From NCBI GenBank assembly GCA_005223095.1, contig NJBQ01000004.1:1-60878 (forward strand): a DNA stretch of 60,878 nt, read 5' to 3'. The notes beneath the pieces are model-generated. The model searched no databases, was not told where the DNA came from, and saw nothing but the letters and a program-made list of their open reading frames with translations. How positions within the stretch are numbered: the stretch's first letter is position 1; every line of letters begins with the position of its first letter. The DNA is from Candidatus Aerophobetes bacterium Ae_b3a. GTDB lineage: Bacteria > Aerophobota > Aerophobia > Aerophobales > AE-B3A. Shown piece by piece: positions 1-60,878 of the stretch. A program made the translations under genes and the position numbers.

Positions 1-143
1 ATACCATTTGGTCTTGTGCGGCATATTTGCCAGGAATCGTAGATTTCTCCCTTTATTTTATAGAAATTCTGGGCAGGAGCCTGCCAGGACAGTATCAGGA
101 AAGCCAGACAGATTAAAGCAGATATAGCTATTCTTGTCTTCAT
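1..143 (-). CDS. N-terminus of a secreted protein (truncated by window edge)
   Basis: Open frame from ATG at 143 reading MKTRIAISALICLAFLILSWQAPAQNFYKIKGEIYDSW..., a typical signal peptide. Confidence 0.6.
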   Translation of the reverse strand, partial: MKTRIAISALICLAFLILSWQAPAQNFYKIKGEIYDSWQICRTRPNG

Positions 144-164
144 CGATTACATCTTTGACTGTAC

Positions 165-540
165 TTCGATATTTAATAGGTTAGTTCTCTTATCTGGTAT
201 TGCGTATATCCTATGTCGCATTGCGCAATACGCATCATGCACAACAGAGTTGGTGAATCGTATTTCGTGAATCGTGAATAGTTAATTAAATAGTATGGGA
301 ATTTCCTTTTTCCCCTCACCTCAATCCTCTCCCCATGGGGAGAGGGAAGGGAGAGGGGGTAAGTTCTTTCCTTGTTTTGCGATTCACTATTCACTAACCA
401 CTATTCACTGCTTTTGAGGAATGTCCTTCGATGAACTATGAACAATGAACAAAACTAGGGGAGAGAGCACTACTCACCAATTAACCACTCACTACTTACC
501 ATCTTATCGTTCTTTCTATCGATGAACTATGAACTGTATT
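165..540. repeat. Composite intergenic repeat E1 (GTGAATCGTGAATAG, GAACTATGAAC, CTCTCCCC/GGGGAGAG words)
   Basis: Shares a ~75 bp box (GGGGAGAGAGCACTACTCACCAATTAACCACTCAC..) with 56990-57050 and an inverted ~60 bp match with 45465-45540. Confidence 0.8.
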
Positions 541-1021
541 ACAGGGACATAGTTAGGGCTGCGTGCAAAATTATTCCCAGAAAAACTAGATAGCTAAACA
601 CATATATTCCAACGGCCAGGGAGTTATCTTTGATGCTAATAAATGGGATTTTGGGAGTTACTTTATCAAGTATGTTAAATAGTGCTATACCTACCAGAAG
701 ACTCACCAAGAAATTAATACTTATTAGTCCTAATCTCCTAAGGTTCATCAGGCTTTCCAGAAGTGAGCCTCCAATGGCCATTGGTGCTGTGCAAGTGCCA
801 TGTATTACTAGACCTATGAAAATAGTGAATCCACCTATGAAGAGTCCCACCGACATGGGATTCTCTCCTATCTTTTTCCTTTGATGAATCTTAGGAGTCA
901 GGGCATCCAATATCCTTATTCCCAGCCAACATAGAAAGCTACAAAAAAAGACCATTACTACTACTCTGATTATCCAGAAGATAACCAGTAAATAAAAAGG
1001 ATTTGCTGAACCTATCGGCAT
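539..1021 (-). CDS. DUF350-like integral membrane protein
   Basis: Four hydrophobic segments in two similar halves, DUF350-like. Confidence 0.6.
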   Translation of the reverse strand: MPIGSANPFYLLVIFWIIRVVVMVFFCSFLCWLGIRILDALTPKIHQRKKIGENPMSVGLFIGGFTIFIGLVIHGTCTAPMAIGGSLLESLMNLRRLGLISINFLVSLLVGIALFNILDKVTPKIPFISIKDNSLAVGIYVFSYLVFLGIILHAALTMSL

Positions 1022-1221
1022 TTTCTCCTCCCTTAATTGATGAAATTTCTCTATTATTATAGCACATTCTTTCAGGCAATCAATAAAGAGTTTGTTTTTC
1101 GTTCAAAGAGGAGCATTGATGTTCCTGGGCGAGTAAATTGCTTGCTTGTGGATTTTTTGCTATTATGAGAAAAAAGAGGGGAAGATAACTGGAGAAGGCT
1201 AGAAAGACTATATCTTTTGAT

Positions 1222-1857
1222 GTGGATGGTACTCTGGTTAAGCCAGAGTTTAATGACCTCATATGGCGTGAGGTTATACCGGAGCTTTATGCCCGGAAAA
1301 ATGAAATAGAAATTGAAGAAGCGAAAGGATTTATAGAGGGGGAATATGATAAGATCGGTGAATATGACTTAAGGTGGTACAGTCTTGATTTCTGGCTCGG
1401 CTATTTTCGACTTAATGTAAGAGAAAAGGAGATATTGGGGGAGTACGCTGGGAAGGTTAGTGTATACCCTGATGTCTTATCCACCCTGGAGAAGCTCAGC
1501 AAGAATTATCAATTGGTCATTGCCTCTTGCATGGGCAATGATTTTATTGGTATAAAATTGAGAAAAAGAAATATCAAGAAGTACTTTAAGCGAGTTTTTT
1601 CTGCTGTGTCTATCGGGTTAATAAAGAAAGAAGAGAGTTTTTATCTTGCCCTCTGCTCAAGTCTTAACATCAAACCAGGTGAGCTTATTCATATTGGTGA
1701 CCATTATGAGTTCGACTATCTTGTGCCCCGACAGGTTGGTATAAGGGCGTTTTATCTAGATAGAAATAGTGACAAGCAGAAGGTGAGTTTAGATGGGGTG
1801 AGAAGTCTACACGATTTTACCAGGTATCTATGCGGAGGAGAAGGAAATAGTGGCTAA
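1222..1857 (+). CDS. HAD-superfamily hydrolase
   Basis: (F)DVDGTLV motif I, GDHYEFDYL motif IV; true start probably upstream (possible CTG at 1189). Confidence 0.8.
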   Translation: MDGTLVKPEFNDLIWREVIPELYARKNEIEIEEAKGFIEGEYDKIGEYDLRWYSLDFWLGYFRLNVREKEILGEYAGKVSVYPDVLSTLEKLSKNYQLVIASCMGNDFIGIKLRKRNIKKYFKRVFSAVSIGLIKKEESFYLALCSSLNIKPGELIHIGDHYEFDYLVPRQVGIRAFYLDRNSDKQKVSLDGVRSLHDFTRYLCGGEGNSG

Positions 1858-2005
1858 GGTCTATTCCATTACTCTTTTCGGAATCGAGACATATCCAGTA
1901 GAAGTAGAGATTAGCCTGCCTGGAGGACTTCCCCGTTTTAATAGTGCTGGCTTTCCTGATGTAGCAGCAAAAGAGGCTAGCGCAGGCTCAAGAATCATCC
2001 TCCTG
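1831..2005 (+). pseudogene. comM 5' fragment including its ribosome-binding region
   Basis: ggaggagaaggaaATAGTGGCTAAGGTCTATTCC..CTTTTCGGAATCGAG..CATATCCAGTAGAAGTAGAG closely matches the start of comM at 13591-13770. Confidence 0.85.
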
Positions 2006-3118
2006 GGGACTCTTTAGAAAATCCAAAACTTCTTTTGAGGGCCTATTTGAAATAGAAGCTACTACCTCTCCATTATGTCTGAATATCGTCTTTGTGTCTT
2101 CTTTAACTTCACCTATAACAGTTCCAACACCTCCAGCCCCTTTAATTTCCTTCAGTACACGCTGAACATTTTCAGGTGAAACCGTAAATGAGTACCTGGC
2201 TTGAGTTTCATTGAGAATTAGTTCAGCCGGATTAAGTTGTTTCCCTTGTTTCATAGGAACCTTTGAGAGTTCAATTTCAGCTCCCAACCCACCTGTTTTG
2301 GCTGCTTCGCATACAGCAGCTCCTATGCCTGCGGCTCCCAGGTCGGAAAGGGAGTGCATAAGACCTGTTCGTATAGCAGCCAGCGCAGCTTCCATACTCG
2401 TTCTTTCTTCTTCAAGCAATGGTTTTGCTGGTTTCATTTCCTTTGCCAATCCTGCACGGAATATTGTGTCATTACCATCATCATCGGTTTCTCCGATAAG
2501 GATAATACTATCCCCAGGGTTCTTGAATGGTTTTGTTAGGGGTTTATCGGTAACAAGTCTTCCTACAACTGACACCACTACCGCTGGCACTACGCCATCA
2601 AGCGAGGTAGAAAGGCCACCACCTAAGAGAATAACACCCATAAGCTTGCATACGTCTCTCACCCCTTTGGTAATTAGATTTAGTCTTGCCTGATTTGTCA
2701 TCCATTGACACTTTCCGCATCTGCATTCACCTTTAAATCCACAAGGGCCGACCAGGACTTTTTTATCCAAAGATCCCAGACCCACGAAATCCTCCAGGAA
2801 TAAAGGTCTAGCCCCCATAGCAACAATATCTCGTATTGCACCGCCACCACCGGTAAAGGCTGAGCCCCAGGGATCAACCACACAGGGAGAACAGTGGCTT
2901 TCCATTTTACCTACTAGCTTAATGCCCGTTCCAGGAATTCCTATGACTCCAGCATCATCCCCCGGACCAATTAACAATATATCTGGAAACAATTTTCTTC
3001 GTATTTTTTGGTTTAGTTTATCGATCTCCTCAAAATCAATCACATTGTCGATATTATGATGCAAATGCACAAAGAGTGCATACATCAATGCTCTTTCTAT
3101 TACATTCAGTTCTCTCAT
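1988..3118 (-). CDS. AIR synthase-related / PurL-half-like protein
   Basis: GPGDDAGV, ESHCSPCVVDPWGSAFTGGGGAIRDIVAMGARP, SDLGAAGIGAAVCEAA motifs; only ~376 aa. Confidence 0.7.
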   Translation of the reverse strand: MRELNVIERALMYALFVHLHHNIDNVIDFEEIDKLNQKIRRKLFPDILLIGPGDDAGVIGIPGTGIKLVGKMESHCSPCVVDPWGSAFTGGGGAIRDIVAMGARPLFLEDFVGLGSLDKKVLVGPCGFKGECRCGKCQWMTNQARLNLITKGVRDVCKLMGVILLGGGLSTSLDGVVPAVVVSVVGRLVTDKPLTKPFKNPGDSIILIGETDDDGNDTIFRAGLAKEMKPAKPLLEEERTSMEAALAAIRTGLMHSLSDLGAAGIGAAVCEAAKTGGLGAEIELSKVPMKQGKQLNPAELILNETQARYSFTVSPENVQRVLKEIKGAGGVGTVIGEVKEDTKTIFRHNGEVVASISNRPSKEVLDFLKSPQEDDS

Positions 3119-3164
3119 TTTTTCCCCCCTTATTTTCCCTGACCTTTCCCGATAAAAAATTTAA

Positions 3165-4286
3165 CTACTTTCCAGGAGGAGATAGGGTTATGTTTTCAGG
3201 TTCGAAAATAACCTGCCTCTTGCCCTCTTCTACTTGACCAATTTCAACCAGTTCATACCCTGCTTGTTGCCCTATCTGGATGGTTCGTCCCACCTCGCAA
3301 TCTGGCACAAAGATATAATATCCTATGCCCCAGTTGAAGGTTTTGAGACAATCTTTCAAACTCACACCGAGTTCTCTCATAAACCGGAAAAGTGGTGGCA
3401 CCTCCACCCAGGTATGAATACGGTAAGTTAGTGGTCTCTCATCAAAAGCAACTTTACTCACTCCGCTCCCCGTACCCGGCAAAAAGGTATGGATATGTAC
3501 TTCTGCTTCCAGTAAAGCCTTTACCAAGGCTACATATGAACGAGTAGGAATAAGAGCTTCATCTCCCAGCGTATTATCATTTGGTAATTTGGTGAGGAAT
3601 TTTTCTGGTAGCGCTAAAGCACGTTTAATCACAAGAGAAATTCCGTTTGCGTGCAATCCCGATGATGTTACACCGATGATGCGGTCTCCTACTTGTAGCT
3701 TTTGCCCGGTAATAAGACGGCTGCTGGGAGCGATAATGCCAGTGACACAACCACTCAAAGAAGGAGCATTTTTAATGGGTGGTTCGGCTTTGATGAGATA
3801 ACGAAGCGATGGTGATTCACCTGCTGGCAAAGCCATGCCGACCATCTTGCATACTGTATAAAATCCTTTGGCCAAATCCCTGGCTCTCTTTTCGTCCTGG
3901 AACCATTCACTATCGCCGACTGCTACTTCATCAGTATAAACTACTGGCATTGCTCCTTGGGCAATTACATCATTTACGGATGTCAGTACATTGTCGATGC
4001 CAATGCTTTCGTAATAAGTTTTCCCTGTACCAGAAAACTGATACATCCATTCGGCAATCCAATTCTTGTTACCCAGACCCTCTTGAGTTTTACACCATAA
4101 ATGAGCTAAATCACCCCGGTACTCAAACACAGCACCATGAGCATGTAAAACATCACTGACAATAAAGACCATATACCGATTAGGGAATGATAGCGTCTGT
4201 TTCCCCACTTCCACCATTACTTGCTTGAATGGCTCAATTTTAGTGTAATCAACTCCCGCATTAGCATATTCACCTTTTTCCTTCAC
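3165..4286 (-). CDS. PurM-like AIR synthase family protein
   Basis: YANAGVDYTKIEPFKQ; GTGKTYYESIGIDNVLTSVNDVIAQGA; GVTSSGLHANGISL motifs. Confidence 0.75.
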   Translation of the reverse strand: MKEKGEYANAGVDYTKIEPFKQVMVEVGKQTLSFPNRYMVFIVSDVLHAHGAVFEYRGDLAHLWCKTQEGLGNKNWIAEWMYQFSGTGKTYYESIGIDNVLTSVNDVIAQGAMPVVYTDEVAVGDSEWFQDEKRARDLAKGFYTVCKMVGMALPAGESPSLRYLIKAEPPIKNAPSLSGCVTGIIAPSSRLITGQKLQVGDRIIGVTSSGLHANGISLVIKRALALPEKFLTKLPNDNTLGDEALIPTRSYVALVKALLEAEVHIHTFLPGTGSGVSKVAFDERPLTYRIHTWVEVPPLFRFMRELGVSLKDCLKTFNWGIGYYIFVPDCEVGRTIQIGQQAGYELVEIGQVEEGKRQVIFEPENITLSPPGK

Positions 4287-4310
4287 ATCTTACCTCTCTT
4301 TTCTTGTTCT

Positions 4311-4403
4311 TTTTAGGGTCCAGGGAAAGAAAATTATATCATTTTTCTCAGTTTTAGCAACCGAAATTGACTGTTCCTAAATTCTTTGCTCAGATTTTCT
4401 CTG
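4311..4403 (+). repeat. Copy of comM upstream leader / antitoxin 5' region
   Basis: aattatatcatttttctcagttttagcaa..gaaattgactg..tttgct..gattttct matches 13440-13513; agggtccaggga matches 13351. Confidence 0.8.
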
Positions 4404-4488
4404 AGGTTAAAGGTCAGGGAAAATAGTGGGAACCCGGCCAGCGAGCATGGTCTTGCCTACCCCGGGTGGGCCAATCATCAAGATAACA
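4402..4488 (-). pseudogene. comM Walker A fragment
   Basis: Reverse strand encodes VILMIGPPGVGKTMLAGRVPTIFPDL vs ComM [26 protein letters not shown]. Confidence 0.85.
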
Positions 4489-4902
4489 GTTAAAGGTTAG
4501 ATTCTATTTTCTGTGTGAGTCCATTATTCTTGGTTGGATTATGTGTGATAGGATAATGTTCTGGTATGAATAAAGGGAAGAATTCTTTTCGATTTCTCAT
4601 GAGACAATACCTCTTGATAAAGATAATGCTCCAGGGAAATAGCGATAAATCATCTATGGATGTTAGGATTCCATGTGAATTAGCTGGCTTGTTAAATATG
4701 CACGCCGAGACTTTTGTTTCCATCTTGGTCTAGCACAATAACTGGACCGATTCTAGGGAGCAGCTCAAGCAGACACAAGAAGAGATACCAACTCTTGAAG
4801 GTTATTTTTGGATTTGTTTACCTAACTTATTGGCTGATGGTTGGTTGGGTTGAGTGATTGATCACTTAACAAAGTTTCACCCCTATTTACTCCAATCTTT
4901 TC

Positions 4903-5274
4903 TTATTTAGTTTTATCTGATTGAATGTCTCGTAACATCTTTCGCTGACTCACCAACACACAAGCCCAGCCCGGCACAGAGAAAAACATGGAAAGGGCTC
5001 CTGCAGAGATAGCGGCAGGGAGATTTTGTGCGACCGGATCAGAACTTAACATATTGCCTGGAGGTCCACCGATGCCGCAGGCAAACCACAGTGCGAAGAA
5101 CAAGAACATATAACCGGCCATGCTCCATCTAGCGACTGATCGTTGGTGTCCTTTGCTTAGTACGTGAATTCTCACCCAATGCCAGATAATTATTGTGAAG
5201 AGGATAGCACCAGTAGAACCAAATGCACCAAAGTAAAGCCACATCCAGACAGGATGAGTTACTGGAAAATTCAT
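4903..5274 (-). CDS. Hypothetical multi-pass membrane protein
   Basis: Hydrophobic ORF directly downstream of 5279..5503 (minus strand). Confidence 0.5.
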   Translation of the reverse strand: MNFPVTHPVWMWLYFGAFGSTGAILFTIIIWHWVRIHVLSKGHQRSVARWSMAGYMFLFFALWFACGIGGPPGNMLSSDPVAQNLPAAISAGALSMFFSVPGWACVLVSQRKMLRDIQSDKTK

Positions 5275-5278
5275 TCGA

Positions 5279-5503
5279 TTACCTCCTTACTTTTTGTCCG
5301 TAGATTAGACTGCCAACCACGAGCAATACTCCGCCAATGGGTGGTGCAAATGCTGGAAGCATAGATAGCACTCCTTTGGTTACCACTAATGGATAAGCCA
5401 AAGATATACCCAGGAGGGCCCATAAGAAAGGTACTGTAGTGTAAAGGTGTATAAACAAAACACCCAGAACAAAAAACACCAGACCCAACTTCTTACCTTG
5501 CAT
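5279..5503 (-). CDS. Small hypothetical membrane protein
   Basis: 74 aa with two TM segments, adjacent to 4903..5274. Confidence 0.5.
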   Translation of the reverse strand: MQGKKLGLVFFVLGVLFIHLYTTVPFLWALLGISLAYPLVVTKGVLSMLPAFAPPIGGVLLVVGSLIYGQKVRR

Positions 5504-5584
5504 AATTTCTCCTTTCTATTCTCGTCTCCTTTACGGAGCTATCACTTATTCAAAAACTCCCTGATAGCGTCCCATGGGGATAAA

Positions 5585-5905
5585 TTAAGGTAAATCTCGC
5601 TGGTTGTTAATATCATGGCCAAGTGAAGTTTGTAGGGCTCCAGTGGAGATTCCTTTTCTGATACAGTTGACTGAGGAGGTATGGCGTAAAACGTGAGGGG
5701 AGACGGGTTTTGAGATTCCAGCTTTATCTGCTGCTTTCTTTACTATTCTGGCAACTGTTCTCTTGGTATTGTTGTTTTCGGAAAGTAGTACTCCATTTGC
5801 CTTCTTATCCTCTCTGTCATTGGGATCATTCTTCTTTTTGTCTTTTTGCCCTTTTAGTTTAGCTTTTTTATAGGATTTGTAAACATTACCTATTGAATCA
5901 TCCAA
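5585..5905 (-). pseudogene. Truncated tyrosine recombinase/integrase catalytic domain
   Basis: TVARIVKKAADKAGISKPVSPHVLRHTSSVNCIRKGISTGALQTSLGHD; HxLRH and LGH present, terminal Tyr region missing. Confidence 0.65.
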
Positions 5906-5976
5906 TAGAAATCCCTGAATTACGCTTTGACTAATGGTTTTACTAACTCAAACTGGTAGGTAATATTGCGACCACA

Positions 5977-6121
5977 ACATAAAAGTAACAGATGAGGCAG
6001 CAAGGAATATAAGAGAGTATGTAGAAGAGGGAGGCATATTTGTTGCTGGATTTAGACTGGGAATAAAGGACAAAAATAGCAACACAGTAAAAGAAGTCCT
6101 TCCCGGTAAGTTAAGAGATTA
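5977..6121 (+). pseudogene. Fragment resembling GH42 beta-galactosidase trimerisation domain
   Basis: VTDEAARNIREYVEEGGIFVAGFRLGIKDKNSNTVKEVLPGKLRD*. Confidence 0.5.
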
Positions 6122-6265
6122 GAATGATTGGTAAAAAACCGTTAGTTGAGGCTCAAAATTATCAATTTACCGGGTCAAAGTATTATAAAAAGTAGCATTT
6201 TTTTCAGCAAAGACACAACTCCTTCCAGGTCCAAGGCAAAAATCTAATCCAGTAAACTTCTAACT

Positions 6266-8161
6266 CTACTGCAATAAATCAATTACCTGCTGCTGATTTT
6301 TGTTTTTGGCCATATCCAGTGCAGTCTTACCCTGTTTGTCTTTTAGGCTGGTATCAGCACCATACTTTAAAAACAGTTTTACGAACTTTACATTCCCTTT
6401 GTAAGCAGCCTGCATTAAGGGAGTAGTCCCGCTCTTGGGGGTCTGATTTGGGTCAGCGCCATGAGAAAGAAACATTTCAATAATTTGGCAATCTTTCTCG
6501 TTTTTGCTGACTAAAGCCTTACCGGTCATCTTTCCTAAAGCGGTAAAATTTATTTTCCCTGGACTACCCACTTTAGAATCGGGGTCTGCCCCAGCTTGCA
6601 ACAAAAGAGGAATCATTCCTTTATAATTATCAAAGTTATTAACGGCAAGAGTTAGAGCATTATTACCATAATCATCCTGGAAGTTTATTTGTGGATTATA
6701 GTTTAATACCAATTTTAGCATCTCAGAATTACTATACCTACAGACTGCCATTAATAGGGAATCAGTAGCGGAAGCATTCATATTTACATCTAACCCGGAA
6801 TCCAGCAGGGCTTTTACCTTATCCAATTCATTATGTATGATATCCTGAACTAACTGTTGTTTCTCCTCCTTAGAAAGCTCTTTGACCTTTGCCGGAAACT
6901 GCTCTAACAATAATTTAACCCCACCAGATTCCCCAGCCGTAATGTTCAGGGTTCGAATTTGTCCGGGATTAAATTCCCATTTCCTTACCTGCCCGTTGGT
7001 TAGTTTGAAATCCTCTTCTTTTAATACATCTTCATATTCTCCTTTATAAAAGATTATCTTTACAGGAGAGTCTTCTGCTGCCTGGCTATCCCCAGTTAAA
7101 GTAAGTACAATCTTGTAATCTTCATATACGAATAATCCTCTTTGACTTTCTTCCAGCAGGAAATACTCTTCCCGCTTAACTTCATCAAATGAAGAGTATT
7201 CCTTTGTAACAAATGCGCTAATTAACCCTTCTTCTATCTCTATAAGAATCTCATTTAGCTTAAGTTGATGACCAAAAAACGGTTCAGCCTTCTGACCTTT
7301 ACCGCTGAGGCCGGATTCAATTACTTCAGCTTCTACAGGCTGCCCATCTCTTAAAGGCGTTATTTTATAAACAGATTTCTCTTTTATCTGGCTTCTAATT
7401 ATTACCCGCACGGATTTATCTGGCTCTACTTTAACTCGTAAGGCACCACCTGTTCCCATATACCTTCCAGCAGGAGCAATAGTTTCTTCCCTTCTGGTAA
7501 GCACTGGCCGAGCAGCTTCTTTTTCCTCGACTTTTTCAGCAGGAGATTTTTCTCTTTGATAATCAGCTGGAACTTTAAATAAAGAATCATCCTGGGGTGC
7601 TTCTATAATATTGGTCATTTCAAGTAATCCATCTCCCTGACCAGCACCGTAATAGACTATCTGTCGAATAAATTGGTTTAATTTTGGTGAATACCATCCT
7701 TCTGCCGATGGCTCTTTTTGCTCTGGATAAGTATAGGTATATTTCTCACAAAGATAGCCCAGAACAGTCTCATCTCCTACCTTTTCTTCATTTAAGCTTT
7801 CCCTTATTGCTTCCCATGCACGGACAGGATTAAAAAAAGCCGCATCTATGCCCTTTAGCTCAATATAGGTCTTTTCTTCAGGGTTTAGAGCCCAGGTGAT
7901 GTCCAGCTCACGGTCAGCAATAATTAGGATGCGATCCTCACCAGTAAGTTTTTCCACTCTATAGAGACTGTCCTCAGCATAATACTCAAATTCATAATCT
8001 TCGTCCGGCTGCTTAATTTTCAGATCAGCGCTAAACTCTGCACCTAAAAGGGCAAAACTAAAACAGAAAAAAATAATTAATATCCCTGGTACTGAAAATA
8101 TTCTATGAAATTTTTTCAACATCTTCTCCTTTGTTTTCCTGGATAGATATCCTTTTTCCAA
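6266..8161 (-). CDS. Secreted protein with C-terminal ankyrin repeats
   Basis: Signal peptide; GNNALTLAVNN, SGTTPLMQAAYKGNVKFVKLFLKYGADTSLKDKQGKTALDMA repeats. Confidence 0.75.
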   Translation of the reverse strand: MEKGYLSRKTKEKMLKKFHRIFSVPGILIIFFCFSFALLGAEFSADLKIKQPDEDYEFEYYAEDSLYRVEKLTGEDRILIIADRELDITWALNPEEKTYIELKGIDAAFFNPVRAWEAIRESLNEEKVGDETVLGYLCEKYTYTYPEQKEPSAEGWYSPKLNQFIRQIVYYGAGQGDGLLEMTNIIEAPQDDSLFKVPADYQREKSPAEKVEEKEAARPVLTRREETIAPAGRYMGTGGALRVKVEPDKSVRVIIRSQIKEKSVYKITPLRDGQPVEAEVIESGLSGKGQKAEPFFGHQLKLNEILIEIEEGLISAFVTKEYSSFDEVKREEYFLLEESQRGLFVYEDYKIVLTLTGDSQAAEDSPVKIIFYKGEYEDVLKEEDFKLTNGQVRKWEFNPGQIRTLNITAGESGGVKLLLEQFPAKVKELSKEEKQQLVQDIIHNELDKVKALLDSGLDVNMNASATDSLLMAVCRYSNSEMLKLVLNYNPQINFQDDYGNNALTLAVNNFDNYKGMIPLLLQAGADPDSKVGSPGKINFTALGKMTGKALVSKNEKDCQIIEMFLSHGADPNQTPKSGTTPLMQAAYKGNVKFVKLFLKYGADTSLKDKQGKTALDMAKNKNQQQVIDLLQ

Positions 8162-8323
8162 GTATTAGCTTGTTTACTTCCCGATGCCTTCTACCTTATT
8201 TTTGGATTTCATTACAGATATTTAATTTCATTACTAATTGCTGACAAATTGTAAATATATTTTTCTTTCTTGTCAATTATTTACGAACGAACTGTCAATG
8301 CAAAGTAAATAGGTCATACCCCT

Positions 8324-8457
8324 GTCTCCGTTAAGGAAGTAGACGGTCTGAATCAAGCTTCTCACGGGAAAAACTTCAATTTTCCTGACCACGGCTGCCT
8401 CTCCGGCATTATCCTCGGGAATAATAAGGGCCTTTACTCCTCAGAGGAGCCTTCTTT
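8324..8457 (-). pseudogene. comM internal fragment
   Basis: Reverse strand reads KRRLL*GVKALIIPEDNAGEAAVVRKIEVFPVRSLIQTVYFLNGD vs ComM KRRGVKALILPEENAREAAVVSDVDVFPIKNLIQVIAFLNQE. Confidence 0.85.
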
Positions 8458-8542
8458 TGAATTTTTCCTCGATACTTGACTTCAACTGGCAACAGGGTGT
8501 TCTTTATGGGAAGGACAATCTCTACCTGCTGCAAGGATAGCT

Positions 8543-10957
8543 CTATTCAGTTTGAGAAACCCTTTCTAAGACAGCCTGCTTATCTGTCTGACGGGCAAGA
8601 TCCTCACAAATTCTTTTGTATTCCTCATAATCTTCTGGCGTTACCAGAACTCTTTTATGAACTAAACTCTCTTCAAAAAAAATAATCCCTTGAGAAAAAC
8701 TATATTTGTTAAGATAGGTAAACCAGGGGGTATCTTTAATAACTGGTGGGGGGAGATATTTTATGGTAAGATTTTCCGGGAGTTTAATTTTAACCATTAC
8801 ATCAAACTCATCCAGGGTGCGAAAATCAATGGGATAGCTCCTTTTATCCCGGGAAACCAAACTGGTAGAAAATCCACCCAATTGAGGAACGAGCCTATCC
8901 TCTCCAGCCTCGCTTAAGAACTTTGGTCCCTCAAATTCCATCCCTATTTCTATCGGCTTGTTAAGGTCTTCTACATCACTTATTGTGTGGCTTAAAAGCT
9001 TTCCTCCTGGAGAGAAGTTGTTTACCGTCGATTTAAGGTATTCTTCAATCAGAACAGGCTTGGTATACTTTAACCAATATCTTTGTCCCTGATCGTATTC
9101 TCCCAAAGTATTAATCTTTCTTGTCCCTGAAATTGTTTCATCCTCACGGATATCGATTGTCATGCTTATGCAGGCTCTATTATGTTCAGGTTTAAATAAA
9201 GGAGTCTTTTCAATCTTTCCCTCCTTTTCATAAAAAACAAATACTTTTCTGTTTTGATCCCCTCCTGGAAGATCACCAAAAGAGGTAGTCTCAGCAGTAG
9301 GGTCAAGGAAAACTAATTCTTCTCCTACTTTAGCCAGACAAATGGCGTGATTAAAGGCGAGAGTAGGAAATTCTTCATCCAAGAGGTAGCTGCCTTTTGT
9401 TCCAATAAGAACGGGATAGGCAGAGATTCCTGCATATCCAAGCATCGAAATTAAGAGCATTACCTGATCTTTACAGTCTCCGTATTTATTCTTAAATATT
9501 TCGGTAGCATAGTGAGGCTCAAATCCGGCTTCTCCATATTCCACACCCACATACCTAATCTTCGAAGCAACCCAATGGTAGACTGCCCTGGCTTTCTCTT
9601 CTTGGGTATTCTTATCTTTAATCAACGCTTGAGTCTTTTCTTCAATTGCCTCATCAGTTTTTATCTTATCGATAGTAAGATTCCTCCACCAGTCATAAAG
9701 CTCTTGCCAGTCATCAAGAGAGGAAATAGATAGATAAGGAGTAATCTCTACATAAGGAGGCATGGAGGGCTCTGTTATGGTTTCCGGTACATTTCTGAAT
9801 TCCCAGCTATATTTAGTTCCGGCATCCAGCTTTTCTACCCGAGGAGAAAAGTCTAGTTCATACTCGAGATATCCTGGATTATATGATTTTATGTTAAAGT
9901 TATATCCCTGGGGAATGATCAAGCTGATTCTCTGGTTAAGATAGGGCTCCAATTTCTGAAGGGGATAATTCTCACAGAATTCTTTTCCCTTAATTAATTT
10001 ATTGATGTATTTCTTTGTCTTATATTCAATCACAGCTCCCTCAGTCAACTCAGGCATGGAGATAATCCTCAGGCGGGCATTGCTGTACAGAGGATACTCC
10101 GGATATTCAGAGATGTCTCTAGTATGCTTTGCCCCTACGGGAGCGATGGTGCCGTCTGGTTTAATGGTGCGGGCGTATTCTATCTCAATCTTCTGGTAAG
10201 TGGAATCATACCATAATTTTACCTCACCATATTTTTCCTTGCCTCGATCGTTCAGGATCTTCACCAGGAAGTGAAGTTCCTCTATCGCTGTGTAATCACT
10301 TAAAATTCTCAATGTTTTATCGTTCAGGAGGATAATTGCTCCGGCATTGGGATATTCAACCTGCCCGGGAGCACTTCTTATCAAGTTTCTAATATAGGGA
10401 TCGGCAATATCTTCAACCGTTAATACCCTGGTTTGAGCGCTGATATAAGTGACTCTTTCCTGGGCGAGTTCTCCGTATTCTATCCCTCTAATTCTCTCAT
10501 AAACCTCAATTGCCTGGCCAAAGAGATTTTGTCTCTCACAGGTCCGGCCGTAAACATACAAGAATTCCTCATTCTCTGAATCCTTGTTTTTCTCAAAGAT
10601 AACCAGGGCATCAGTATAATCACCATTCTTGTAGTAGGAAAAAGCCAGAAATTTGGCCAGGGCAAAATCTTCTCTTTCCCTCTCATAGAGAGGTAATAAC
10701 GTTTGAATAGCCTCTTTGAACTTGCCGTGTCGGTAGTAGAGTCTGCCCACAAAGAAGTTAATCTGAAACTTGTCAGCTTCCGGTTCTTTCAGGGCTAGAT
10801 TATACTCAGACACAGCTTTTTCAAAAAACTGCTCACTTTGAGCTGCATACTCATTGGCTAACTCAAGATGAGTCTTCGCCCTAACCAACAAGTCCGAGGC
10901 CAAGAAAAATGTTACGGCTAAAAAGATACATCCCCAGACCTTGATCCTTTTTCTCAT
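8543..10957 (-). CDS. DUF3857/transglutaminase-like protein with N-terminal TPR
   Basis: ARAVYHWVASKIRYVGVEYGEAGFEPH...KYGDCKDQ transglutaminase core; TPR-like N-terminus. Confidence 0.8.
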   Translation of the reverse strand: MRKRIKVWGCIFLAVTFFLASDLLVRAKTHLELANEYAAQSEQFFEKAVSEYNLALKEPEADKFQINFFVGRLYYRHGKFKEAIQTLLPLYEREREDFALAKFLAFSYYKNGDYTDALVIFEKNKDSENEEFLYVYGRTCERQNLFGQAIEVYERIRGIEYGELAQERVTYISAQTRVLTVEDIADPYIRNLIRSAPGQVEYPNAGAIILLNDKTLRILSDYTAIEELHFLVKILNDRGKEKYGEVKLWYDSTYQKIEIEYARTIKPDGTIAPVGAKHTRDISEYPEYPLYSNARLRIISMPELTEGAVIEYKTKKYINKLIKGKEFCENYPLQKLEPYLNQRISLIIPQGYNFNIKSYNPGYLEYELDFSPRVEKLDAGTKYSWEFRNVPETITEPSMPPYVEITPYLSISSLDDWQELYDWWRNLTIDKIKTDEAIEEKTQALIKDKNTQEEKARAVYHWVASKIRYVGVEYGEAGFEPHYATEIFKNKYGDCKDQVMLLISMLGYAGISAYPVLIGTKGSYLLDEEFPTLAFNHAICLAKVGEELVFLDPTAETTSFGDLPGGDQNRKVFVFYEKEGKIEKTPLFKPEHNRACISMTIDIREDETISGTRKINTLGEYDQGQRYWLKYTKPVLIEEYLKSTVNNFSPGGKLLSHTISDVEDLNKPIEIGMEFEGPKFLSEAGEDRLVPQLGGFSTSLVSRDKRSYPIDFRTLDEFDVMVKIKLPENLTIKYLPPPVIKDTPWFTYLNKYSFSQGIIFFEESLVHKRVLVTPEDYEEYKRICEDLARQTDKQAVLERVSQTE

Positions 10958-10975
10958 AAACGCCCTCCAACGCCC

Positions 10976-11542
10976 CTAAGGGCGAACAAACCTGGCAAAA
11001 TCCTCAGTTGTTGTGGCAATCGCTCTCTTTCTTATCTCATCTAAATTCTGAGTAATCCTCTCAATATCCCCTTTCCTCAGCTTTGCTAGAAAATCAATGA
11101 ACTGACCTTGGGCCACTCGGAATGTACATCGTTCAAAAACAGTTTGGACATGTTCTCCTCTCACATAGACTCTTTTTCTTCGTCCAGCCATGTGAGACTG
11201 GACGGTATAAGGGCCACTGTCCAAGTACTTTTTGACGTATTCCTTCACCTCTTCTTTGTTGAGGTTGTGGCTTCTTGCAAATTCCTGGCTGTACATAATA
11301 TGTGGTTTGGGGTAAATACTGCCAATAATCCTCACTACATCATCTTTGATTATTGCGCTTAGGTAAGTACCTTGACAATCCCCGGGACATATCTGAACCT
11401 GGGGGAACTCTCTTTTTTCCGGGCAGTCACCTTTTCTTAAAAGTAACTCCACATAAAATGAATCAGTGTCCTTGAAATGAAAAGCCTTAACTTCCCTTCC
11501 ATCGATTTGCATCTTAAAGGATGAGGATAGACATGAACTCAT
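10976..11542 (-). CDS. Hypothetical protein
   Basis: 188 aa ORF, no recognised motif. Confidence 0.5.
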   Translation of the reverse strand: MSSCLSSSFKMQIDGREVKAFHFKDTDSFYVELLLRKGDCPEKREFPQVQICPGDCQGTYLSAIIKDDVVRIIGSIYPKPHIMYSQEFARSHNLNKEEVKEYVKKYLDSGPYTVQSHMAGRRKRVYVRGEHVQTVFERCTFRVAQGQFIDFLAKLRKGDIERITQNLDEIRKRAIATTTEDFARFVRP

Positions 11543-11631
11543 ATTGAACTGTTGAGTTTGCTAACTAGCTGCATCTTGTCAGCCTCTATGAATGCAGCTT
11601 AACAAACATTTTCTTGTGCTTTGCCTGGATT

Positions 11632-12111
11632 CTACCTCTTGACTATTCTGAGGGTTGAGATACGGGCATTTTGCTTAATATCTATCCCCTGGCATCCGAC
11701 ATTCAAAGGAACAAGAGAAAGCTCCTCTTTGGGTGTCACTATTTGAACAGGATGAGAACAACAATTGTGCAAAAGCTCTTCCCTGGGCTGGAGGATAGCT
11801 ATCTCTTTCTCTCTCAAATTTATCTGTTCGTTAAATTCAATAAGGTGTGTGCCCTGACTAAGACTCCACCATCCATACTTATCTTCCGGAAGCCTCTTTT
11901 TAGGAAGTAGAGGTTTTCTTTCTGCCAGGTTAAGTTCTTTCCCGCCAAAATCCAAACTGCCTTTCTTATCCAAAAAGTAGATCTGTTTTACGGTAAGATA
12001 GACCTTATCTTCTCCTGTCTGTGTATCTTTATCAATTAAGTTTCGGATTCTATCAACAACTTCAAATCCTGGAATGAAAGAAACACTCATTGTGAGTCTC
12101 CCTGTAAACAT
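11632..12111 (-). CDS. dUTPase/dCTP deaminase-like fold protein
   Basis: IEFNEQINLREKEIAILQPREELLHN... dUTPase-like pattern. Confidence 0.45.
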   Translation of the reverse strand: MFTGRLTMSVSFIPGFEVVDRIRNLIDKDTQTGEDKVYLTVKQIYFLDKKGSLDFGGKELNLAERKPLLPKKRLPEDKYGWWSLSQGTHLIEFNEQINLREKEIAILQPREELLHNCCSHPVQIVTPKEELSLVPLNVGCQGIDIKQNARISTLRIVKR

Positions 12112-12250
12112 CCACCCGTAACAGCTATGCCTAGTGGAGCCGAAACAATTACGGCCTAGTTGCCCGGAGGAGAAAGGTTGTGCGAACCCATTCTATATTA
12201 GCGGAAAAATGGTCCAGGTCAAGGAGGCGATTCTCTTGGCTATAATGATA

Positions 12251-12497
12251 CTGCACTCCCTTGGAGATACAGAAGCATCTAAATAAAGTTTCCGGACCCC
12301 TGTTGGACAGAATTGACATTCATATTCAGGTAGCAGCAGTAAGAAAGAAATAGCTTTTGGGAAAGGGAGCGGGTTTTAAGATCTCCCGTGCCATTGCCGA
12401 CCTGGGAGAAAAGGAAACAATAAACTCATGTGATGTCTCCCAGGCTCTGCAATACAGGTACCTGGATAGAGACCTCTGGAGGAGATTAGGCCAGTGA
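12251..12497 (+). pseudogene. comM 3' fragment with ~200 bp internal deletion
   Basis: ctgcactcccttggagatacagaagcatctaaataaagtttccggacccctgttggacagaattgaca...gacctctggaggagatt nearly identical to 14698-15139. Confidence 0.9.
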
Positions 12498-12545
12498 TGG
12501 ACTTTTTATTCAAACTCTGTTTTGTGTCCGCTGTTTAAAGTGTTC

Positions 12546-13163
12546 TTAAAATTTTATCTTGCTGACTTCTCCTTCAAAAAATTTTTCTATATCTGGCATA
12601 ATCACTCTTTCTTTTGAAAATTCAATTTCAATCTCTTCAACGTCCTTCAAATAAATTAACTGTTCTAAGAATAGCCTGGGGTCAAATTCGCTACCATATT
12701 TTTTCTCAGAAAAAGCAATAATTTTTTCTAAGGAATTAGCTTTTTCTTTTAGAACAAAATATAAATCAATATAATCCTTTAAGGTGGCTCTTCTTCGTAA
12801 AGTGTAAGCCTTCATTGCTGCAATCTCTAAGGGAGGTACAATTTTGATTCCCTGATGCTCAACGAACTTTGAAATTACTGGGAAAGGATATTTAACAAAA
12901 GAGGTATTTATTCCTTCTATTGTTGTAGTTAATTGTTCTGGGTGATTAACTACCACTTTAATTCCGAAATCCTTATAGACTCTTCTCACTTTTGAGAGCA
13001 GGTCATTAGGGATATTCTTTGGCCAAAAAAGATCAAAATCAACTGAAATTCTGTGACCCAATTGCAGAGCCAGCCCTGTTCCTCCTGCTAAATAAAAATC
13101 AGGAAAGTGACTGAGTCTATCAAATATTTGTTTGGCTTTTGAGGTAATCACTTCTTGATGCAT
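12546..13163 (-). CDS. AbiEii/AbiGii-family nucleotidyltransferase toxin
   Basis: FYLAGGTGLALQLGHRISVDFDLF motif. Confidence 0.8.
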   Translation of the reverse strand: MHQEVITSKAKQIFDRLSHFPDFYLAGGTGLALQLGHRISVDFDLFWPKNIPNDLLSKVRRVYKDFGIKVVVNHPEQLTTTIEGINTSFVKYPFPVISKFVEHQGIKIVPPLEIAAMKAYTLRRRATLKDYIDLYFVLKEKANSLEKIIAFSEKKYGSEFDPRLFLEQLIYLKDVEEIEIEFSKERVIMPDIEKFFEGEVSKIKF

Positions 13164-13440
13164 ATTTTAGCTTTTCGATGCCCAGCAAAAGGGAGATAAG
13201 TTTAAGGGCAGGAGTTCTAAACTCTGTCTTTGGTGTTTCTTCAATCATTTTTTTTACCTCTTTTTCCCCATAGAACTTAACTATCCAAATCCAATGTTTC
13301 CATTCTCCATAATTAATGGAATTAACAATAATGGTTTTTTTGTGTCTTTGAGGGTCCAGGGAAGAAAAATCATAGGACCAAAACAGAGGCTTGAAAAATA
13401 GAGGAAGATTTGGATTTTTGCTTCTTGTTTTCATAGTCAA
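13120..13440 (-). CDS. Putative cognate antitoxin (DUF6922-like)
   Basis: WSYDFSSLDPQRHKKTIIVNSINYGEWKHW..., overlaps the toxin ORF. Confidence 0.55.
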   Translation of the reverse strand: MTMKTRSKNPNLPLFFKPLFWSYDFSSLDPQRHKKTIIVNSINYGEWKHWIWIVKFYGEKEVKKMIEETPKTEFRTPALKLISLLLGIEKLKYASRSDYLKSQTNI

Positions 13441-13603
13441 ATTATATCATTTTTCTCAGTTTTAGCAATAGAAATTGACTGCTTCTTAATTTTTTGCTAT
13501 GATTTTCTTTGAGGGAAAAGCGGGTAAAAGACAACTGGACAAATACTCCAGATTTAGCTTGCAGCTTAGGAATCAGCCAAGTATCTATCCAAAGGAGAAA
13601 AAA

Positions 13604-15139
13604 ATAGTAGCTAAAGTCTATTCCAGTGCTCTTTTCGGAATCGAGGCATATCCAGTAGAAGTAGAGGTTGACCTGGCTAGAGGACTTCCCAAATTCAGTA
13701 TTGTTGGCCTTCCTGATGTAGCAGTAAAAGAAGCAAGAGAAAGAGTAAGCTCTGCCATCAAGAATTCATCCTTTACCTTCCCCACTAAAAAGATTACCGT
13801 AAATCTGGCCCCCGCTGACATCAAAAAAGAAGGTTCTTCCTTTGACTTATCCATAGCTATCGGCATTCTAAAAGCCAGTAATATTATTGCAGAAGATGAG
13901 TTGAGCCGCTATAGCGTTCTGGGAGAGTTAGCTTTAGATGGTTCGGTGCGCAGAATTAATGGTGCCTTGCCCATAGCGCTAGAGCTTAAAAGAAGAGGTG
14001 TGAAGGCTCTCATTCTTCCTGAGGAGAATGCCCGTGAGGCAGCTGTAGTATCTGATGTTGATGTTTTTCCTATTAAGAACCTTATCCAAGTAATTGCTTT
14101 TCTTAACCAAGAACTCTCTATTCCTCCTTTTAAATATAATCTAAAAGAAGCACTTGAAGAGAGTTCTTCCTATGAGATGGACTTCTTTGAGGTTAAAGGT
14201 CAGGAGTATGTAAAAAGAGCCCTAGAGATTGCGGCGGCTGGCTCGCACAATATCTTGATGCTCGGTCCTCCTGGGGCAGGGAAGACCATGCTGGCTCGCC
14301 GAGTTCCCACTATCTTGCCTGACCTTAGCCTGGATGAGGCTATCGAAACTACTAAACTTCACAGTGTGGCGGGATTTCTCTCGGGTAGTCAGGCTCTTGT
14401 TGGCATTCGTCCCTTCCGCTCCCCTCATCATACTATCTCTGAGGCAGGACTTATTGGAGGGGGAAGAATACCTCGTCCGGGTGAGGTGTCCCTTTCTCAT
14501 AACGGAGTTCTCTTTCTAGATGAGCTTTCTGAGTTCTCTCGCCATGTATTGGAATCTTTACGCCAGCCTCTGGAAGATGGAGTAGTGACTATTTCTCGTG
14601 CTCTTACCTCTATAACCTATCCTTCCAGATTTATGCTTATAGCAGCTATGAATCCTTGTCCTTGTGGCTACTTTGGTGACCCGAGGCGGGAATGTAGCTG
14701 CACTCCTTTGGAGATACAGAAGCATCTAAACAAAGTTTCCGGACCCCTGTTGGACAGAATTGACATCCATATTCAGGTAGCAGCAGTAAGAAAGGAAGAG
14801 CTCCTGGGAAAGGGAGAGGGTGAGCCCTCGGCTAGAATCAAGGAGAGGGTAAACAAGGCTCGCAATATCCAGCTTGAGCGCTTCAAAAAGATGAACCTAT
14901 ACTGTAACGCCCGGATGAACCCTAAACATATTCGCAAATTTTGCCGCAGCGATAAAGAAGCAGAGGAGCTTCTTCGTTCTGCCATCTCTGAGCTTCGTCT
15001 TTCTGCCAGAGCCTACCACAAGGTTCTTAAAATCGCCCGCACCATTGCCGACCTGGGAGAAAAGGAAACAATAAACTCATCTGATGTCTCCGAGGCTCTG
15101 CAATACAGGTATCTGGATAGAGACCTCTGGAGGAGATAA
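13604..15139 (+). CDS. comM: YifB/ComM family Mg-chelatase-like AAA+ protein
   Basis: VAKVYSSALFGIEAYPVEVEVDLARGLPKFSIVGLPD, GPPGAGKTMLARR, NPCPCGYFGDP. Homologous start is ATA at 13604; ATG at 13499 would add 35 aa. Confidence 0.92.
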   Translation: MVAKVYSSALFGIEAYPVEVEVDLARGLPKFSIVGLPDVAVKEARERVSSAIKNSSFTFPTKKITVNLAPADIKKEGSSFDLSIAIGILKASNIIAEDELSRYSVLGELALDGSVRRINGALPIALELKRRGVKALILPEENAREAAVVSDVDVFPIKNLIQVIAFLNQELSIPPFKYNLKEALEESSSYEMDFFEVKGQEYVKRALEIAAAGSHNILMLGPPGAGKTMLARRVPTILPDLSLDEAIETTKLHSVAGFLSGSQALVGIRPFRSPHHTISEAGLIGGGRIPRPGEVSLSHNGVLFLDELSEFSRHVLESLRQPLEDGVVTISRALTSITYPSRFMLIAAMNPCPCGYFGDPRRECSCTPLEIQKHLNKVSGPLLDRIDIHIQVAAVRKEELLGKGEGEPSARIKERVNKARNIQLERFKKMNLYCNARMNPKHIRKFCRSDKEAEELLRSAISELRLSARAYHKVLKIARTIADLGEKETINSSDVSEALQYRYLDRDLWRR

Positions 15140-15241
15140 AAGAAAAGAAAACGGTTTGGAAATCCATAGATATCCAGGCTGATTGATTTTAAACAAGAGA
15201 AATCTGGCAGACAAAAGAATTCAGTAAAGGAAGAGCTGGAG

Positions 15242-16510
15242 ATGAAAATTGAGCTGGTGAGAGTTACTCATAAGAGGACCCGACCCTGGCAAGTATTTCT
15301 GCGAACTTTGACTCTACCAATTCTGGCTGCTCTGACTCCTTCCAACATTGAGGTTAGAATAACCGATGAGAGGACAGAGTCGATAGATTACGAAAGTAAC
15401 GCTGACCTTATCGGTCTCACCTATTTCACCGCTGATGCACAGAGAGCCTATAAAACTGCTGATGAGTTCAGAAAAAGAGGTAAATTCGTGGTAATGGGAG
15501 GCCCCCATGCTTCCATGCTTCCTGAGGAAGCTATTTGTCATGCAGACAGCGTAGTCATCGGGGAAGCAGAGCTGGTTTGGAGGGATTTACTTGGTGATTT
15601 TCAAAAAGGGTCAGCAGGGAAACTCTATCAATCAAAAACTCCGGTAAAGATGGAAAACTTTCCTCTTCCTCGAAGGAATCTAGTGAAACACAGAGGATTC
15701 ACCACGGCCGAGATGGTCGAGACCAGTCGAGGCTGCCCCTTTAGCTGCGATTTTTGTTATATGCCTACTCTTTTCGGTAGGGGCTATCGTTTAAGACCGG
15801 TTGAAGATGTAATAAGAGAAATAAAAACTTTAAAAAAACGTCACTTCTCTTTTACTGACGATAACCTGGTGGGAAACCCAGACCGTGCCAAAGACTTATT
15901 CAGGAAGTTAATTCCTCTACGAAAAAAGTGGTTTGGCAATTTCTCTTTGGCCAGAGTCAATGATACTGAGCTCCTAAAGCTGGCTGCTCAAGGTGGATGC
16001 ATAAGGATGGCCTTGGGATTTGAGTCCGTGTCCCAGAAAAGCTTGGACGGAGTAAACAAAAACTTCAATAAAGTGAAGAGATACGAAGAAATTGTCAAGA
16101 AGATACACGGTCACGGGATTGCCATACTGGCATACTTTATGTTTGGATTCGATGAAGATGATGTCTCTATTTTTCCTCGAACAGTAGAGTTTATTGAGAA
16201 AAATTCAATCGACCGACCCATATTTTTTATTCTTACTCCTGCTCCCAAGACCAGACTCTACCAAAGACTTCTCCTCGAGGGAAGAATTATTGAAACCGAT
16301 TGGTCTCACGCAGATGGGACTCATGTAATGTTTCGTCCCAAGCTGATGACGGCAGACGAGCTGCAGGAAGGCTATAGATGGGTGACAGATCAGGTTTACT
16401 CTCTTTCTTCCATTACCAGGCGATGCCTTAAATCCTTTGAATACACCAATCCTATTTACAGCTTTGCTTTGAACATTGCCGGCAAATTGGACGCACACAG
16501 AAAAGGCTAA
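15242..16510 (+). CDS. B12-binding domain radical SAM protein
   Basis: ETSRGCPFSCDFCYMP cluster motif; N-terminal cobalamin-binding-like region. Confidence 0.85.
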   Translation: MKIELVRVTHKRTRPWQVFLRTLTLPILAALTPSNIEVRITDERTESIDYESNADLIGLTYFTADAQRAYKTADEFRKRGKFVVMGGPHASMLPEEAICHADSVVIGEAELVWRDLLGDFQKGSAGKLYQSKTPVKMENFPLPRRNLVKHRGFTTAEMVETSRGCPFSCDFCYMPTLFGRGYRLRPVEDVIREIKTLKKRHFSFTDDNLVGNPDRAKDLFRKLIPLRKKWFGNFSLARVNDTELLKLAAQGGCIRMALGFESVSQKSLDGVNKNFNKVKRYEEIVKKIHGHGIAILAYFMFGFDEDDVSIFPRTVEFIEKNSIDRPIFFILTPAPKTRLYQRLLLEGRIIETDWSHADGTHVMFRPKLMTADELQEGYRWVTDQVYSLSSITRRCLKSFEYTNPIYSFALNIAGKLDAHRKG

Positions 16511-16574
16511 TCATTACCGATTCCGGCAAGAAGAAGGTAAGACCACGATTTTGACTTCATCAGAATTTTCACAA

Positions 16575-17462
16575 CTAGCTAGACTTCTTTTTTTTGGCTA
16601 CTTTGGACTCTCCCAAAACCCAATGGTCTGGATAGTAGTACAGATAATCGCGGACCACTGCCATGAATTTTTCAGCTGCCTTCTGTATGCTACGTTCTTG
16701 CGGAAGGCCTTTTTCAACTTCAATAGGGGTTTCAATAATTCCCCTTTGGTTTGCTTTCTGGCGTCTACTCCTAACGTCGAAAGCAGGAGCAATCAGTGCC
16801 TCCGTGTGTCGTGCCAGTTTGAAAGGCCCGGCTGGAATGGTAATTACCTGGCCAAAGAAGTTTACTTCTATTCCTTCCTTGATATTCTCATCGGCCAGAA
16901 TTGCCAGGACCTCATTTCTTTTGAGGGACTCTATTACTTTTTTCAATTGACCGAGAAAGAGAACCCTTACTCCCTTTTTTCTTCTTATTCGATAGAAAAG
17001 CTCGTTTGTCCATCGGTTTTGATGTTTTCGCACCAGAAAATTCACCGGATATCCACACAAAGATATAGCCATGCCTGCCCATTCCCAGTTCCCAAAATGG
17101 ATGGACAAAAGAATGACCCCTTTCTTTCTGGAAAGAGCGTAATCAAGATTTTCTAGCCCCACTGGAACAAGTAGTCGAAGAAGGTCTTGCTTTTTGAGTC
17201 GTGGCAGCGAGAAAAACTCTCGCAGGTATCTGGCGAAGTTGTGATAGGAACGACGGGCCATCTTTCGCACCTGTCTGCTCTGCCTGGCCTCTCCCAAGAC
17301 CATTGATAGATTGTGAAGGATAGCCTTCTTATATAATTTACCTTTGCCACTGGGGAAGAAGAAATTAAAGTCGGCTATCCTTTCAGTGATCCAACAAGCC
17401 ATTAAGGAAGGAAGATAGCAGGAAAAGAAGATCGCCACTTTGTACAGGCAGCAAGTCCACAT
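16575..17462 (-). CDS. LpxL/HtrB-like lysophospholipid acyltransferase
   Basis: LLSIHFGNWEWAG, LADENIKEGIEVNFFGQ motifs. Confidence 0.8.
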   Translation of the reverse strand: MWTCCLYKVAIFFSCYLPSLMACWITERIADFNFFFPSGKGKLYKKAILHNLSMVLGEARQSRQVRKMARRSYHNFARYLREFFSLPRLKKQDLLRLLVPVGLENLDYALSRKKGVILLSIHFGNWEWAGMAISLCGYPVNFLVRKHQNRWTNELFYRIRRKKGVRVLFLGQLKKVIESLKRNEVLAILADENIKEGIEVNFFGQVITIPAGPFKLARHTEALIAPAFDVRSRRQKANQRGIIETPIEVEKGLPQERSIQKAAEKFMAVVRDYLYYYPDHWVLGESKVAKKKKSS

Positions 17463-17690
17463 ATTCTTAATTCCTCTCAGTCTTGAGATTCTTTCTAGTT
17501 TTCACTAAACTTACCAGACCCTGGCTCTCGGTCAAGAGAACTCCGGCAACTTGGGAGATTCTGGGAGATGGCTTTCTAGGTAACACAGAGAAATGACCGG
17601 GAAAGCGCCTCTCCAGACGATTGACAAGTACTGAGATTTGGATTAGGTTGTAGGGAATGTTAGCAGGAAGCTTTGCACTAAGGAGAGACA

Positions 17691-18335
17691 ATGAAAATTA
17701 AGAGTAAAGAACTATTGGCTGTTTTTTTATTGGGTGTAGGTTTTTGTTTTTCTCCCACTCTTTGTGTAGGGAAAGGTGTAGGCGTAAGTACTCCTTTCGG
17801 TGAGATACTGCTACAGGAAGATTTCGAGGATGGAATTGCTCAAGGATTTGGAAATGAGATAGGCGACTGGAAGGTAATAGATGGCAAATATACTGCCAGA
17901 AGAGGAATCTTCAGGTTTTCCTCTATCTGTGATTTGGATTGGGCTGACTATAGTCTGGAGGCTGATTTCATCATGGCAAAAGATGGCGGTTTCTTAGTTA
18001 GAGCAAAGAATGATGACAATGGTATTATCTTGGTAGTTCGCCCTTCTCGTAATGATATCTATTGGGCTGAGATTTGTTGGACAGAAGGAAAAACAGGGGG
18101 CTGGGGAGCCGTAAGACATGAAGTAAGAGCACTGGGCTATAAGCCTGGCCAAGATCTGCATGTAAAGGTTGAAGTAATAGATGATGAGTTCAAGGCATAT
18201 GTGAACGGAGAGATAAAGACTGTCTTCAAATCTGCAGAATTTCCAGAGCCCAAAGTTGCCTTATATCTTTACCATCAATCAGGTCAGTATTGGGATAATG
18301 TGGTAGTACGTAATCTTACCAATAAATCTCGATAA
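17691..18335 (+). CDS. Secreted protein with concanavalin-like (DUF1080-type) domain
   Basis: Signal peptide; LLQEDFEDGIAQGFGNEIGDWKVIDGKY... Confidence 0.55.
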   Translation: MKIKSKELLAVFLLGVGFCFSPTLCVGKGVGVSTPFGEILLQEDFEDGIAQGFGNEIGDWKVIDGKYTARRGIFRFSSICDLDWADYSLEADFIMAKDGGFLVRAKNDDNGIILVVRPSRNDIYWAEICWTEGKTGGWGAVRHEVRALGYKPGQDLHVKVEVIDDEFKAYVNGEIKTVFKSAEFPEPKVALYLYHQSGQYWDNVVVRNLTNKSR

Positions 18336-18378
18336 ATACGGGAGTACGTTTTCAAAGAGGTAAAACTTAGTGAACCAC

Positions 18379-18408
18379 GTCATTGCCAACGGAGTGAAGC
18401 AATCTCGC
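18379..18408 (+). repeat. GTCATTGC..GAAGCAATCTC dispersed repeat, copy 1
   Basis: gtcattgccaacggagtgaagcaatctcgc; second copy at 59532. Confidence 0.7.
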
Positions 18409-18417
18409 CCTAATAGG

Positions 18418-18446
18418 TTGACAAGCATGGAGATTTATTTTAGTCT
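18418..18446 (+). promoter_or_regulatory. Sigma70-like promoter upstream of trpS
   Basis: TTGACA-N17-TAGTCT within a ~45 bp sequence repeated at 21538. Confidence 0.5.
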
Positions 18447-18550
18447 TTCAATGTACCAGGCTGAAACAGGGAGTAGTATTCTTGATGAACTAGGAAACTG
18501 TTATAGTCTATCTGAAAACGAGCCTAGAGGGAGAAAGGAGTGAAGTAAGG

Positions 18551-19534
18551 ATGAAAAAACAGGTATTTTCTGGTATTCAGCCAACAGGTAATATTCATAT
18601 TGGAAACTATTTTGGCGCAATGAAGCATTGGGCAGCCTCCCAGGCTGAATTTAGCAATATTTTTTGTATTGTTGACCTGCACGCTATTACTGTTCCTCAA
18701 GACCCTCAAGTTTTAAAGGTAAAAATCCGTGAGGTAGCCGGTCTTCTCTTTGCCGCTGGCATTAACTGGCAAGAGTCTGCAGTTTTTTTACAATCTCAGG
18801 TCAGTGCTCACGCTGAATTAGCCTGGATTCTCAACTGCTTCATCCCCACAGGATGGATGAAGCGGATGACACAGTTCAAAGAAAAGTCAGAGAAGATGAA
18901 GGATGAGGTGAGTGTTGGTCTTTTTGATTATCCGGCCCTGATGGCTGCTGATATTCTACTTTATGAAGCAGACCTGGTGCCAGTTGGTGAGGACCAGAAA
19001 CAGCATGTAGAGTTTACCCGAGATATTGCACAAAGGTTTAATTCAATCTACGGGAAGACTCTTAAAGTACCAGAGCCACTAATTCCTAAAGTGGGTGCCC
19101 GTATAATGGGACTGGATGACCCCAGCAAGAAGATGAGTAAAAGTGAGGGAAAGTCAGCTCATGCGGTCAACTTACTTGATTCACCAGATATCATTCGTTC
19201 TAAAATCGGACGAGCTACTACAGATTCGCTGCGTGAAATTCGTTTTGATAAGAATCGTCCCGGAATATATAATCTCTTAGTTATCTATGAGCTTTTTACC
19301 GGTCTCGCCAGGCCAGATATAGAGAGGCACTTTCAAGGAAAGGGTTATGCAGATTTCAAAAGAGAGCTGGCCGAAGTAGTTGTTGAAGGTTTGCGTCCCC
19401 TGCAGTCTCGTTATCATGAGTTGACAGCCGATCCAAAATATATAGACTCCTTATTCATAGAGGGAGCATCTAAAGTCCGCCCAACCGCAGAGAGAACTTT
19501 GAAAAAGGTTAAAGAAAGGGTAGGGCTTGGATAA
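18551..19534 (+). CDS. trpS: Tryptophanyl-tRNA synthetase
   Basis: FSGIQPTGNIHIGNYFGA and KMSKS motifs. Confidence 0.95.
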   Translation: MKKQVFSGIQPTGNIHIGNYFGAMKHWAASQAEFSNIFCIVDLHAITVPQDPQVLKVKIREVAGLLFAAGINWQESAVFLQSQVSAHAELAWILNCFIPTGWMKRMTQFKEKSEKMKDEVSVGLFDYPALMAADILLYEADLVPVGEDQKQHVEFTRDIAQRFNSIYGKTLKVPEPLIPKVGARIMGLDDPSKKMSKSEGKSAHAVNLLDSPDIIRSKIGRATTDSLREIRFDKNRPGIYNLLVIYELFTGLARPDIERHFQGKGYADFKRELAEVVVEGLRPLQSRYHELTADPKYIDSLFIEGASKVRPTAERTLKKVKERVGLG

Positions 19535-19574
19535 TAGATAATAAGTAAATCTGAATAGAGGAAGAGGTGTTGAT

Positions 19575-21476
19575 TTGAGAACCCTGGGTATCCACACAAA
19601 GTACTTTCGTTTCGAGAGCAAAGAGAAGGCAACCCAAGCTGCCGAATCTCTTTTATCGGAGCGACACAAGGTTAGTATTGAGCGAGAATGCCTGGTTATT
19701 TTTATCTCAGTGGAAAAAGAAGATTCGGCTTCACCGCTCTCGCTGGCGGCTCAGTTAGCTGCTGACACTTTGAAAAGGGCTAAACAGCTTAAGGTAAAGA
19801 CGGTAATCCTTTATCCCTATGTTCATCTTACTGAGAATCCCAGCACACCACGTATTGCTTTGAAAGTTCTGGATGAAGTAGATTCACGTTTGGCAGAATT
19901 ACTTGAAGTGATTCGTGCGCCATTTGGTTGGTACAAAGCGTTCGAAATGGCCTGCCTTGGACATCCGCTCTCGGAGTGGAGTGGAAGGTATTCTCCTGAT
20001 GAGAAGGAAGGAATTCCGCATAAAGAGAAGTCCAAAAGAAAACCGAGTGCTTTTACCCGTTTTATCCTCGCCGACCTGGAAGGCAATACCTTTGATGTTA
20101 CTCCAGCAAACTTCGCCGAATGTCCGATTTTTTCCTACACTCCACCTATATATAATCTGTTAAAACAGTTCGTCTCAAATGAGCTGAGGCAGGGCGTATC
20201 TTTAGAAGAGTCTCCCAGACATATCGCTTATATGCGAAGACATCAACTTGTGGATTACTGTGACGTTTCTGAAAAAGGACATTACAAGTGGTATCCTAAA
20301 GGAGTACTGATCCAGAAGCTGATTCTTGACTATGCTTCAGAGTTGGCTCAGGAATGGGGAGCTTTTGAGATGAAGAATCCTCTGCTGATTCGGGGAGACC
20401 ACAATGTTGTGGGCGAATTGATGGGAGAATTCCATGAACGGGATTACGAGGTAGATGGAGGCAGAGGTATCTGTTATCTCCGTTATGCTTCCGACCCGGG
20501 GGCTTTTCCTTTCATGCAGAATGTCCGCTTCACCTATAAGCAGACACCTTTAAGAGTGTATGAGGAGACTACCTGCTTTCGTAATGAACAGGAAGGAGAG
20601 GTAAGTGGCCTTAAACGAGTGAGGAATTTTATAATGACAGATATGCACGCAGCTTGCTCCAATCTGCCCGAGGCACATAAGGAATTTGAGGCTTTATGTC
20701 TTAAGTTCGCAGACCTGATGAATGACATCATTGCTGAAGAGCGTTGGGTACTCGGTTGGGAAGGCACTATAGATTTCTTTGAAGAAAATAAAGAGTGGCT
20801 TATCAGTATTGGGAAAAAGATGGGAGTTCCGGCATTTTTCAAACTTATGCCAGAGATGAGCCATTATTATGTAATCAAGAACGAATATCAATTTATTGCT
20901 GAGGATAAATCCAATATTCAAGTGAGCACTGTGCAGTGGGATGTAAAAGACGGTGAGAGATTCAATATTGCTTATATTGATGAGCAAGACCAAAAGAGAC
21001 CCTGTCCTGTTATTATTCACGCTTCCAGTTTTGGAAGCATCGAGAGGACTCTCTGTGCCATTTTAGAGAATATTGCTCTTGATGAAACAAAGGGCGTTCC
21101 TCCCATGTTCCCTGGCTGGCTGGCTCCTACCCAGGTGAGAATAATTCCTGTTTCCGATACTTACCTTCCATTTGCCATAGATATCTGCGATAGAATTTCC
21201 GGTCAGAGTATTCGCGCAGACATAGACGACCGCGATGATACTGTTGGTAAAAAGATTCGTAATGGAGAGAAGGAGTGGATTCCCTATCTTCTTGTTGTGG
21301 GAGAAAAGGAGAAAACCTCTGGTCAACTCACTGTGAGGTCACGAGAGGATAGAAGTCAAAAAGAGATGGCAGTTGATGATTTCATAGAGATGGTTTCAAA
21401 GAAGACAAGAGGGATGCCTTTTCGACCATTACCATTACCCAGGCTAGTCAGTAAAGCGCCTCTCTTTTATGGATGA
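19575..21476 (+). CDS. thrS: Threonyl-tRNA synthetase, archaeal type with archaeal editing-like N-terminal domain
   Basis: N-term YPYVHLTENPSTPRIAL..APFGWYKAFEMACLGHPLSE; catalytic RYASDPGAFPFMQ.., FRNEQEGEVSGLKRVRNFIMTDMH; TTG start. Confidence 0.88.
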   Translation: MRTLGIHTKYFRFESKEKATQAAESLLSERHKVSIERECLVIFISVEKEDSASPLSLAAQLAADTLKRAKQLKVKTVILYPYVHLTENPSTPRIALKVLDEVDSRLAELLEVIRAPFGWYKAFEMACLGHPLSEWSGRYSPDEKEGIPHKEKSKRKPSAFTRFILADLEGNTFDVTPANFAECPIFSYTPPIYNLLKQFVSNELRQGVSLEESPRHIAYMRRHQLVDYCDVSEKGHYKWYPKGVLIQKLILDYASELAQEWGAFEMKNPLLIRGDHNVVGELMGEFHERDYEVDGGRGICYLRYASDPGAFPFMQNVRFTYKQTPLRVYEETTCFRNEQEGEVSGLKRVRNFIMTDMHAACSNLPEAHKEFEALCLKFADLMNDIIAEERWVLGWEGTIDFFEENKEWLISIGKKMGVPAFFKLMPEMSHYYVIKNEYQFIAEDKSNIQVSTVQWDVKDGERFNIAYIDEQDQKRPCPVIIHASSFGSIERTLCAILENIALDETKGVPPMFPGWLAPTQVRIIPVSDTYLPFAIDICDRISGQSIRADIDDRDDTVGKKIRNGEKEWIPYLLVVGEKEKTSGQLTVRSREDRSQKEMAVDDFIEMVSKKTRGMPFRPLPLPRLVSKAPLFYG

Positions 21477-21537
21477 ACTGACGCTTTGGAATAGCCTAAC
21501 CAGACCGACGGCTCACCTTATCCTAAGCTCCGCATAG

Positions 21538-21566
21538 TTGACAACCATTGAAATTTATCTTAATCT
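21538..21566 (+). promoter_or_regulatory. Sigma70-like promoter upstream of MNT/HepT
   Basis: TTGACA-N17-TAATCT; surrounding sequence similar to 18418-18460. Confidence 0.5.
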
Positions 21567-21665
21567 TTCAACAACCAGGAAGATTATCATACAATGATCT
21601 TCTGAATCTCTAGAAAAATTTTCTATGTCTATCTCAAGGTGAGTTTATGAGTTATGAGGAGTAAA

Positions 21666-21962
21666 ACAACAATGAAAAAGGAAGTTTTTGAGACAGAATT
21701 AAAGAAGATTGTTAGTATTAGCAAGGAGTTTGGGGCAAAAAAAGTACTATTATTCGGTTCATGTCTCGAGGATATTGAATCTGCTCAGGATATTGATATA
21801 GCAATCGGTGGCATTAAACCCAAAGAGTTTTTTAAATATTATGGTAAAGTGTCCATGGTAGTTGATGATGAGGTTGATATAGTCGATTTGGATGATGTAA
21901 GAGAACATTTTTATAAAAGAATTTTGTCTAAAGGAAAAGTCATATATGAAAGAGGAGTATAA
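21666..21962 (+). CDS. MNT-type nucleotidyltransferase (antitoxin-like)
   Basis: LLFGSCLEDIESAQDIDIAIGG motif. Confidence 0.8.
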   Translation, partial: TTMKKEVFETELKKIVSISKEFGAKKVLLFGSCLEDIESAQDIDIAIGGIKPKEFFKYYGKVSMVVDDEVDIVDLDDVREHFYKRILSKGKVIYERGV

Positions 21963-22407
21963 GGAATTAAAAGAGGACGTGTTAGATGAGGAAAGAGCTA
22001 TAGAAGAAACCTTAGTAAGACTCTATAAGGTTAGAAATAAGTTCGGTCTCCAAATAAAAGATTTTTCTATAGAACCAGCAATGGGGACTTATTTGATGAA
22101 TTTTTATAATGGGATAGAGAATATTTTAAAGCGTGTAGGCAAAAAGTATTACTCAACTACGCCTGAAGGAAGGAGTTGGCATAAGGAACTTCTGATTTTG
22201 TCATTTAGTCCACCGGAAGGAAAGGCTGCAATATTTAATCAAAATATAGTAGAGAGATTACATTCTTACCGAAACTTTAGGCATCGATTTATAAGTGGAT
22301 ATGGTTTTCAGCTAAAAGGTGAAAAGATGCTAGAGTTAATAGATAATATCGAGTCATTATGGAATGATACAAAGAAGGCTATTTCAGATTTTTGGGATAA
22401 ATTATAA
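21946..22407 (+). CDS. HepT-like protein
   Basis: RNFRHRFISGYGF HepT-like motif; overlaps the MNT ORF. Confidence 0.75.
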   Translation: MKEEYKELKEDVLDEERAIEETLVRLYKVRNKFGLQIKDFSIEPAMGTYLMNFYNGIENILKRVGKKYYSTTPEGRSWHKELLILSFSPPEGKAAIFNQNIVERLHSYRNFRHRFISGYGFQLKGEKMLELIDNIESLWNDTKKAISDFWDKL

Positions 22408-22510
22408 CCTTTATTTTTCAAGTTCACCAGCCAATAAGCTTAAGTAGATATTGGATATGCTTTCAAAAATCTTCACCGTACTACCTCAGACTTTTTCAGG
22501 CCATGATGGA

Positions 22511-22539
22511 TTGACAATCACAGAATTCTATCCTAACTT
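22511..22539 (+). promoter_or_regulatory. Sigma70-like promoter
   Basis: TTGACA-N17-TAACTT. Confidence 0.4.
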
Positions 22540-22647
22540 ATGCCCAGGGATTGCTATCGAGAGTTATTGGTCGCAAGTGCGGATGTAATTTGTTATACAT
22601 CATGTTTAGGTAGTGACCTTTGCTATTTCTTACTTAGAGGTAAACTC

Positions 22648-23505
22648 ATGAAGATCGATTTCGGCCGAGAAAAACAATGGTGGGATGCCAAAGCTCCAAA
22701 GGAAGAGCAATGTCTAGCTGATGAAGCCATAAATAGAGCTCTTAGGTGGCGCGAGATCGAACGGCACCTGAAAGAAGTGGAAACCATTCTGGATGTTGGT
22801 GCTGGTACAGGTGCTTTTTCAATTCTTCTTGCGCAACGCGGCTATTCAGTTACTCACCTGGATTTTTCTCCGGTCATGTTGGAAATTGCACGCCAAAAGG
22901 CTCAAAATGTAAAGAACATCCGTTTCATTGAAGGAAATGCGGTAGATCTGTCACAGTTTCTAGATCGTTCTTTTGATCTGGTTTTAAACATGGACGGTGC
23001 TATTTCCTTCTGTGGCTCTGAGGCAAAACGAGCCATCCTTGAGAGTTGCCGGGTTACCAAGAAAAAACTGATTATCACTGTTTCCCATAGAGCCTGGATG
23101 GTTTCCTGTTGGGTAATTGCAAGCTTGGAGGCAGCAGGGCGTTTCCTCCCAGCCGTCTATGCAATGTTAGACAGTGGTGAGTGGCACCAAGAGCAGTTCC
23201 CCCAGAATACTAATCTGACTAAAGGACTAACACAAGATTACTTTGGACCCTTCAAAGCATTTTTACCCAATGAGTTAAGAAAAACGCTATAGCACGCCGA
23301 TATGAGAATTATACGAATTGGTGGTCTTGGCTCCCTAACTAACCTATGTGGGAGAGAAGCGCTTGAGCAGGTACTAGGAAATAAGGCCCTCTTTCAGAGA
23401 TTCCTTGATCTCTGCGAGCATTTCGACAAAGAGATATTACCGGAGGGTCCCGGGACAAAACAAAGAGCGGGTCTGATTGCCGTAGCAGAACGAATAGAGA
23501 GTTAA
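22648..23505 (+). pseudogene. Class I SAM methyltransferase interrupted by in-frame TAG
   Basis: ILDVGAGTGAFSILL motif; ORF stops at 23292 (TAG) and continues in the same frame HADMRIIRIGGLGSLTNLCGREAL... to 23505. Confidence 0.7.
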
Positions 23506-23596
23506 TGAACAAAAGGAGTTTTCACGCAGTCTGACGTTAGGTGGCATTCTAAAATACTTTGCCAGCAGTGGGTGGTTTCTTTGTAGATAATCAAAT

Positions 23597-24403
23597 ATGA
23601 CGATTAGGGGTGAAGAATTGGAGATTATTGCAGATATGCACGTTCATTCGAAATTTTCCGTTGATGGCAAAGATAATCTGATGGCTATGTGTCAAGCAGC
23701 AATTGAAAAAGGTGTAAAATATATCTGTTTTACAGAGCATTTTGATATGAATCCAAAAGATCGCGGATACGGTTATTTTAATTTTGAGAAATTTTCAGAG
23801 GCAATAGATTCAGCAAAAAATAAGTTCGGAGACAGTTTATATATCCTGAAGGGATTAGAGTTTAGCGAGCCCCATTTACATCCAGAAGAATTTGAAGAAA
23901 TGGTAAGAAAAGACTTTGATGTAATGATTGGCTCAGTTCATTGGCTAGGGGGATTTATTGTAGGTCAAAAAGAACTTGAGGAAAAATTTACGAAAGAAGA
24001 GATTTTCAAGAAGTACTACAGGGAAGTTTTGAGAGCAACAAAATTCGGTGGGTTTGATATTCTAGCGCATCTGGACTTTCCCAAACGATACTTAAAACAA
24101 TCATATAATGAGTGGAATTTAGTAGATGAAATCTTGAGTGAACTAACTAAATCTGATATTGCCTTAGAAATTAATACTTCACCATTAAGAAAGGGATTGA
24201 ATGAATGCTCTCCTGATAAAGAACTGCTGGAAAGATACATAAAACATAAGGGAAGTAGAGTGTCTATTGGTTCAGATGCTCATTCTTCTCTGGATATAGG
24301 AGAGGGTTTTGCATATGCAGAAGATTTAACAAAAAGGAATAATAAGATAAAGGTAGGGATATTCCAGCAGCGAAAGTTTGTTTCAATTGATGAGGAAAGA
24401 TAG
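23597..24403 (+). CDS. PHP-domain histidinol-phosphatase-like hydrolase
   Basis: DMHVHSKFSVDG, FTEHFD, GSVHW, GSDAHSS motifs. Confidence 0.85.
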   Translation: MTIRGEELEIIADMHVHSKFSVDGKDNLMAMCQAAIEKGVKYICFTEHFDMNPKDRGYGYFNFEKFSEAIDSAKNKFGDSLYILKGLEFSEPHLHPEEFEEMVRKDFDVMIGSVHWLGGFIVGQKELEEKFTKEEIFKKYYREVLRATKFGGFDILAHLDFPKRYLKQSYNEWNLVDEILSELTKSDIALEINTSPLRKGLNECSPDKELLERYIKHKGSRVSIGSDAHSSLDIGEGFAYAEDLTKRNNKIKVGIFQQRKFVSIDEER

Positions 24404-24748
24404 ATGGATAAGATGATTGCTTTTTGCGGAATAGTCTGTACTGAGTGTGAAGCATTTCTGGCTACCCAAAAAGATGACGATAATGAAAGAAGGAAAGTTG
24501 CTGAGCTGTGGTGCAAGGAATTCAAGGCAGAGATTAAGCCAGAAGATATTAACTGCGACGGCTGTTTGTCAGAGAATGGACGGCTTTTTGATCACTGTAA
24601 AGTTTGTGAAATAAGGCAGTGTGCTCAGGAGAAAGACATCAAGAATTGTGCTTATTGTGATGATTATGCTTGCGAAAAGTTAAACAAATTCTTTGATGAA
24701 GCGTCTGAGGCAAAGATTACCCTTGAAGAAATCAGAAAAAGCTTTTAG
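24404..24748 (+). CDS. DUF3795-like Cys-rich protein
   Basis: FCGIVCTECEAFLATQ...CDGC...C..C..C pattern. Confidence 0.7.
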   Translation: MDKMIAFCGIVCTECEAFLATQKDDDNERRKVAELWCKEFKAEIKPEDINCDGCLSENGRLFDHCKVCEIRQCAQEKDIKNCAYCDDYACEKLNKFFDEASEAKITLEEIRKSF

Positions 24749-24856
24749 GTTCGTCAAATAATGAGTTAGCCCTGCATAAATTAGTATGTTTAATTTTAAT
24801 TTGATTATTTTCTATTCTAAAAGGAAAATCTTTTTAAAGTTTAATGTTAAGATATT

Positions 24857-24900
24857 TGAGGGGGAAAACATTCCCCCTCAACGGCCTTCGGCCTGCTCCC
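24857..24900. repeat. Double hairpin intergenic element
   Basis: TTGAGGGGGAAAACATTCCCCCTCAA perfect inverted repeat followed by GGCCTTCGGCC. Confidence 0.7.
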
Positions 24901-24943
24901 CCTGTTAAGCCAAGAAATTATTGAAATTCGGATACTACAATCT

Positions 24944-25438
24944 ATGGCTAAAGTAGAGCTAAGACCCCAAAGGGTTTCAGATGCAAAAAGATTTTATCAA
25001 ATAATAAAAAATCCAAACTTTGAGTTTATGCGTATTCCTTTAGATAGCATCAAGGATGAAATCAAATTCTTGAAGCAAAATGCTTCAAGGAGGCGTAAGA
25101 ATTTTGCATACAACTACACAATCCTCTGCGATGGTGAAATTGTTGGTGGTTGTGGAATTAAGATTGACCAACATAGAACTTTCAATGGCGAAATATCGTA
25201 CTTCATTGACCAGGCATATTGGGGAAAAGGAATTGCAGCTCAAGCAGTTGAGAAACTAGAAAAAATTGGGTTCGATCAATTAAAGCTAAGGAGAATTGAA
25301 ATTATTATGAATGTTCACCATAAGGCAAGCGAAAAGGTCGCCATCAAATGCGGCTACAAGAAAGAAGGTGTTATGAAAAAAGCTATAAAAACTGGCAAAA
25401 GTTATTATGACGCTTTCTTATATGCAAAAGTGAAATAG
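24944..25438 (+). CDS. GNAT family N-acetyltransferase
   Basis: YFIDQAYWGKGIAAQAVEKL motif. Confidence 0.85.
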   Translation: MAKVELRPQRVSDAKRFYQIIKNPNFEFMRIPLDSIKDEIKFLKQNASRRRKNFAYNYTILCDGEIVGGCGIKIDQHRTFNGEISYFIDQAYWGKGIAAQAVEKLEKIGFDQLKLRRIEIIMNVHHKASEKVAIKCGYKKEGVMKKAIKTGKSYYDAFLYAKVK

Positions 25439-25639
25439 CACCCCAAGTTTATCCCACCTGGTTTGACATTCCTTAGTTTCCAGTCTATAATCGTGTCATG
25501 GGTGATATAAACTAATCATGTAGGCTCTTTTTTTGCCTGCAGTTCCAACACTATTCGTCTCTTTCTCGACTCGTCCCATAAGATTTCTTTAGTTCTTAGA
25601 ATAGGGTCGCTCAGTCAGTAAGTGTTAGATTAAGAGTTC

Positions 25640-25682
25640 TTAAGGTTCGCAGGTATCTGGATAGGGATATCTGGAGAAGGTA
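25640..25682 (+). pseudogene. comM 3'-terminal fragment
   Basis: cgcaggtatctggatagggatatctggagaaggtaa encodes RRYLDRDIWRR* vs ComM YRYLDRDLWRR*. Confidence 0.75.
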
Positions 25683-25699
25683 AAGAGGGAAAGGGAAAG

Positions 25700-27082
25700 A
25701 TGAAGACATTCAAGCAAGGAATCTATCTTAAAGAAAACAAGGAACTCAGTGAAGAGCAAAGAATAAGAAGGATATCTCCTCCCGCTAAAGTTATTCTTCC
25801 CCTTGCTCAACATATTGGTGCTCCTTGCGAACCGCTGGTGAAAAAGGGAGATTTGGTGAAGAAAGGAGAAAAGATCGCTGACAGTGACTCTTTTGTCTCC
25901 AGTCCCATCCACGCCAGTATATCGGGAAAAGTTACCTCAATCGAGAAGATGCCTCATCCGGTGGGAGGTGGGGTTACTGCTATAGTCATTAAAAGAGAAG
26001 ATGGTAAGGAGGAAGGGCAAATCAGGGATGAAGACAATGAAGGAGGCGAAATCTGGGAGAGAGAGAACAAGGAACTTGAAATTTCTTCATTAAAGGCAGA
26101 AGAGATCCGAGGAAAAATTCGGGAGGCAGGAATAGTAGGATTAGGTGGGGCAGCTTTCCCTACCCATGTTAAGCTTAGTCCTCCCAAAGACAAACCCATT
26201 GAGACCATAATCTTAAATGGTTGTGAATGCGAGCCCTATTTGACCAGTGACCATCGTATTATGCTGGAAAGAGCGGATGATTGTATCTATGGCTTGAAGG
26301 CAATTATGAAAGCTGTAGGCGCAAAGTCAGGCTATGTAGCTATTGAAAAAAACAAGTCCCAAGCTATAGCTCTTTTTAGAGATAAGTTGAAAGATGAGGA
26401 TGGTATAAGGGTGATCTCTCTTAAGACTAAATATCCCCAGGGTGGGGAGAAGATGCTCATTAAGGCTATTTTGAATAGAGAAGTTCCCTGGGCGACTTCC
26501 GATGGAGGGGCTTTGCGCCCTGGGCTTCCTATGGATGTAGGCGTGATAGTGAATAATGTGGGGACAGCCGTAGCCATTACTGAAGCAATAAAGTGGGGTA
26601 GGCCACTATTGGAAAGAGTAGTTACCATAACTGGCTCAGCAGTAAAGAACCCTTATAACTTATTGGTTCCCCTGGGGACACCTTTCTCTCACATTATAGA
26701 TGAGTGTGGAGGTTTCAAGGAGGATGTGGGTAAAATTATCATGGGTGGTCCAATGATGGGGATTAGTCAATATACTTTAGATATTCCTGTGATTAAGGGA
26801 ACCTCGGGGATTCTTGTATTGACTAAGAAAGAGGCTGTGTTTAGAGAAGAGAAGGCTTGCATAAAATGTGCTCGCTGCATAGACCATTGTCCTATGGGTC
26901 TTCTTCCTACCACCTTAGGTCGTTTAGTGAAGGGGGAAAAGTGGGATAGCTTAAAGGAGTATAACATTAATGAGTGCATTGAATGTGGCTGTTGTAGTTA
27001 TGTTTGTCCTTCCAAGATTCCGCTGGTGCAGTATATCAAACTGGGTAAACTCCAGATTCAGAAAAAGGCTTCCTTAAAATGA
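25700..27082 (+). CDS. rnfC: RnfC-like electron transport subunit
   Basis: Two C-x2-C-x2-C-x3-CP 4Fe-4S motifs (CIKCARCIDHCPMG; CIECGCCSYVCPSKIP), GLGGAAFPTHVKL, barrel-sandwich N-terminus. Confidence 0.85.
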   Translation: MKTFKQGIYLKENKELSEEQRIRRISPPAKVILPLAQHIGAPCEPLVKKGDLVKKGEKIADSDSFVSSPIHASISGKVTSIEKMPHPVGGGVTAIVIKREDGKEEGQIRDEDNEGGEIWERENKELEISSLKAEEIRGKIREAGIVGLGGAAFPTHVKLSPPKDKPIETIILNGCECEPYLTSDHRIMLERADDCIYGLKAIMKAVGAKSGYVAIEKNKSQAIALFRDKLKDEDGIRVISLKTKYPQGGEKMLIKAILNREVPWATSDGGALRPGLPMDVGVIVNNVGTAVAITEAIKWGRPLLERVVTITGSAVKNPYNLLVPLGTPFSHIIDECGGFKEDVGKIIMGGPMMGISQYTLDIPVIKGTSGILVLTKKEAVFREEKACIKCARCIDHCPMGLLPTTLGRLVKGEKWDSLKEYNINECIECGCCSYVCPSKIPLVQYIKLGKLQIQKKASLK

Positions 27083-28266
27083 ATAAAGAAGAGGTTATAG
27101 GGCTTGACAAGAAATACGTTATGCACACTTATTCTCGTATTCCTCTGGTGATAGACAGAGGCGAAGGGGTAAGAGTTTGGGGTAAAGATGGTAAAGAATA
27201 TCTTGACTTTATCTCGGGCATAGGAGTGAATGCTATCGGTCACTGCCATCCCGAGGTGGTAGGTGCCATTAACTACCAAACTAAAAAACTTTTTCATTGT
27301 TCAAATCTTTATTATATTGAACTTGAGGCAAAGCTAGCTAAGGCTTTGTGTGATATCTCCTTTGCAGACAAGGTTTTCTTTTCAAACTCTGGCGCTGAGG
27401 CTAATGAGGCAGCTATAAAATTAGCTCGCAAGTTTGGCAGTAAGCAAAATGTTAAGCTGTACGAGATAATCACTATGAAGGATTCATTCCATGGAAGAAC
27501 AATCACTACCCTAAAAGCCACTGGCCAGACCAAATACCAGCACGGTTTTGGGCCCTTTACTCCTGGATTCAGATATGCTCCTTTTAATGACCTGAAATCA
27601 GTGAGAAGCTCTATTTCTGATGAAACCTGCGCCATAATGATGGAGCCTGTCCAGGGAGAAGGGGGACTCAATGTTGCCTGCCAAGATTTCCTTAAAGGAT
27701 TGCGCCAGTTGTGTGATGAAAAAGGGATTTTGTTGATTCTGGATGAGGTGCAGTGTGGTCTGGGAAGAACAGGAAAGCTCTTTGCTTATGAACATTACGG
27801 GATTGAGCCCGACATAATGACTCTGGCCAAGCCTCTGGCAGGAGGAATGCCTATCGGGGTTACTCTAGCCAAAGAGAGAATTGCCTCTTTCTTTGAGCCG
27901 GGAAATCATGCTTCCACCTTTGGCGGGAATCCTGTAGTGTGCTCGGCTGCTCTTGCCTTCCTAAAAGTCGTAGAAGAAGAGGACCTGGTTGAAGGAGCCA
28001 GAGAAAAAGGGGAGTACTTTAGAGAAGAGTTAGAAAAGTTAAGAGAAGCCTTTTCTTTTATCAAGGAAATACGCGGCAAAGGGCTGATGATTGGATTAGA
28101 GCTTACTTTTCCCGGGAAGGGTATAGTGGAGGAATGTCGAGAAGATGGGCTCTTGATTAATTGTACCGCTGAGAATGTGCTTAGATTTCTCCCTCCCTTA
28201 ATTGTCCAGAAAAAGGATATTGATGAGGCAGTTAAGATATTGAGACGCGTGATGTCTCGTATGTGA
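27079..28266 (+). CDS. Class III aminotransferase (acetylornithine aminotransferase-like)
   Basis: PVQGEGGLNVA, LILDEVQCGLGRTGKLFAYEHYGIEPDIMTLAKPLAGGMPIG; 4 bp overlap with rnfC. Confidence 0.85.
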   Translation: MNKEEVIGLDKKYVMHTYSRIPLVIDRGEGVRVWGKDGKEYLDFISGIGVNAIGHCHPEVVGAINYQTKKLFHCSNLYYIELEAKLAKALCDISFADKVFFSNSGAEANEAAIKLARKFGSKQNVKLYEIITMKDSFHGRTITTLKATGQTKYQHGFGPFTPGFRYAPFNDLKSVRSSISDETCAIMMEPVQGEGGLNVACQDFLKGLRQLCDEKGILLILDEVQCGLGRTGKLFAYEHYGIEPDIMTLAKPLAGGMPIGVTLAKERIASFFEPGNHASTFGGNPVVCSAALAFLKVVEEEDLVEGAREKGEYFREELEKLREAFSFIKEIRGKGLMIGLELTFPGKGIVEECREDGLLINCTAENVLRFLPPLIVQKKDIDEAVKILRRVMSRM

Positions 28267-28303
28267 TGCGTCCTACGCAATACGATATACGATACACGTT
28301 TTT
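28255..28303. repeat. Composite intergenic repeat E2 (GTGATGCGT..GCAATACGATATACG)
   Basis: Matches words in E7 (45488-45530); contains the TGA of the aminotransferase. Confidence 0.65.
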
Positions 28304-28317
28304 GATGGGGTATAGTT

Positions 28318-30651
28318 ATGCTGGAAGAAAAGAAAGCCTCCAGATGGGGCAGGTGGTTAGTTCTGGTAGTTTTGCTATTAGTGCTTATATATGTCATCGC
28401 TGATGGGTGGGTAATGAATAAGCTCGAGCCATATACAGTGGTAGGCGTTTATGAGCCGGGCGGGATCAGAGCTCTGGTTAATAAGAGTGATAAAAGTATC
28501 CGAAGGTGGAAGTGGCCAAGGATTCCGGGAACTTCTATAGGCGTAAAAGAGGAGTCAATTAAGGACGAGGTAAAGACTGTTACTTCCAGGTTTGCTCTGT
28601 ACACCAGTGAGGAAGTTACAGGAAAGGAAGAGGATAAAGAATACGCTCAGGCCTATGTAGTTGATATGGAAATTGAAGTAAAAGACTGGCAGAAATTCTT
28701 GACAGAGATTGATTTGGAAAAGATAAATGAAGAGAGAAAAAAAGCTGGCCCTTTTGTTACCTTAGTGAAGGATAGATTCGAAGTGATAGCTGGTTTCATA
28801 GAAGATGTTATTAAAAAAGGGGAGGCAACAGATAGATTGGGAAAGCCGCTGCGGTCAGAGGAAGGCTATCCAGCTATGAACTTAGTTGCCCGAATCAATT
28901 ATGCATACTCCCAGCTAGCAAATCGAAGAAACTTTCTTATTGCTCTTTTGGATAGATATCAGCTTGAAACTGGCCAGGAAATAACAGAATATCTGGAAGA
29001 GGAGATTCCCTGGCATTGGTTTGCTGGCCCAGATACTTATGAGTTTTTGGTTCAGCAATACAAGGAAATTCAGGAGTCAATTTTTTCTCCTTATCTTGAG
29101 AATATCGCCCCTGAGGTAGCTCAGCAACGACTTATTTTTGGCGAAGATAGACTCGAACTCTATCAAAAGGCTTATCAGGCTTATGGGTATGAGAAATTCT
29201 TGATGGAACGAGAAAGAAACATTGAAGAGTTTGAGAAGCGGCGGAGTGATTATGCTGGTGAGGAGGAGGCCGAGAAGGTAGTCCGTAGTTTTAAAAAATT
29301 CTTAAAGTGGCAAGAAAATGAACTCAGATTTGTCACTGATATCGAGCAGCTTCGTACTCTTTATAATTCATTTCTGGAGAAGCTTGAATCTGATCTTACT
29401 TTTATTTTGCGAGAATCGGAACTGGAGTTTGTTAAGGAAGAAATTGAGGAAGCGAAAGAGAAATTTGCCGGTGCTCCTTTAGAGGAGGCAGAAAGAGAAA
29501 AAGCTAAAGAGATTGAAGAAGGTGTGAAACACCTGATAATTAAAGAACGAGAAAAAGAATTTTACCAGATTTCTGATGAAGAACTTTCCCAGCTCCTCAG
29601 TGTCTACCTGGTAGAGAATAACCTGCAGGAGATTTCTGCTTCAGTATTAGATTATGTTTTACTGTTATTGAGGGAGGACTATTTTGCTGTTCTATCCGAT
29701 GAAGTAGAAAAAGCAGGCAAATTCCTGGATATGGAGATTATCAAAGAGTATTACCTGGAGCTTAAATCGAAACTAGAGACCGATAGGATAGACCCGGCCC
29801 AACTCTCACGTACTGTAATAGAGTATATAAGTGGTCAGCGATATCTTTACTCAACCTTTGTGGGATTGATTTCTCTTCTCTGGCAGGAAGAAAAAATAGA
29901 GTGGGATAGAGTTCAGTGGGAGAGAGTGAAGGAAGAAGAGCTTATTCCTTTCTTTGAGTACTATTCCCAGGCAAATACTGAACTTGCTCTAAACTTTAGA
30001 GGCATCACCTCTGAAGAAAATAGAGCCCTTTGGCAGGCCGCTATAGAGGAAGCATTAGGGGGAGAGGATATTGCCAGCCTGAGGTCCTTTACTAGCCATA
30101 AGGTTGAAGAGGGGGACACCCTGGCTGAATTGGCTAAAGAGTATGATGTTGATTGGCGATTGGTCCTTAACCGTCGTAATCGAGATTTTGCCCGGAGAAG
30201 CCTGACATCTGAGGACGATAAAGTGCGTTTTGATAAGCTTTTGGCTCAGGCTTTTGAAACGGGAGATTACAGAGCAGTTTATGAATTGGTTAAAGACACT
30301 CCTCTTAAGGCGGATGAAAGTATTATTATCAATAAAGTTGAGGAATTTACCCCTCAGTGGTTTGAAGAAGAGGAAGGATATCGGAAGAAAAGAGAAGCGA
30401 CAGTGAAGAAATACATTTATCGCTGGATAGAAGAATTTGCTCCCCGGGTAATAGAGGAATACCTTTTAGTCTCTCCCTGGCTAGATTACGTTGAGAGAAC
30501 ATACGGGGTGAAAATCAGGCAGATAAATCTCTACATTGAAAGAGATTCAATGTTTAACAAAGATGGCCAACCCAAAGATGAATACTATGATTTATATTAT
30601 TCCAAGTATGTTTCAGCAGTGAAATCCGAAAAGGAGATTAAAGAAGAGTGA
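28318..30651 (+). CDS. Large single-pass membrane protein with SPFH-like N-terminal region and LysM-like motif
   Basis: TM near residues 10-30, YTVVGVYEPGGIRALV..., Glu-rich helical body, HKVEEGDTLAELAKEYDVDWRLVLNRRN. Confidence 0.6.
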   Translation: MLEEKKASRWGRWLVLVVLLLVLIYVIADGWVMNKLEPYTVVGVYEPGGIRALVNKSDKSIRRWKWPRIPGTSIGVKEESIKDEVKTVTSRFALYTSEEVTGKEEDKEYAQAYVVDMEIEVKDWQKFLTEIDLEKINEERKKAGPFVTLVKDRFEVIAGFIEDVIKKGEATDRLGKPLRSEEGYPAMNLVARINYAYSQLANRRNFLIALLDRYQLETGQEITEYLEEEIPWHWFAGPDTYEFLVQQYKEIQESIFSPYLENIAPEVAQQRLIFGEDRLELYQKAYQAYGYEKFLMERERNIEEFEKRRSDYAGEEEAEKVVRSFKKFLKWQENELRFVTDIEQLRTLYNSFLEKLESDLTFILRESELEFVKEEIEEAKEKFAGAPLEEAEREKAKEIEEGVKHLIIKEREKEFYQISDEELSQLLSVYLVENNLQEISASVLDYVLLLLREDYFAVLSDEVEKAGKFLDMEIIKEYYLELKSKLETDRIDPAQLSRTVIEYISGQRYLYSTFVGLISLLWQEEKIEWDRVQWERVKEEELIPFFEYYSQANTELALNFRGITSEENRALWQAAIEEALGGEDIASLRSFTSHKVEEGDTLAELAKEYDVDWRLVLNRRNRDFARRSLTSEDDKVRFDKLLAQAFETGDYRAVYELVKDTPLKADESIIINKVEEFTPQWFEEEEGYRKKREATVKKYIYRWIEEFAPRVIEEYLLVSPWLDYVERTYGVKIRQINLYIERDSMFNKDGQPKDEYYDLYYSKYVSAVKSEKEIKEE

Positions 30652-31940
30652 AGCAGATTAAATCCTTTAAGGAGCGAAAGAGAGAGAGAATTGACCTTGA
30701 GGCCGATAGGACCATTGATGGATATCTTACCCGGAAAAACAGATTTAGCTCCTGGCGTCCTCCGGTTAAATCAGAACTAATAGACATTGATACTATCACT
30801 GAGGCAAAGATTATCCAGACAAAATTCGCTTCTTTTGAGAAGTTTACTGAGATAGAGTTAAAAGAGATAGAAAACATAAATAAACTTTGCCGCAAGGAAG
30901 GAAATAGTGAAATTAAAGTTCATCAAGTAGAAAATATTGATGGTGGCAAAGGATTCAATATAGGCAGGCAGGTTCTTCCCAAATACACTTTTCAACTGGG
31001 AAACAGCGAGAATCCTCAGTTTAAAATCCTGGTTTTAGCCAGTACGCATGGAGGAGAATCACGGCTGGCCAGAGCTGTCCTGCAGGGAATTCTCCAGTTG
31101 GCCCGTCCGGGTGAGGAACGTTACAGACTTCTAGAGAGAGGGACTATTCTTTTTGATCCAGTGGTTGATCCGGCCGGATTCGATAACCAGACCCGGGGAG
31201 CAGTAACTCGGGATGGAATGGCAGTTAATGCTCCGCTTTTAGGGGGAGGATGGGCTCAGCCAGGCCTGCGTAGCCCCTGGGGTTTAGGTGATAGAAATAG
31301 TGCTCAGGGAAGGAACAGTCTTGAGGCGCAAGATGTGTTGACTCGTTCTAACCAGGCTCATTACAAAGAAATCCTGGGAGGGAGAGCGAGCTGGGTTTAT
31401 GATGCGCACGAAACCTGTGAATTTACCCGCTGGCCAGATTTAGCCTTTACTTACGGAGGGATTCTTCTTATGGCTCACATTTATCTTTCCCATATTAAAC
31501 TCGCCTCTCTTAATCAGTTAGAGAGCTGTATTAGTTGGTGGAGGAAGCTGAGGAGTTTTATTAATGACCATAACCCCTTAGAAGGGCCATTATACAGAGA
31601 ACAGCTGCTCTGGCATGATCCGCGTATGCAAAAAATTACCCGCATCAAGGATAGAATAAAGGAATTGGGTCAAAGGACTATGGAAGAAAAATTTGACCGA
31701 GCTTTCCTTTTTCTGCCTCACGTAGAGCGAGATATTAGAATTGAGGAGAGCGTCTATATCGGGGGTATGATGTTTAGAATTCCCCGGATTTTACTGGGGC
31801 CGGATGTACTCGGCTTAGAAGGAGTAACTACAGAGTCTTTTCAGCAAGACCTGGTAGTGCGAGCCAAGCAGACTTTAGCTAGCCTTGAGGCACAGTTGAG
31901 GGTAGTTGGGCTTGACTACAAAGGAGAAGAGGGTGATTAG
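30648..31940 (+). CDS. M14-like zinc carboxypeptidase family protein
   Basis: ASTHGGESRLARAVL (HxxE) and later DAHETCEF; GTG start overlapping upstream stop (GTGA). Confidence 0.6.
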   Translation: MKQIKSFKERKRERIDLEADRTIDGYLTRKNRFSSWRPPVKSELIDIDTITEAKIIQTKFASFEKFTEIELKEIENINKLCRKEGNSEIKVHQVENIDGGKGFNIGRQVLPKYTFQLGNSENPQFKILVLASTHGGESRLARAVLQGILQLARPGEERYRLLERGTILFDPVVDPAGFDNQTRGAVTRDGMAVNAPLLGGGWAQPGLRSPWGLGDRNSAQGRNSLEAQDVLTRSNQAHYKEILGGRASWVYDAHETCEFTRWPDLAFTYGGILLMAHIYLSHIKLASLNQLESCISWWRKLRSFINDHNPLEGPLYREQLLWHDPRMQKITRIKDRIKELGQRTMEEKFDRAFLFLPHVERDIRIEESVYIGGMMFRIPRILLGPDVLGLEGVTTESFQQDLVVRAKQTLASLEAQLRVVGLDYKGEEGD

Positions 31941-34506
31941 CCATATCATCGAGTATTTTAAAATTCCTCATCCTCTGGAGAAAGACAAGGGAAACATAGT
32001 TATTTCTGCTCCCATAAAACTAAGCGAAAAATATTTCAGGGCGTGGCTTGATGATAAAAAATCGAGTGGTCCAGCCGACCTTCCCTGGATTTCAAGGGTT
32101 CTTATCAGCCCAGAAGAAGCTCGTCCAGAAGATGAGGATTTGGTCAAAAGATTTGAACGGAACTTTGAAATTGAAGACAATCATTCCTGGGGTGTAACCA
32201 AGCTTAAAATATTCTTGAGGTTTACTGCCGCCTGTGTAGTGGGCTATTTTATTTACTGGACAATCTTTAATTTTCCCTGGTTTTGGATTCCAGCAGCGGT
32301 TTTTCTGGAAAAGATTCTGGGGGATACTTTAACTAAGCTTTTTCAGGGGGTGGTCATTGCTTTTATTCCAGGATTAAGTTTCATAAAGAATTTTGTAGGA
32401 GCTAAAAGATGGATTCGGGCTAATTTCCGGTCTCAATATACTAAAATTTTTCGGCAGTTCGGCAGAAGTTCTCACCAATATTTTAGCAAAGAAGTCAAAA
32501 AGTGCTTGAAAAATATTAGGGCAGCGGCTGAGGAAGAAAATGCATCCATAGAAATGGGAACTATAGAAAATCTTTTAGAGGAAATTTTACACAAGCCTCC
32601 CGTAAATTCTGATTTTATCCAGGATTGGTCCAGGCGTCTGGAAGAACTCTTGAGAGACCTCAGCCAAAGGGCTAAAGCCGAGATTTTTCTTGAGGGAGTG
32701 ATAATTAAGCTGGACCAGTTAAAAAGGGATTTACTTCTTCACTACCTAGAAGGTTTTCAGATGGTTCCCCTCAAAATAGCCACACCGAATTTATCTAAAA
32801 AGGAATTTCTTCCCTCTCTTAATTATAATTTTGATTTAAGATTGAGTCTCTTAGGGGAGGGTTTTAAGCAGAAAGCAAAAAATTTGAAAGATTTTTTGGC
32901 AGAGACTTCCTCAATACGGGAAAGGATTTATTCTAACTTCGATTCTTTAAAGAGAGCGAAAGGGAAAAGGGAGAGAGTGAAGCTTCTGGAGAGTATTGAA
33001 GAGGGCTTTGAGAATTTGAGGAATATTGTGGGAAACTTTCATTTAGGAGACAATCCCGGGGTGCCTCATGAGAGAGGGGAAAACTTAAGTGATTTTTACG
33101 ATGGTCTTTATTACCTCTTTGGTAGGACGAAGCTTGATATTTCAAAGGGGGAAAAGGCAATCAAGGCAGTCCTATTTAGACGTCTTAGGCTAAGAAGCGA
33201 GCGTCAGCAGAGAGGGCGAATAGAAGAGCTCAGGCTCCGAGTGGAGCGTCTTCTTTGTCAGGGAATAAGTACTAAAAAAGCCTACCAGAGAATTTCTCAT
33301 TTTTTCAGCTTCTTTGGAGTAAATCTGAAGCGAAGTCTTGCTTTTTCCGGGTTGGTTTTGTTTGGTTTTGCTTGTTTTTTGAATTTCAAGGTAGTAGGGC
33401 CGGATGAGGTTCTTACCACTACCTATTTGAGATGGGGAGTAAAAGAGACGGCTACCCAGAAGGCTCCCCTTTTCTCACGTGGAGTGAGGGCTTATAAATT
33501 TGGTGAGGGTTTACCCATTTTTCCCAAAAAAGAGCTCTTTTGGCAACTACCCCCTCCTTTGGTCTATGCTCATAAGATAGACTTTACTCAGCTGCAAGAA
33601 TTTACTGCTCATATGGTATTTGGCGCTCCTATTGATAGTCTCTATAAGAAGGGGTTGCAGCTTCTTGCCGGAGCCTACGGAGGATATTACCAGGTGGTTG
33701 AGATTGGCTTCAAGTTCATAGCTAATGATAGAGAGGTCTGGATTAAATATGACTACGACGGAAAGGGGACAAAAAGACTGGCTAGAGACGTTGCCTCGGT
33801 AGTTGACGAATGGAGAGGAGAGCTTTTCGACTTCTACGAAAGTCCCTTAATAGATTTGCAGGATGAAGAGGAAATGGAGGAGGTCTTCTCTGGTTCCTAT
33901 TTTAAAAAGCTCTGGGAGGAAGGAAGGATGGAGGAGATAATAAAGTCTCAGATTTTTAGAAGTCCTTTAATGACTTATCAGTATGGGACATATTCGGAGA
34001 TGATAGGCCCGGGCATAGATTTGATTTTGAGGAGTCTAGCCAGGGAAAAGCTCGAGCTAGAAGATAGTAACCTTTCCCGATTAGAAAAGGAAGAGAAACT
34101 AGCCGAAATTGAAGATTTTGAGAGTCGGGTAGAGAAGATAAAAGAAGATACCTTAGAAATAGCCAGGGAGGAATACGACGTTCTGAGAAAGCAGCCGGAA
34201 AAGTTTAAGAAGTACTTGTCTGATCCGGAAAGTATCTCCGAGTTAAAGGGTTTTGAGACCGTCTGGCCGGCTATTCAGCGCATAATGCTGCAGCACTATA
34301 TAACCGACAAATTAATAAGAACTGTTAAGGGCGAACTAGGGGAAGAAGAAAAAGAGGAGCTTCTTCAGGTGTTAAGGGAAAGAATAGAAGAAAATCCTTA
34401 TTTTTCTTCTCTCATTGAGATAAGAGAGATGAAGGCTGGGGTAATCTTTATGGATTCTCATGGCTATCGTAGCTTTATTTCGAAAATAACTAAGGAAATT
34501 ATTTAA
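31933..34506 (+). CDS. Large multi-TM protein with possible SPFH-like segment
   Basis: aaaggagaagagGTG start overlapping upstream stop; TM clusters; FKVVGPDEVLTTTYLRWGVKE after TM. Confidence 0.6.
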   Translation: MISHIIEYFKIPHPLEKDKGNIVISAPIKLSEKYFRAWLDDKKSSGPADLPWISRVLISPEEARPEDEDLVKRFERNFEIEDNHSWGVTKLKIFLRFTAACVVGYFIYWTIFNFPWFWIPAAVFLEKILGDTLTKLFQGVVIAFIPGLSFIKNFVGAKRWIRANFRSQYTKIFRQFGRSSHQYFSKEVKKCLKNIRAAAEEENASIEMGTIENLLEEILHKPPVNSDFIQDWSRRLEELLRDLSQRAKAEIFLEGVIIKLDQLKRDLLLHYLEGFQMVPLKIATPNLSKKEFLPSLNYNFDLRLSLLGEGFKQKAKNLKDFLAETSSIRERIYSNFDSLKRAKGKRERVKLLESIEEGFENLRNIVGNFHLGDNPGVPHERGENLSDFYDGLYYLFGRTKLDISKGEKAIKAVLFRRLRLRSERQQRGRIEELRLRVERLLCQGISTKKAYQRISHFFSFFGVNLKRSLAFSGLVLFGFACFLNFKVVGPDEVLTTTYLRWGVKETATQKAPLFSRGVRAYKFGEGLPIFPKKELFWQLPPPLVYAHKIDFTQLQEFTAHMVFGAPIDSLYKKGLQLLAGAYGGYYQVVEIGFKFIANDREVWIKYDYDGKGTKRLARDVASVVDEWRGELFDFYESPLIDLQDEEEMEEVFSGSYFKKLWEEGRMEEIIKSQIFRSPLMTYQYGTYSEMIGPGIDLILRSLAREKLELEDSNLSRLEKEEKLAEIEDFESRVEKIKEDTLEIAREEYDVLRKQPEKFKKYLSDPESISELKGFETVWPAIQRIMLQHYITDKLIRTVKGELGEEEKEELLQVLRERIEENPYFSSLIEIREMKAGVIFMDSHGYRSFISKITKEII

Positions 34507-34690
34507 TAGCGTATAGCGTTTAGCGTATAGCGTGTAGTGAAAACAAAAAGCAATAAAGCTGAAAATCAAAACCAAAACGTAAAGCGAAGAATGCAAAACT
34601 AAAGCCAATAGTCTATTGTTCGGAGTTTATCGACAAGAGTAACAGCCTCCTCTCCCCTGAGGGGAGAGGATTAAGGTGAGGGGGTGAATA
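34503..34690. repeat. Composite intergenic repeat E3 (GCGTATAGCGTTTAGCGTATAGCG; CTCTCCCCTGAGGGGAGAGGATTAAGGTGAGGGG)
   Basis: Same words as E1, E5 and E8. Confidence 0.75.
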
Positions 34691-34693
34691 AGG

Positions 34694-36394
34694 ATGGCGC
34701 GTTGGTCTGTAAAAAGTAAACACAAGAGAAGAGTTGTCCTGGTCCTGCCCGGATTTAATCAGGGCAGGGGAAAGAGAGGTGCCTGGTTTGCCTGGACCGA
34801 AAAAACAGAGAATTTCTTCCGCAGATTTTCGCACGGCTGGTACACCCTAAAATACGATATTTTCTCTCCAGAAAATGAGTTTCCTCTTTCTGAGGGAGAA
34901 TTACAGCATCTGACTGAAGAGATTAGTTCGAGCGAGCAGGCCTATACTTCTCTTCTTCATTTCCAGGAAGTTATGGGTGGGATGGGTAGAAGCTTAAGAA
35001 AGAGAGGTATTCGGGGTCTCTTCCTCTATTTGATGATGGTCTTATCGGTTAAGCAGTTTTGGATTATTATTCTCCTTTGGCCGCAGACTTTTCTGACTAA
35101 TTTCATAAATTATTTTCGCTGGAGGACAGTAAGACGAACGAGCAGTATTGTTTCTTCCTTCTGGCAAAGAGGAGATGACCCAGAACTAGTAGAAGTCTTA
35201 ACTGAAGCAAAAGAGCTCTATGCTAGGCTGGATAATGACTCTTCCCGGGCTGAGCCTCTGCGTAAGTATCAGTATTTGCGAGACTATTTTAAGGAGAGAC
35301 GGCGGGAAGAGGAAAAAAAAGAGAAAGCAAGCTCTTATGAGCTAGTGGAGCAAGCTTACCGGGATATTATCTCTCAGCTTACCGGTGATAGCTTTCTCTT
35401 AAAAATAGTTCCCAAGACAACGCGGGAAAGGATAGTTAACTTTTTTCATGTCACCGAGCAGTTTCCTTACCCTGATAATATCTTTGCTGTAAGAAATCTT
35501 TTTCGGGATTTATCTTTGCCCACCCCCATTCCTCAGAGCGAAGTAATAGGGAGAGATACAAAAGTGGAAGGTAACAATTTAGAGATGTTTCTCCTTCGCA
35601 CTAAAGCGGGAGAAGGTATAGTGATTCCTTGTCCGTCAGAGAATGTTCTTTCTCTCATCTTTCGGGCGGAGACTTTTGAGAATATCCAGAGGAAGAATCT
35701 TCCTCTGGAGGCAGTGCTCTATGTAGGCCGAGAAGAAGAAAAGAAAGCTTTACTCGATTTTGATCCCCTCAAGACAGAAGAATTGAACACACGAGGGATG
35801 GAAAAAACAGGGATACGCATCCACAATGCTCTTTTAGATACTTTCCGACAGGAAGAATCTCTTACAAGTTACTATTTTAGAGAGTTACCAGCTGTTTACA
35901 GTAAACAAAGATGGAGGCATCCTCTTTATCTGTGGGGTAATCTGGTACATCTGGGCTTTCCCTGGCTTTTCATATCACATGGTATTCCTGCCTTTGCAGT
36001 GGTAGCCTGCACCTGGATTTTCTGGGATTATTTGTGGAATTCGCAAGACCAGGTCAGATGGCGAGATTATTTCGACAATCTCCTGGAAGGAATAGATAAG
36101 GCTTACCATAATATGAACTTAAAAATAATGGTTCATTCGGGCTTGGGAGAGGTTAATGCTGCCATCAAGGTAACTGGCCCGGCCAGCTATCGAGATGTTT
36201 TGGAAAAAATCGAAGAATATCATTTCCCTAGAAAATTCAGGGATATGGTCCTACTTAACGCTATCACTCAAGAGACCACTCAGCTTAAGGATTTTCAGAA
36301 AGAGGCTAATGATTTTACCACTCTGCCTATCCCCGCTTTTTGTTATGAGGAAAACAAAAATAACATTGAGTCTTTAGGAGAATTCTCAGGTTAG
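34694..36394 (+). CDS. Uncharacterised membrane protein, N-terminus reminiscent of alpha/beta-hydrolase strand
   Basis: RRVVLVLPGFNQGRGKRGAWFAWTEKTENFF; several TM segments; follows 31933..34506. Confidence 0.55.
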   Translation: MARWSVKSKHKRRVVLVLPGFNQGRGKRGAWFAWTEKTENFFRRFSHGWYTLKYDIFSPENEFPLSEGELQHLTEEISSSEQAYTSLLHFQEVMGGMGRSLRKRGIRGLFLYLMMVLSVKQFWIIILLWPQTFLTNFINYFRWRTVRRTSSIVSSFWQRGDDPELVEVLTEAKELYARLDNDSSRAEPLRKYQYLRDYFKERRREEEKKEKASSYELVEQAYRDIISQLTGDSFLLKIVPKTTRERIVNFFHVTEQFPYPDNIFAVRNLFRDLSLPTPIPQSEVIGRDTKVEGNNLEMFLLRTKAGEGIVIPCPSENVLSLIFRAETFENIQRKNLPLEAVLYVGREEEKKALLDFDPLKTEELNTRGMEKTGIRIHNALLDTFRQEESLTSYYFRELPAVYSKQRWRHPLYLWGNLVHLGFPWLFISHGIPAFAVVACTWIFWDYLWNSQDQVRWRDYFDNLLEGIDKAYHNMNLKIMVHSGLGEVNAAIKVTGPASYRDVLEKIEEYHFPRKFRDMVLLNAITQETTQLKDFQKEANDFTTLPIPAFCYEENKNNIESLGEFSG

Positions 36395-37825
36395 GCTTTG
36401 GCTTAAAGTTGGGCGTTTGGTATCTTTGGTCTTTTCTAATTGAAGAAAAGCTTTGTGGTTATTAATGCAACCTGGATCGGGTGCTTTTAAATCACCAAAG
36501 TAAGCGTAAGCTCTGGCCCGACAACCTCCACAGGCTGCTCTATGCTCACATATTCCGCAGTGCTCCTTCAGGTCTTCACGACTGCGAAGTTCTTCCAGGA
36601 CACTGGAATTATTCCAGATTTCTTTAAAAGTTTGCTTTTTTAGGTCACCTACCTCTATGGGCATATACACGCAAGGAGTGACTATTCCGTCCGGTTGAAT
36701 GGCGCAGTAGGCTCTTCCTACTCCGCACCCTCCTATAAACTCAGCTAGAAGGCGGGTCTTATCCCCTTTGCTCATACTATAGTGACTGCTAGCAGTGAAC
36801 TCTCCCTGGCTCTTATTCATGCAGACCCGTGCATACTGAGGGCAGCTAGTGAGAGTAGCTGTTCCTTTCTTAAGATAATATTCATAGAGGGTGTTTAACA
36901 TTTTTTCTCGCATAGAGGGAGTTAAGTCTAAACCAATTAAGTTCTTTCCTTCTCCCACCGGGATGAAATTGAAGGCAAAAAATTTGTCCGTTCTCAAACT
37001 AATGCTGAATTCTATCAAATCTTCTAGTTCATTAAAATTCATCTTGGTAATAGTAGAGGCTAAGCCTACTTGATAGGCTTTCTGGGCCACGGCCTTTTTG
37101 ATTCCTCTTACTGCTTTTTTCCAGGCTCCCGGGATTCCTCTAAACCCATCATGTTTTTCCGGATGAACACTATCTAAACTTATCTCTACATAATCTACTC
37201 CCACCGTCGCCATTCTTCTTGCCACTTCCTCAGTAATTAAAGTTCCGTTGGTAGCTATAGACACATACATATTTTCTTTTTTTACTTTTTCGATCGCCGG
37301 CCAGAGGTCCTTATCCATCAGAGGCTCTCCTCCCGAAAAAGCAATGATGAAAACCTCCTCTTTTGCTAATTGGTTAATAATATCTATTCTTTTAGATAAA
37401 GGGAGTTCTTGGGGTAGTTTCTTACCGGCGTTTTGATAGCAATGCTTACATTTTAAATTACAGATATTAGTAAAGTCCCAGACTACTACAGGAGGAGCAA
37501 CAAACTTTTGCGGATAGGTTAAGCCATAATGAGCCACCGACCTCATAGTAAGGGATACTGCTTTTTGTATTGCAGGACTGTTGAGTTCCTTTTTTACCTC
37601 TTCTTTAGTCTGCTTGAAGAGAATTCTGCCTGATTCGAAAAAAAGATAAAAGGGAAATATCTCTAATTTTTCAAGGAGTGACAGATGGTCATCTTCATTA
37701 GTGTAAAGAGAGAAGATGCCTTCAAGAGCACTCCTACCATTTTTATTCTTTCGAGCAAATAGGCTGAAGGCACAACGATTTATCTCATTCTTCAAAAAGA
37801 ATCTTATCAGATAAGTTATATCCAT
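36386..37825 (-). CDS. Radical SAM/SPASM domain protein
   Basis: CNLKCKHCYQNAG, FSGGEPL, C-terminal CGICEHRAACGGCRARAYAYFGD. Confidence 0.85.
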   Translation of the reverse strand: MDITYLIRFFLKNEINRCAFSLFARKNKNGRSALEGIFSLYTNEDDHLSLLEKLEIFPFYLFFESGRILFKQTKEEVKKELNSPAIQKAVSLTMRSVAHYGLTYPQKFVAPPVVVWDFTNICNLKCKHCYQNAGKKLPQELPLSKRIDIINQLAKEEVFIIAFSGGEPLMDKDLWPAIEKVKKENMYVSIATNGTLITEEVARRMATVGVDYVEISLDSVHPEKHDGFRGIPGAWKKAVRGIKKAVAQKAYQVGLASTITKMNFNELEDLIEFSISLRTDKFFAFNFIPVGEGKNLIGLDLTPSMREKMLNTLYEYYLKKGTATLTSCPQYARVCMNKSQGEFTASSHYSMSKGDKTRLLAEFIGGCGVGRAYCAIQPDGIVTPCVYMPIEVGDLKKQTFKEIWNNSSVLEELRSREDLKEHCGICEHRAACGGCRARAYAYFGDLKAPDPGCINNHKAFLQLEKTKDTKRPTLSQSLT

Positions 37826-37892
37826 TCCATCCCTCCTGATTTGTGACTATTCAGTTCTATCATCTTCCACCGAGAGCACTAGAAATCAAAGT

Positions 37893-37980
37893 AGTGATTG
37901 GTGAATCGCAAAGGGACTAAACGGTTATAGGGTTTGATTGACAATTCACGATTCACGAAATACAATTCACCAATTATAGG
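37893..37980. repeat. Composite intergenic repeat E4
   Basis: ggtgaatcgcaaa...tatagggtttgattgacaattcacgattcac matches 45420-45476. Confidence 0.75.
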
Positions 37981-38047
37981 AATTTCCTAGGGTTTTCCCT
38001 TTTGACTTGTCTTTGCGTACTCTGTGGTTTTTGCCGTGAGTAGTCAC

Positions 38048-38386
38048 CTACTTTTTTTGAAGTTTCAGAATTCCATATAGCTCGGAAAAATCACCCATTA
38101 ATTCTGCTAGCCTTTTCTTATTTAGTTTGTATCTTACCCATTGAGCTTTTTTGAACTGTTCGACCAAACCAAAATTGAGCAAGAGTCCTAGATGATAGGA
38201 GATTGTGGGTTGCGAGAGGCTCAGGTTTTTGCTAAGAAAATTTACGCACTTTTCCTCATTGGCGATTATCTTTAATATCTGCAATCTCACTTTACTTCCC
38301 AGTATGCCAAAAGTTTTAGCAACATCTATCTTTTCCTTTTCCATTGTAGTCTTTTTACCCACTTCTTTTTTTTCTTGATTTTTCAT
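38048..38386 (-). CDS. ArsR-family transcriptional regulator
   Basis: GSKVRLQILKIIANEEKCVNFLSKNLSLSQPTISYHLGLLLNFGLVE. Confidence 0.85.
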   Translation of the reverse strand: MKNQEKKEVGKKTTMEKEKIDVAKTFGILGSKVRLQILKIIANEEKCVNFLSKNLSLSQPTISYHLGLLLNFGLVEQFKKAQWVRYKLNKKRLAELMGDFSELYGILKLQKK

Positions 38387-38750
38387 ATTAAAGTCTTCCC
38401 CCTTCTTTTTATCAATTTAGATTGATATTCTACAAAATCAGCTTAGTTATCAAAAGTTTTCTATATAGAACATTTTCTATATTATAATACAAATTTTTAT
38501 TATGTGCAACTTTTTCTTTTTGGGCTAGTTGAAATTTTTGCAACTTTTGCTATAATTGTCTATTCATAATTACCATATAGTAATTTGCCAAAAGGTCAAA
38601 GAAGGACATTGTAGAGCTTGACGACCTTCCAGCATTTAATTATAGTAAGATTGAAAACCATTATCAATTAGAGATAGAAGAAGAAGTAAAGGAAAACAGA
38701 TTGCAGAGAGATGATTCTTCGACTAATCAGGATAATATGAAGGAGAGAAT

Positions 38751-39086
38751 ATGTCAGAGATAATTTCTTTAAACGAACAAAGCTGGAAGGATGAGGTTAC
38801 AAATTCAGAGCTTCCTGTAATAGTTGATTTTTGGGCTGAGTGGTGTGCTCCCTGCCGTATGATGGCACCAGTATTAGAAGAGATTAGCAAGGAATATGAG
38901 GGAAAGATTAAAGTGGGAAAACTAAATGTTGATGAAAACTCTACCGTTGCTGGAGAATATCGTATTATGGGAATTCCTACTCTTTTGTTTTTCCGCAGCG
39001 GGAAGCTGGTTGATAGGGTAGTGGGGGTAGTCCCCAAAAAGGCTTTACAGGACAAAATAGAGACGATATTGAAGGAAGAGGTTTAG
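38751..39086 (+). CDS. trxA: Thioredoxin
   Basis: VDFWAEWCAPCRMMAPVLEE; RIMGIPTLLFF. Confidence 0.95.
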   Translation: MSEIISLNEQSWKDEVTNSELPVIVDFWAEWCAPCRMMAPVLEEISKEYEGKIKVGKLNVDENSTVAGEYRIMGIPTLLFFRSGKLVDRVVGVVPKKALQDKIETILKEEV

Positions 39087-39107
39087 ACGTTGAAGGATGA
39101 AGGTAAG

Positions 39108-39548
39108 ATGAAATACGAAAACCGAATCTCCTCTGAACTTGAAGCAAAAGCAAGGAAAGCAGTGGGGAAGACTTTCGACCCTTCTGTTATTGATCGCTCT
39201 ATCCTTGAAACCTTTCCTTACCAGTATCATTATCGCCCTATCCATATGGAGCATGCTACCGACGAATTCACCTGCGTTTGTCCTTTTTCTGGACTTCCGG
39301 ATCAGGCCACCCTTACCGTCAAGTATATACCTGGTGAATTGTGCATAGAATTAAAATCTTTAAAGTACTATTTTTACTCCTTCCGTCAGGTGAAAATATT
39401 CCACGAGCACGTAGTCAATAAAATTCTGGAGGATTTGGTAGCTGTACTGGATCCTGTAGAGATGACTATTGAGGCCAAATTCGCTCTTAGGGGAGGCATA
39501 GCTAGTACAGCTATCGCTACCTATAAGAAAGAAGAGAAAAAAGGGTAG
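39108..39548 (+). CDS. queF: NADPH-dependent 7-cyano-7-deazaguanine reductase
   Basis: TCVCPFSGLPDQATLTVKYIPGELCIELKSLKYYFYSFRQ. Confidence 0.9.
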   Translation: MKYENRISSELEAKARKAVGKTFDPSVIDRSILETFPYQYHYRPIHMEHATDEFTCVCPFSGLPDQATLTVKYIPGELCIELKSLKYYFYSFRQVKIFHEHVVNKILEDLVAVLDPVEMTIEAKFALRGGIASTAIATYKKEEKKG

Positions 39549-39585
39549 GGAGAGATAGTGTGACCCAAGCTGGAAGGAGAAAAAG

Positions 39586-40353
39586 ATGAGAACAATAGTT
39601 TCTACGGGAAGAGGTGGAACAGGAAAAACTACTTTTATTGCTTTATTGACCAAATATTGGATAAAGAAGAAATCTTTGCTCCTTGTGGATACGGACCCTG
39701 ACGAGAATTTGGCAGAGATGGTAGGAATAGACTTGCAAAAAGAAGGAATAAAAACTATCTCAGACATACTCTTTGATATCCAGAAGGGAAAAGTAGATGA
39801 GGAGTTAAAATCATTGCCTAGGCCAGTTCAAATTGAATATATGTTTCATCTTTGCTTGTATGAAGGAGATGGCTTTGATTTATTTTCCTTAGGAGCAAAA
39901 TGGACAGAAGGGTGTTATTGCCAGCCGAATAATATTCTGAAGTCGATTATTCCCAAATTATCAAAGAACTATGACTGTACTCTCATCGACTCACCAGCGG
40001 GTTTGGAACATCTAAATAGAAGAATAATGTCGGAGATAGATAGTATAGTTGCCATAGTTGATCCATCAAAAAAATCTTTCCATAATGTGAGAAGGTCCTT
40101 GGGAGTTGTCAGAGAAATCGGAATCAAATTCAAGGATTTCTATATTGTTTCCAATTATAAATTCTCTGATAGTCTAGAAGAATCAATCAAAAAACTGGGA
40201 TTGAAATATATAGGCAAGATGGATTATGATGATAATGTTGAAGGATATATTTTAGAGGGAAAATCTTTACTTGGTCTACCAGAGGATTCCCCTGCCTTTC
40301 TTTCTGTTAAGAAGATCATAGAGGATTGGGAGACTCAGGAGAACCAGGTTTAA
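39586..40353 (+). CDS. CooC-like P-loop ATPase
   Basis: GRGGTGKTTF deviant Walker A, VDTDPDENLAEM, CYCQPN CxC, IDSPAGLEHLNRR. Confidence 0.8.
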   Translation: MRTIVSTGRGGTGKTTFIALLTKYWIKKKSLLLVDTDPDENLAEMVGIDLQKEGIKTISDILFDIQKGKVDEELKSLPRPVQIEYMFHLCLYEGDGFDLFSLGAKWTEGCYCQPNNILKSIIPKLSKNYDCTLIDSPAGLEHLNRRIMSEIDSIVAIVDPSKKSFHNVRRSLGVVREIGIKFKDFYIVSNYKFSDSLEESIKKLGLKYIGKMDYDDNVEGYILEGKSLLGLPEDSPAFLSVKKIIEDWETQENQV

Positions 40354-40384
40354 GAAGGGATAAACATAGACTAAGGAAGGCTAT

Positions 40385-42346
40385 ATGAAGAAAAAGGTCA
40401 AGGTGATCTTCTATCCCAAAGAAAAGATAGTTGAAGTAGACAAGGGAACGAATCTATGGGAAGCAGCTAATCAGGCAGGAGTACACATTAACAGTGTCTG
40501 TGGAGGAGATGGGATTTGTGGAAAGTGTCGCCTTATTTTAAAGAAGGGAGCGGTGCAGACAAAATCTACCACCCTGCTAACTAGAGATGAAGTTAAAAAA
40601 GGTTATATTCTTGCCTGCCAGACTAGGGTAGAAGAAGATGTGATAGTAGAGGTTCCTGTCGAATCGAGGCAGAAAAAAAGGAAAATATTGGTGGATAAAG
40701 ATGCTGGTCGTTTTCGAGCCCTTCATCCTTCTCTTAAGGAAAAGGTTCCTTTCAAATACAAACCTTTAGTGCAAAAAATGTATCTGGCACTGGCTCGACC
40801 CTCTATTCATGATAATCTGTCTGACCATGTGCGCCTTTATCGCTATATCCAGCGAAAAAAGAAGATTCCTGTAATGCAGAGTGGTCTTAAGGTAATACGT
40901 TCTTTACCAGAGCTCTTGCGAAAAAATGACTGGAAAATAACAGTAACTCTGGGGATGAGGGGAGGAACAATAGAGGTTATTCAGTTGGAAGGAGGAGATA
41001 CCACAGGGGAAAATTATGCTGTAGTAATTGATGTTGGAACTTCTACAGTGGTAGCTCATCTGATAGACTTAAATACCTGTGAGACTATAGACGCTGAGGC
41101 TACCTATAATTCCCAAAAGGTTTATGGTGAGGAAGTTACCCGACGGATAATTTATGCCGAGCAGAACAGATTAGATAAGTTAAGGGAGGTCGTAGTTAGT
41201 GATATAAACAATCTTATTACTGCCCTGGTTACTAGAAGCAAAGTAAGATTAAATGATATTATGGCCATTCTCTGTGCTGGAAATACCGCTATGGTCCATT
41301 TTCTTCTAGGATTCAATCCTTCCCGGATAAGGAAAGAACCTTATATTCCCGTTTGTATTTCTCCTCCTCCTATTAGAGCTGTCGAAATAGGAGTAAAGGT
41401 TAATCCACGTGGTCTTCTTTATTGTCTTCCCAGTATAGCTAGTTGGGTAGGGGCAGACATTACGGCTGGTATTCTAGCTACAGGTCTTTACCGGGCCAAG
41501 GATTTGACTATGCTTATAGATATAGGGACAAATGGGGAGATTGTTATTGGCAACAGGGAGTGGATGGTTTGTTGTTCTGCTTCTGCTGGTCCGGCCTTTG
41601 AGGGAAGTGGGGTAAAGTGTGGAATGAGGGCAGCTGAGGGAGCCATAGAGAAGGTGAGTATTAGGTCAGGAAAGGATATTAAATATACCACTATAGGTGA
41701 TAGCAGACCGATGGGAATATGTGGCTCGGGATTGATTGATCTCATAGCTGAGTTGTTTACCGCTGGTTTTATTGATAGGTCGGGAAGGCTGGACCTTTCT
41801 AGAGATAAGAGAATTAGAGAAAGAGATGGAGAGGCAGAATTTGTTTTGGTTCCTGCTCAGCATTCAGCAACAGGAGAGGACATAGTAATTACCCAGCCGG
41901 ATATTGATAGTTTGGTCAGGGCGAAAGCGGCTATTTTTGCCGCGGTAAATATACTGATTGGCTCACTTAATTTAGAATTCGAGGATATAAGAATAATATA
42001 TTTGGCCGGGGGGTTCGGAAATTACCTTGACAGAAAGAAAGCTCTTACTATAGGCCTCATACCAGATTTGCCTTTAGAGAGAATTCAGTTTGTGGGAAAC
42101 ACCTCTATTATGGGAGCAAAGATAGCTATGCTCTCACAGGAGGCTTTAGAGACATGCTATGAAATCAGTCGAAAAATAACTTATTATGACCTTATCACTC
42201 ATTCTAATTATATGGATGAATTCATGTCAGCTAAATTTTTACCTCATACTGACCTGGATAAGTTTCCTGATGTATCGGTTCTAAAGATCGGTAGTGTCAA
42301 GAATTGTATGATGAATATGAAAAATAAAAATCTAGGAGGAGATTAA
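40385..42346 (+). CDS. RACo-like corrinoid-activating ASKHA protein with N-terminal 2Fe-2S ferredoxin
   Basis: CGGDGICGKCRL; VIDVGTSTVVAHLIDL; LIDIGTNGEIVIG. Confidence 0.85.
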   Translation: MKKKVKVIFYPKEKIVEVDKGTNLWEAANQAGVHINSVCGGDGICGKCRLILKKGAVQTKSTTLLTRDEVKKGYILACQTRVEEDVIVEVPVESRQKKRKILVDKDAGRFRALHPSLKEKVPFKYKPLVQKMYLALARPSIHDNLSDHVRLYRYIQRKKKIPVMQSGLKVIRSLPELLRKNDWKITVTLGMRGGTIEVIQLEGGDTTGENYAVVIDVGTSTVVAHLIDLNTCETIDAEATYNSQKVYGEEVTRRIIYAEQNRLDKLREVVVSDINNLITALVTRSKVRLNDIMAILCAGNTAMVHFLLGFNPSRIRKEPYIPVCISPPPIRAVEIGVKVNPRGLLYCLPSIASWVGADITAGILATGLYRAKDLTMLIDIGTNGEIVIGNREWMVCCSASAGPAFEGSGVKCGMRAAEGAIEKVSIRSGKDIKYTTIGDSRPMGICGSGLIDLIAELFTAGFIDRSGRLDLSRDKRIRERDGEAEFVLVPAQHSATGEDIVITQPDIDSLVRAKAAIFAAVNILIGSLNLEFEDIRIIYLAGGFGNYLDRKKALTIGLIPDLPLERIQFVGNTSIMGAKIAMLSQEALETCYEISRKITYYDLITHSNYMDEFMSAKFLPHTDLDKFPDVSVLKIGSVKNCMMNMKNKNLGGD

Positions 42347-42348
42347 GA

Positions 42349-43458
42349 GTGAGAAGCAAGGTCTATTTTAGCAGAGCAAGAGCTCAATCCGGAGAGGCCA
42401 GTCTTTTAAATAAGACAGGCAAGCTTTTTAAAGAAGCAGGTTTCGATAAGATTATGAAAGAGGATGACCTGGTAGCCATTAAGCTTCATTTTGGCGAGGG
42501 AGGTAATACCAGGTTTATTAGACCTATTTATATAAGGGAAGTCGTGGAGCAAGTTAAGAAAATGAAGGCCAAGCCATTCCTGACCGATGCCAATACTCTT
42601 TATCGAGGGACGAGGAAGAATGCTGTAGACCATTTGAATACAGCTATTGGTAATGGTTTTTCCTATGCTACAATTGGTGCACCGATTATTATTGCTGATG
42701 GACTCAAAGGGAAGAGTTTTAGCGAAGTGAGAATTGACAAAAAGCATATCAAGAGTGCAAAAATAAGCAATGAAATTTATTATGCTGATGCTCTCATTGC
42801 GGTAACTCACTTCAAAGGACATGAGGGGACAGGCATGGCAGGTTCAATGAAGAATTTGGGTATGGGGGCGGCTAGCCCCGCCGGCAAACAAGTACAGCAT
42901 GCCGGCGTGCTTCCTTCCGTAAATAAAAACGTATGCATAGGATGTGCCAAATGTAAAAAATGGTGTCCGGCAGAGGCTATAACCATAGAGAACAAAAAGT
43001 CATTTATACATTCTGAGAAATGTATAGGCTGCATGGAATGTGTCACCGTCTGCCCAACTGGTGCTATTTCTATTATGTGGGATGAGTCCACCAGGAATCT
43101 ACAGGAGAAGATGGTTGAATATGCCTATGCAGTTTTAGAAAATAAGCAGGATAAAGCTGGTTTCTTTAGCTTCGTAATGGATGTTACACCAGATTGTGAC
43201 TGTTGTAACTGGAGTGATGTAAGTATAGTGCCTGATATTGGCATTCTGGCATCCAGGGACCCTGTGGCAATTGAACAGGCTTCATTCGATCTGGTGAATG
43301 CTCAGGAAGGATTAAAAGGTACAGCTTTGAAGAATGCATTTTCATCAGGAAAAGATAAGTTCAGGGCCTTACATCCCGAAGTAGAGGGCTACTTGCAGAT
43401 TGATTATGCGGAAAGGTTGGGTTTGGGGAGCAAAAGATATGATCTGGTGGAAATTTGA
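42349..43458 (+). CDS. DUF362 domain protein with two 4Fe-4S clusters
   Basis: IKLHFGEGGNTRFIRP; CIGCAKCKKWCPAEAI; CIGCMECVTVCPTGAI. Confidence 0.85.
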   Translation: MRSKVYFSRARAQSGEASLLNKTGKLFKEAGFDKIMKEDDLVAIKLHFGEGGNTRFIRPIYIREVVEQVKKMKAKPFLTDANTLYRGTRKNAVDHLNTAIGNGFSYATIGAPIIIADGLKGKSFSEVRIDKKHIKSAKISNEIYYADALIAVTHFKGHEGTGMAGSMKNLGMGAASPAGKQVQHAGVLPSVNKNVCIGCAKCKKWCPAEAITIENKKSFIHSEKCIGCMECVTVCPTGAISIMWDESTRNLQEKMVEYAYAVLENKQDKAGFFSFVMDVTPDCDCCNWSDVSIVPDIGILASRDPVAIEQASFDLVNAQEGLKGTALKNAFSSGKDKFRALHPEVEGYLQIDYAERLGLGSKRYDLVEI

Positions 43459-43492
43459 TTAGTTCATTGGCCTATGAACAAGGTGATAGACT

Positions 43493-44425
43493 ATGAGTCA
43501 GATATTTGGACCAGTACCCTCTAGAAGACTGGGATTTTCTCTGGGTATAGACACAGTCCCCTATAAAACCTGTAGCCTTGATTGTATCTATTGTCAAGTG
43601 GGCAGGACCACCAATAAGACTATTAAGAGGAAAGAATATATATCTTGCCATGATATTCTGCCTGGAATAGAGGAGATTCTTCTTAAACAGAAAGAAAGGA
43701 TTGATTATATTACCTTTTCCGGTTCTGGGGAGCCCACCTTGAATTCCAGGATGAAAACGATAATCAATAGTATCAAGAAATTAGCCTCTATTCCCATAGC
43801 CGTATTAACTAATGGAACTCTTCTCTTTCAACCAGAAACACGGGAAGAGCTGATGGAAGCAGATTTAGTTATTCCTTCTCTGGATGCAGTAAGCGAGGAA
43901 GTATTTAAGAAGGTAAATCGTCCTCATCAGTCACTGAGAATTGATAAAATAATAGATGGATTAAGTGATTTTTCTCAGGAGTTCAAGGGGAAAATCTGGT
44001 TGGAGATTATGATAGTGAAAGGAACAAACGATTCTCCCCAGGAGATAAAGAGGATGGCTAAGGCAATTGAGAAAATAAAACTGGATAAGATTCAATTAAA
44101 TACTGTTGTTCGTCCTCCAGTAGAAGAATTCGCTCAGCCTGTTAACTTAGAGGATTTAAAGAAGATAAGGAGGACTCTAGGGGAAAAGTGTGAAATTATA
44201 GCTGAATTTAAGAGACCAAATCAAGAATTTTATAGGGAGGATATAGAGAAAGGGATATTAACTATGGTTAAGAGACGTCCGGTTACACTGCTTGATATTT
44301 CTCGTGCCTCAGGAATACATCAGAATGAGGCAATAAAATACCTGAATATACTAAAAAAAGAAGACCAAATATTGACTAAAGTTTACAGAGGAAGAAGATA
44401 CTACTCCAAAAAAAACAGCGTATAG
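43493..44425 (+). CDS. Radical SAM protein (COG0731-like) with C-terminal winged-helix
   Basis: PSRRLGFSLGIDTVPYKTCSLDCIYCQVG; C-term LLDISRASGIHQNEAIKYLNILKKEDQI. Confidence 0.8.
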   Translation: MSQIFGPVPSRRLGFSLGIDTVPYKTCSLDCIYCQVGRTTNKTIKRKEYISCHDILPGIEEILLKQKERIDYITFSGSGEPTLNSRMKTIINSIKKLASIPIAVLTNGTLLFQPETREELMEADLVIPSLDAVSEEVFKKVNRPHQSLRIDKIIDGLSDFSQEFKGKIWLEIMIVKGTNDSPQEIKRMAKAIEKIKLDKIQLNTVVRPPVEEFAQPVNLEDLKKIRRTLGEKCEIIAEFKRPNQEFYREDIEKGILTMVKRRPVTLLDISRASGIHQNEAIKYLNILKKEDQILTKVYRGRRYYSKKNSV

Positions 44426-44504
44426 CATTTAGTTAATTGTTCATAGTTCATTGTTCATCGATAAAATCAGCACTTTCCTCTCCCTTTTGGGGAGAGGATT
44501 AAGG
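44413..44504. repeat. Composite intergenic repeat E5
   Basis: acagcgtatagcatttagttaattgttcatagttcattgttcatcga matches reverse complement of 57045-57096; ctctcccttttggggagaggattaag. Confidence 0.8.
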
Positions 44505-44538
44505 AATTGCTCTAAGATATTACTGGAGGTGATGGAAT

Positions 44539-44985
44539 ATGCGTGGTCCTCCTTGGTGGCGAGGAAAATTGAAGGATGCTGGGTTCAGGTTAACTCTACC
44601 TCGACAGATTATCCTGAATGTTTTAACTACAACTCCTAAACACTTAAGTGCGGAGGAGATATTCCTCCTGGTTCATAAAAAGTATCCGGGGATTGGTCTG
44701 GCTACTGTCTATCGTACTCTGGATCTATTAACCGACATGAATCTTATTAGCAAATTTGATTTTGGCGACGGGAGGAGTCGTTATGAGCTAATAGGTCGAT
44801 CTCGCAAGGGATACCATCATCATCTGGTTTGTGTCGGATGTGGACGGATAGTTAATTTTAGTGATTTTGCTGAGAGAGAGAGAAGCTTTATCCAGAACCT
44901 AGAGATTGAACTATCTCAGAGATATAAATTCAAAATAGATTCTCACCGAATTTACTTTTACGGAGTATGCAAGGACTGTCAGTAA
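44539..44985 (+). CDS. Fur family regulator
   Basis: GFRLTLPRQIILNVL..HLSAEEIF..GLATVYRTLDLL; HHHLVCVGCGRI. Confidence 0.9.
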   Translation: MRGPPWWRGKLKDAGFRLTLPRQIILNVLTTTPKHLSAEEIFLLVHKKYPGIGLATVYRTLDLLTDMNLISKFDFGDGRSRYELIGRSRKGYHHHLVCVGCGRIVNFSDFAERERSFIQNLEIELSQRYKFKIDSHRIYFYGVCKDCQ

Positions 44986-45093
44986 GTTCTGATGATATTC
45001 TGTTTGGCAGAAAGGTGACTAAATAGATAAGATATATTTAGGTGTAGGAATTTCAAAGAATTTTATAAATGGTATGTAGGGTAAAAGGAAAAG

Positions 45094-45165
45094 TTCTCTC
45101 TCCCTAAGGGGAAAGGGCGGGGGGTGAGATACGAGATACGAGATATGCCGAGCCTAGCGAGGCGT
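45094..45165. repeat. Composite intergenic repeat E6
   Basis: ctctctccctaaggggaaagggcggggggtgagatacgagatacgagat. Confidence 0.6.
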
Positions 45166-45186
45166 ATCTTGGCAGGAGGATAAAGA

Positions 45187-45399
45187 ATGCGGGAGTGCAG
45201 TATAAAACAGAATAAGAAAAGGTGTAATTGCAGCTATGAGCCCTGCAGTAGAAATGGAATTTGCTGTGAGTGTATCACTTATCACTGGGAGATGGGAGAA
45301 TTACCAGCCTGTTTTTTCCCCGATGATATAGAAAGAACCTACGATCGTTCTGTTGAAAAATTTATTAAGACTTATCAGGAAAGAGGGCGCTGGTGGTAA
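45187..45399 (+). CDS. DUF6485-like small Cys-rich protein
   Basis: [32 protein letters not shown]. Confidence 0.7.
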
Positions 45400-45400
45400 A

Positions 45401-45560
45401 ATCGTGAATCGTGAATAGTGAATCGCAAACAAGGAAATAAATGATTGTAGGGTTTGGTTGACAATTCACGATTCACCAGCCCTGTTGTGCGTGATGCGTA
45501 TTGCGCAATACAATATACGATATACGCAATACGAAATACGATTCACGAAATACCGCTCAC
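45401..45560. repeat. Composite intergenic repeat E7 with long hairpin
   Basis: GTGAATCGTGAAT ... ATTCACGATTCAC perfect 13 bp inverted repeat, then gcgtattgcgcaatacaatatacgatatacgcaatacg. Confidence 0.8.
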
Positions 45561-45599
45561 GAAAATTATCCTGAGCTGTTCCTTAAAAGGACATAATTA

Positions 45600-46373
45600 A
45601 TGATTACTTTAAAGTCAAAAGAAGAATTGGAATTACTTAGAGAAGCCGGGCAAATTGTGGCAGAGGTTCTGGGAGAATTGCGAGAGGTTATTATTACAAA
45701 TTCAGGAACAACTACACAGGAACTCGACCGTTTAGCGGAGAGCCTGATATTGAAACGGGGAGCTAAGCCAGCTTTTAAGGGATATCGTGGATTCCCCTCT
45801 TCTTTATGTACTTCCATTAATGAACAAGTTGTTCATGGTATCCCCGGGTCTTATAGATTACGTTCAGGTGATATTATAAGCCTCGATTTGGGAGTGAGGT
45901 TTAATGGATACTATGGTGATGCAGCTGTCACTGTGATTGTAGGCAAGGTAAGCGATGAAGTAAAGAAATTATTGCAAATTACCGAAGGGGCACTATACAG
46001 AGGAATCAAACAGGCAAAGGTGGGAAACAAGCTCTCTGATATTTCTTATGCTATCCAATCTTATGTAGAGAAAAATGGATTTTCTGTAGTAAGAGCTCTC
46101 GTCGGTCACGGGATTGGAAAAGCTCTCCACGAAGAACCGGCAGTGCCTAATTTTGGCAAACCTCACCAGGGTCCCCTCCTTAAAAAAGGAATGACATTAG
46201 CAATTGAGCCAATGGTTAATACAAAAAGCTTTGAGGTCAAAGTAAAAGAGGATAACTGGACAGTGGTAACAGCAGACGGTAAACCTTCTGCTCATTTCGA
46301 ACATACCATTGCTATAATGAAAAACGAGCCAGAAATATTAACATTAACTAAACAAAAGAAAAGAGAAGTGTGA
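45600..46373 (+). CDS. map: Type I methionine aminopeptidase
   Basis: LCTSINEQVVHGIPGSYRL; SLDLGVRFNGYYGDAA; GHGIGKALHEEPAVPNFG. Confidence 0.95.
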   Translation: MITLKSKEELELLREAGQIVAEVLGELREVIITNSGTTTQELDRLAESLILKRGAKPAFKGYRGFPSSLCTSINEQVVHGIPGSYRLRSGDIISLDLGVRFNGYYGDAAVTVIVGKVSDEVKKLLQITEGALYRGIKQAKVGNKLSDISYAIQSYVEKNGFSVVRALVGHGIGKALHEEPAVPNFGKPHQGPLLKKGMTLAIEPMVNTKSFEVKVKEDNWTVVTADGKPSAHFEHTIAIMKNEPEILTLTKQKKREV

Positions 46374-47290
46374 AACATAACGGCAGGCGTTATTATCCGT
46401 TCAGTCAGTTTTTGAAGGAAAGGTTCGGCTGTAAGGTTTATAAATTACCTGTTGATGCTGGTTTTACCTGTCCCAATAGAGATGGCAAGATTGGTTACGG
46501 TGGTTGCACTTACTGTTATAACCCAAGTTTCAGCCCTCCCATCCTTTTACAAAAATCAAGTATTTCTCTCCAGGTTAAATATAGAAAAGCTTTGCTCAAA
46601 AGAAAAGGTAAAGTTAACAAATTTTTGGTCTATTTTCAATCCTATACAAATACCTACGCAAAGGTGAAGATTCTAAAGAGGCTGTATGATGAAGCTATTC
46701 AGGATAAGGACGTCATCGGCTTTTGTATCGGAACCAGACCTGACTGTGTTCCTGATGAAGTGCTTGACCTCATTGAAAGTTATGCCCAGAATTACCATAT
46801 CTGGCTCGAATATGGACTCCAATCAATGCATGATGAGACACTTTTAAGAATTAGGAGGGGTCATAATTTTGCTCAGTTTGGAGATGCAGTTAAGCGAACG
46901 CAGGGTAGGAATATCTTTATTTGCGTTCATATTATTCTGGGTCTACCGGGTGAGGCAAAAGAAGACATCCTCAAAACAACTAGGGCGCTAGTCAGAATGG
47001 GAATTGATGGAATTAAGCTCCACCACCTCCAAGTTATAAAGAATACAAGGATAGCTAGAGAATTTAGCAAAGGAGAATTTAAGGTTCTTTCTTTAGAAGA
47101 CTATATAAAACTTGTTTGCGATGTGCTTGAATTGCTTCCGGCCAGGATTGCTATCCAACGACTGGTAGGAGAAGTTCTTCAAGATAAGATGCTTGTCGCC
47201 CCCCGCTGGAATCTCAATAAACATAAGGTTCTCTCTGCTATTGACCAGGAGTTTGTAGATAGGGGTTCTTTCCAGGGCTCAAAGTTTGAT
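46296..47290 (+). repeat. Direct duplication, copy 1 (~995 bp)
   Basis: ttcgaacataccattgct...aaagtttgat nearly identical to 55873-56866. Confidence 0.95.
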
Positions 47291-47320
47291 GAGGCTGATG
47301 GAAGTGAAAGAAAGTGCTAA
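46370..47320 (+). CDS. TIGR01212/YhcC-like radical SAM protein, copy 1
   Basis: CPNRDGKIGYGGCTYCYNPSFSP; GLPGEAKEDILKT. Confidence 0.88.
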   Translation: MKHNGRRYYPFSQFLKERFGCKVYKLPVDAGFTCPNRDGKIGYGGCTYCYNPSFSPPILLQKSSISLQVKYRKALLKRKGKVNKFLVYFQSYTNTYAKVKILKRLYDEAIQDKDVIGFCIGTRPDCVPDEVLDLIESYAQNYHIWLEYGLQSMHDETLLRIRRGHNFAQFGDAVKRTQGRNIFICVHIILGLPGEAKEDILKTTRALVRMGIDGIKLHHLQVIKNTRIAREFSKGEFKVLSLEDYIKLVCDVLELLPARIAIQRLVGEVLQDKMLVAPRWNLNKHKVLSAIDQEFVDRGSFQGSKFDEADGSERKC

Positions 47321-47459
47321 ACGGAAAAATAACTTTTGAGTTTCCGAAAGAACTCGCGGCAAGGAAAAGTTTGCACCTCTCTCGATAGATCCTGGGGGTA
47401 CATATTTGACCCAGAGTTCTCGATAATATCTCTTAGAGGTGTTAGTCATATTGCTCTTT

Positions 47460-47712
47460 CATGGAATCACAACTACTTTAGCGCATTCTTCTGTTTTTGC
47501 CTGTTCCAAGGCCTCTCGGATATTAGCTAGAGGAAATTTGTGAGTAACAATTCTTTTTATGCCAATTTTTTTATGATAGCTTTCCAATACTCGTAAAGCA
47601 GAGTCAAATTTTCTTGGTGCATATCCCCATCAGCAATAGGAGGGACTTCATACTCTTTTATTTCTATTCTTCCTTCTTTTTTTACCACTACAGCTTTGGT
47701 TCACAGTCTTTT
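47460..47712 (-). pseudogene. Internally deleted zinc-dependent alcohol dehydrogenase
   Basis: Reverse strand: KAVVVKKEGRIEIKEYEVPPI N-term joined to FDSALRVLESYHKKIG...FPLANIREALEQAKTEECAKVVVIP* C-term. Confidence 0.65.
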
Positions 47713-47732
47713 CCTTCACTAAACATCAAAAG

Positions 47733-48071
47733 TTACTCCCACCAATCTTCCCTACTCTTACAGGGGTAGTCGATAATTTCAGGAGTAGTGGAGTAGTCTT
47801 TATGGTTGCGTCTAAGACCCCCATATGGAGTGGTAGTTACGATGTACTCTTCGTTTTCCTCCACTACCTTTACCGGAAAGCGAGGGGTAGTATCAGGGCG
47901 AAAAGAGACGATCTCATAGTCGAAGTACTCAGCTGGGGAGATATTTGTTGGAAGTCCTTCCCTATACCAGCGCTCGATAGTCGATGGCCAGGGATAATCG
48001 CAAATAGCCACTCTATCCCCCTCTTTGTGATTAAGTGCCATTAAGATTCGTTTCCGCGAAGTCAATCCCAT
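47733..48071 (-). pseudogene. Truncated uroporphyrinogen decarboxylase-like protein (N-terminal part)
   Basis: MGLTSRKRILMALNHKEGDRVAICDYPWPSTIERWYREGLP..., ends early at SREDWWE*. Confidence 0.6.
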
Positions 48072-48142
48072 TCTCCGTATGTTTAAAAAAGAACCACGTC
48101 CGTAAGAGCGTGGGTATCTATAAATTGTGTAGCTTTCAAACG

Positions 48143-48982
48143 CTACCCTTTCACGGCACCTAGTGTAATACCCGAGATGAAATGCTTTTGAAATATCAGG
48201 AAGAATACTATAAGTGGCAGTACAGCGACGGTACACCCGGCCAGAACAGCACCCCAGGGAGTATCGAATTCTTGAGCTGGAATAAGGTTCACTCCTAATA
48301 CAATCGTATACATATCGTAGGTGCGAAGCACAAGAAGAGGCCACAAGAAAGAATTCCATGAGAACATAAAATGCATTATTCCTAGGGCAACCAAAGCTGG
48401 TTTAATTATTGGTAAAATAATCTGGGAGTATGTTCTAAAATCACTACATCCATCTATTTTTGCTGCATCTATTACTTCATCGGGAACGGTAGCTATATAT
48501 TGTCTCATAAAGAAGATACCAAAAGCACTAGCAGAGCCAGGAATAATAACAGCATAATACGTATTGACCCACTTAAGAGCTTTTATAATAAGAAAGGATG
48601 GTATGATTCCTACTTCTACAGGGACCATCATCGTCGCCAGCAGAAAGAAAAATAGAAAGTATCGACCGGGGAAGTGATGTTTTGCGAAGGCAAATCCTGC
48701 CAGAGAGCAGAAAAACAAAGAAAGCAAGGTATAGCCACTTGCGATAATAATTGAATTGAAAAGCTCCCGCAAGAGAGGAATTGTGCTAAATACAAATCTG
48801 TAGTTTTCCAGAGTAGGATTTTTAGGAATTAATCTGAGTGTGGTGCTAAAAATCTCGTGCGGTGGTTTTAAAGATCCCGAAATCATCCAAAATAGAGGAA
48901 AAAGAGTAATAAATACCCCTATTATGAGCACCAAATGAGTTACTATCTTAAACAGGTAAGTCTTAAAATCAGTAAATAACAT
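48143..48982 (-). CDS. Carbohydrate ABC transporter permease (MalG-like)
   Basis: VPDEVIDAAKIDGCSDFRTYSQIILPIIKPAL EAA-loop. Confidence 0.9.
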   Translation of the reverse strand: MLFTDFKTYLFKIVTHLVLIIGVFITLFPLFWMISGSLKPPHEIFSTTLRLIPKNPTLENYRFVFSTIPLLRELFNSIIIASGYTLLSLFFCSLAGFAFAKHHFPGRYFLFFFLLATMMVPVEVGIIPSFLIIKALKWVNTYYAVIIPGSASAFGIFFMRQYIATVPDEVIDAAKIDGCSDFRTYSQIILPIIKPALVALGIMHFMFSWNSFLWPLLVLRTYDMYTIVLGVNLIPAQEFDTPWGAVLAGCTVAVLPLIVFFLIFQKHFISGITLGAVKG

Positions 48983-48990
48983 AACTTACA

Positions 48991-49899
48991 TCACCCCAGA
49001 CTTTTTCTACCCCAAATTCTTAGCTGAACCCAGGAAGCCATTACAACAAAACCAAATAGACCAAATGAAATTGCACTAGCATAACCGAATTTAAAGTATT
49101 GGAAAGCTGTATTGTACAGATAAAGAGTCATTGAGATTGACGAATTTGCTGGACCACCATGGGTAAGTACATAAGGCTCCGTAAATATTCTAAAAGAACC
49201 TATGGTTTCGATAATAAAGCAGAAAAAAAGAATAGGTTTTAATGCGGGTATAGTAATATGCCATGTCCTCTGAAGAGCATTTGCTCCGTCGATTTCAGCT
49301 GCTTCGTATAACTGCGTATTGATAGTTTGCAACCCAGCTAGCAGGATGATCATATACCATCCCACTACACGCCATATATTCAAGATTATGATTGAGTTTT
49401 TGGACCACTTACTACTCGCTATCCAAGGTATACGAAAGATACCTATCTTATTTAGCACATAATTTAACACGCCATACTCTGTGTCATATATAACGCCAAA
49501 CACTAAGGCAACTGCAACTATAGCAATGCAAGTAGGAAGGTAAAAAGTCATCCTGTAAAATCCCTTCATTCTTAGTGCTACAGAGTTTAGTACAATGGCG
49601 AGTGCTAGGGCAAGCAGAAGCATAATAAAGATGTGACCGAGCCACATATAAGCAGTGTTTTTCAAGCTTACCCAGAATAATTCATCCTCAAGGAGATTCA
49701 TATAATTTCTCAGTCCCACAAAATCTCTTGGTCCAAATCCTCTCCACTGGTGAAAGCTTAGGTAAAAGGAGTAAAGAATTGGGAAAGCTCCAAAAATCAT
49801 AAAGAGAATGTAAAAGGGAGAGATAAAAATATAAGCATTTCGGTAGCGCTTAACTTCTTTAACTAAGCTACCTACTCCCCTTGTTTTCTTTATGTACAT
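48991..49899 (-). CDS. Carbohydrate ABC transporter permease (MalF-like)
   Basis: LYEAAEIDGANALQRTWHITIPALKPIL EAA-loop. Confidence 0.9.
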   Translation of the reverse strand: MYIKKTRGVGSLVKEVKRYRNAYIFISPFYILFMIFGAFPILYSFYLSFHQWRGFGPRDFVGLRNYMNLLEDELFWVSLKNTAYMWLGHIFIMLLLALALAIVLNSVALRMKGFYRMTFYLPTCIAIVAVALVFGVIYDTEYGVLNYVLNKIGIFRIPWIASSKWSKNSIIILNIWRVVGWYMIILLAGLQTINTQLYEAAEIDGANALQRTWHITIPALKPILFFCFIIETIGSFRIFTEPYVLTHGGPANSSISMTLYLYNTAFQYFKFGYASAISFGLFGFVVMASWVQLRIWGRKSLG

Positions 49900-49922
49900 A
49901 TCTACTCACCTTTCAAATCGTT

Positions 49923-49956
49923 CCCCTAAAGGAGGGATAAATCCCTCCTTTAGGGG
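49923..49956. promoter_or_regulatory. Perfect hairpin between binding-protein and permease genes
   Basis: CCCCTAAAGGAGGGATAAATCCCTCCTTTAGGGG. Confidence 0.8.
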
Positions 49957-49970
49957 TCATCTGCTGTTAA

Positions 49971-51281
49971 CTACAAAGATTCTCCAATTTTTCGTCTGAT
50001 GGTAGTAGCGGCGTCTCTGATAGCCTGTTCAACAGTTTTTTGACCTTCAATTGCCTTCATTAGTTCAGCCATGATGTACGAAGAAGCTTCAACATTGTTA
50101 GCAGTATAGTGGGGCATTTTTGCGTTTTCTTGAATTTCAAACTCTAGCTCTCTCACATACTGCCCTCCGTAGAACTCTGAAGTTTGGTGAAAGAAAGGGT
50201 CTTTTTGAGCGGGGAGATAAGCTGGAGTTGCCCACCATGTTTTGTTCAGTTCAACGGTTGTCTCTATATCTAGGAAGCTATGTCGCATGTACTCCCAGAC
50301 AACATCTGGCATCTCTGTTTCAGATGTACCAGCAACATTTGCTGAGCCAGACTGAAATGCGTAACGAGAACCTCCCTTCTTAAATGCAGGGAGGAGCATA
50401 ATACCCCACTTTCCCTTTGTCTCAGGAGCTTGTTTTTTCATAATTTCTGTCATCCAGTTAGCTGTTACTATCGAAGCCACCCTTCCTTCCTTAAGAGCAG
50501 CCCACCAGGAACCAGACCAGTCATCCATTTGAACAGCGATGCCCTCCTTAATGAACTTGTCGAGAAGGGATAACGCCTCAATAGCTCTGGGATCTTTATC
50601 TATCAGAGTATCGCCTGTATTTGGATCGAATATGCTGAGTCCATCCTGAAGACCAAGAAACATCTCGACTTTATAGTACTGGAGCTCGGTACCTCCCACG
50701 TTTGTCATAAAACGTTCTTTACCTCCAAGGGTTCTGGAAACCTTTTTACCTGCTGCGATATAATCGTCCCAGGTTTCAATTGCTCCTGGATCAATTCCTG
50801 CCATATCAAATATATCTCTGCGGTAAAAAAGCATTCCAGTATTAGGTCTCCAAGGTACTGCCCATACCTTTCCATGACGACTAACGGAGTCCAGTACGGG
50901 AGTCGGAATGTCTTTTAGGTATGGTTGTATTCTCTTTGTCAAGTCCAGAAGGACACCAGCGTCGGCAAGTTCAGGAATGTAACCAGAGGGACATTCAATA
51001 CAATCGGGGATTCCTGTACCAGTGGCATAGGCCATTATCAGTTTTTTTATCTGTTCGTCACTATCAGGTGATTGTATATTTTCGAATTCTATCCCCTCAT
51101 ATTGGGGATAATCTTTCACGAATAGATCAAAAGCCTTTTTGTAGAATGTCCAGTCTCCCCAGGTCCAGAATACAAACTTATTTGTCGACGATGCCCAACC
51201 TGTTCCTATACTCATAATTGAGATAGCAAACAATACTATGAACACCCACGCTGCTTTTCTTTGTTTCTTTCTTTTAAACAT
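49971..51281 (-). CDS. Extracellular sugar-binding protein of ABC transporter
   Basis: Signal peptide, FVFWTWGDWTFYKKAFDLFVKDYPQY, GTGIPDCIECPSGYIPELADAGVLLDLT. Confidence 0.88.
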   Translation of the reverse strand: MFKRKKQRKAAWVFIVLFAISIMSIGTGWASSTNKFVFWTWGDWTFYKKAFDLFVKDYPQYEGIEFENIQSPDSDEQIKKLIMAYATGTGIPDCIECPSGYIPELADAGVLLDLTKRIQPYLKDIPTPVLDSVSRHGKVWAVPWRPNTGMLFYRRDIFDMAGIDPGAIETWDDYIAAGKKVSRTLGGKERFMTNVGGTELQYYKVEMFLGLQDGLSIFDPNTGDTLIDKDPRAIEALSLLDKFIKEGIAVQMDDWSGSWWAALKEGRVASIVTANWMTEIMKKQAPETKGKWGIMLLPAFKKGGSRYAFQSGSANVAGTSETEMPDVVWEYMRHSFLDIETTVELNKTWWATPAYLPAQKDPFFHQTSEFYGGQYVRELEFEIQENAKMPHYTANNVEASSYIMAELMKAIEGQKTVEQAIRDAATTIRRKIGESL

Positions 51282-51588
51282 CTACATCCTCCTATTTCGT
51301 GTTTAGTCTAGACTGCCTTAGTTCTATTGCCTCCGTCACCCCCTTCCAACCTTAATTTGCAGCTTTATCTTTTTAAAAAAGATCCAGGTTTGAAGAGATG
51401 GAATTCTACATTTACCATACACTTACCTCTTTTTCATTTTACCAAAAATAGGTATTTGAGATGTGTTTCATGGACTTCCTGAATCAAAATTCCTCTGATG
51501 AACTTGTCTACTGCAAAATTTAAACCATCTTGACTTTCTTGAGCTCCCAGTGAAGGAAAGAATGAAAACCTCTGATTATATAGCCTAG

Positions 51589-53208
51589 TTAGATTCCCAT
51601 TTTCCTCGCGTACTCCTTTGCTACCTCAATTGTAGCTAGTACTTCTTCCTTATGATCTGAAAGTGTATCATCAACAATACTAAGAGTCGGGATAAGAATA
51701 GGTGAGAAAGTGACCCGTTTATAGCATTCAAACCCTCTTTCGTGAACTCCTGAACTGCCTGCTCCTGGGGCTGGCAGCCTAAGGTGGCCAGCCATACGTG
51801 CATATTTAGTAAAAGCTTCCAGATACAAGGGATAACGCTGAGAATGGAATAGTGGTATAAGCGGCAGGAGAGCGTCGTACCATCCTTCTCCAAAGAGAAG
51901 AATCTGAGAATACCGCTCTCGAATCCGCAAACATAACGATTTGAATCCTTCAAAGAAGTCATATTTAGGATCGTTAACATGCCAATGGGAGATATCGTAA
52001 AAAACACCATCAACACCATACTTATCTATAAGTTCAGAGGCGCGGTTAAACATATAATCCTGGTAGCCTTTATGTCCCATATTGAGCCAGTGAACTTGTT
52101 CCTGGCCTGAACGATCATTATCCCAGTCAACAAAGTTTACAAAATCTTCCCAACCTTGAGCAGTATGACTAATGGCATCCTCGAGGCCAAGTTTGTGGAG
52201 CCATTTCATGTTAGCCCCATTTGTTCCAAACATAGGAACAACATGTAGACCCATCTCGTGAGCTCCATCAACTAGTCGTTTAAATCCTGTCTCTCCTCCC
52301 ATACGCTCAGAGACTTGATAAAGCGGATAATTGTAGTAATAGCGGCCATCCCAACCTGGCAAATACACTAATACTCGCTCACCAGGTATATACTTGGTGA
52401 CGAAACGTAAAATATCAAGGTGCTGATTAAAGGTATTAAAGACGTAACCTGTCCAGTGTTCGCCATGCATATTCAACACAAGAGAGATTTTACGAGCCCA
52501 ATTCGGGATGTCCTTACGCTCTTCCCAGGAGCGTAGTCCCCACTTTTCTTTCATTAATTGCAAGCGCTCCTGATAGACGGATTCTATATCGAGACAGGGA
52601 CCAAAGCGCCATTCTGGCATATTAATCTCTGTGCGGAAATGTCGGGCATTCTCTACGAAAATCAAATCGATTACTTGCTCTCTATTCTTGTCAAACCAAA
52701 TGGCAAATCGTTTTTGGCGGATTTGATCATCCATGTTCATAGCGTAGAATTGACGATTTCCATCGCCAACTCGAAAGAAGAAAATGGGAAAGCCTTCCTC
52801 AGTATATCGAAGTACACATTCTTCTGGCCATTCTACAGGTATAGCCTGTTCTATATTATGTTTATTAGTGGCTCCCCATCGGGTTGAGATGACCTCTGAA
52901 ATTGCTGGAACCCCTTTTAGAAGAACTCCCAGAGATTTGATTTTCTCAGGATGGGTTGCCGAAGCGATAACACTCAAGCCTTCATCTAGCGCTTGAATCT
53001 TAGCTTGAAAGGTTCCTCGGCAATGAATCTGACGGCCAGCTGCGAAAAAGCCATTGGCTTTTACTCGAACTCCATTCGGAATAGTCTCTACTTGTGTTTG
53101 AGTTGGATCTAGTGTATAAGTATTTTCCAAAGTGAACACACGGAAAGCAATTCTATAACCTCTGAATTCAAAATAATGATCGCCAAAGTCATAGCTGAAA
53201 TTATGCAC
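51589..53208 (-). CDS. Putative glycoside hydrolase (TIM-barrel, DUF6259-like)
   Basis: GVDGVFYDISHWH, LLFGEGWYDALL, GYQDYMFNRASELIDKYG. Confidence 0.6.
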   Translation of the reverse strand: MHNFSYDFGDHYFEFRGYRIAFRVFTLENTYTLDPTQTQVETIPNGVRVKANGFFAAGRQIHCRGTFQAKIQALDEGLSVIASATHPEKIKSLGVLLKGVPAISEVISTRWGATNKHNIEQAIPVEWPEECVLRYTEEGFPIFFFRVGDGNRQFYAMNMDDQIRQKRFAIWFDKNREQVIDLIFVENARHFRTEINMPEWRFGPCLDIESVYQERLQLMKEKWGLRSWEERKDIPNWARKISLVLNMHGEHWTGYVFNTFNQHLDILRFVTKYIPGERVLVYLPGWDGRYYYNYPLYQVSERMGGETGFKRLVDGAHEMGLHVVPMFGTNGANMKWLHKLGLEDAISHTAQGWEDFVNFVDWDNDRSGQEQVHWLNMGHKGYQDYMFNRASELIDKYGVDGVFYDISHWHVNDPKYDFFEGFKSLCLRIRERYSQILLFGEGWYDALLPLIPLFHSQRYPLYLEAFTKYARMAGHLRLPAPGAGSSGVHERGFECYKRVTFSPILIPTLSIVDDTLSDHKEEVLATIEVAKEYARKMGI

Positions 53209-53228
53209 GCTCTTACTCCTTTATTTAT

Positions 53229-54200
53229 TTAGAAATTGATGTTTGATATAATTGCTAGACCTACCTGTTCTCTCCGATCACTGAAACGACTGGCATTGTA
53301 CCAGAGGTACCATTGATTACGAAAATACACGACATATGGCTTATAGATGTTGCAATCATCCCAACTTCCCTTAGGCCCCGGCCCGATAATGGGATTTTTC
53401 GGGTAACGCTCCCAATTATGGATACCATCTTTAGAGCGAGCCATCCCAATTCGAGATTCCTCAAAACCTTTTTCAAAACCAATGTAGAAAGCAATATAGT
53501 CTTTTTTTCTGGGCACGATGCAGGCCGCCGTGACTTTATCGGCTTCCCACCCATCAGCAGGACACAACATGGGGTTAGTAAGTTCTCGCTCCCAATGAAT
53601 GCCATCTTTACTCTCAGCATATCCAATGGCATCTGGCTCGTACATATCGCCCCCAGAGTACCACAAGCGAAATTTACTACCTTCATAAAGGACATGAGGA
53701 CACTCAACACACGACTTTTCCCATTCCTCACAAGGCTCAAGTACAGGATTAGTGCCCGTACGAACCCAATGAATCCCATCTTCACTTGTGGCTAAACCAA
53801 TAGCAGTTCTTCCTCTATCTCTATTTCCCCCTGTGTACCACATATACCAAGTATTACCTACATGAAGAACATGAGGGCGATTAATTCCATCTTTTTCCCA
53901 TTCCAGGCTTGGGTTTACCTTTTCGGGAGGTACAGCTGAAGGAAAATATGTATTTTTTGTAATGTAATTCGAATACACTCTTGTCCATTGTATATTTGGA
54001 GTCACTTCGAGAACTATACGCGGTGCAGTCCAATGAACCCCATCCTTGCTCTCAGTATATCCGATGGAATGTAAGTCACGCCAGGAAAACCACATACGCA
54101 ACTTTCCCCCTTCCGGAACCACACAAACATCAAAAATAGCCAAAATGCAATATCCCGGTCCTAATATAGGATTGTCAGGATGCTTCTTCCATTCATTCAT
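53229..54200 (-). CDS. Five-bladed beta-propeller glycosidase/phosphorylase-like protein (GH43/GH130-like)
   Basis: HPDNPILGPG; repeated SKDGIHWER..NP blades. Confidence 0.7.
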   Translation of the reverse strand: MNEWKKHPDNPILGPGYCILAIFDVCVVPEGGKLRMWFSWRDLHSIGYTESKDGVHWTAPRIVLEVTPNIQWTRVYSNYITKNTYFPSAVPPEKVNPSLEWEKDGINRPHVLHVGNTWYMWYTGGNRDRGRTAIGLATSEDGIHWVRTGTNPVLEPCEEWEKSCVECPHVLYEGSKFRLWYSGGDMYEPDAIGYAESKDGIHWERELTNPMLCPADGWEADKVTAACIVPRKKDYIAFYIGFEKGFEESRIGMARSKDGIHNWERYPKNPIIGPGPKGSWDDCNIYKPYVVYFRNQWYLWYNASRFSDRREQVGLAIISNINF

Positions 54201-54322
54201 CTTTTGACTCCTGGTAAGATTTTCTCTTGCCTAATTTCTTAAATCGACCCACTTTATAATGTGTCCTTTATATTCTGTTTTCGGCAATGTGCTATAAGCT
54301 TCGATTCTCGATCCTGAGAGAA

Positions 54323-55336
54323 TTACTCTTCAAATCCACAGGACTTACGAATGACAATTTCTGGCTCAATTTGAATATCTTTATCATTAGTTATCTCTTT
54401 TTTCATCATTCTCATCAATAATTCTACTCCTGACTTGCCACTCTTAGATTGGAAGACATGCATAGTGGTCAGTGGTGGTTCGTAATAGGCTGAAGTAGGA
54501 AGATCATCGAATCCTATAACGGCTATGTCTTCAGGTACACGTAGATCGTGTTCTTTGATTGCTCTTAAAACTCCCAGTGCCACAATGTCGTTATAGCAAA
54601 AAACAGCACTTGGCACCCGAGGGTGTTCAAGAACTTTCTTCATAGCCCGATATCCACCTTCGGCAGTTTTATTGCTTCGTTGGACTGAGCATTGCTCACT
54701 CAGATCGTATTTATTCATAGCACTCATGTACCCATCTTCTCTTGTCTTTACATTTAATAGTGGTGCTTCCTCAGCGATATGAGCTATGCTGCGATGTCCT
54801 AATTTGATCAGGTGCTCTGTAGCCTTGAACCCACCAGAAGCAAAATTAATGGTGACACATCCAATTTTGGGACCGGTCCACCTCTCTCCTATCGATACGA
54901 CAGGAACCCGAGTGCGTTTTAGCTCCTGCAGTGCTCTATTTCCAGAGGGGTGAGGTCCTCCTATAATCAGGATTCCGTCTATATATTTGGATTGCAGCAT
55001 CTCTATATATAATTCTTCTCTCCTGGGACTCTGATGGGCACTACTCAGGAGCAGACGATGTTTATATTGATCCAATGTTCGATCTATTTCATATAGAACA
55101 GTATTGTAATAGGGATCACTTATATCCAGGACTAAAACACCAACAATTTCTGTCTTTTTGGTTTTGAGCGCTCGGGCAAGAATACTAGGCTGATAGCCGA
55201 ATTTTTTGGCGAGAGTTCGAATTCTTTCCTGTGTGCCCTCACTTATGGGAACCCTGGTAGTTTTTTCATTAAGCACTTTAGATATAGTTGAAGCCGATAC
55301 ATCTGCTTTTTTTGCTAGTTCTCTCAGCGTAACTAT
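54323..55336 (-). CDS. LacI-family transcriptional regulator
   Basis: IVTLRELAKKADVSASTISKVLNEKTTRVPISEGTQERI; start appears to be ATA at 55336 after aaagga. Confidence 0.88.
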   Translation of the reverse strand: MVTLRELAKKADVSASTISKVLNEKTTRVPISEGTQERIRTLAKKFGYQPSILARALKTKKTEIVGVLVLDISDPYYNTVLYEIDRTLDQYKHRLLLSSAHQSPRREELYIEMLQSKYIDGILIIGGPHPSGNRALQELKRTRVPVVSIGERWTGPKIGCVTINFASGGFKATEHLIKLGHRSIAHIAEEAPLLNVKTREDGYMSAMNKYDLSEQCSVQRSNKTAEGGYRAMKKVLEHPRVPSAVFCYNDIVALGVLRAIKEHDLRVPEDIAVIGFDDLPTSAYYEPPLTTMHVFQSKSGKSGVELLMRMMKKEITNDKDIQIEPEIVIRKSCGFEE

Positions 55337-55837
55337 CTGTTTTTCCTTTGTTCTATTTAAAAAGTTAACGGTGATGACTAACCGATGATACGAAACCGAT
55401 GTAACAACATTTTATATCAGTTTAAAATCTTGTCAACCCTCACATCTGCAAAAAATTCCACATAGTTTTTACCGAGGCGTTGAATTAAAGGATGGTTGGG
55501 AAGATGATAAAGTGAAAATGGAAAAGGATTTTTTTGCCTGACAAAGCTTGATATTTTAGATAGAATTTTGGAGAAACTCTAGGAAAAGTATTGAAAAAGC
55601 AAAAAGGATACTTCAGGAGACGTACAATGAATAATGCCTATCTTATATAGAGGAAAAAAGATAAAAGGCCCGCTGAAGCTTGTCTTTCGTCAATTGAATT
55701 TTCCAGTGAAAGAATGAGCGGGGTTTAATGGAAGTTTCTCGAATTGTTCGAGGTTTTTTGATGGCTACTCTGATTGTTCGTAGTTAACAGTCCGCTATTC
55801 ACTGGCTAAAATCTTCAAATAATGGACTATGAGCAGT

Positions 55838-55870
55838 AAAGAACCCACCCAGCTTGCTGGCGGGTTCTTT
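55838..55870. terminator. Hairpin AAAGAACCCACCCAGC-TTGC-GGCGGGTTCTTT
   Basis: Near-perfect inverted repeat ending with TTCTTT. Confidence 0.6.
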
Positions 55871-55872
55871 AC

Positions 55873-56866
55873 TTCGAACATACCATTGCTATAATGAAAA
55901 ACGAGCCAGAAATATTAACATTAACTAAACAAAAAAAAGAGAAGTGTGAAACATAACGGCAGACGTTATTATCCATTCAGTCAGTTTTTGAGGGAAAGGT
56001 TCGGCTGTAAGGTTTATAAATTGCCTGTTGATGCTGGTTTTACCTGTCCCAATAGAGATGGCAAGATTGGTTACGGTGGTTGCACTTACTGTTATAACCC
56101 AAGTTTCAGCCCTCCCATCCTTTTACAAAAATCAAGTATTCCTCTCCAGGTTAAATATAGAAAAGCTTTGCTCAAAAGAAAAGGTAAAGTTAACAAATTT
56201 TTGGTCTATTTTCAATCCTATACAAATACCTACGCAAGAGTGAAGATTCTAAAGAGGCTGTATGATGAGGCTATTCAGGATAAGGACGTCATCGGCTTTT
56301 GCATCGGAACCAGACCTGACTGTGTTCCTGATGAAGTGCTTGACCTCATTGAAAGTTATGCCAAGGATTACCATATCTGGCTCGAATATGGACTCCAATC
56401 AATGCATGATGAGACACTTTTAAGAATTAGGAGGGGTCATAATTTTGCTCAGTTTGGAGATGCAGTTAAGCGAACGCAGGGTAGGAATATCTTTATTTGC
56501 GTTCATATTATTCTGGGTCTACCGGGTGAGGCAAAAGAAGACATCCTCAAAACAACTAGGGCGCTAGTCAGAATGGGAATTGATGGAATTAAGCTCCACC
56601 ACCTCCAAGTTATAAAGAATACAAGGATAGCTAGAGAATTTAGCAAAGGAGAATTTAAGGTTCTTTCTTTAGAAGACTATATAAAACTTGTTTGCGATGT
56701 GCTTGAATTGCTTCCGGCCAGGATTGCTATCCAACGACTGGTAGGAGAAGTTCTTCAAGATAAGATGCTTGTCGCCCCCCGCTGGAATCTCAATAAACAT
56801 AAGGTTCTCTCTGCTATTGACCAGGAGTTTGTAGATAGGGGTTCTTTCCAGGGCTCAAAGTTTGAT
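55873..56866 (+). repeat. Direct duplication, copy 2 (~994 bp)
   Basis: Nearly identical to 46296-47290, carries the last ~80 bp of map. Confidence 0.95.
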
Positions 56867-56881
56867 TCCAAGAAATCATGA
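55946..56881 (+). CDS. TIGR01212/YhcC-like radical SAM protein, copy 2
   Basis: Only a few substitutions relative to 46370..47320; different C-terminal tail. Confidence 0.88.
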   Translation: MKHNGRRYYPFSQFLRERFGCKVYKLPVDAGFTCPNRDGKIGYGGCTYCYNPSFSPPILLQKSSIPLQVKYRKALLKRKGKVNKFLVYFQSYTNTYARVKILKRLYDEAIQDKDVIGFCIGTRPDCVPDEVLDLIESYAKDYHIWLEYGLQSMHDETLLRIRRGHNFAQFGDAVKRTQGRNIFICVHIILGLPGEAKEDILKTTRALVRMGIDGIKLHHLQVIKNTRIAREFSKGEFKVLSLEDYIKLVCDVLELLPARIAIQRLVGEVLQDKMLVAPRWNLNKHKVLSAIDQEFVDRGSFQGSKFDSKKS

Positions 56882-57096
56882 ACAGTTCATAGTTATGAGT
56901 TCATAGTTCATCGACGGAAAGAACGAACGGTGAGCCAGTTGACTAGGGGGCCAGCAGGTCAATGAACAATGAACTACGAACAATGAACACAAAAAGGGGA
57001 GAGAGCACTACTCACCAATTAACCACTCACCACTTACCATCTTATTGTTTTCTGTCGATGAACAACGAACTATGAACTATAAACTAAATGCTATCC
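56876..57096. repeat. Composite intergenic repeat E8
   Basis: gaacagttcatagttatgagttcatag ... ggggagagagcactactcaccaattaacc ... gaactatgaactataaactaaatgctatccgctgt. Confidence 0.85.
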
Positions 57097-58146
57097 GCTG
57101 TCTTTTTCTATGTGGATTGTTCTTGTGGGGAAGGGGATCTTTACTCCCTGAGTCTGGAGCTCTTCGTAGGCGGCAGAGGTGATCTTATCCTGTATGTTAA
57201 ATCTATCCTTAAAATTATGAACCCAAAAGACTAGCCTGAAGTTAAGGGAAAAGTCAGCCATTTCCATAAAATAGACTCTGGGAGGAGGGTCTTCAAGAAT
57301 TCCCTTTGTCTTATTAATACAGGCAAGGAGAATTTGTTTTGCCTTCTTTATATCCGACCCGTAGGCTATCCCTATCTGAATTACCATCTTTAGGTTAATG
57401 GCGGGACGTCCGTAATTGGTAATTTTGGTTGTCACTAGGCTATTATTGGGAATGATAATTTCATTTCCCTCATCAAAAGATTTTATACGGGTAGACCTTA
57501 GGCCTATGTCAATAACCTCTCCTATTTCTCCAGTTTCCAGTTTTATGAAGTCGCCTATCTTAAACGATTTATCAGCAATGAGAGCCACTCCACCAAAGAC
57601 ATTAGCAAAGATGTCTTGCAAGGCAAAACCTATAATAAAGCCAGCAATACCCAGGCTGGCTACCAAAGCAGTTACTTTTATACCCCAGACGTCAAGGATG
57701 AAGATAAGCAAAAGGATAAATACAACAAAGTTTAGAATTTTTCTGCTTATTACTATCAATTCGTGCCCTCTGGCCTTACCCGTAACTGCCTTTCTTTGTG
57801 TAAACCAGGTTTTGATAAACAAATTGATGAAGAAAGCGACTAGATAACAGGAAATGCCTATGACTACGGAGGCTAACGCCTTGGAAGAGATACTTTTGAC
57901 CAGGGCAGGAAGAGGGAGGAAGTTAAGGGCAGTGGCTATTCCGGCCAGAAGAATAAAATAGAATACAGGAGTTTTCACTCGGGCCAGGATAATATCGTCA
58001 AGCTGGGTGGCGGTTTTTTTTGTCCATCGTTCTACCAGATGAGTGAGAACAAGATAGACAAATTTCGCTCCCAGGAAAAAAATCACAAAACTCAAAGCTG
58101 CTTTGAAATAAGGACTAATACCAAGTTCTTCCAGAAATTCTAACAT
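57091..58146 (-). CDS. MscS-family mechanosensitive channel
   Basis: SLGIAGFIIGFALQDIFANVFGGVALIADKSFKIGDFIKLETGEIGEV. Confidence 0.92.
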   Translation of the reverse strand: MLEFLEELGISPYFKAALSFVIFFLGAKFVYLVLTHLVERWTKKTATQLDDIILARVKTPVFYFILLAGIATALNFLPLPALVKSISSKALASVVIGISCYLVAFFINLFIKTWFTQRKAVTGKARGHELIVISRKILNFVVFILLLIFILDVWGIKVTALVASLGIAGFIIGFALQDIFANVFGGVALIADKSFKIGDFIKLETGEIGEVIDIGLRSTRIKSFDEGNEIIIPNNSLVTTKITNYGRPAINLKMVIQIGIAYGSDIKKAKQILLACINKTKGILEDPPPRVYFMEMADFSLNFRLVFWVHNFKDRFNIQDKITSAAYEELQTQGVKIPFPTRTIHIEKDSG

Positions 58147-58310
58147 TTTATTTTCTTCCCAACCTCTCTTTGATTGTTTCTAGGATATAACAAAGCATCT
58201 CTGTGTCAAGAATATTTTTCTTTTGGTGTCTATCCCTCTTTTGTTGGAGCAGATATACGTCTATTTCAACGGGCCATCCAATTGCATGCCATTCAATATG
58301 TCACGCACTG

Positions 58311-58340
58311 TTGACAAACATTCGATAAGTGTAATAATAT
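58311..58340 (+). promoter_or_regulatory. Sigma70-like promoter upstream of histidine kinase
   Basis: TTGACA-N18-TAATAT. Confidence 0.5.
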
Positions 58341-58451
58341 AATACGGAGCAACATCATCACTTCTCCAAAATTAGAAATGAGCGCTGAAAAGAGAGATAG
58401 AGATTGGCATTAGCCAGAACAGGCAAGTCTCCTAATAGTGAGGTTAGACAG

Positions 58452-59489
58452 ATGAATGAATGGGAACGTATTTGCAGGGAAGTCGTCAAAAATGGCTTAT
58501 TGAGAATTGATTCAGAAGATACTATTTGGTGGACAAATGAAATGATGGCTACCATGCTGGGGGTGCCTCACAGTAAGTTAGTAGGAAAGAAATACTACGA
58601 AATTTTGCCCAGGATAAAAAAGCCGCTCTCTTTTTATCCTCTTTCTTCTGTTGAGAAAGACAGCACCTCTACCCCTGATGAGATTTATGTTTCTCATCTA
58701 GATAAGTGGTTCTTGATAGAGTGTTTTCCTGATATTGACTCAAAAGAAGAAATCAAAGGAACAGTATGTTGTATTCAGGATATTACCGAAAGAAAAAAGA
58801 AAGAGGAACAATTAGAGCAAATGGACCGGGTCTCTGCTCTGGGAAATATGGCTGCCGCTATTGCTCACGAAATAAATAATCCCTTGGCCTCTATTTCTAT
58901 TGATCTGGAAAGACTACTGAAAGACAAGAACAATAGAAGATTGGCCAAAGACCACAGGAAAATATTACGGATGACCGAAAGGATTTCTGATATTGCTGGC
59001 ACCCTGCTCGATTTTTCCAGAAAAAGACCGCTTCAATTCAAGGACGAAGATGTCAATGCTATTCTCGATGAGGCTCTAGCTATGGTTGCCAATAGATTTG
59101 TGCTTGAGAATAAAAAGATTATTAGACGATATACTAAGAATCTTCCGTCCATAAAAGTTGACTCTCACCAACTTCAGCAAGCTTTCCTCAATTTGGCAAT
59201 AAATGCTTTGGAATCATTAAAAGAAAAAGGCCTTCTTTCTGTCATCACCAGCAATATGAGCCAAATGAAGTATGTGAAAATAACCTTTAGAGATACCGGG
59301 AGTGGCATTTCCAAAAAAGATATGAAAAAAATCTTTGATCCTTTTTTTACCACTAGACAAGGCGGAAGTGGACTGGGATTAACTATTGTTCATCGAATTA
59401 TCAATCAGCACGGAGGAACCATAGAAGTCAAAAGTGCTCTGGGCAAAGGAACGCGAGTGGATATTTCTCTACCTTCAGTGCTGAAATAG
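58452..59489 (+). CDS. PAS-domain sensor histidine kinase
   Basis: MAAAIAHEINNPLASISIDLERL; ITFRDTGSGISKKDMKKIFDPFFTTRQGGSGLGLTIVHRI. Confidence 0.92.
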   Translation: MNEWERICREVVKNGLLRIDSEDTIWWTNEMMATMLGVPHSKLVGKKYYEILPRIKKPLSFYPLSSVEKDSTSTPDEIYVSHLDKWFLIECFPDIDSKEEIKGTVCCIQDITERKKKEEQLEQMDRVSALGNMAAAIAHEINNPLASISIDLERLLKDKNNRRLAKDHRKILRMTERISDIAGTLLDFSRKRPLQFKDEDVNAILDEALAMVANRFVLENKKIIRRYTKNLPSIKVDSHQLQQAFLNLAINALESLKEKGLLSVITSNMSQMKYVKITFRDTGSGISKKDMKKIFDPFFTTRQGGSGLGLTIVHRIINQHGGTIEVKSALGKGTRVDISLPSVLK

Positions 59490-59531
59490 ATTTTAGACCT
59501 GAGGTTTTCTGGTAACTAGCCAGTGGGCTAT

Positions 59532-59565
59532 GTCATTGCGAGCAGCGAAGCGGCGAAGCAATCTC
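59532..59565 (+). repeat. GTCATTGCGAG..GCGAAGCAATCTC dispersed repeat, copy 2
   Basis: gtcattgcgagcagcgaagcggcgaagcaatctc. Confidence 0.75.
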
Positions 59566-59668
59566 AGGTGTGCCTCCGGAAGATTCGCAGTGAGAGATGG
59601 GAGTTTCGGTGGGATTTTCCCTGGTGTATGTTGATGGTATATCTATTAGACAGAAGGAACAATCAGCA

Positions 59669-60295
59669 ATGAATAAAATCTCAGCAGGTGAAGAAGAAAG
59701 AATTAAAATAATGATCGTAGAAGACAACGTGGAAGTTGCTGAGTCTATCAAAGATTATCTCATTTCGGAAAATTTCGAAGTCACAATTTATAATGAGGCT
59801 CCTGGGGCATTAACAGAACTCCAAAAGGGAGTTTATCACCTTGTCCTTTTGGATTTGAGAATGCCCAAGATGTCAGGGGAAGAGATGTTGAGGAAAATGA
59901 GAGAGGGTGGCTGGAATATTCCAGTAATCATTCTTACAGCTTATCCCAGTGTAAGATCGGCCATCGAATCCCTGAAATTACAAGCCTTTGATTATATCGA
60001 AAAGCCCTTTAAAATGTCTCGTCTGCTGGACACTATTAACTCTGTAATTAAGGAAGAGGGAATTACTACCCGTCCCAAGGAAATATTGATGTCCAGGGTG
60101 GGTGAAAGAATGAGATTCTTACGGAATGAGAATAAACTCACCCTGAGACAATTGGCCACTCGAGCCGGAGTCTCACCAAGTTTGCTCTCCAAGATTGAGG
60201 TGGGAAGCAGTTCACCATCCCTTTTTACTATTTATAGAGTGACAAAATCCCTAGAGATAAGTCTGAGAAATTTCTTTGAGGATGTGGAGATTTAG
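59669..60295 (+). CDS. Response regulator receiver domain fused to XRE-type HTH
   Basis: IMIVEDNVEVAES..LVLLDLRMPKMSGEEM..ILTAYPS..YIEKPFK; C-term MRFLRNENKLTLRQLATRAGVSPSLLSKIEVGSSSPSLFTIYRV. Confidence 0.88.
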   Translation: MNKISAGEEERIKIMIVEDNVEVAESIKDYLISENFEVTIYNEAPGALTELQKGVYHLVLLDLRMPKMSGEEMLRKMREGGWNIPVIILTAYPSVRSAIESLKLQAFDYIEKPFKMSRLLDTINSVIKEEGITTRPKEILMSRVGERMRFLRNENKLTLRQLATRAGVSPSLLSKIEVGSSSPSLFTIYRVTKSLEISLRNFFEDVEI

Positions 60296-60442
60296 TTTCT
60301 TCAATCTACCTACTCCTCAGCGAAACGCCAGATTCTATTTGACGCCAGAGCAGCCTGCCAAAAACATATCTCTAAAGCAAACATAACTAAGCTCAGCCAG
60401 GTCTGCTTTCCGGATTAGCTCTGTTGACTTATATTAAACTAC

Positions 60443-60471
60443 TTGACATTTATTCAAATCTATTATATGAT
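60443..60471 (+). promoter_or_regulatory. Sigma70-like promoter
   Basis: TTGACA-N17-TATGAT. Confidence 0.6.
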
Positions 60472-60549
60472 TGGTGAAAGGAATTACCCAGAATATAATG
60501 CAGAATCAAGCAAATAGAATTCCTTTAGAAAGCTAAGAGGCAAAGTAAA

Positions 60550-60878
60550 GTGTTTCGAGAGAAGGAACAGTACAATGGAGACCTCAAAGAATCCCAGGTT
60601 AAACGCACCCAGTCAGAAAAAATGGCTACTTCGGATATTATGGTTGCCGGTCTGGCACACGAATTGAAAAATGGAATGACGAGTATCCTCAACTTTGTTC
60701 AGTATTGCCTCAACGGGACTTCTAAAGAAGACAAAAGAGCTACTGCACTTCTGCTGAGCGGGAAACAAAGCGGTGTATAAATATTGTGCAGGATTTTCTA
60801 GCTTATTTACGTGTAGAGAAAGAAGCTGAAGAAGCACCTCAAGAAGTGAGTTGTGCTGTAATTATTGATCGAGTCTTC
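60550..60878 (+). pseudogene. Histidine kinase HisKA region with frameshift, truncated by window edge
   Basis: MVAGLAHELKNGMTSILNFVQYCLNGTSKEDK then, in another frame, SYCTSAERETKRCINIVQDFLAYLRVEKEAEEAPQEV. Confidence 0.65.

Follow-up and report, generated by a model that had tools for sequence, protein, structure and literature searches.

Membrane scaffolds of the SPFH type occur almost universally, and what they serve for in general is a matter of debate; the best studied partners of the bacterial members are FtsH and the NfeD/ClpP-type proteases. In the HflK/HflC-FtsH system (SPFH3) the partner is a cytosolic AAA metalloprotease, and in the stomatin-NfeD(ClpP) operons (SPFH1/NfeD1) an SPFH gene is coupled to a peptidase gene. 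Among the zinc peptidases of the M14 class, bacterial murein-peptide amidases and LysM-M14 endopeptidases, the latter joining LysM and M14, cleave peptidoglycan peptides. The partnership of SPFH scaffolds with FtsH and NfeD/ClpP is described in two SPFH surveys (PMC2636767, PMC13086221), and a keyword search of these surveys finds FtsH and NfeD/ClpP named and M14 not. No paper that combines SPFH with carboxypeptidase and M14 was returned by a full-text search, whose scope left out most subscription papers and all preprints. The principle of an SPFH protein working with a peptidase is already known; the features of the locus described here that appear to be new are its class of enzyme, the interruption of the domains and the constant set of five parts that makes up the module.

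The locus lies in a window of 60,878 nucleotides, the whole stretch of DNA that was analysed (contig NJBQ01000004.1 of Candidatus Aerophobetes bacterium Ae_b3a), which comes from a genome assembled into 141 contigs with a total of 2.37 Mb (G000:C72). All four ORFs, and all features located below, are on the forward strand. ORF1 (28318..30651, 777 aa) has an N-terminal transmembrane (TM) segment at residues 6-36, an SPFH-like first half at about residues 37-150, a long helical insertion, a last strand at residues 729-740 and a short end. ORF2 (30648..31940, 430 aa, GTG start) encodes a predicted cytosolic homologue of the M14 zinc carboxypeptidases. ORF3 (31933..34506, 857 aa from the GTG, with TTG 31906 as an alternative start) has TM segments at about residues 93-112, 133-151 and 465-483, a predicted cytosolic helical linker and a putative extracytoplasmic SPFH-like domain with an insertion. 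ORF4 (34694..36394) encodes a membrane protein of 566 aa. The ORFs are co-directional and, as the preliminary description had stated, the first three overlap: in GTGA at 30648-30651 the stop codon of ORF1 overlaps with the start codon of ORF2, and the GTG of ORF3 at 31933, preceded by AAAGGAG, falls within ORF2, 8 nt before its end (stop TAG 31938-31940). The TM segments and the motifs VVGVYEPGG/VVGPDEV, HxxE (as HGGE) and DAHE that it had listed are likewise all present. ORF3 and ORF4 are separated without overlap, by a gap of 187 nt in the window versus about 17-50 nt in L007, L008 and L025. None of the four ORFs reaches a curated cut-off of Pfam or NCBIfam, and searches of NCBIfam, PHROGs and PADLOC with the window ORFs yielded nothing beyond marginal matches and, in ORF1, a motif resembling LysM. 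The dN/dS ratio between the window and its relatives is 0.085-0.21 for the four ORFs, which corresponds to purifying selection; considered together with the orthologous clusters found elsewhere, this means that the four ORFs are genuine functional genes.

These clusters define a conserved module that consists of the M14-like gene, ORF3, ORF1 and ORF4, the last being either one chain or two genes, 4N and 4C. The module was found in 18 clusters from 17 genomes of two little-known bacterial phyla, always with the same neighbours. Six close and three divergent clusters belong to the home phylum (Aerophobota-like), and nine genomes belong to a second phylum, which is probably Atribacterota. The order seen in the window, ORF1, M14, ORF3, ORF4 (type A), is shared by G000, G001, G002, G003 (two copies) and G010. 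In type B the order is 4N-4C-M14-ORF3-short ORF1, and it is present in two genomes of the home phylum (G016 and G015) and in the nine genomes of the second one, while type C, 4C-M14-ORF3-ORF1, was detected at a contig end in G014. It follows from the gene orders of types B and C that ORF4 of the window is a fusion of what are two genes elsewhere, and that the window has ORF1 in a long version, with an insertion of several hundred residues. Wherever a cluster-type M14 gene is present, its partners adjoin it up to the contig limit, in every such genome. Two broken frames were noted, that of ORF1 in G402 and that of the M14 gene, which is split, in the second copy of G003. The expectation of the preliminary description that the four genes co-occur in other genomes was thus borne out by the neighbourhood search across two phyla, and the fourth ORF, which it had counted in the cluster, belongs to the module. 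The distances of M14, ORF3 and ORF1 correlate (r = 0.98 over 14 clusters), which partly reflects shared species history. The occurrence of the module is patchy (8 of 17 home-phylum genomes and 9 of 50 second-phylum genomes, with incomplete genomes among the negatives), and the genes flanking it vary between genomes.

The earlier assignment of ORF2 as an M14-like carboxypeptidase has gained good support: judged from its sequence, ORF2 is a well-supported homologue of the M14 metallocarboxypeptidases with an intact catalytic set. Throughout the family alignment (n=17) HG-E, DPxG, DxN, HET and TxE are invariant and follow each other in M14 order, as they do in known M14 metallocarboxypeptidases (PF00246, e.g. 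carboxypeptidase B, 7eqx). In the window the zinc ligands H134 and E137 are provided by HGGE (31047..31058), the third ligand H254 by HET (31407..31415), and the catalytic glutamate motif is T394-x-E396 (31827..31835), each of them conserved in 17/17 members. Pfam PF00246 (cut-off 21.6 bits) gives no match with the window ORF2 protein itself and exceeds the cut-off in three relatives (L070 24.0, L069 24.6 and L095 28.1 bits). The family profile finds carboxypeptidase B (7eqx) in the PDB at E 4.2e-7, and a smaller alignment does so at E 0.0023. True carboxypeptidases require an Asn-Arg pair that binds the carboxylate of the substrate. The Arg of this pair was not found in the 17-member alignment, where D-x-N is followed at the aligned position by Ser, Ala or Gly and never by Arg; therefore, ORF2 is regarded as an M14-fold enzyme and not as a proven carboxypeptidase. 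Close to D-x-N, R222 is nearly invariant, and the carboxylate anchor of ORF2 would either be lacking or come from a different residue, for which R222 is a candidate. The family differs from the known M14 metallocarboxypeptidases also in its obligate membrane neighbours and in the lack of a signal peptide. Neither a signal peptide nor a TM segment was detected in any member tested, and the enzyme is consequently predicted to be cytosolic.

The reading that fits ORF1 and ORF3 best is that of SPFH proteins which have diverged strongly and carry large insertions. From profile comparisons and structural models, it seems quite probable that at least one of them is an SPFH protein, and less so that both are. 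AlphaFold, which was run on the window proteins and three relatives, produced low-confidence models. In the ORF1 model (pLDDT 44) the elements are ordered as TM, strands, helices, last strand and helix. When this model was compared by Foldseek with 350,542 PDB chains, the top six matches were all SPFH (HflK/C, an SPFH-family entry and stomatin; E 0.19-0.67, none individually significant), and in a viral library ranks 1-3 were Band 7 proteins. The SPFH reading of ORF1 is based on the fact that a single family occupies the leading ranks in both Foldseek libraries, not on individual matches. The motif of the last SPFH-like strand, YGVKIRQINLYI (30502..30537), contains a Y-G that is invariant across the ORF1 family.

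For ORF3 the signal comes from comparison with an SPFH profile of 35 sequences. The segment that comprises the third TM and the first SPFH-like half-domain (about residues 465-610; 33325..33762) matches this profile from the TM onward with a score of 29.2, which none of 60 shuffles reaches (best 26.7). Without the TM, the second half (about residues 762-836; 34216..34440) matches the helical and last-strand region of SPFH, including the GI.I..V strand, with a score of 28.3, and none of 100 shuffles comes up to it (best 27.1). Scores of 12.7-17.4 were obtained with four unrelated profiles taken from these clusters. In addition, Pfam Band_7 touches the second-half region of ORF3 in one relative (E 0.01-0.05); the best Band_7 (PF01145) score, in ORF3 of G157, is 14.0-16.2 bits versus a cut-off of 23.6. 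Foldseek with the ORF3 model (pLDDT 39) retrieved no SPFH entry, PDB sequence searches with the ORF3 and ORF1 profiles gave unrelated helical matches only (e.g. saposin), and hhalign detected no direct similarity between ORF1 and ORF3.

An alternative that we consider fairly unlikely is that ORF1 and ORF3 belong to a non-SPFH family with single or triple TM segments, so that the locus would encode a membrane-bound M14 peptidase complex of wholly new architecture. It agrees with the low confidence of the models and with the lack of curated SPFH matches above the cut-off, as Band_7 never exceeds it in ORF1 or ORF3 and gives no match at all with ORF1. The ORF1 profile exceeds the shuffles against the SPFH profile only when the TM is included, and a TM segment could by itself give part of a profile match. 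However, SPFH proteins are placed first by Foldseek in two independent libraries, the TM-less ORF3 profile matches the second half of SPFH above all shuffles, and Band_7 independently matches in that same region. Of the SPFH/Band-7 layout previously suggested for the first and third ORFs, what stands is this set of several weak signals; a confident structure and a Band_7 score above the cut-off were not obtained. The failure of curated SPFH models to recognize ORF1 and ORF3 would be explained by the long helical insertions inside their domains. A TM segment directly precedes the SPFH-like domain in all members tested. A long C-terminal coiled coil is typical of SPFH proteins, though not strictly defining; none was found in ORF1 and ORF3, which end soon after the last strand. 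As ORF1 has one N-terminal TM segment preceded by positive charges and ORF3 has three, the domains that follow are predicted, from hydropathy only, to lie outside.

If ORF1 and ORF3 are taken as SPFH proteins, the predicted layout, with the SPFH domains outside and the enzyme in the cytosol, resembles HflK/C-FtsH. In both cases two co-encoded, membrane-anchored SPFH-type proteins predicted to be outside are accompanied by a zinc peptidase predicted to be cytosolic, and the principle of action is probably shared as well. The module differs in having M14 instead of FtsH, which is not encoded in the cluster, in its very divergent and interrupted SPFH domains, in the three TM segments of ORF3 and in the extra ORF4. 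With the stomatin-NfeD(ClpP) operons it shares the coupling of an SPFH gene to a peptidase gene, but the enzyme class and the topology are different, and no NfeD or ClpP match was found among the cluster genes. Canonical HflK/C pairs are encoded elsewhere in the source genome, and canonical SPFH genes are present in every genome searched for Band_7; therefore, the module is an addition and not a replacement.

We give an even chance to the proposal that the cluster forms one membrane complex in which a scaffold positions or gates the cytosolic M14 enzyme, where we infer the physical complex, the scaffold role and the substrate alike. In such a complex ORF1 and ORF3 would form a scaffold or cage outside the cytoplasmic membrane, as HflK and HflC do, anchored by the single TM segment of ORF1 and by the third of the three TM segments of ORF3. 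ORF3 would place a large helical segment in the cytosol, where the soluble ORF2 protein would work, and ORF4 (4N and 4C) would be a further membrane component. With the SPFH domains outside and the enzyme inside, any contact would have to run via the linker, the TM segments or ORF4, and the enzyme could be held or gated through the cytosolic linker of ORF3 together with ORF4. By analogy with HflK/C-FtsH and stomatin-NfeD(ClpP), the scaffold-held enzyme might trim C-termini or small peptide or acyl groups of substrates at the membrane, the candidates being membrane-protein C-termini, peptides in transit and murein peptides. More tentatively, at somewhat less than even odds, the module may be a dedicated membrane machine: its two SPFH proteins, each with insertions, would build a cage on the extracytoplasmic side, the M14 enzyme in the cytosol would be connected to this cage through the membrane, and the whole would be an SPFH system organized around a metallocarboxypeptidase-type enzyme, separate from those with FtsH and NfeD/ClpP.

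Another explanation, which we regard as unlikely, places the system at the cell wall: ORF1 would bind peptidoglycan through its LysM-like motif, the M14 enzyme would cleave peptidoglycan peptides, and the SPFH-like proteins would serve as a scaffold. The LysM-like motif noticed in the first ORF (residues 594-613; 30097..30156) is real but weak, scoring 14.3 bits versus the PF01476 cut-off of 20.9 bits; among the relatives L007 is just at the cut-off (20.9 bits) and L025 (20.2) and L008 (17.1) are below it, and the match covers no more than the first half of the profile. Each of the four type A ORF1 proteins that are full-length has the motif, in the part predicted to lie outside, and murein peptides are substrates of many bacterial M14 enzymes. 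The locus is similar to the LysM-M14 endopeptidases in containing both a LysM-like motif and an M14 enzyme, but here they are on separate proteins. Moreover, ten clusters have a short ORF1 that lacks the motif, which is therefore outside the conserved core, and in no member tested does the M14 protein carry a signal peptide or TM segment. The motif speaks for a link to the wall in type A only, and the M14 enzyme may have a cytosolic role in murein recycling. From the initial idea of a membrane scaffold combined with a cell-wall or peptide-cleaving enzyme, the M14 peptidase homology is retained, whereas the cell wall is less favoured. A mobile defence or conflict module is highly improbable: patchiness within families, differing flanks, the combination of membrane proteins with a hydrolase and a marginal PADLOC match of ORF3 (PDC-M66B, E 0.007) would fit it, but no noteworthy match to a defence or phage family was obtained, no relatives were found in phage, plasmid and viral-contig collections, and the genes diverge in step, largely by family, which does not correspond to recent spread.

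An independent pairing of SPFH with M14, if true, would support the view that these scaffolds exist to confine or gate peptidases. The module further delimits protein families that go unrecognized in all curated libraries. If the second phylum is Atribacterota, the cultured Thermatribacter velox may carry the module, which would make the question testable. Within Atribacterota, Thermatribacteraceae is the sister of Caldatribacteriaceae (PMC11227167), and the two families (f148 and f222) into which the second-phylum carriers of the module fall are consistent with this arrangement. In some genomes a separate stomatin gene is located 5-7 kb away from the cluster.

Outside the cluster, the nearest relatives of the M14 homologue that the profile search retrieved (E ~1e-20 to 1e-15) form a separate group of M14 proteins, 400 aa long, at loci L071 and L072 in genomes G040 and G187. 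The other cluster genes were looked for around these two M14 genes, and none was detected.

Besides the new cluster, the window's genome (G000) carries two canonical HflK/HflC-type pairs (contig C97, 46746-48274, and contig C44, 41377-42942) and one more SPFH gene on contig C139, which is followed by a LysM and M23-like protein (locus L001). Of the nine cluster-bearing genomes in the second phylum, probably Atribacterota, four (G157:C1, G396:C62, G401:C181 and G402:C7; loci L096, L099, L105 and L106) have a canonical stomatin gene on the contig that carries the cluster, at a distance of about 4-7 kb; in G157 this stomatin gene adjoins an NfeD/ClpP-type gene (L069:15049-16985).

Directly after the cluster in the window, a radical SAM/SPASM gene and an ArsR-type regulator, both assigned by Pfam, occupy positions 36386-38386 on the opposite strand; these neighbours are peculiar to the context of this genome. 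In G157 and G294, the genes that come after the cluster (L069:2920-5221 and L070:6853-8950) encode a HAD-type phosphatase and a protein like glycerol-1-phosphate dehydrogenase, both named by eye from the sequence.

Two copies of the cluster are present in the home-phylum genome G003 (L025 on G003:C33 and L026 on G003:C92), which may reflect a strain mixture in the assembly. A glyQ-like gene adjoins each copy, and in the second copy the M14 frame is split at the end of a contig.
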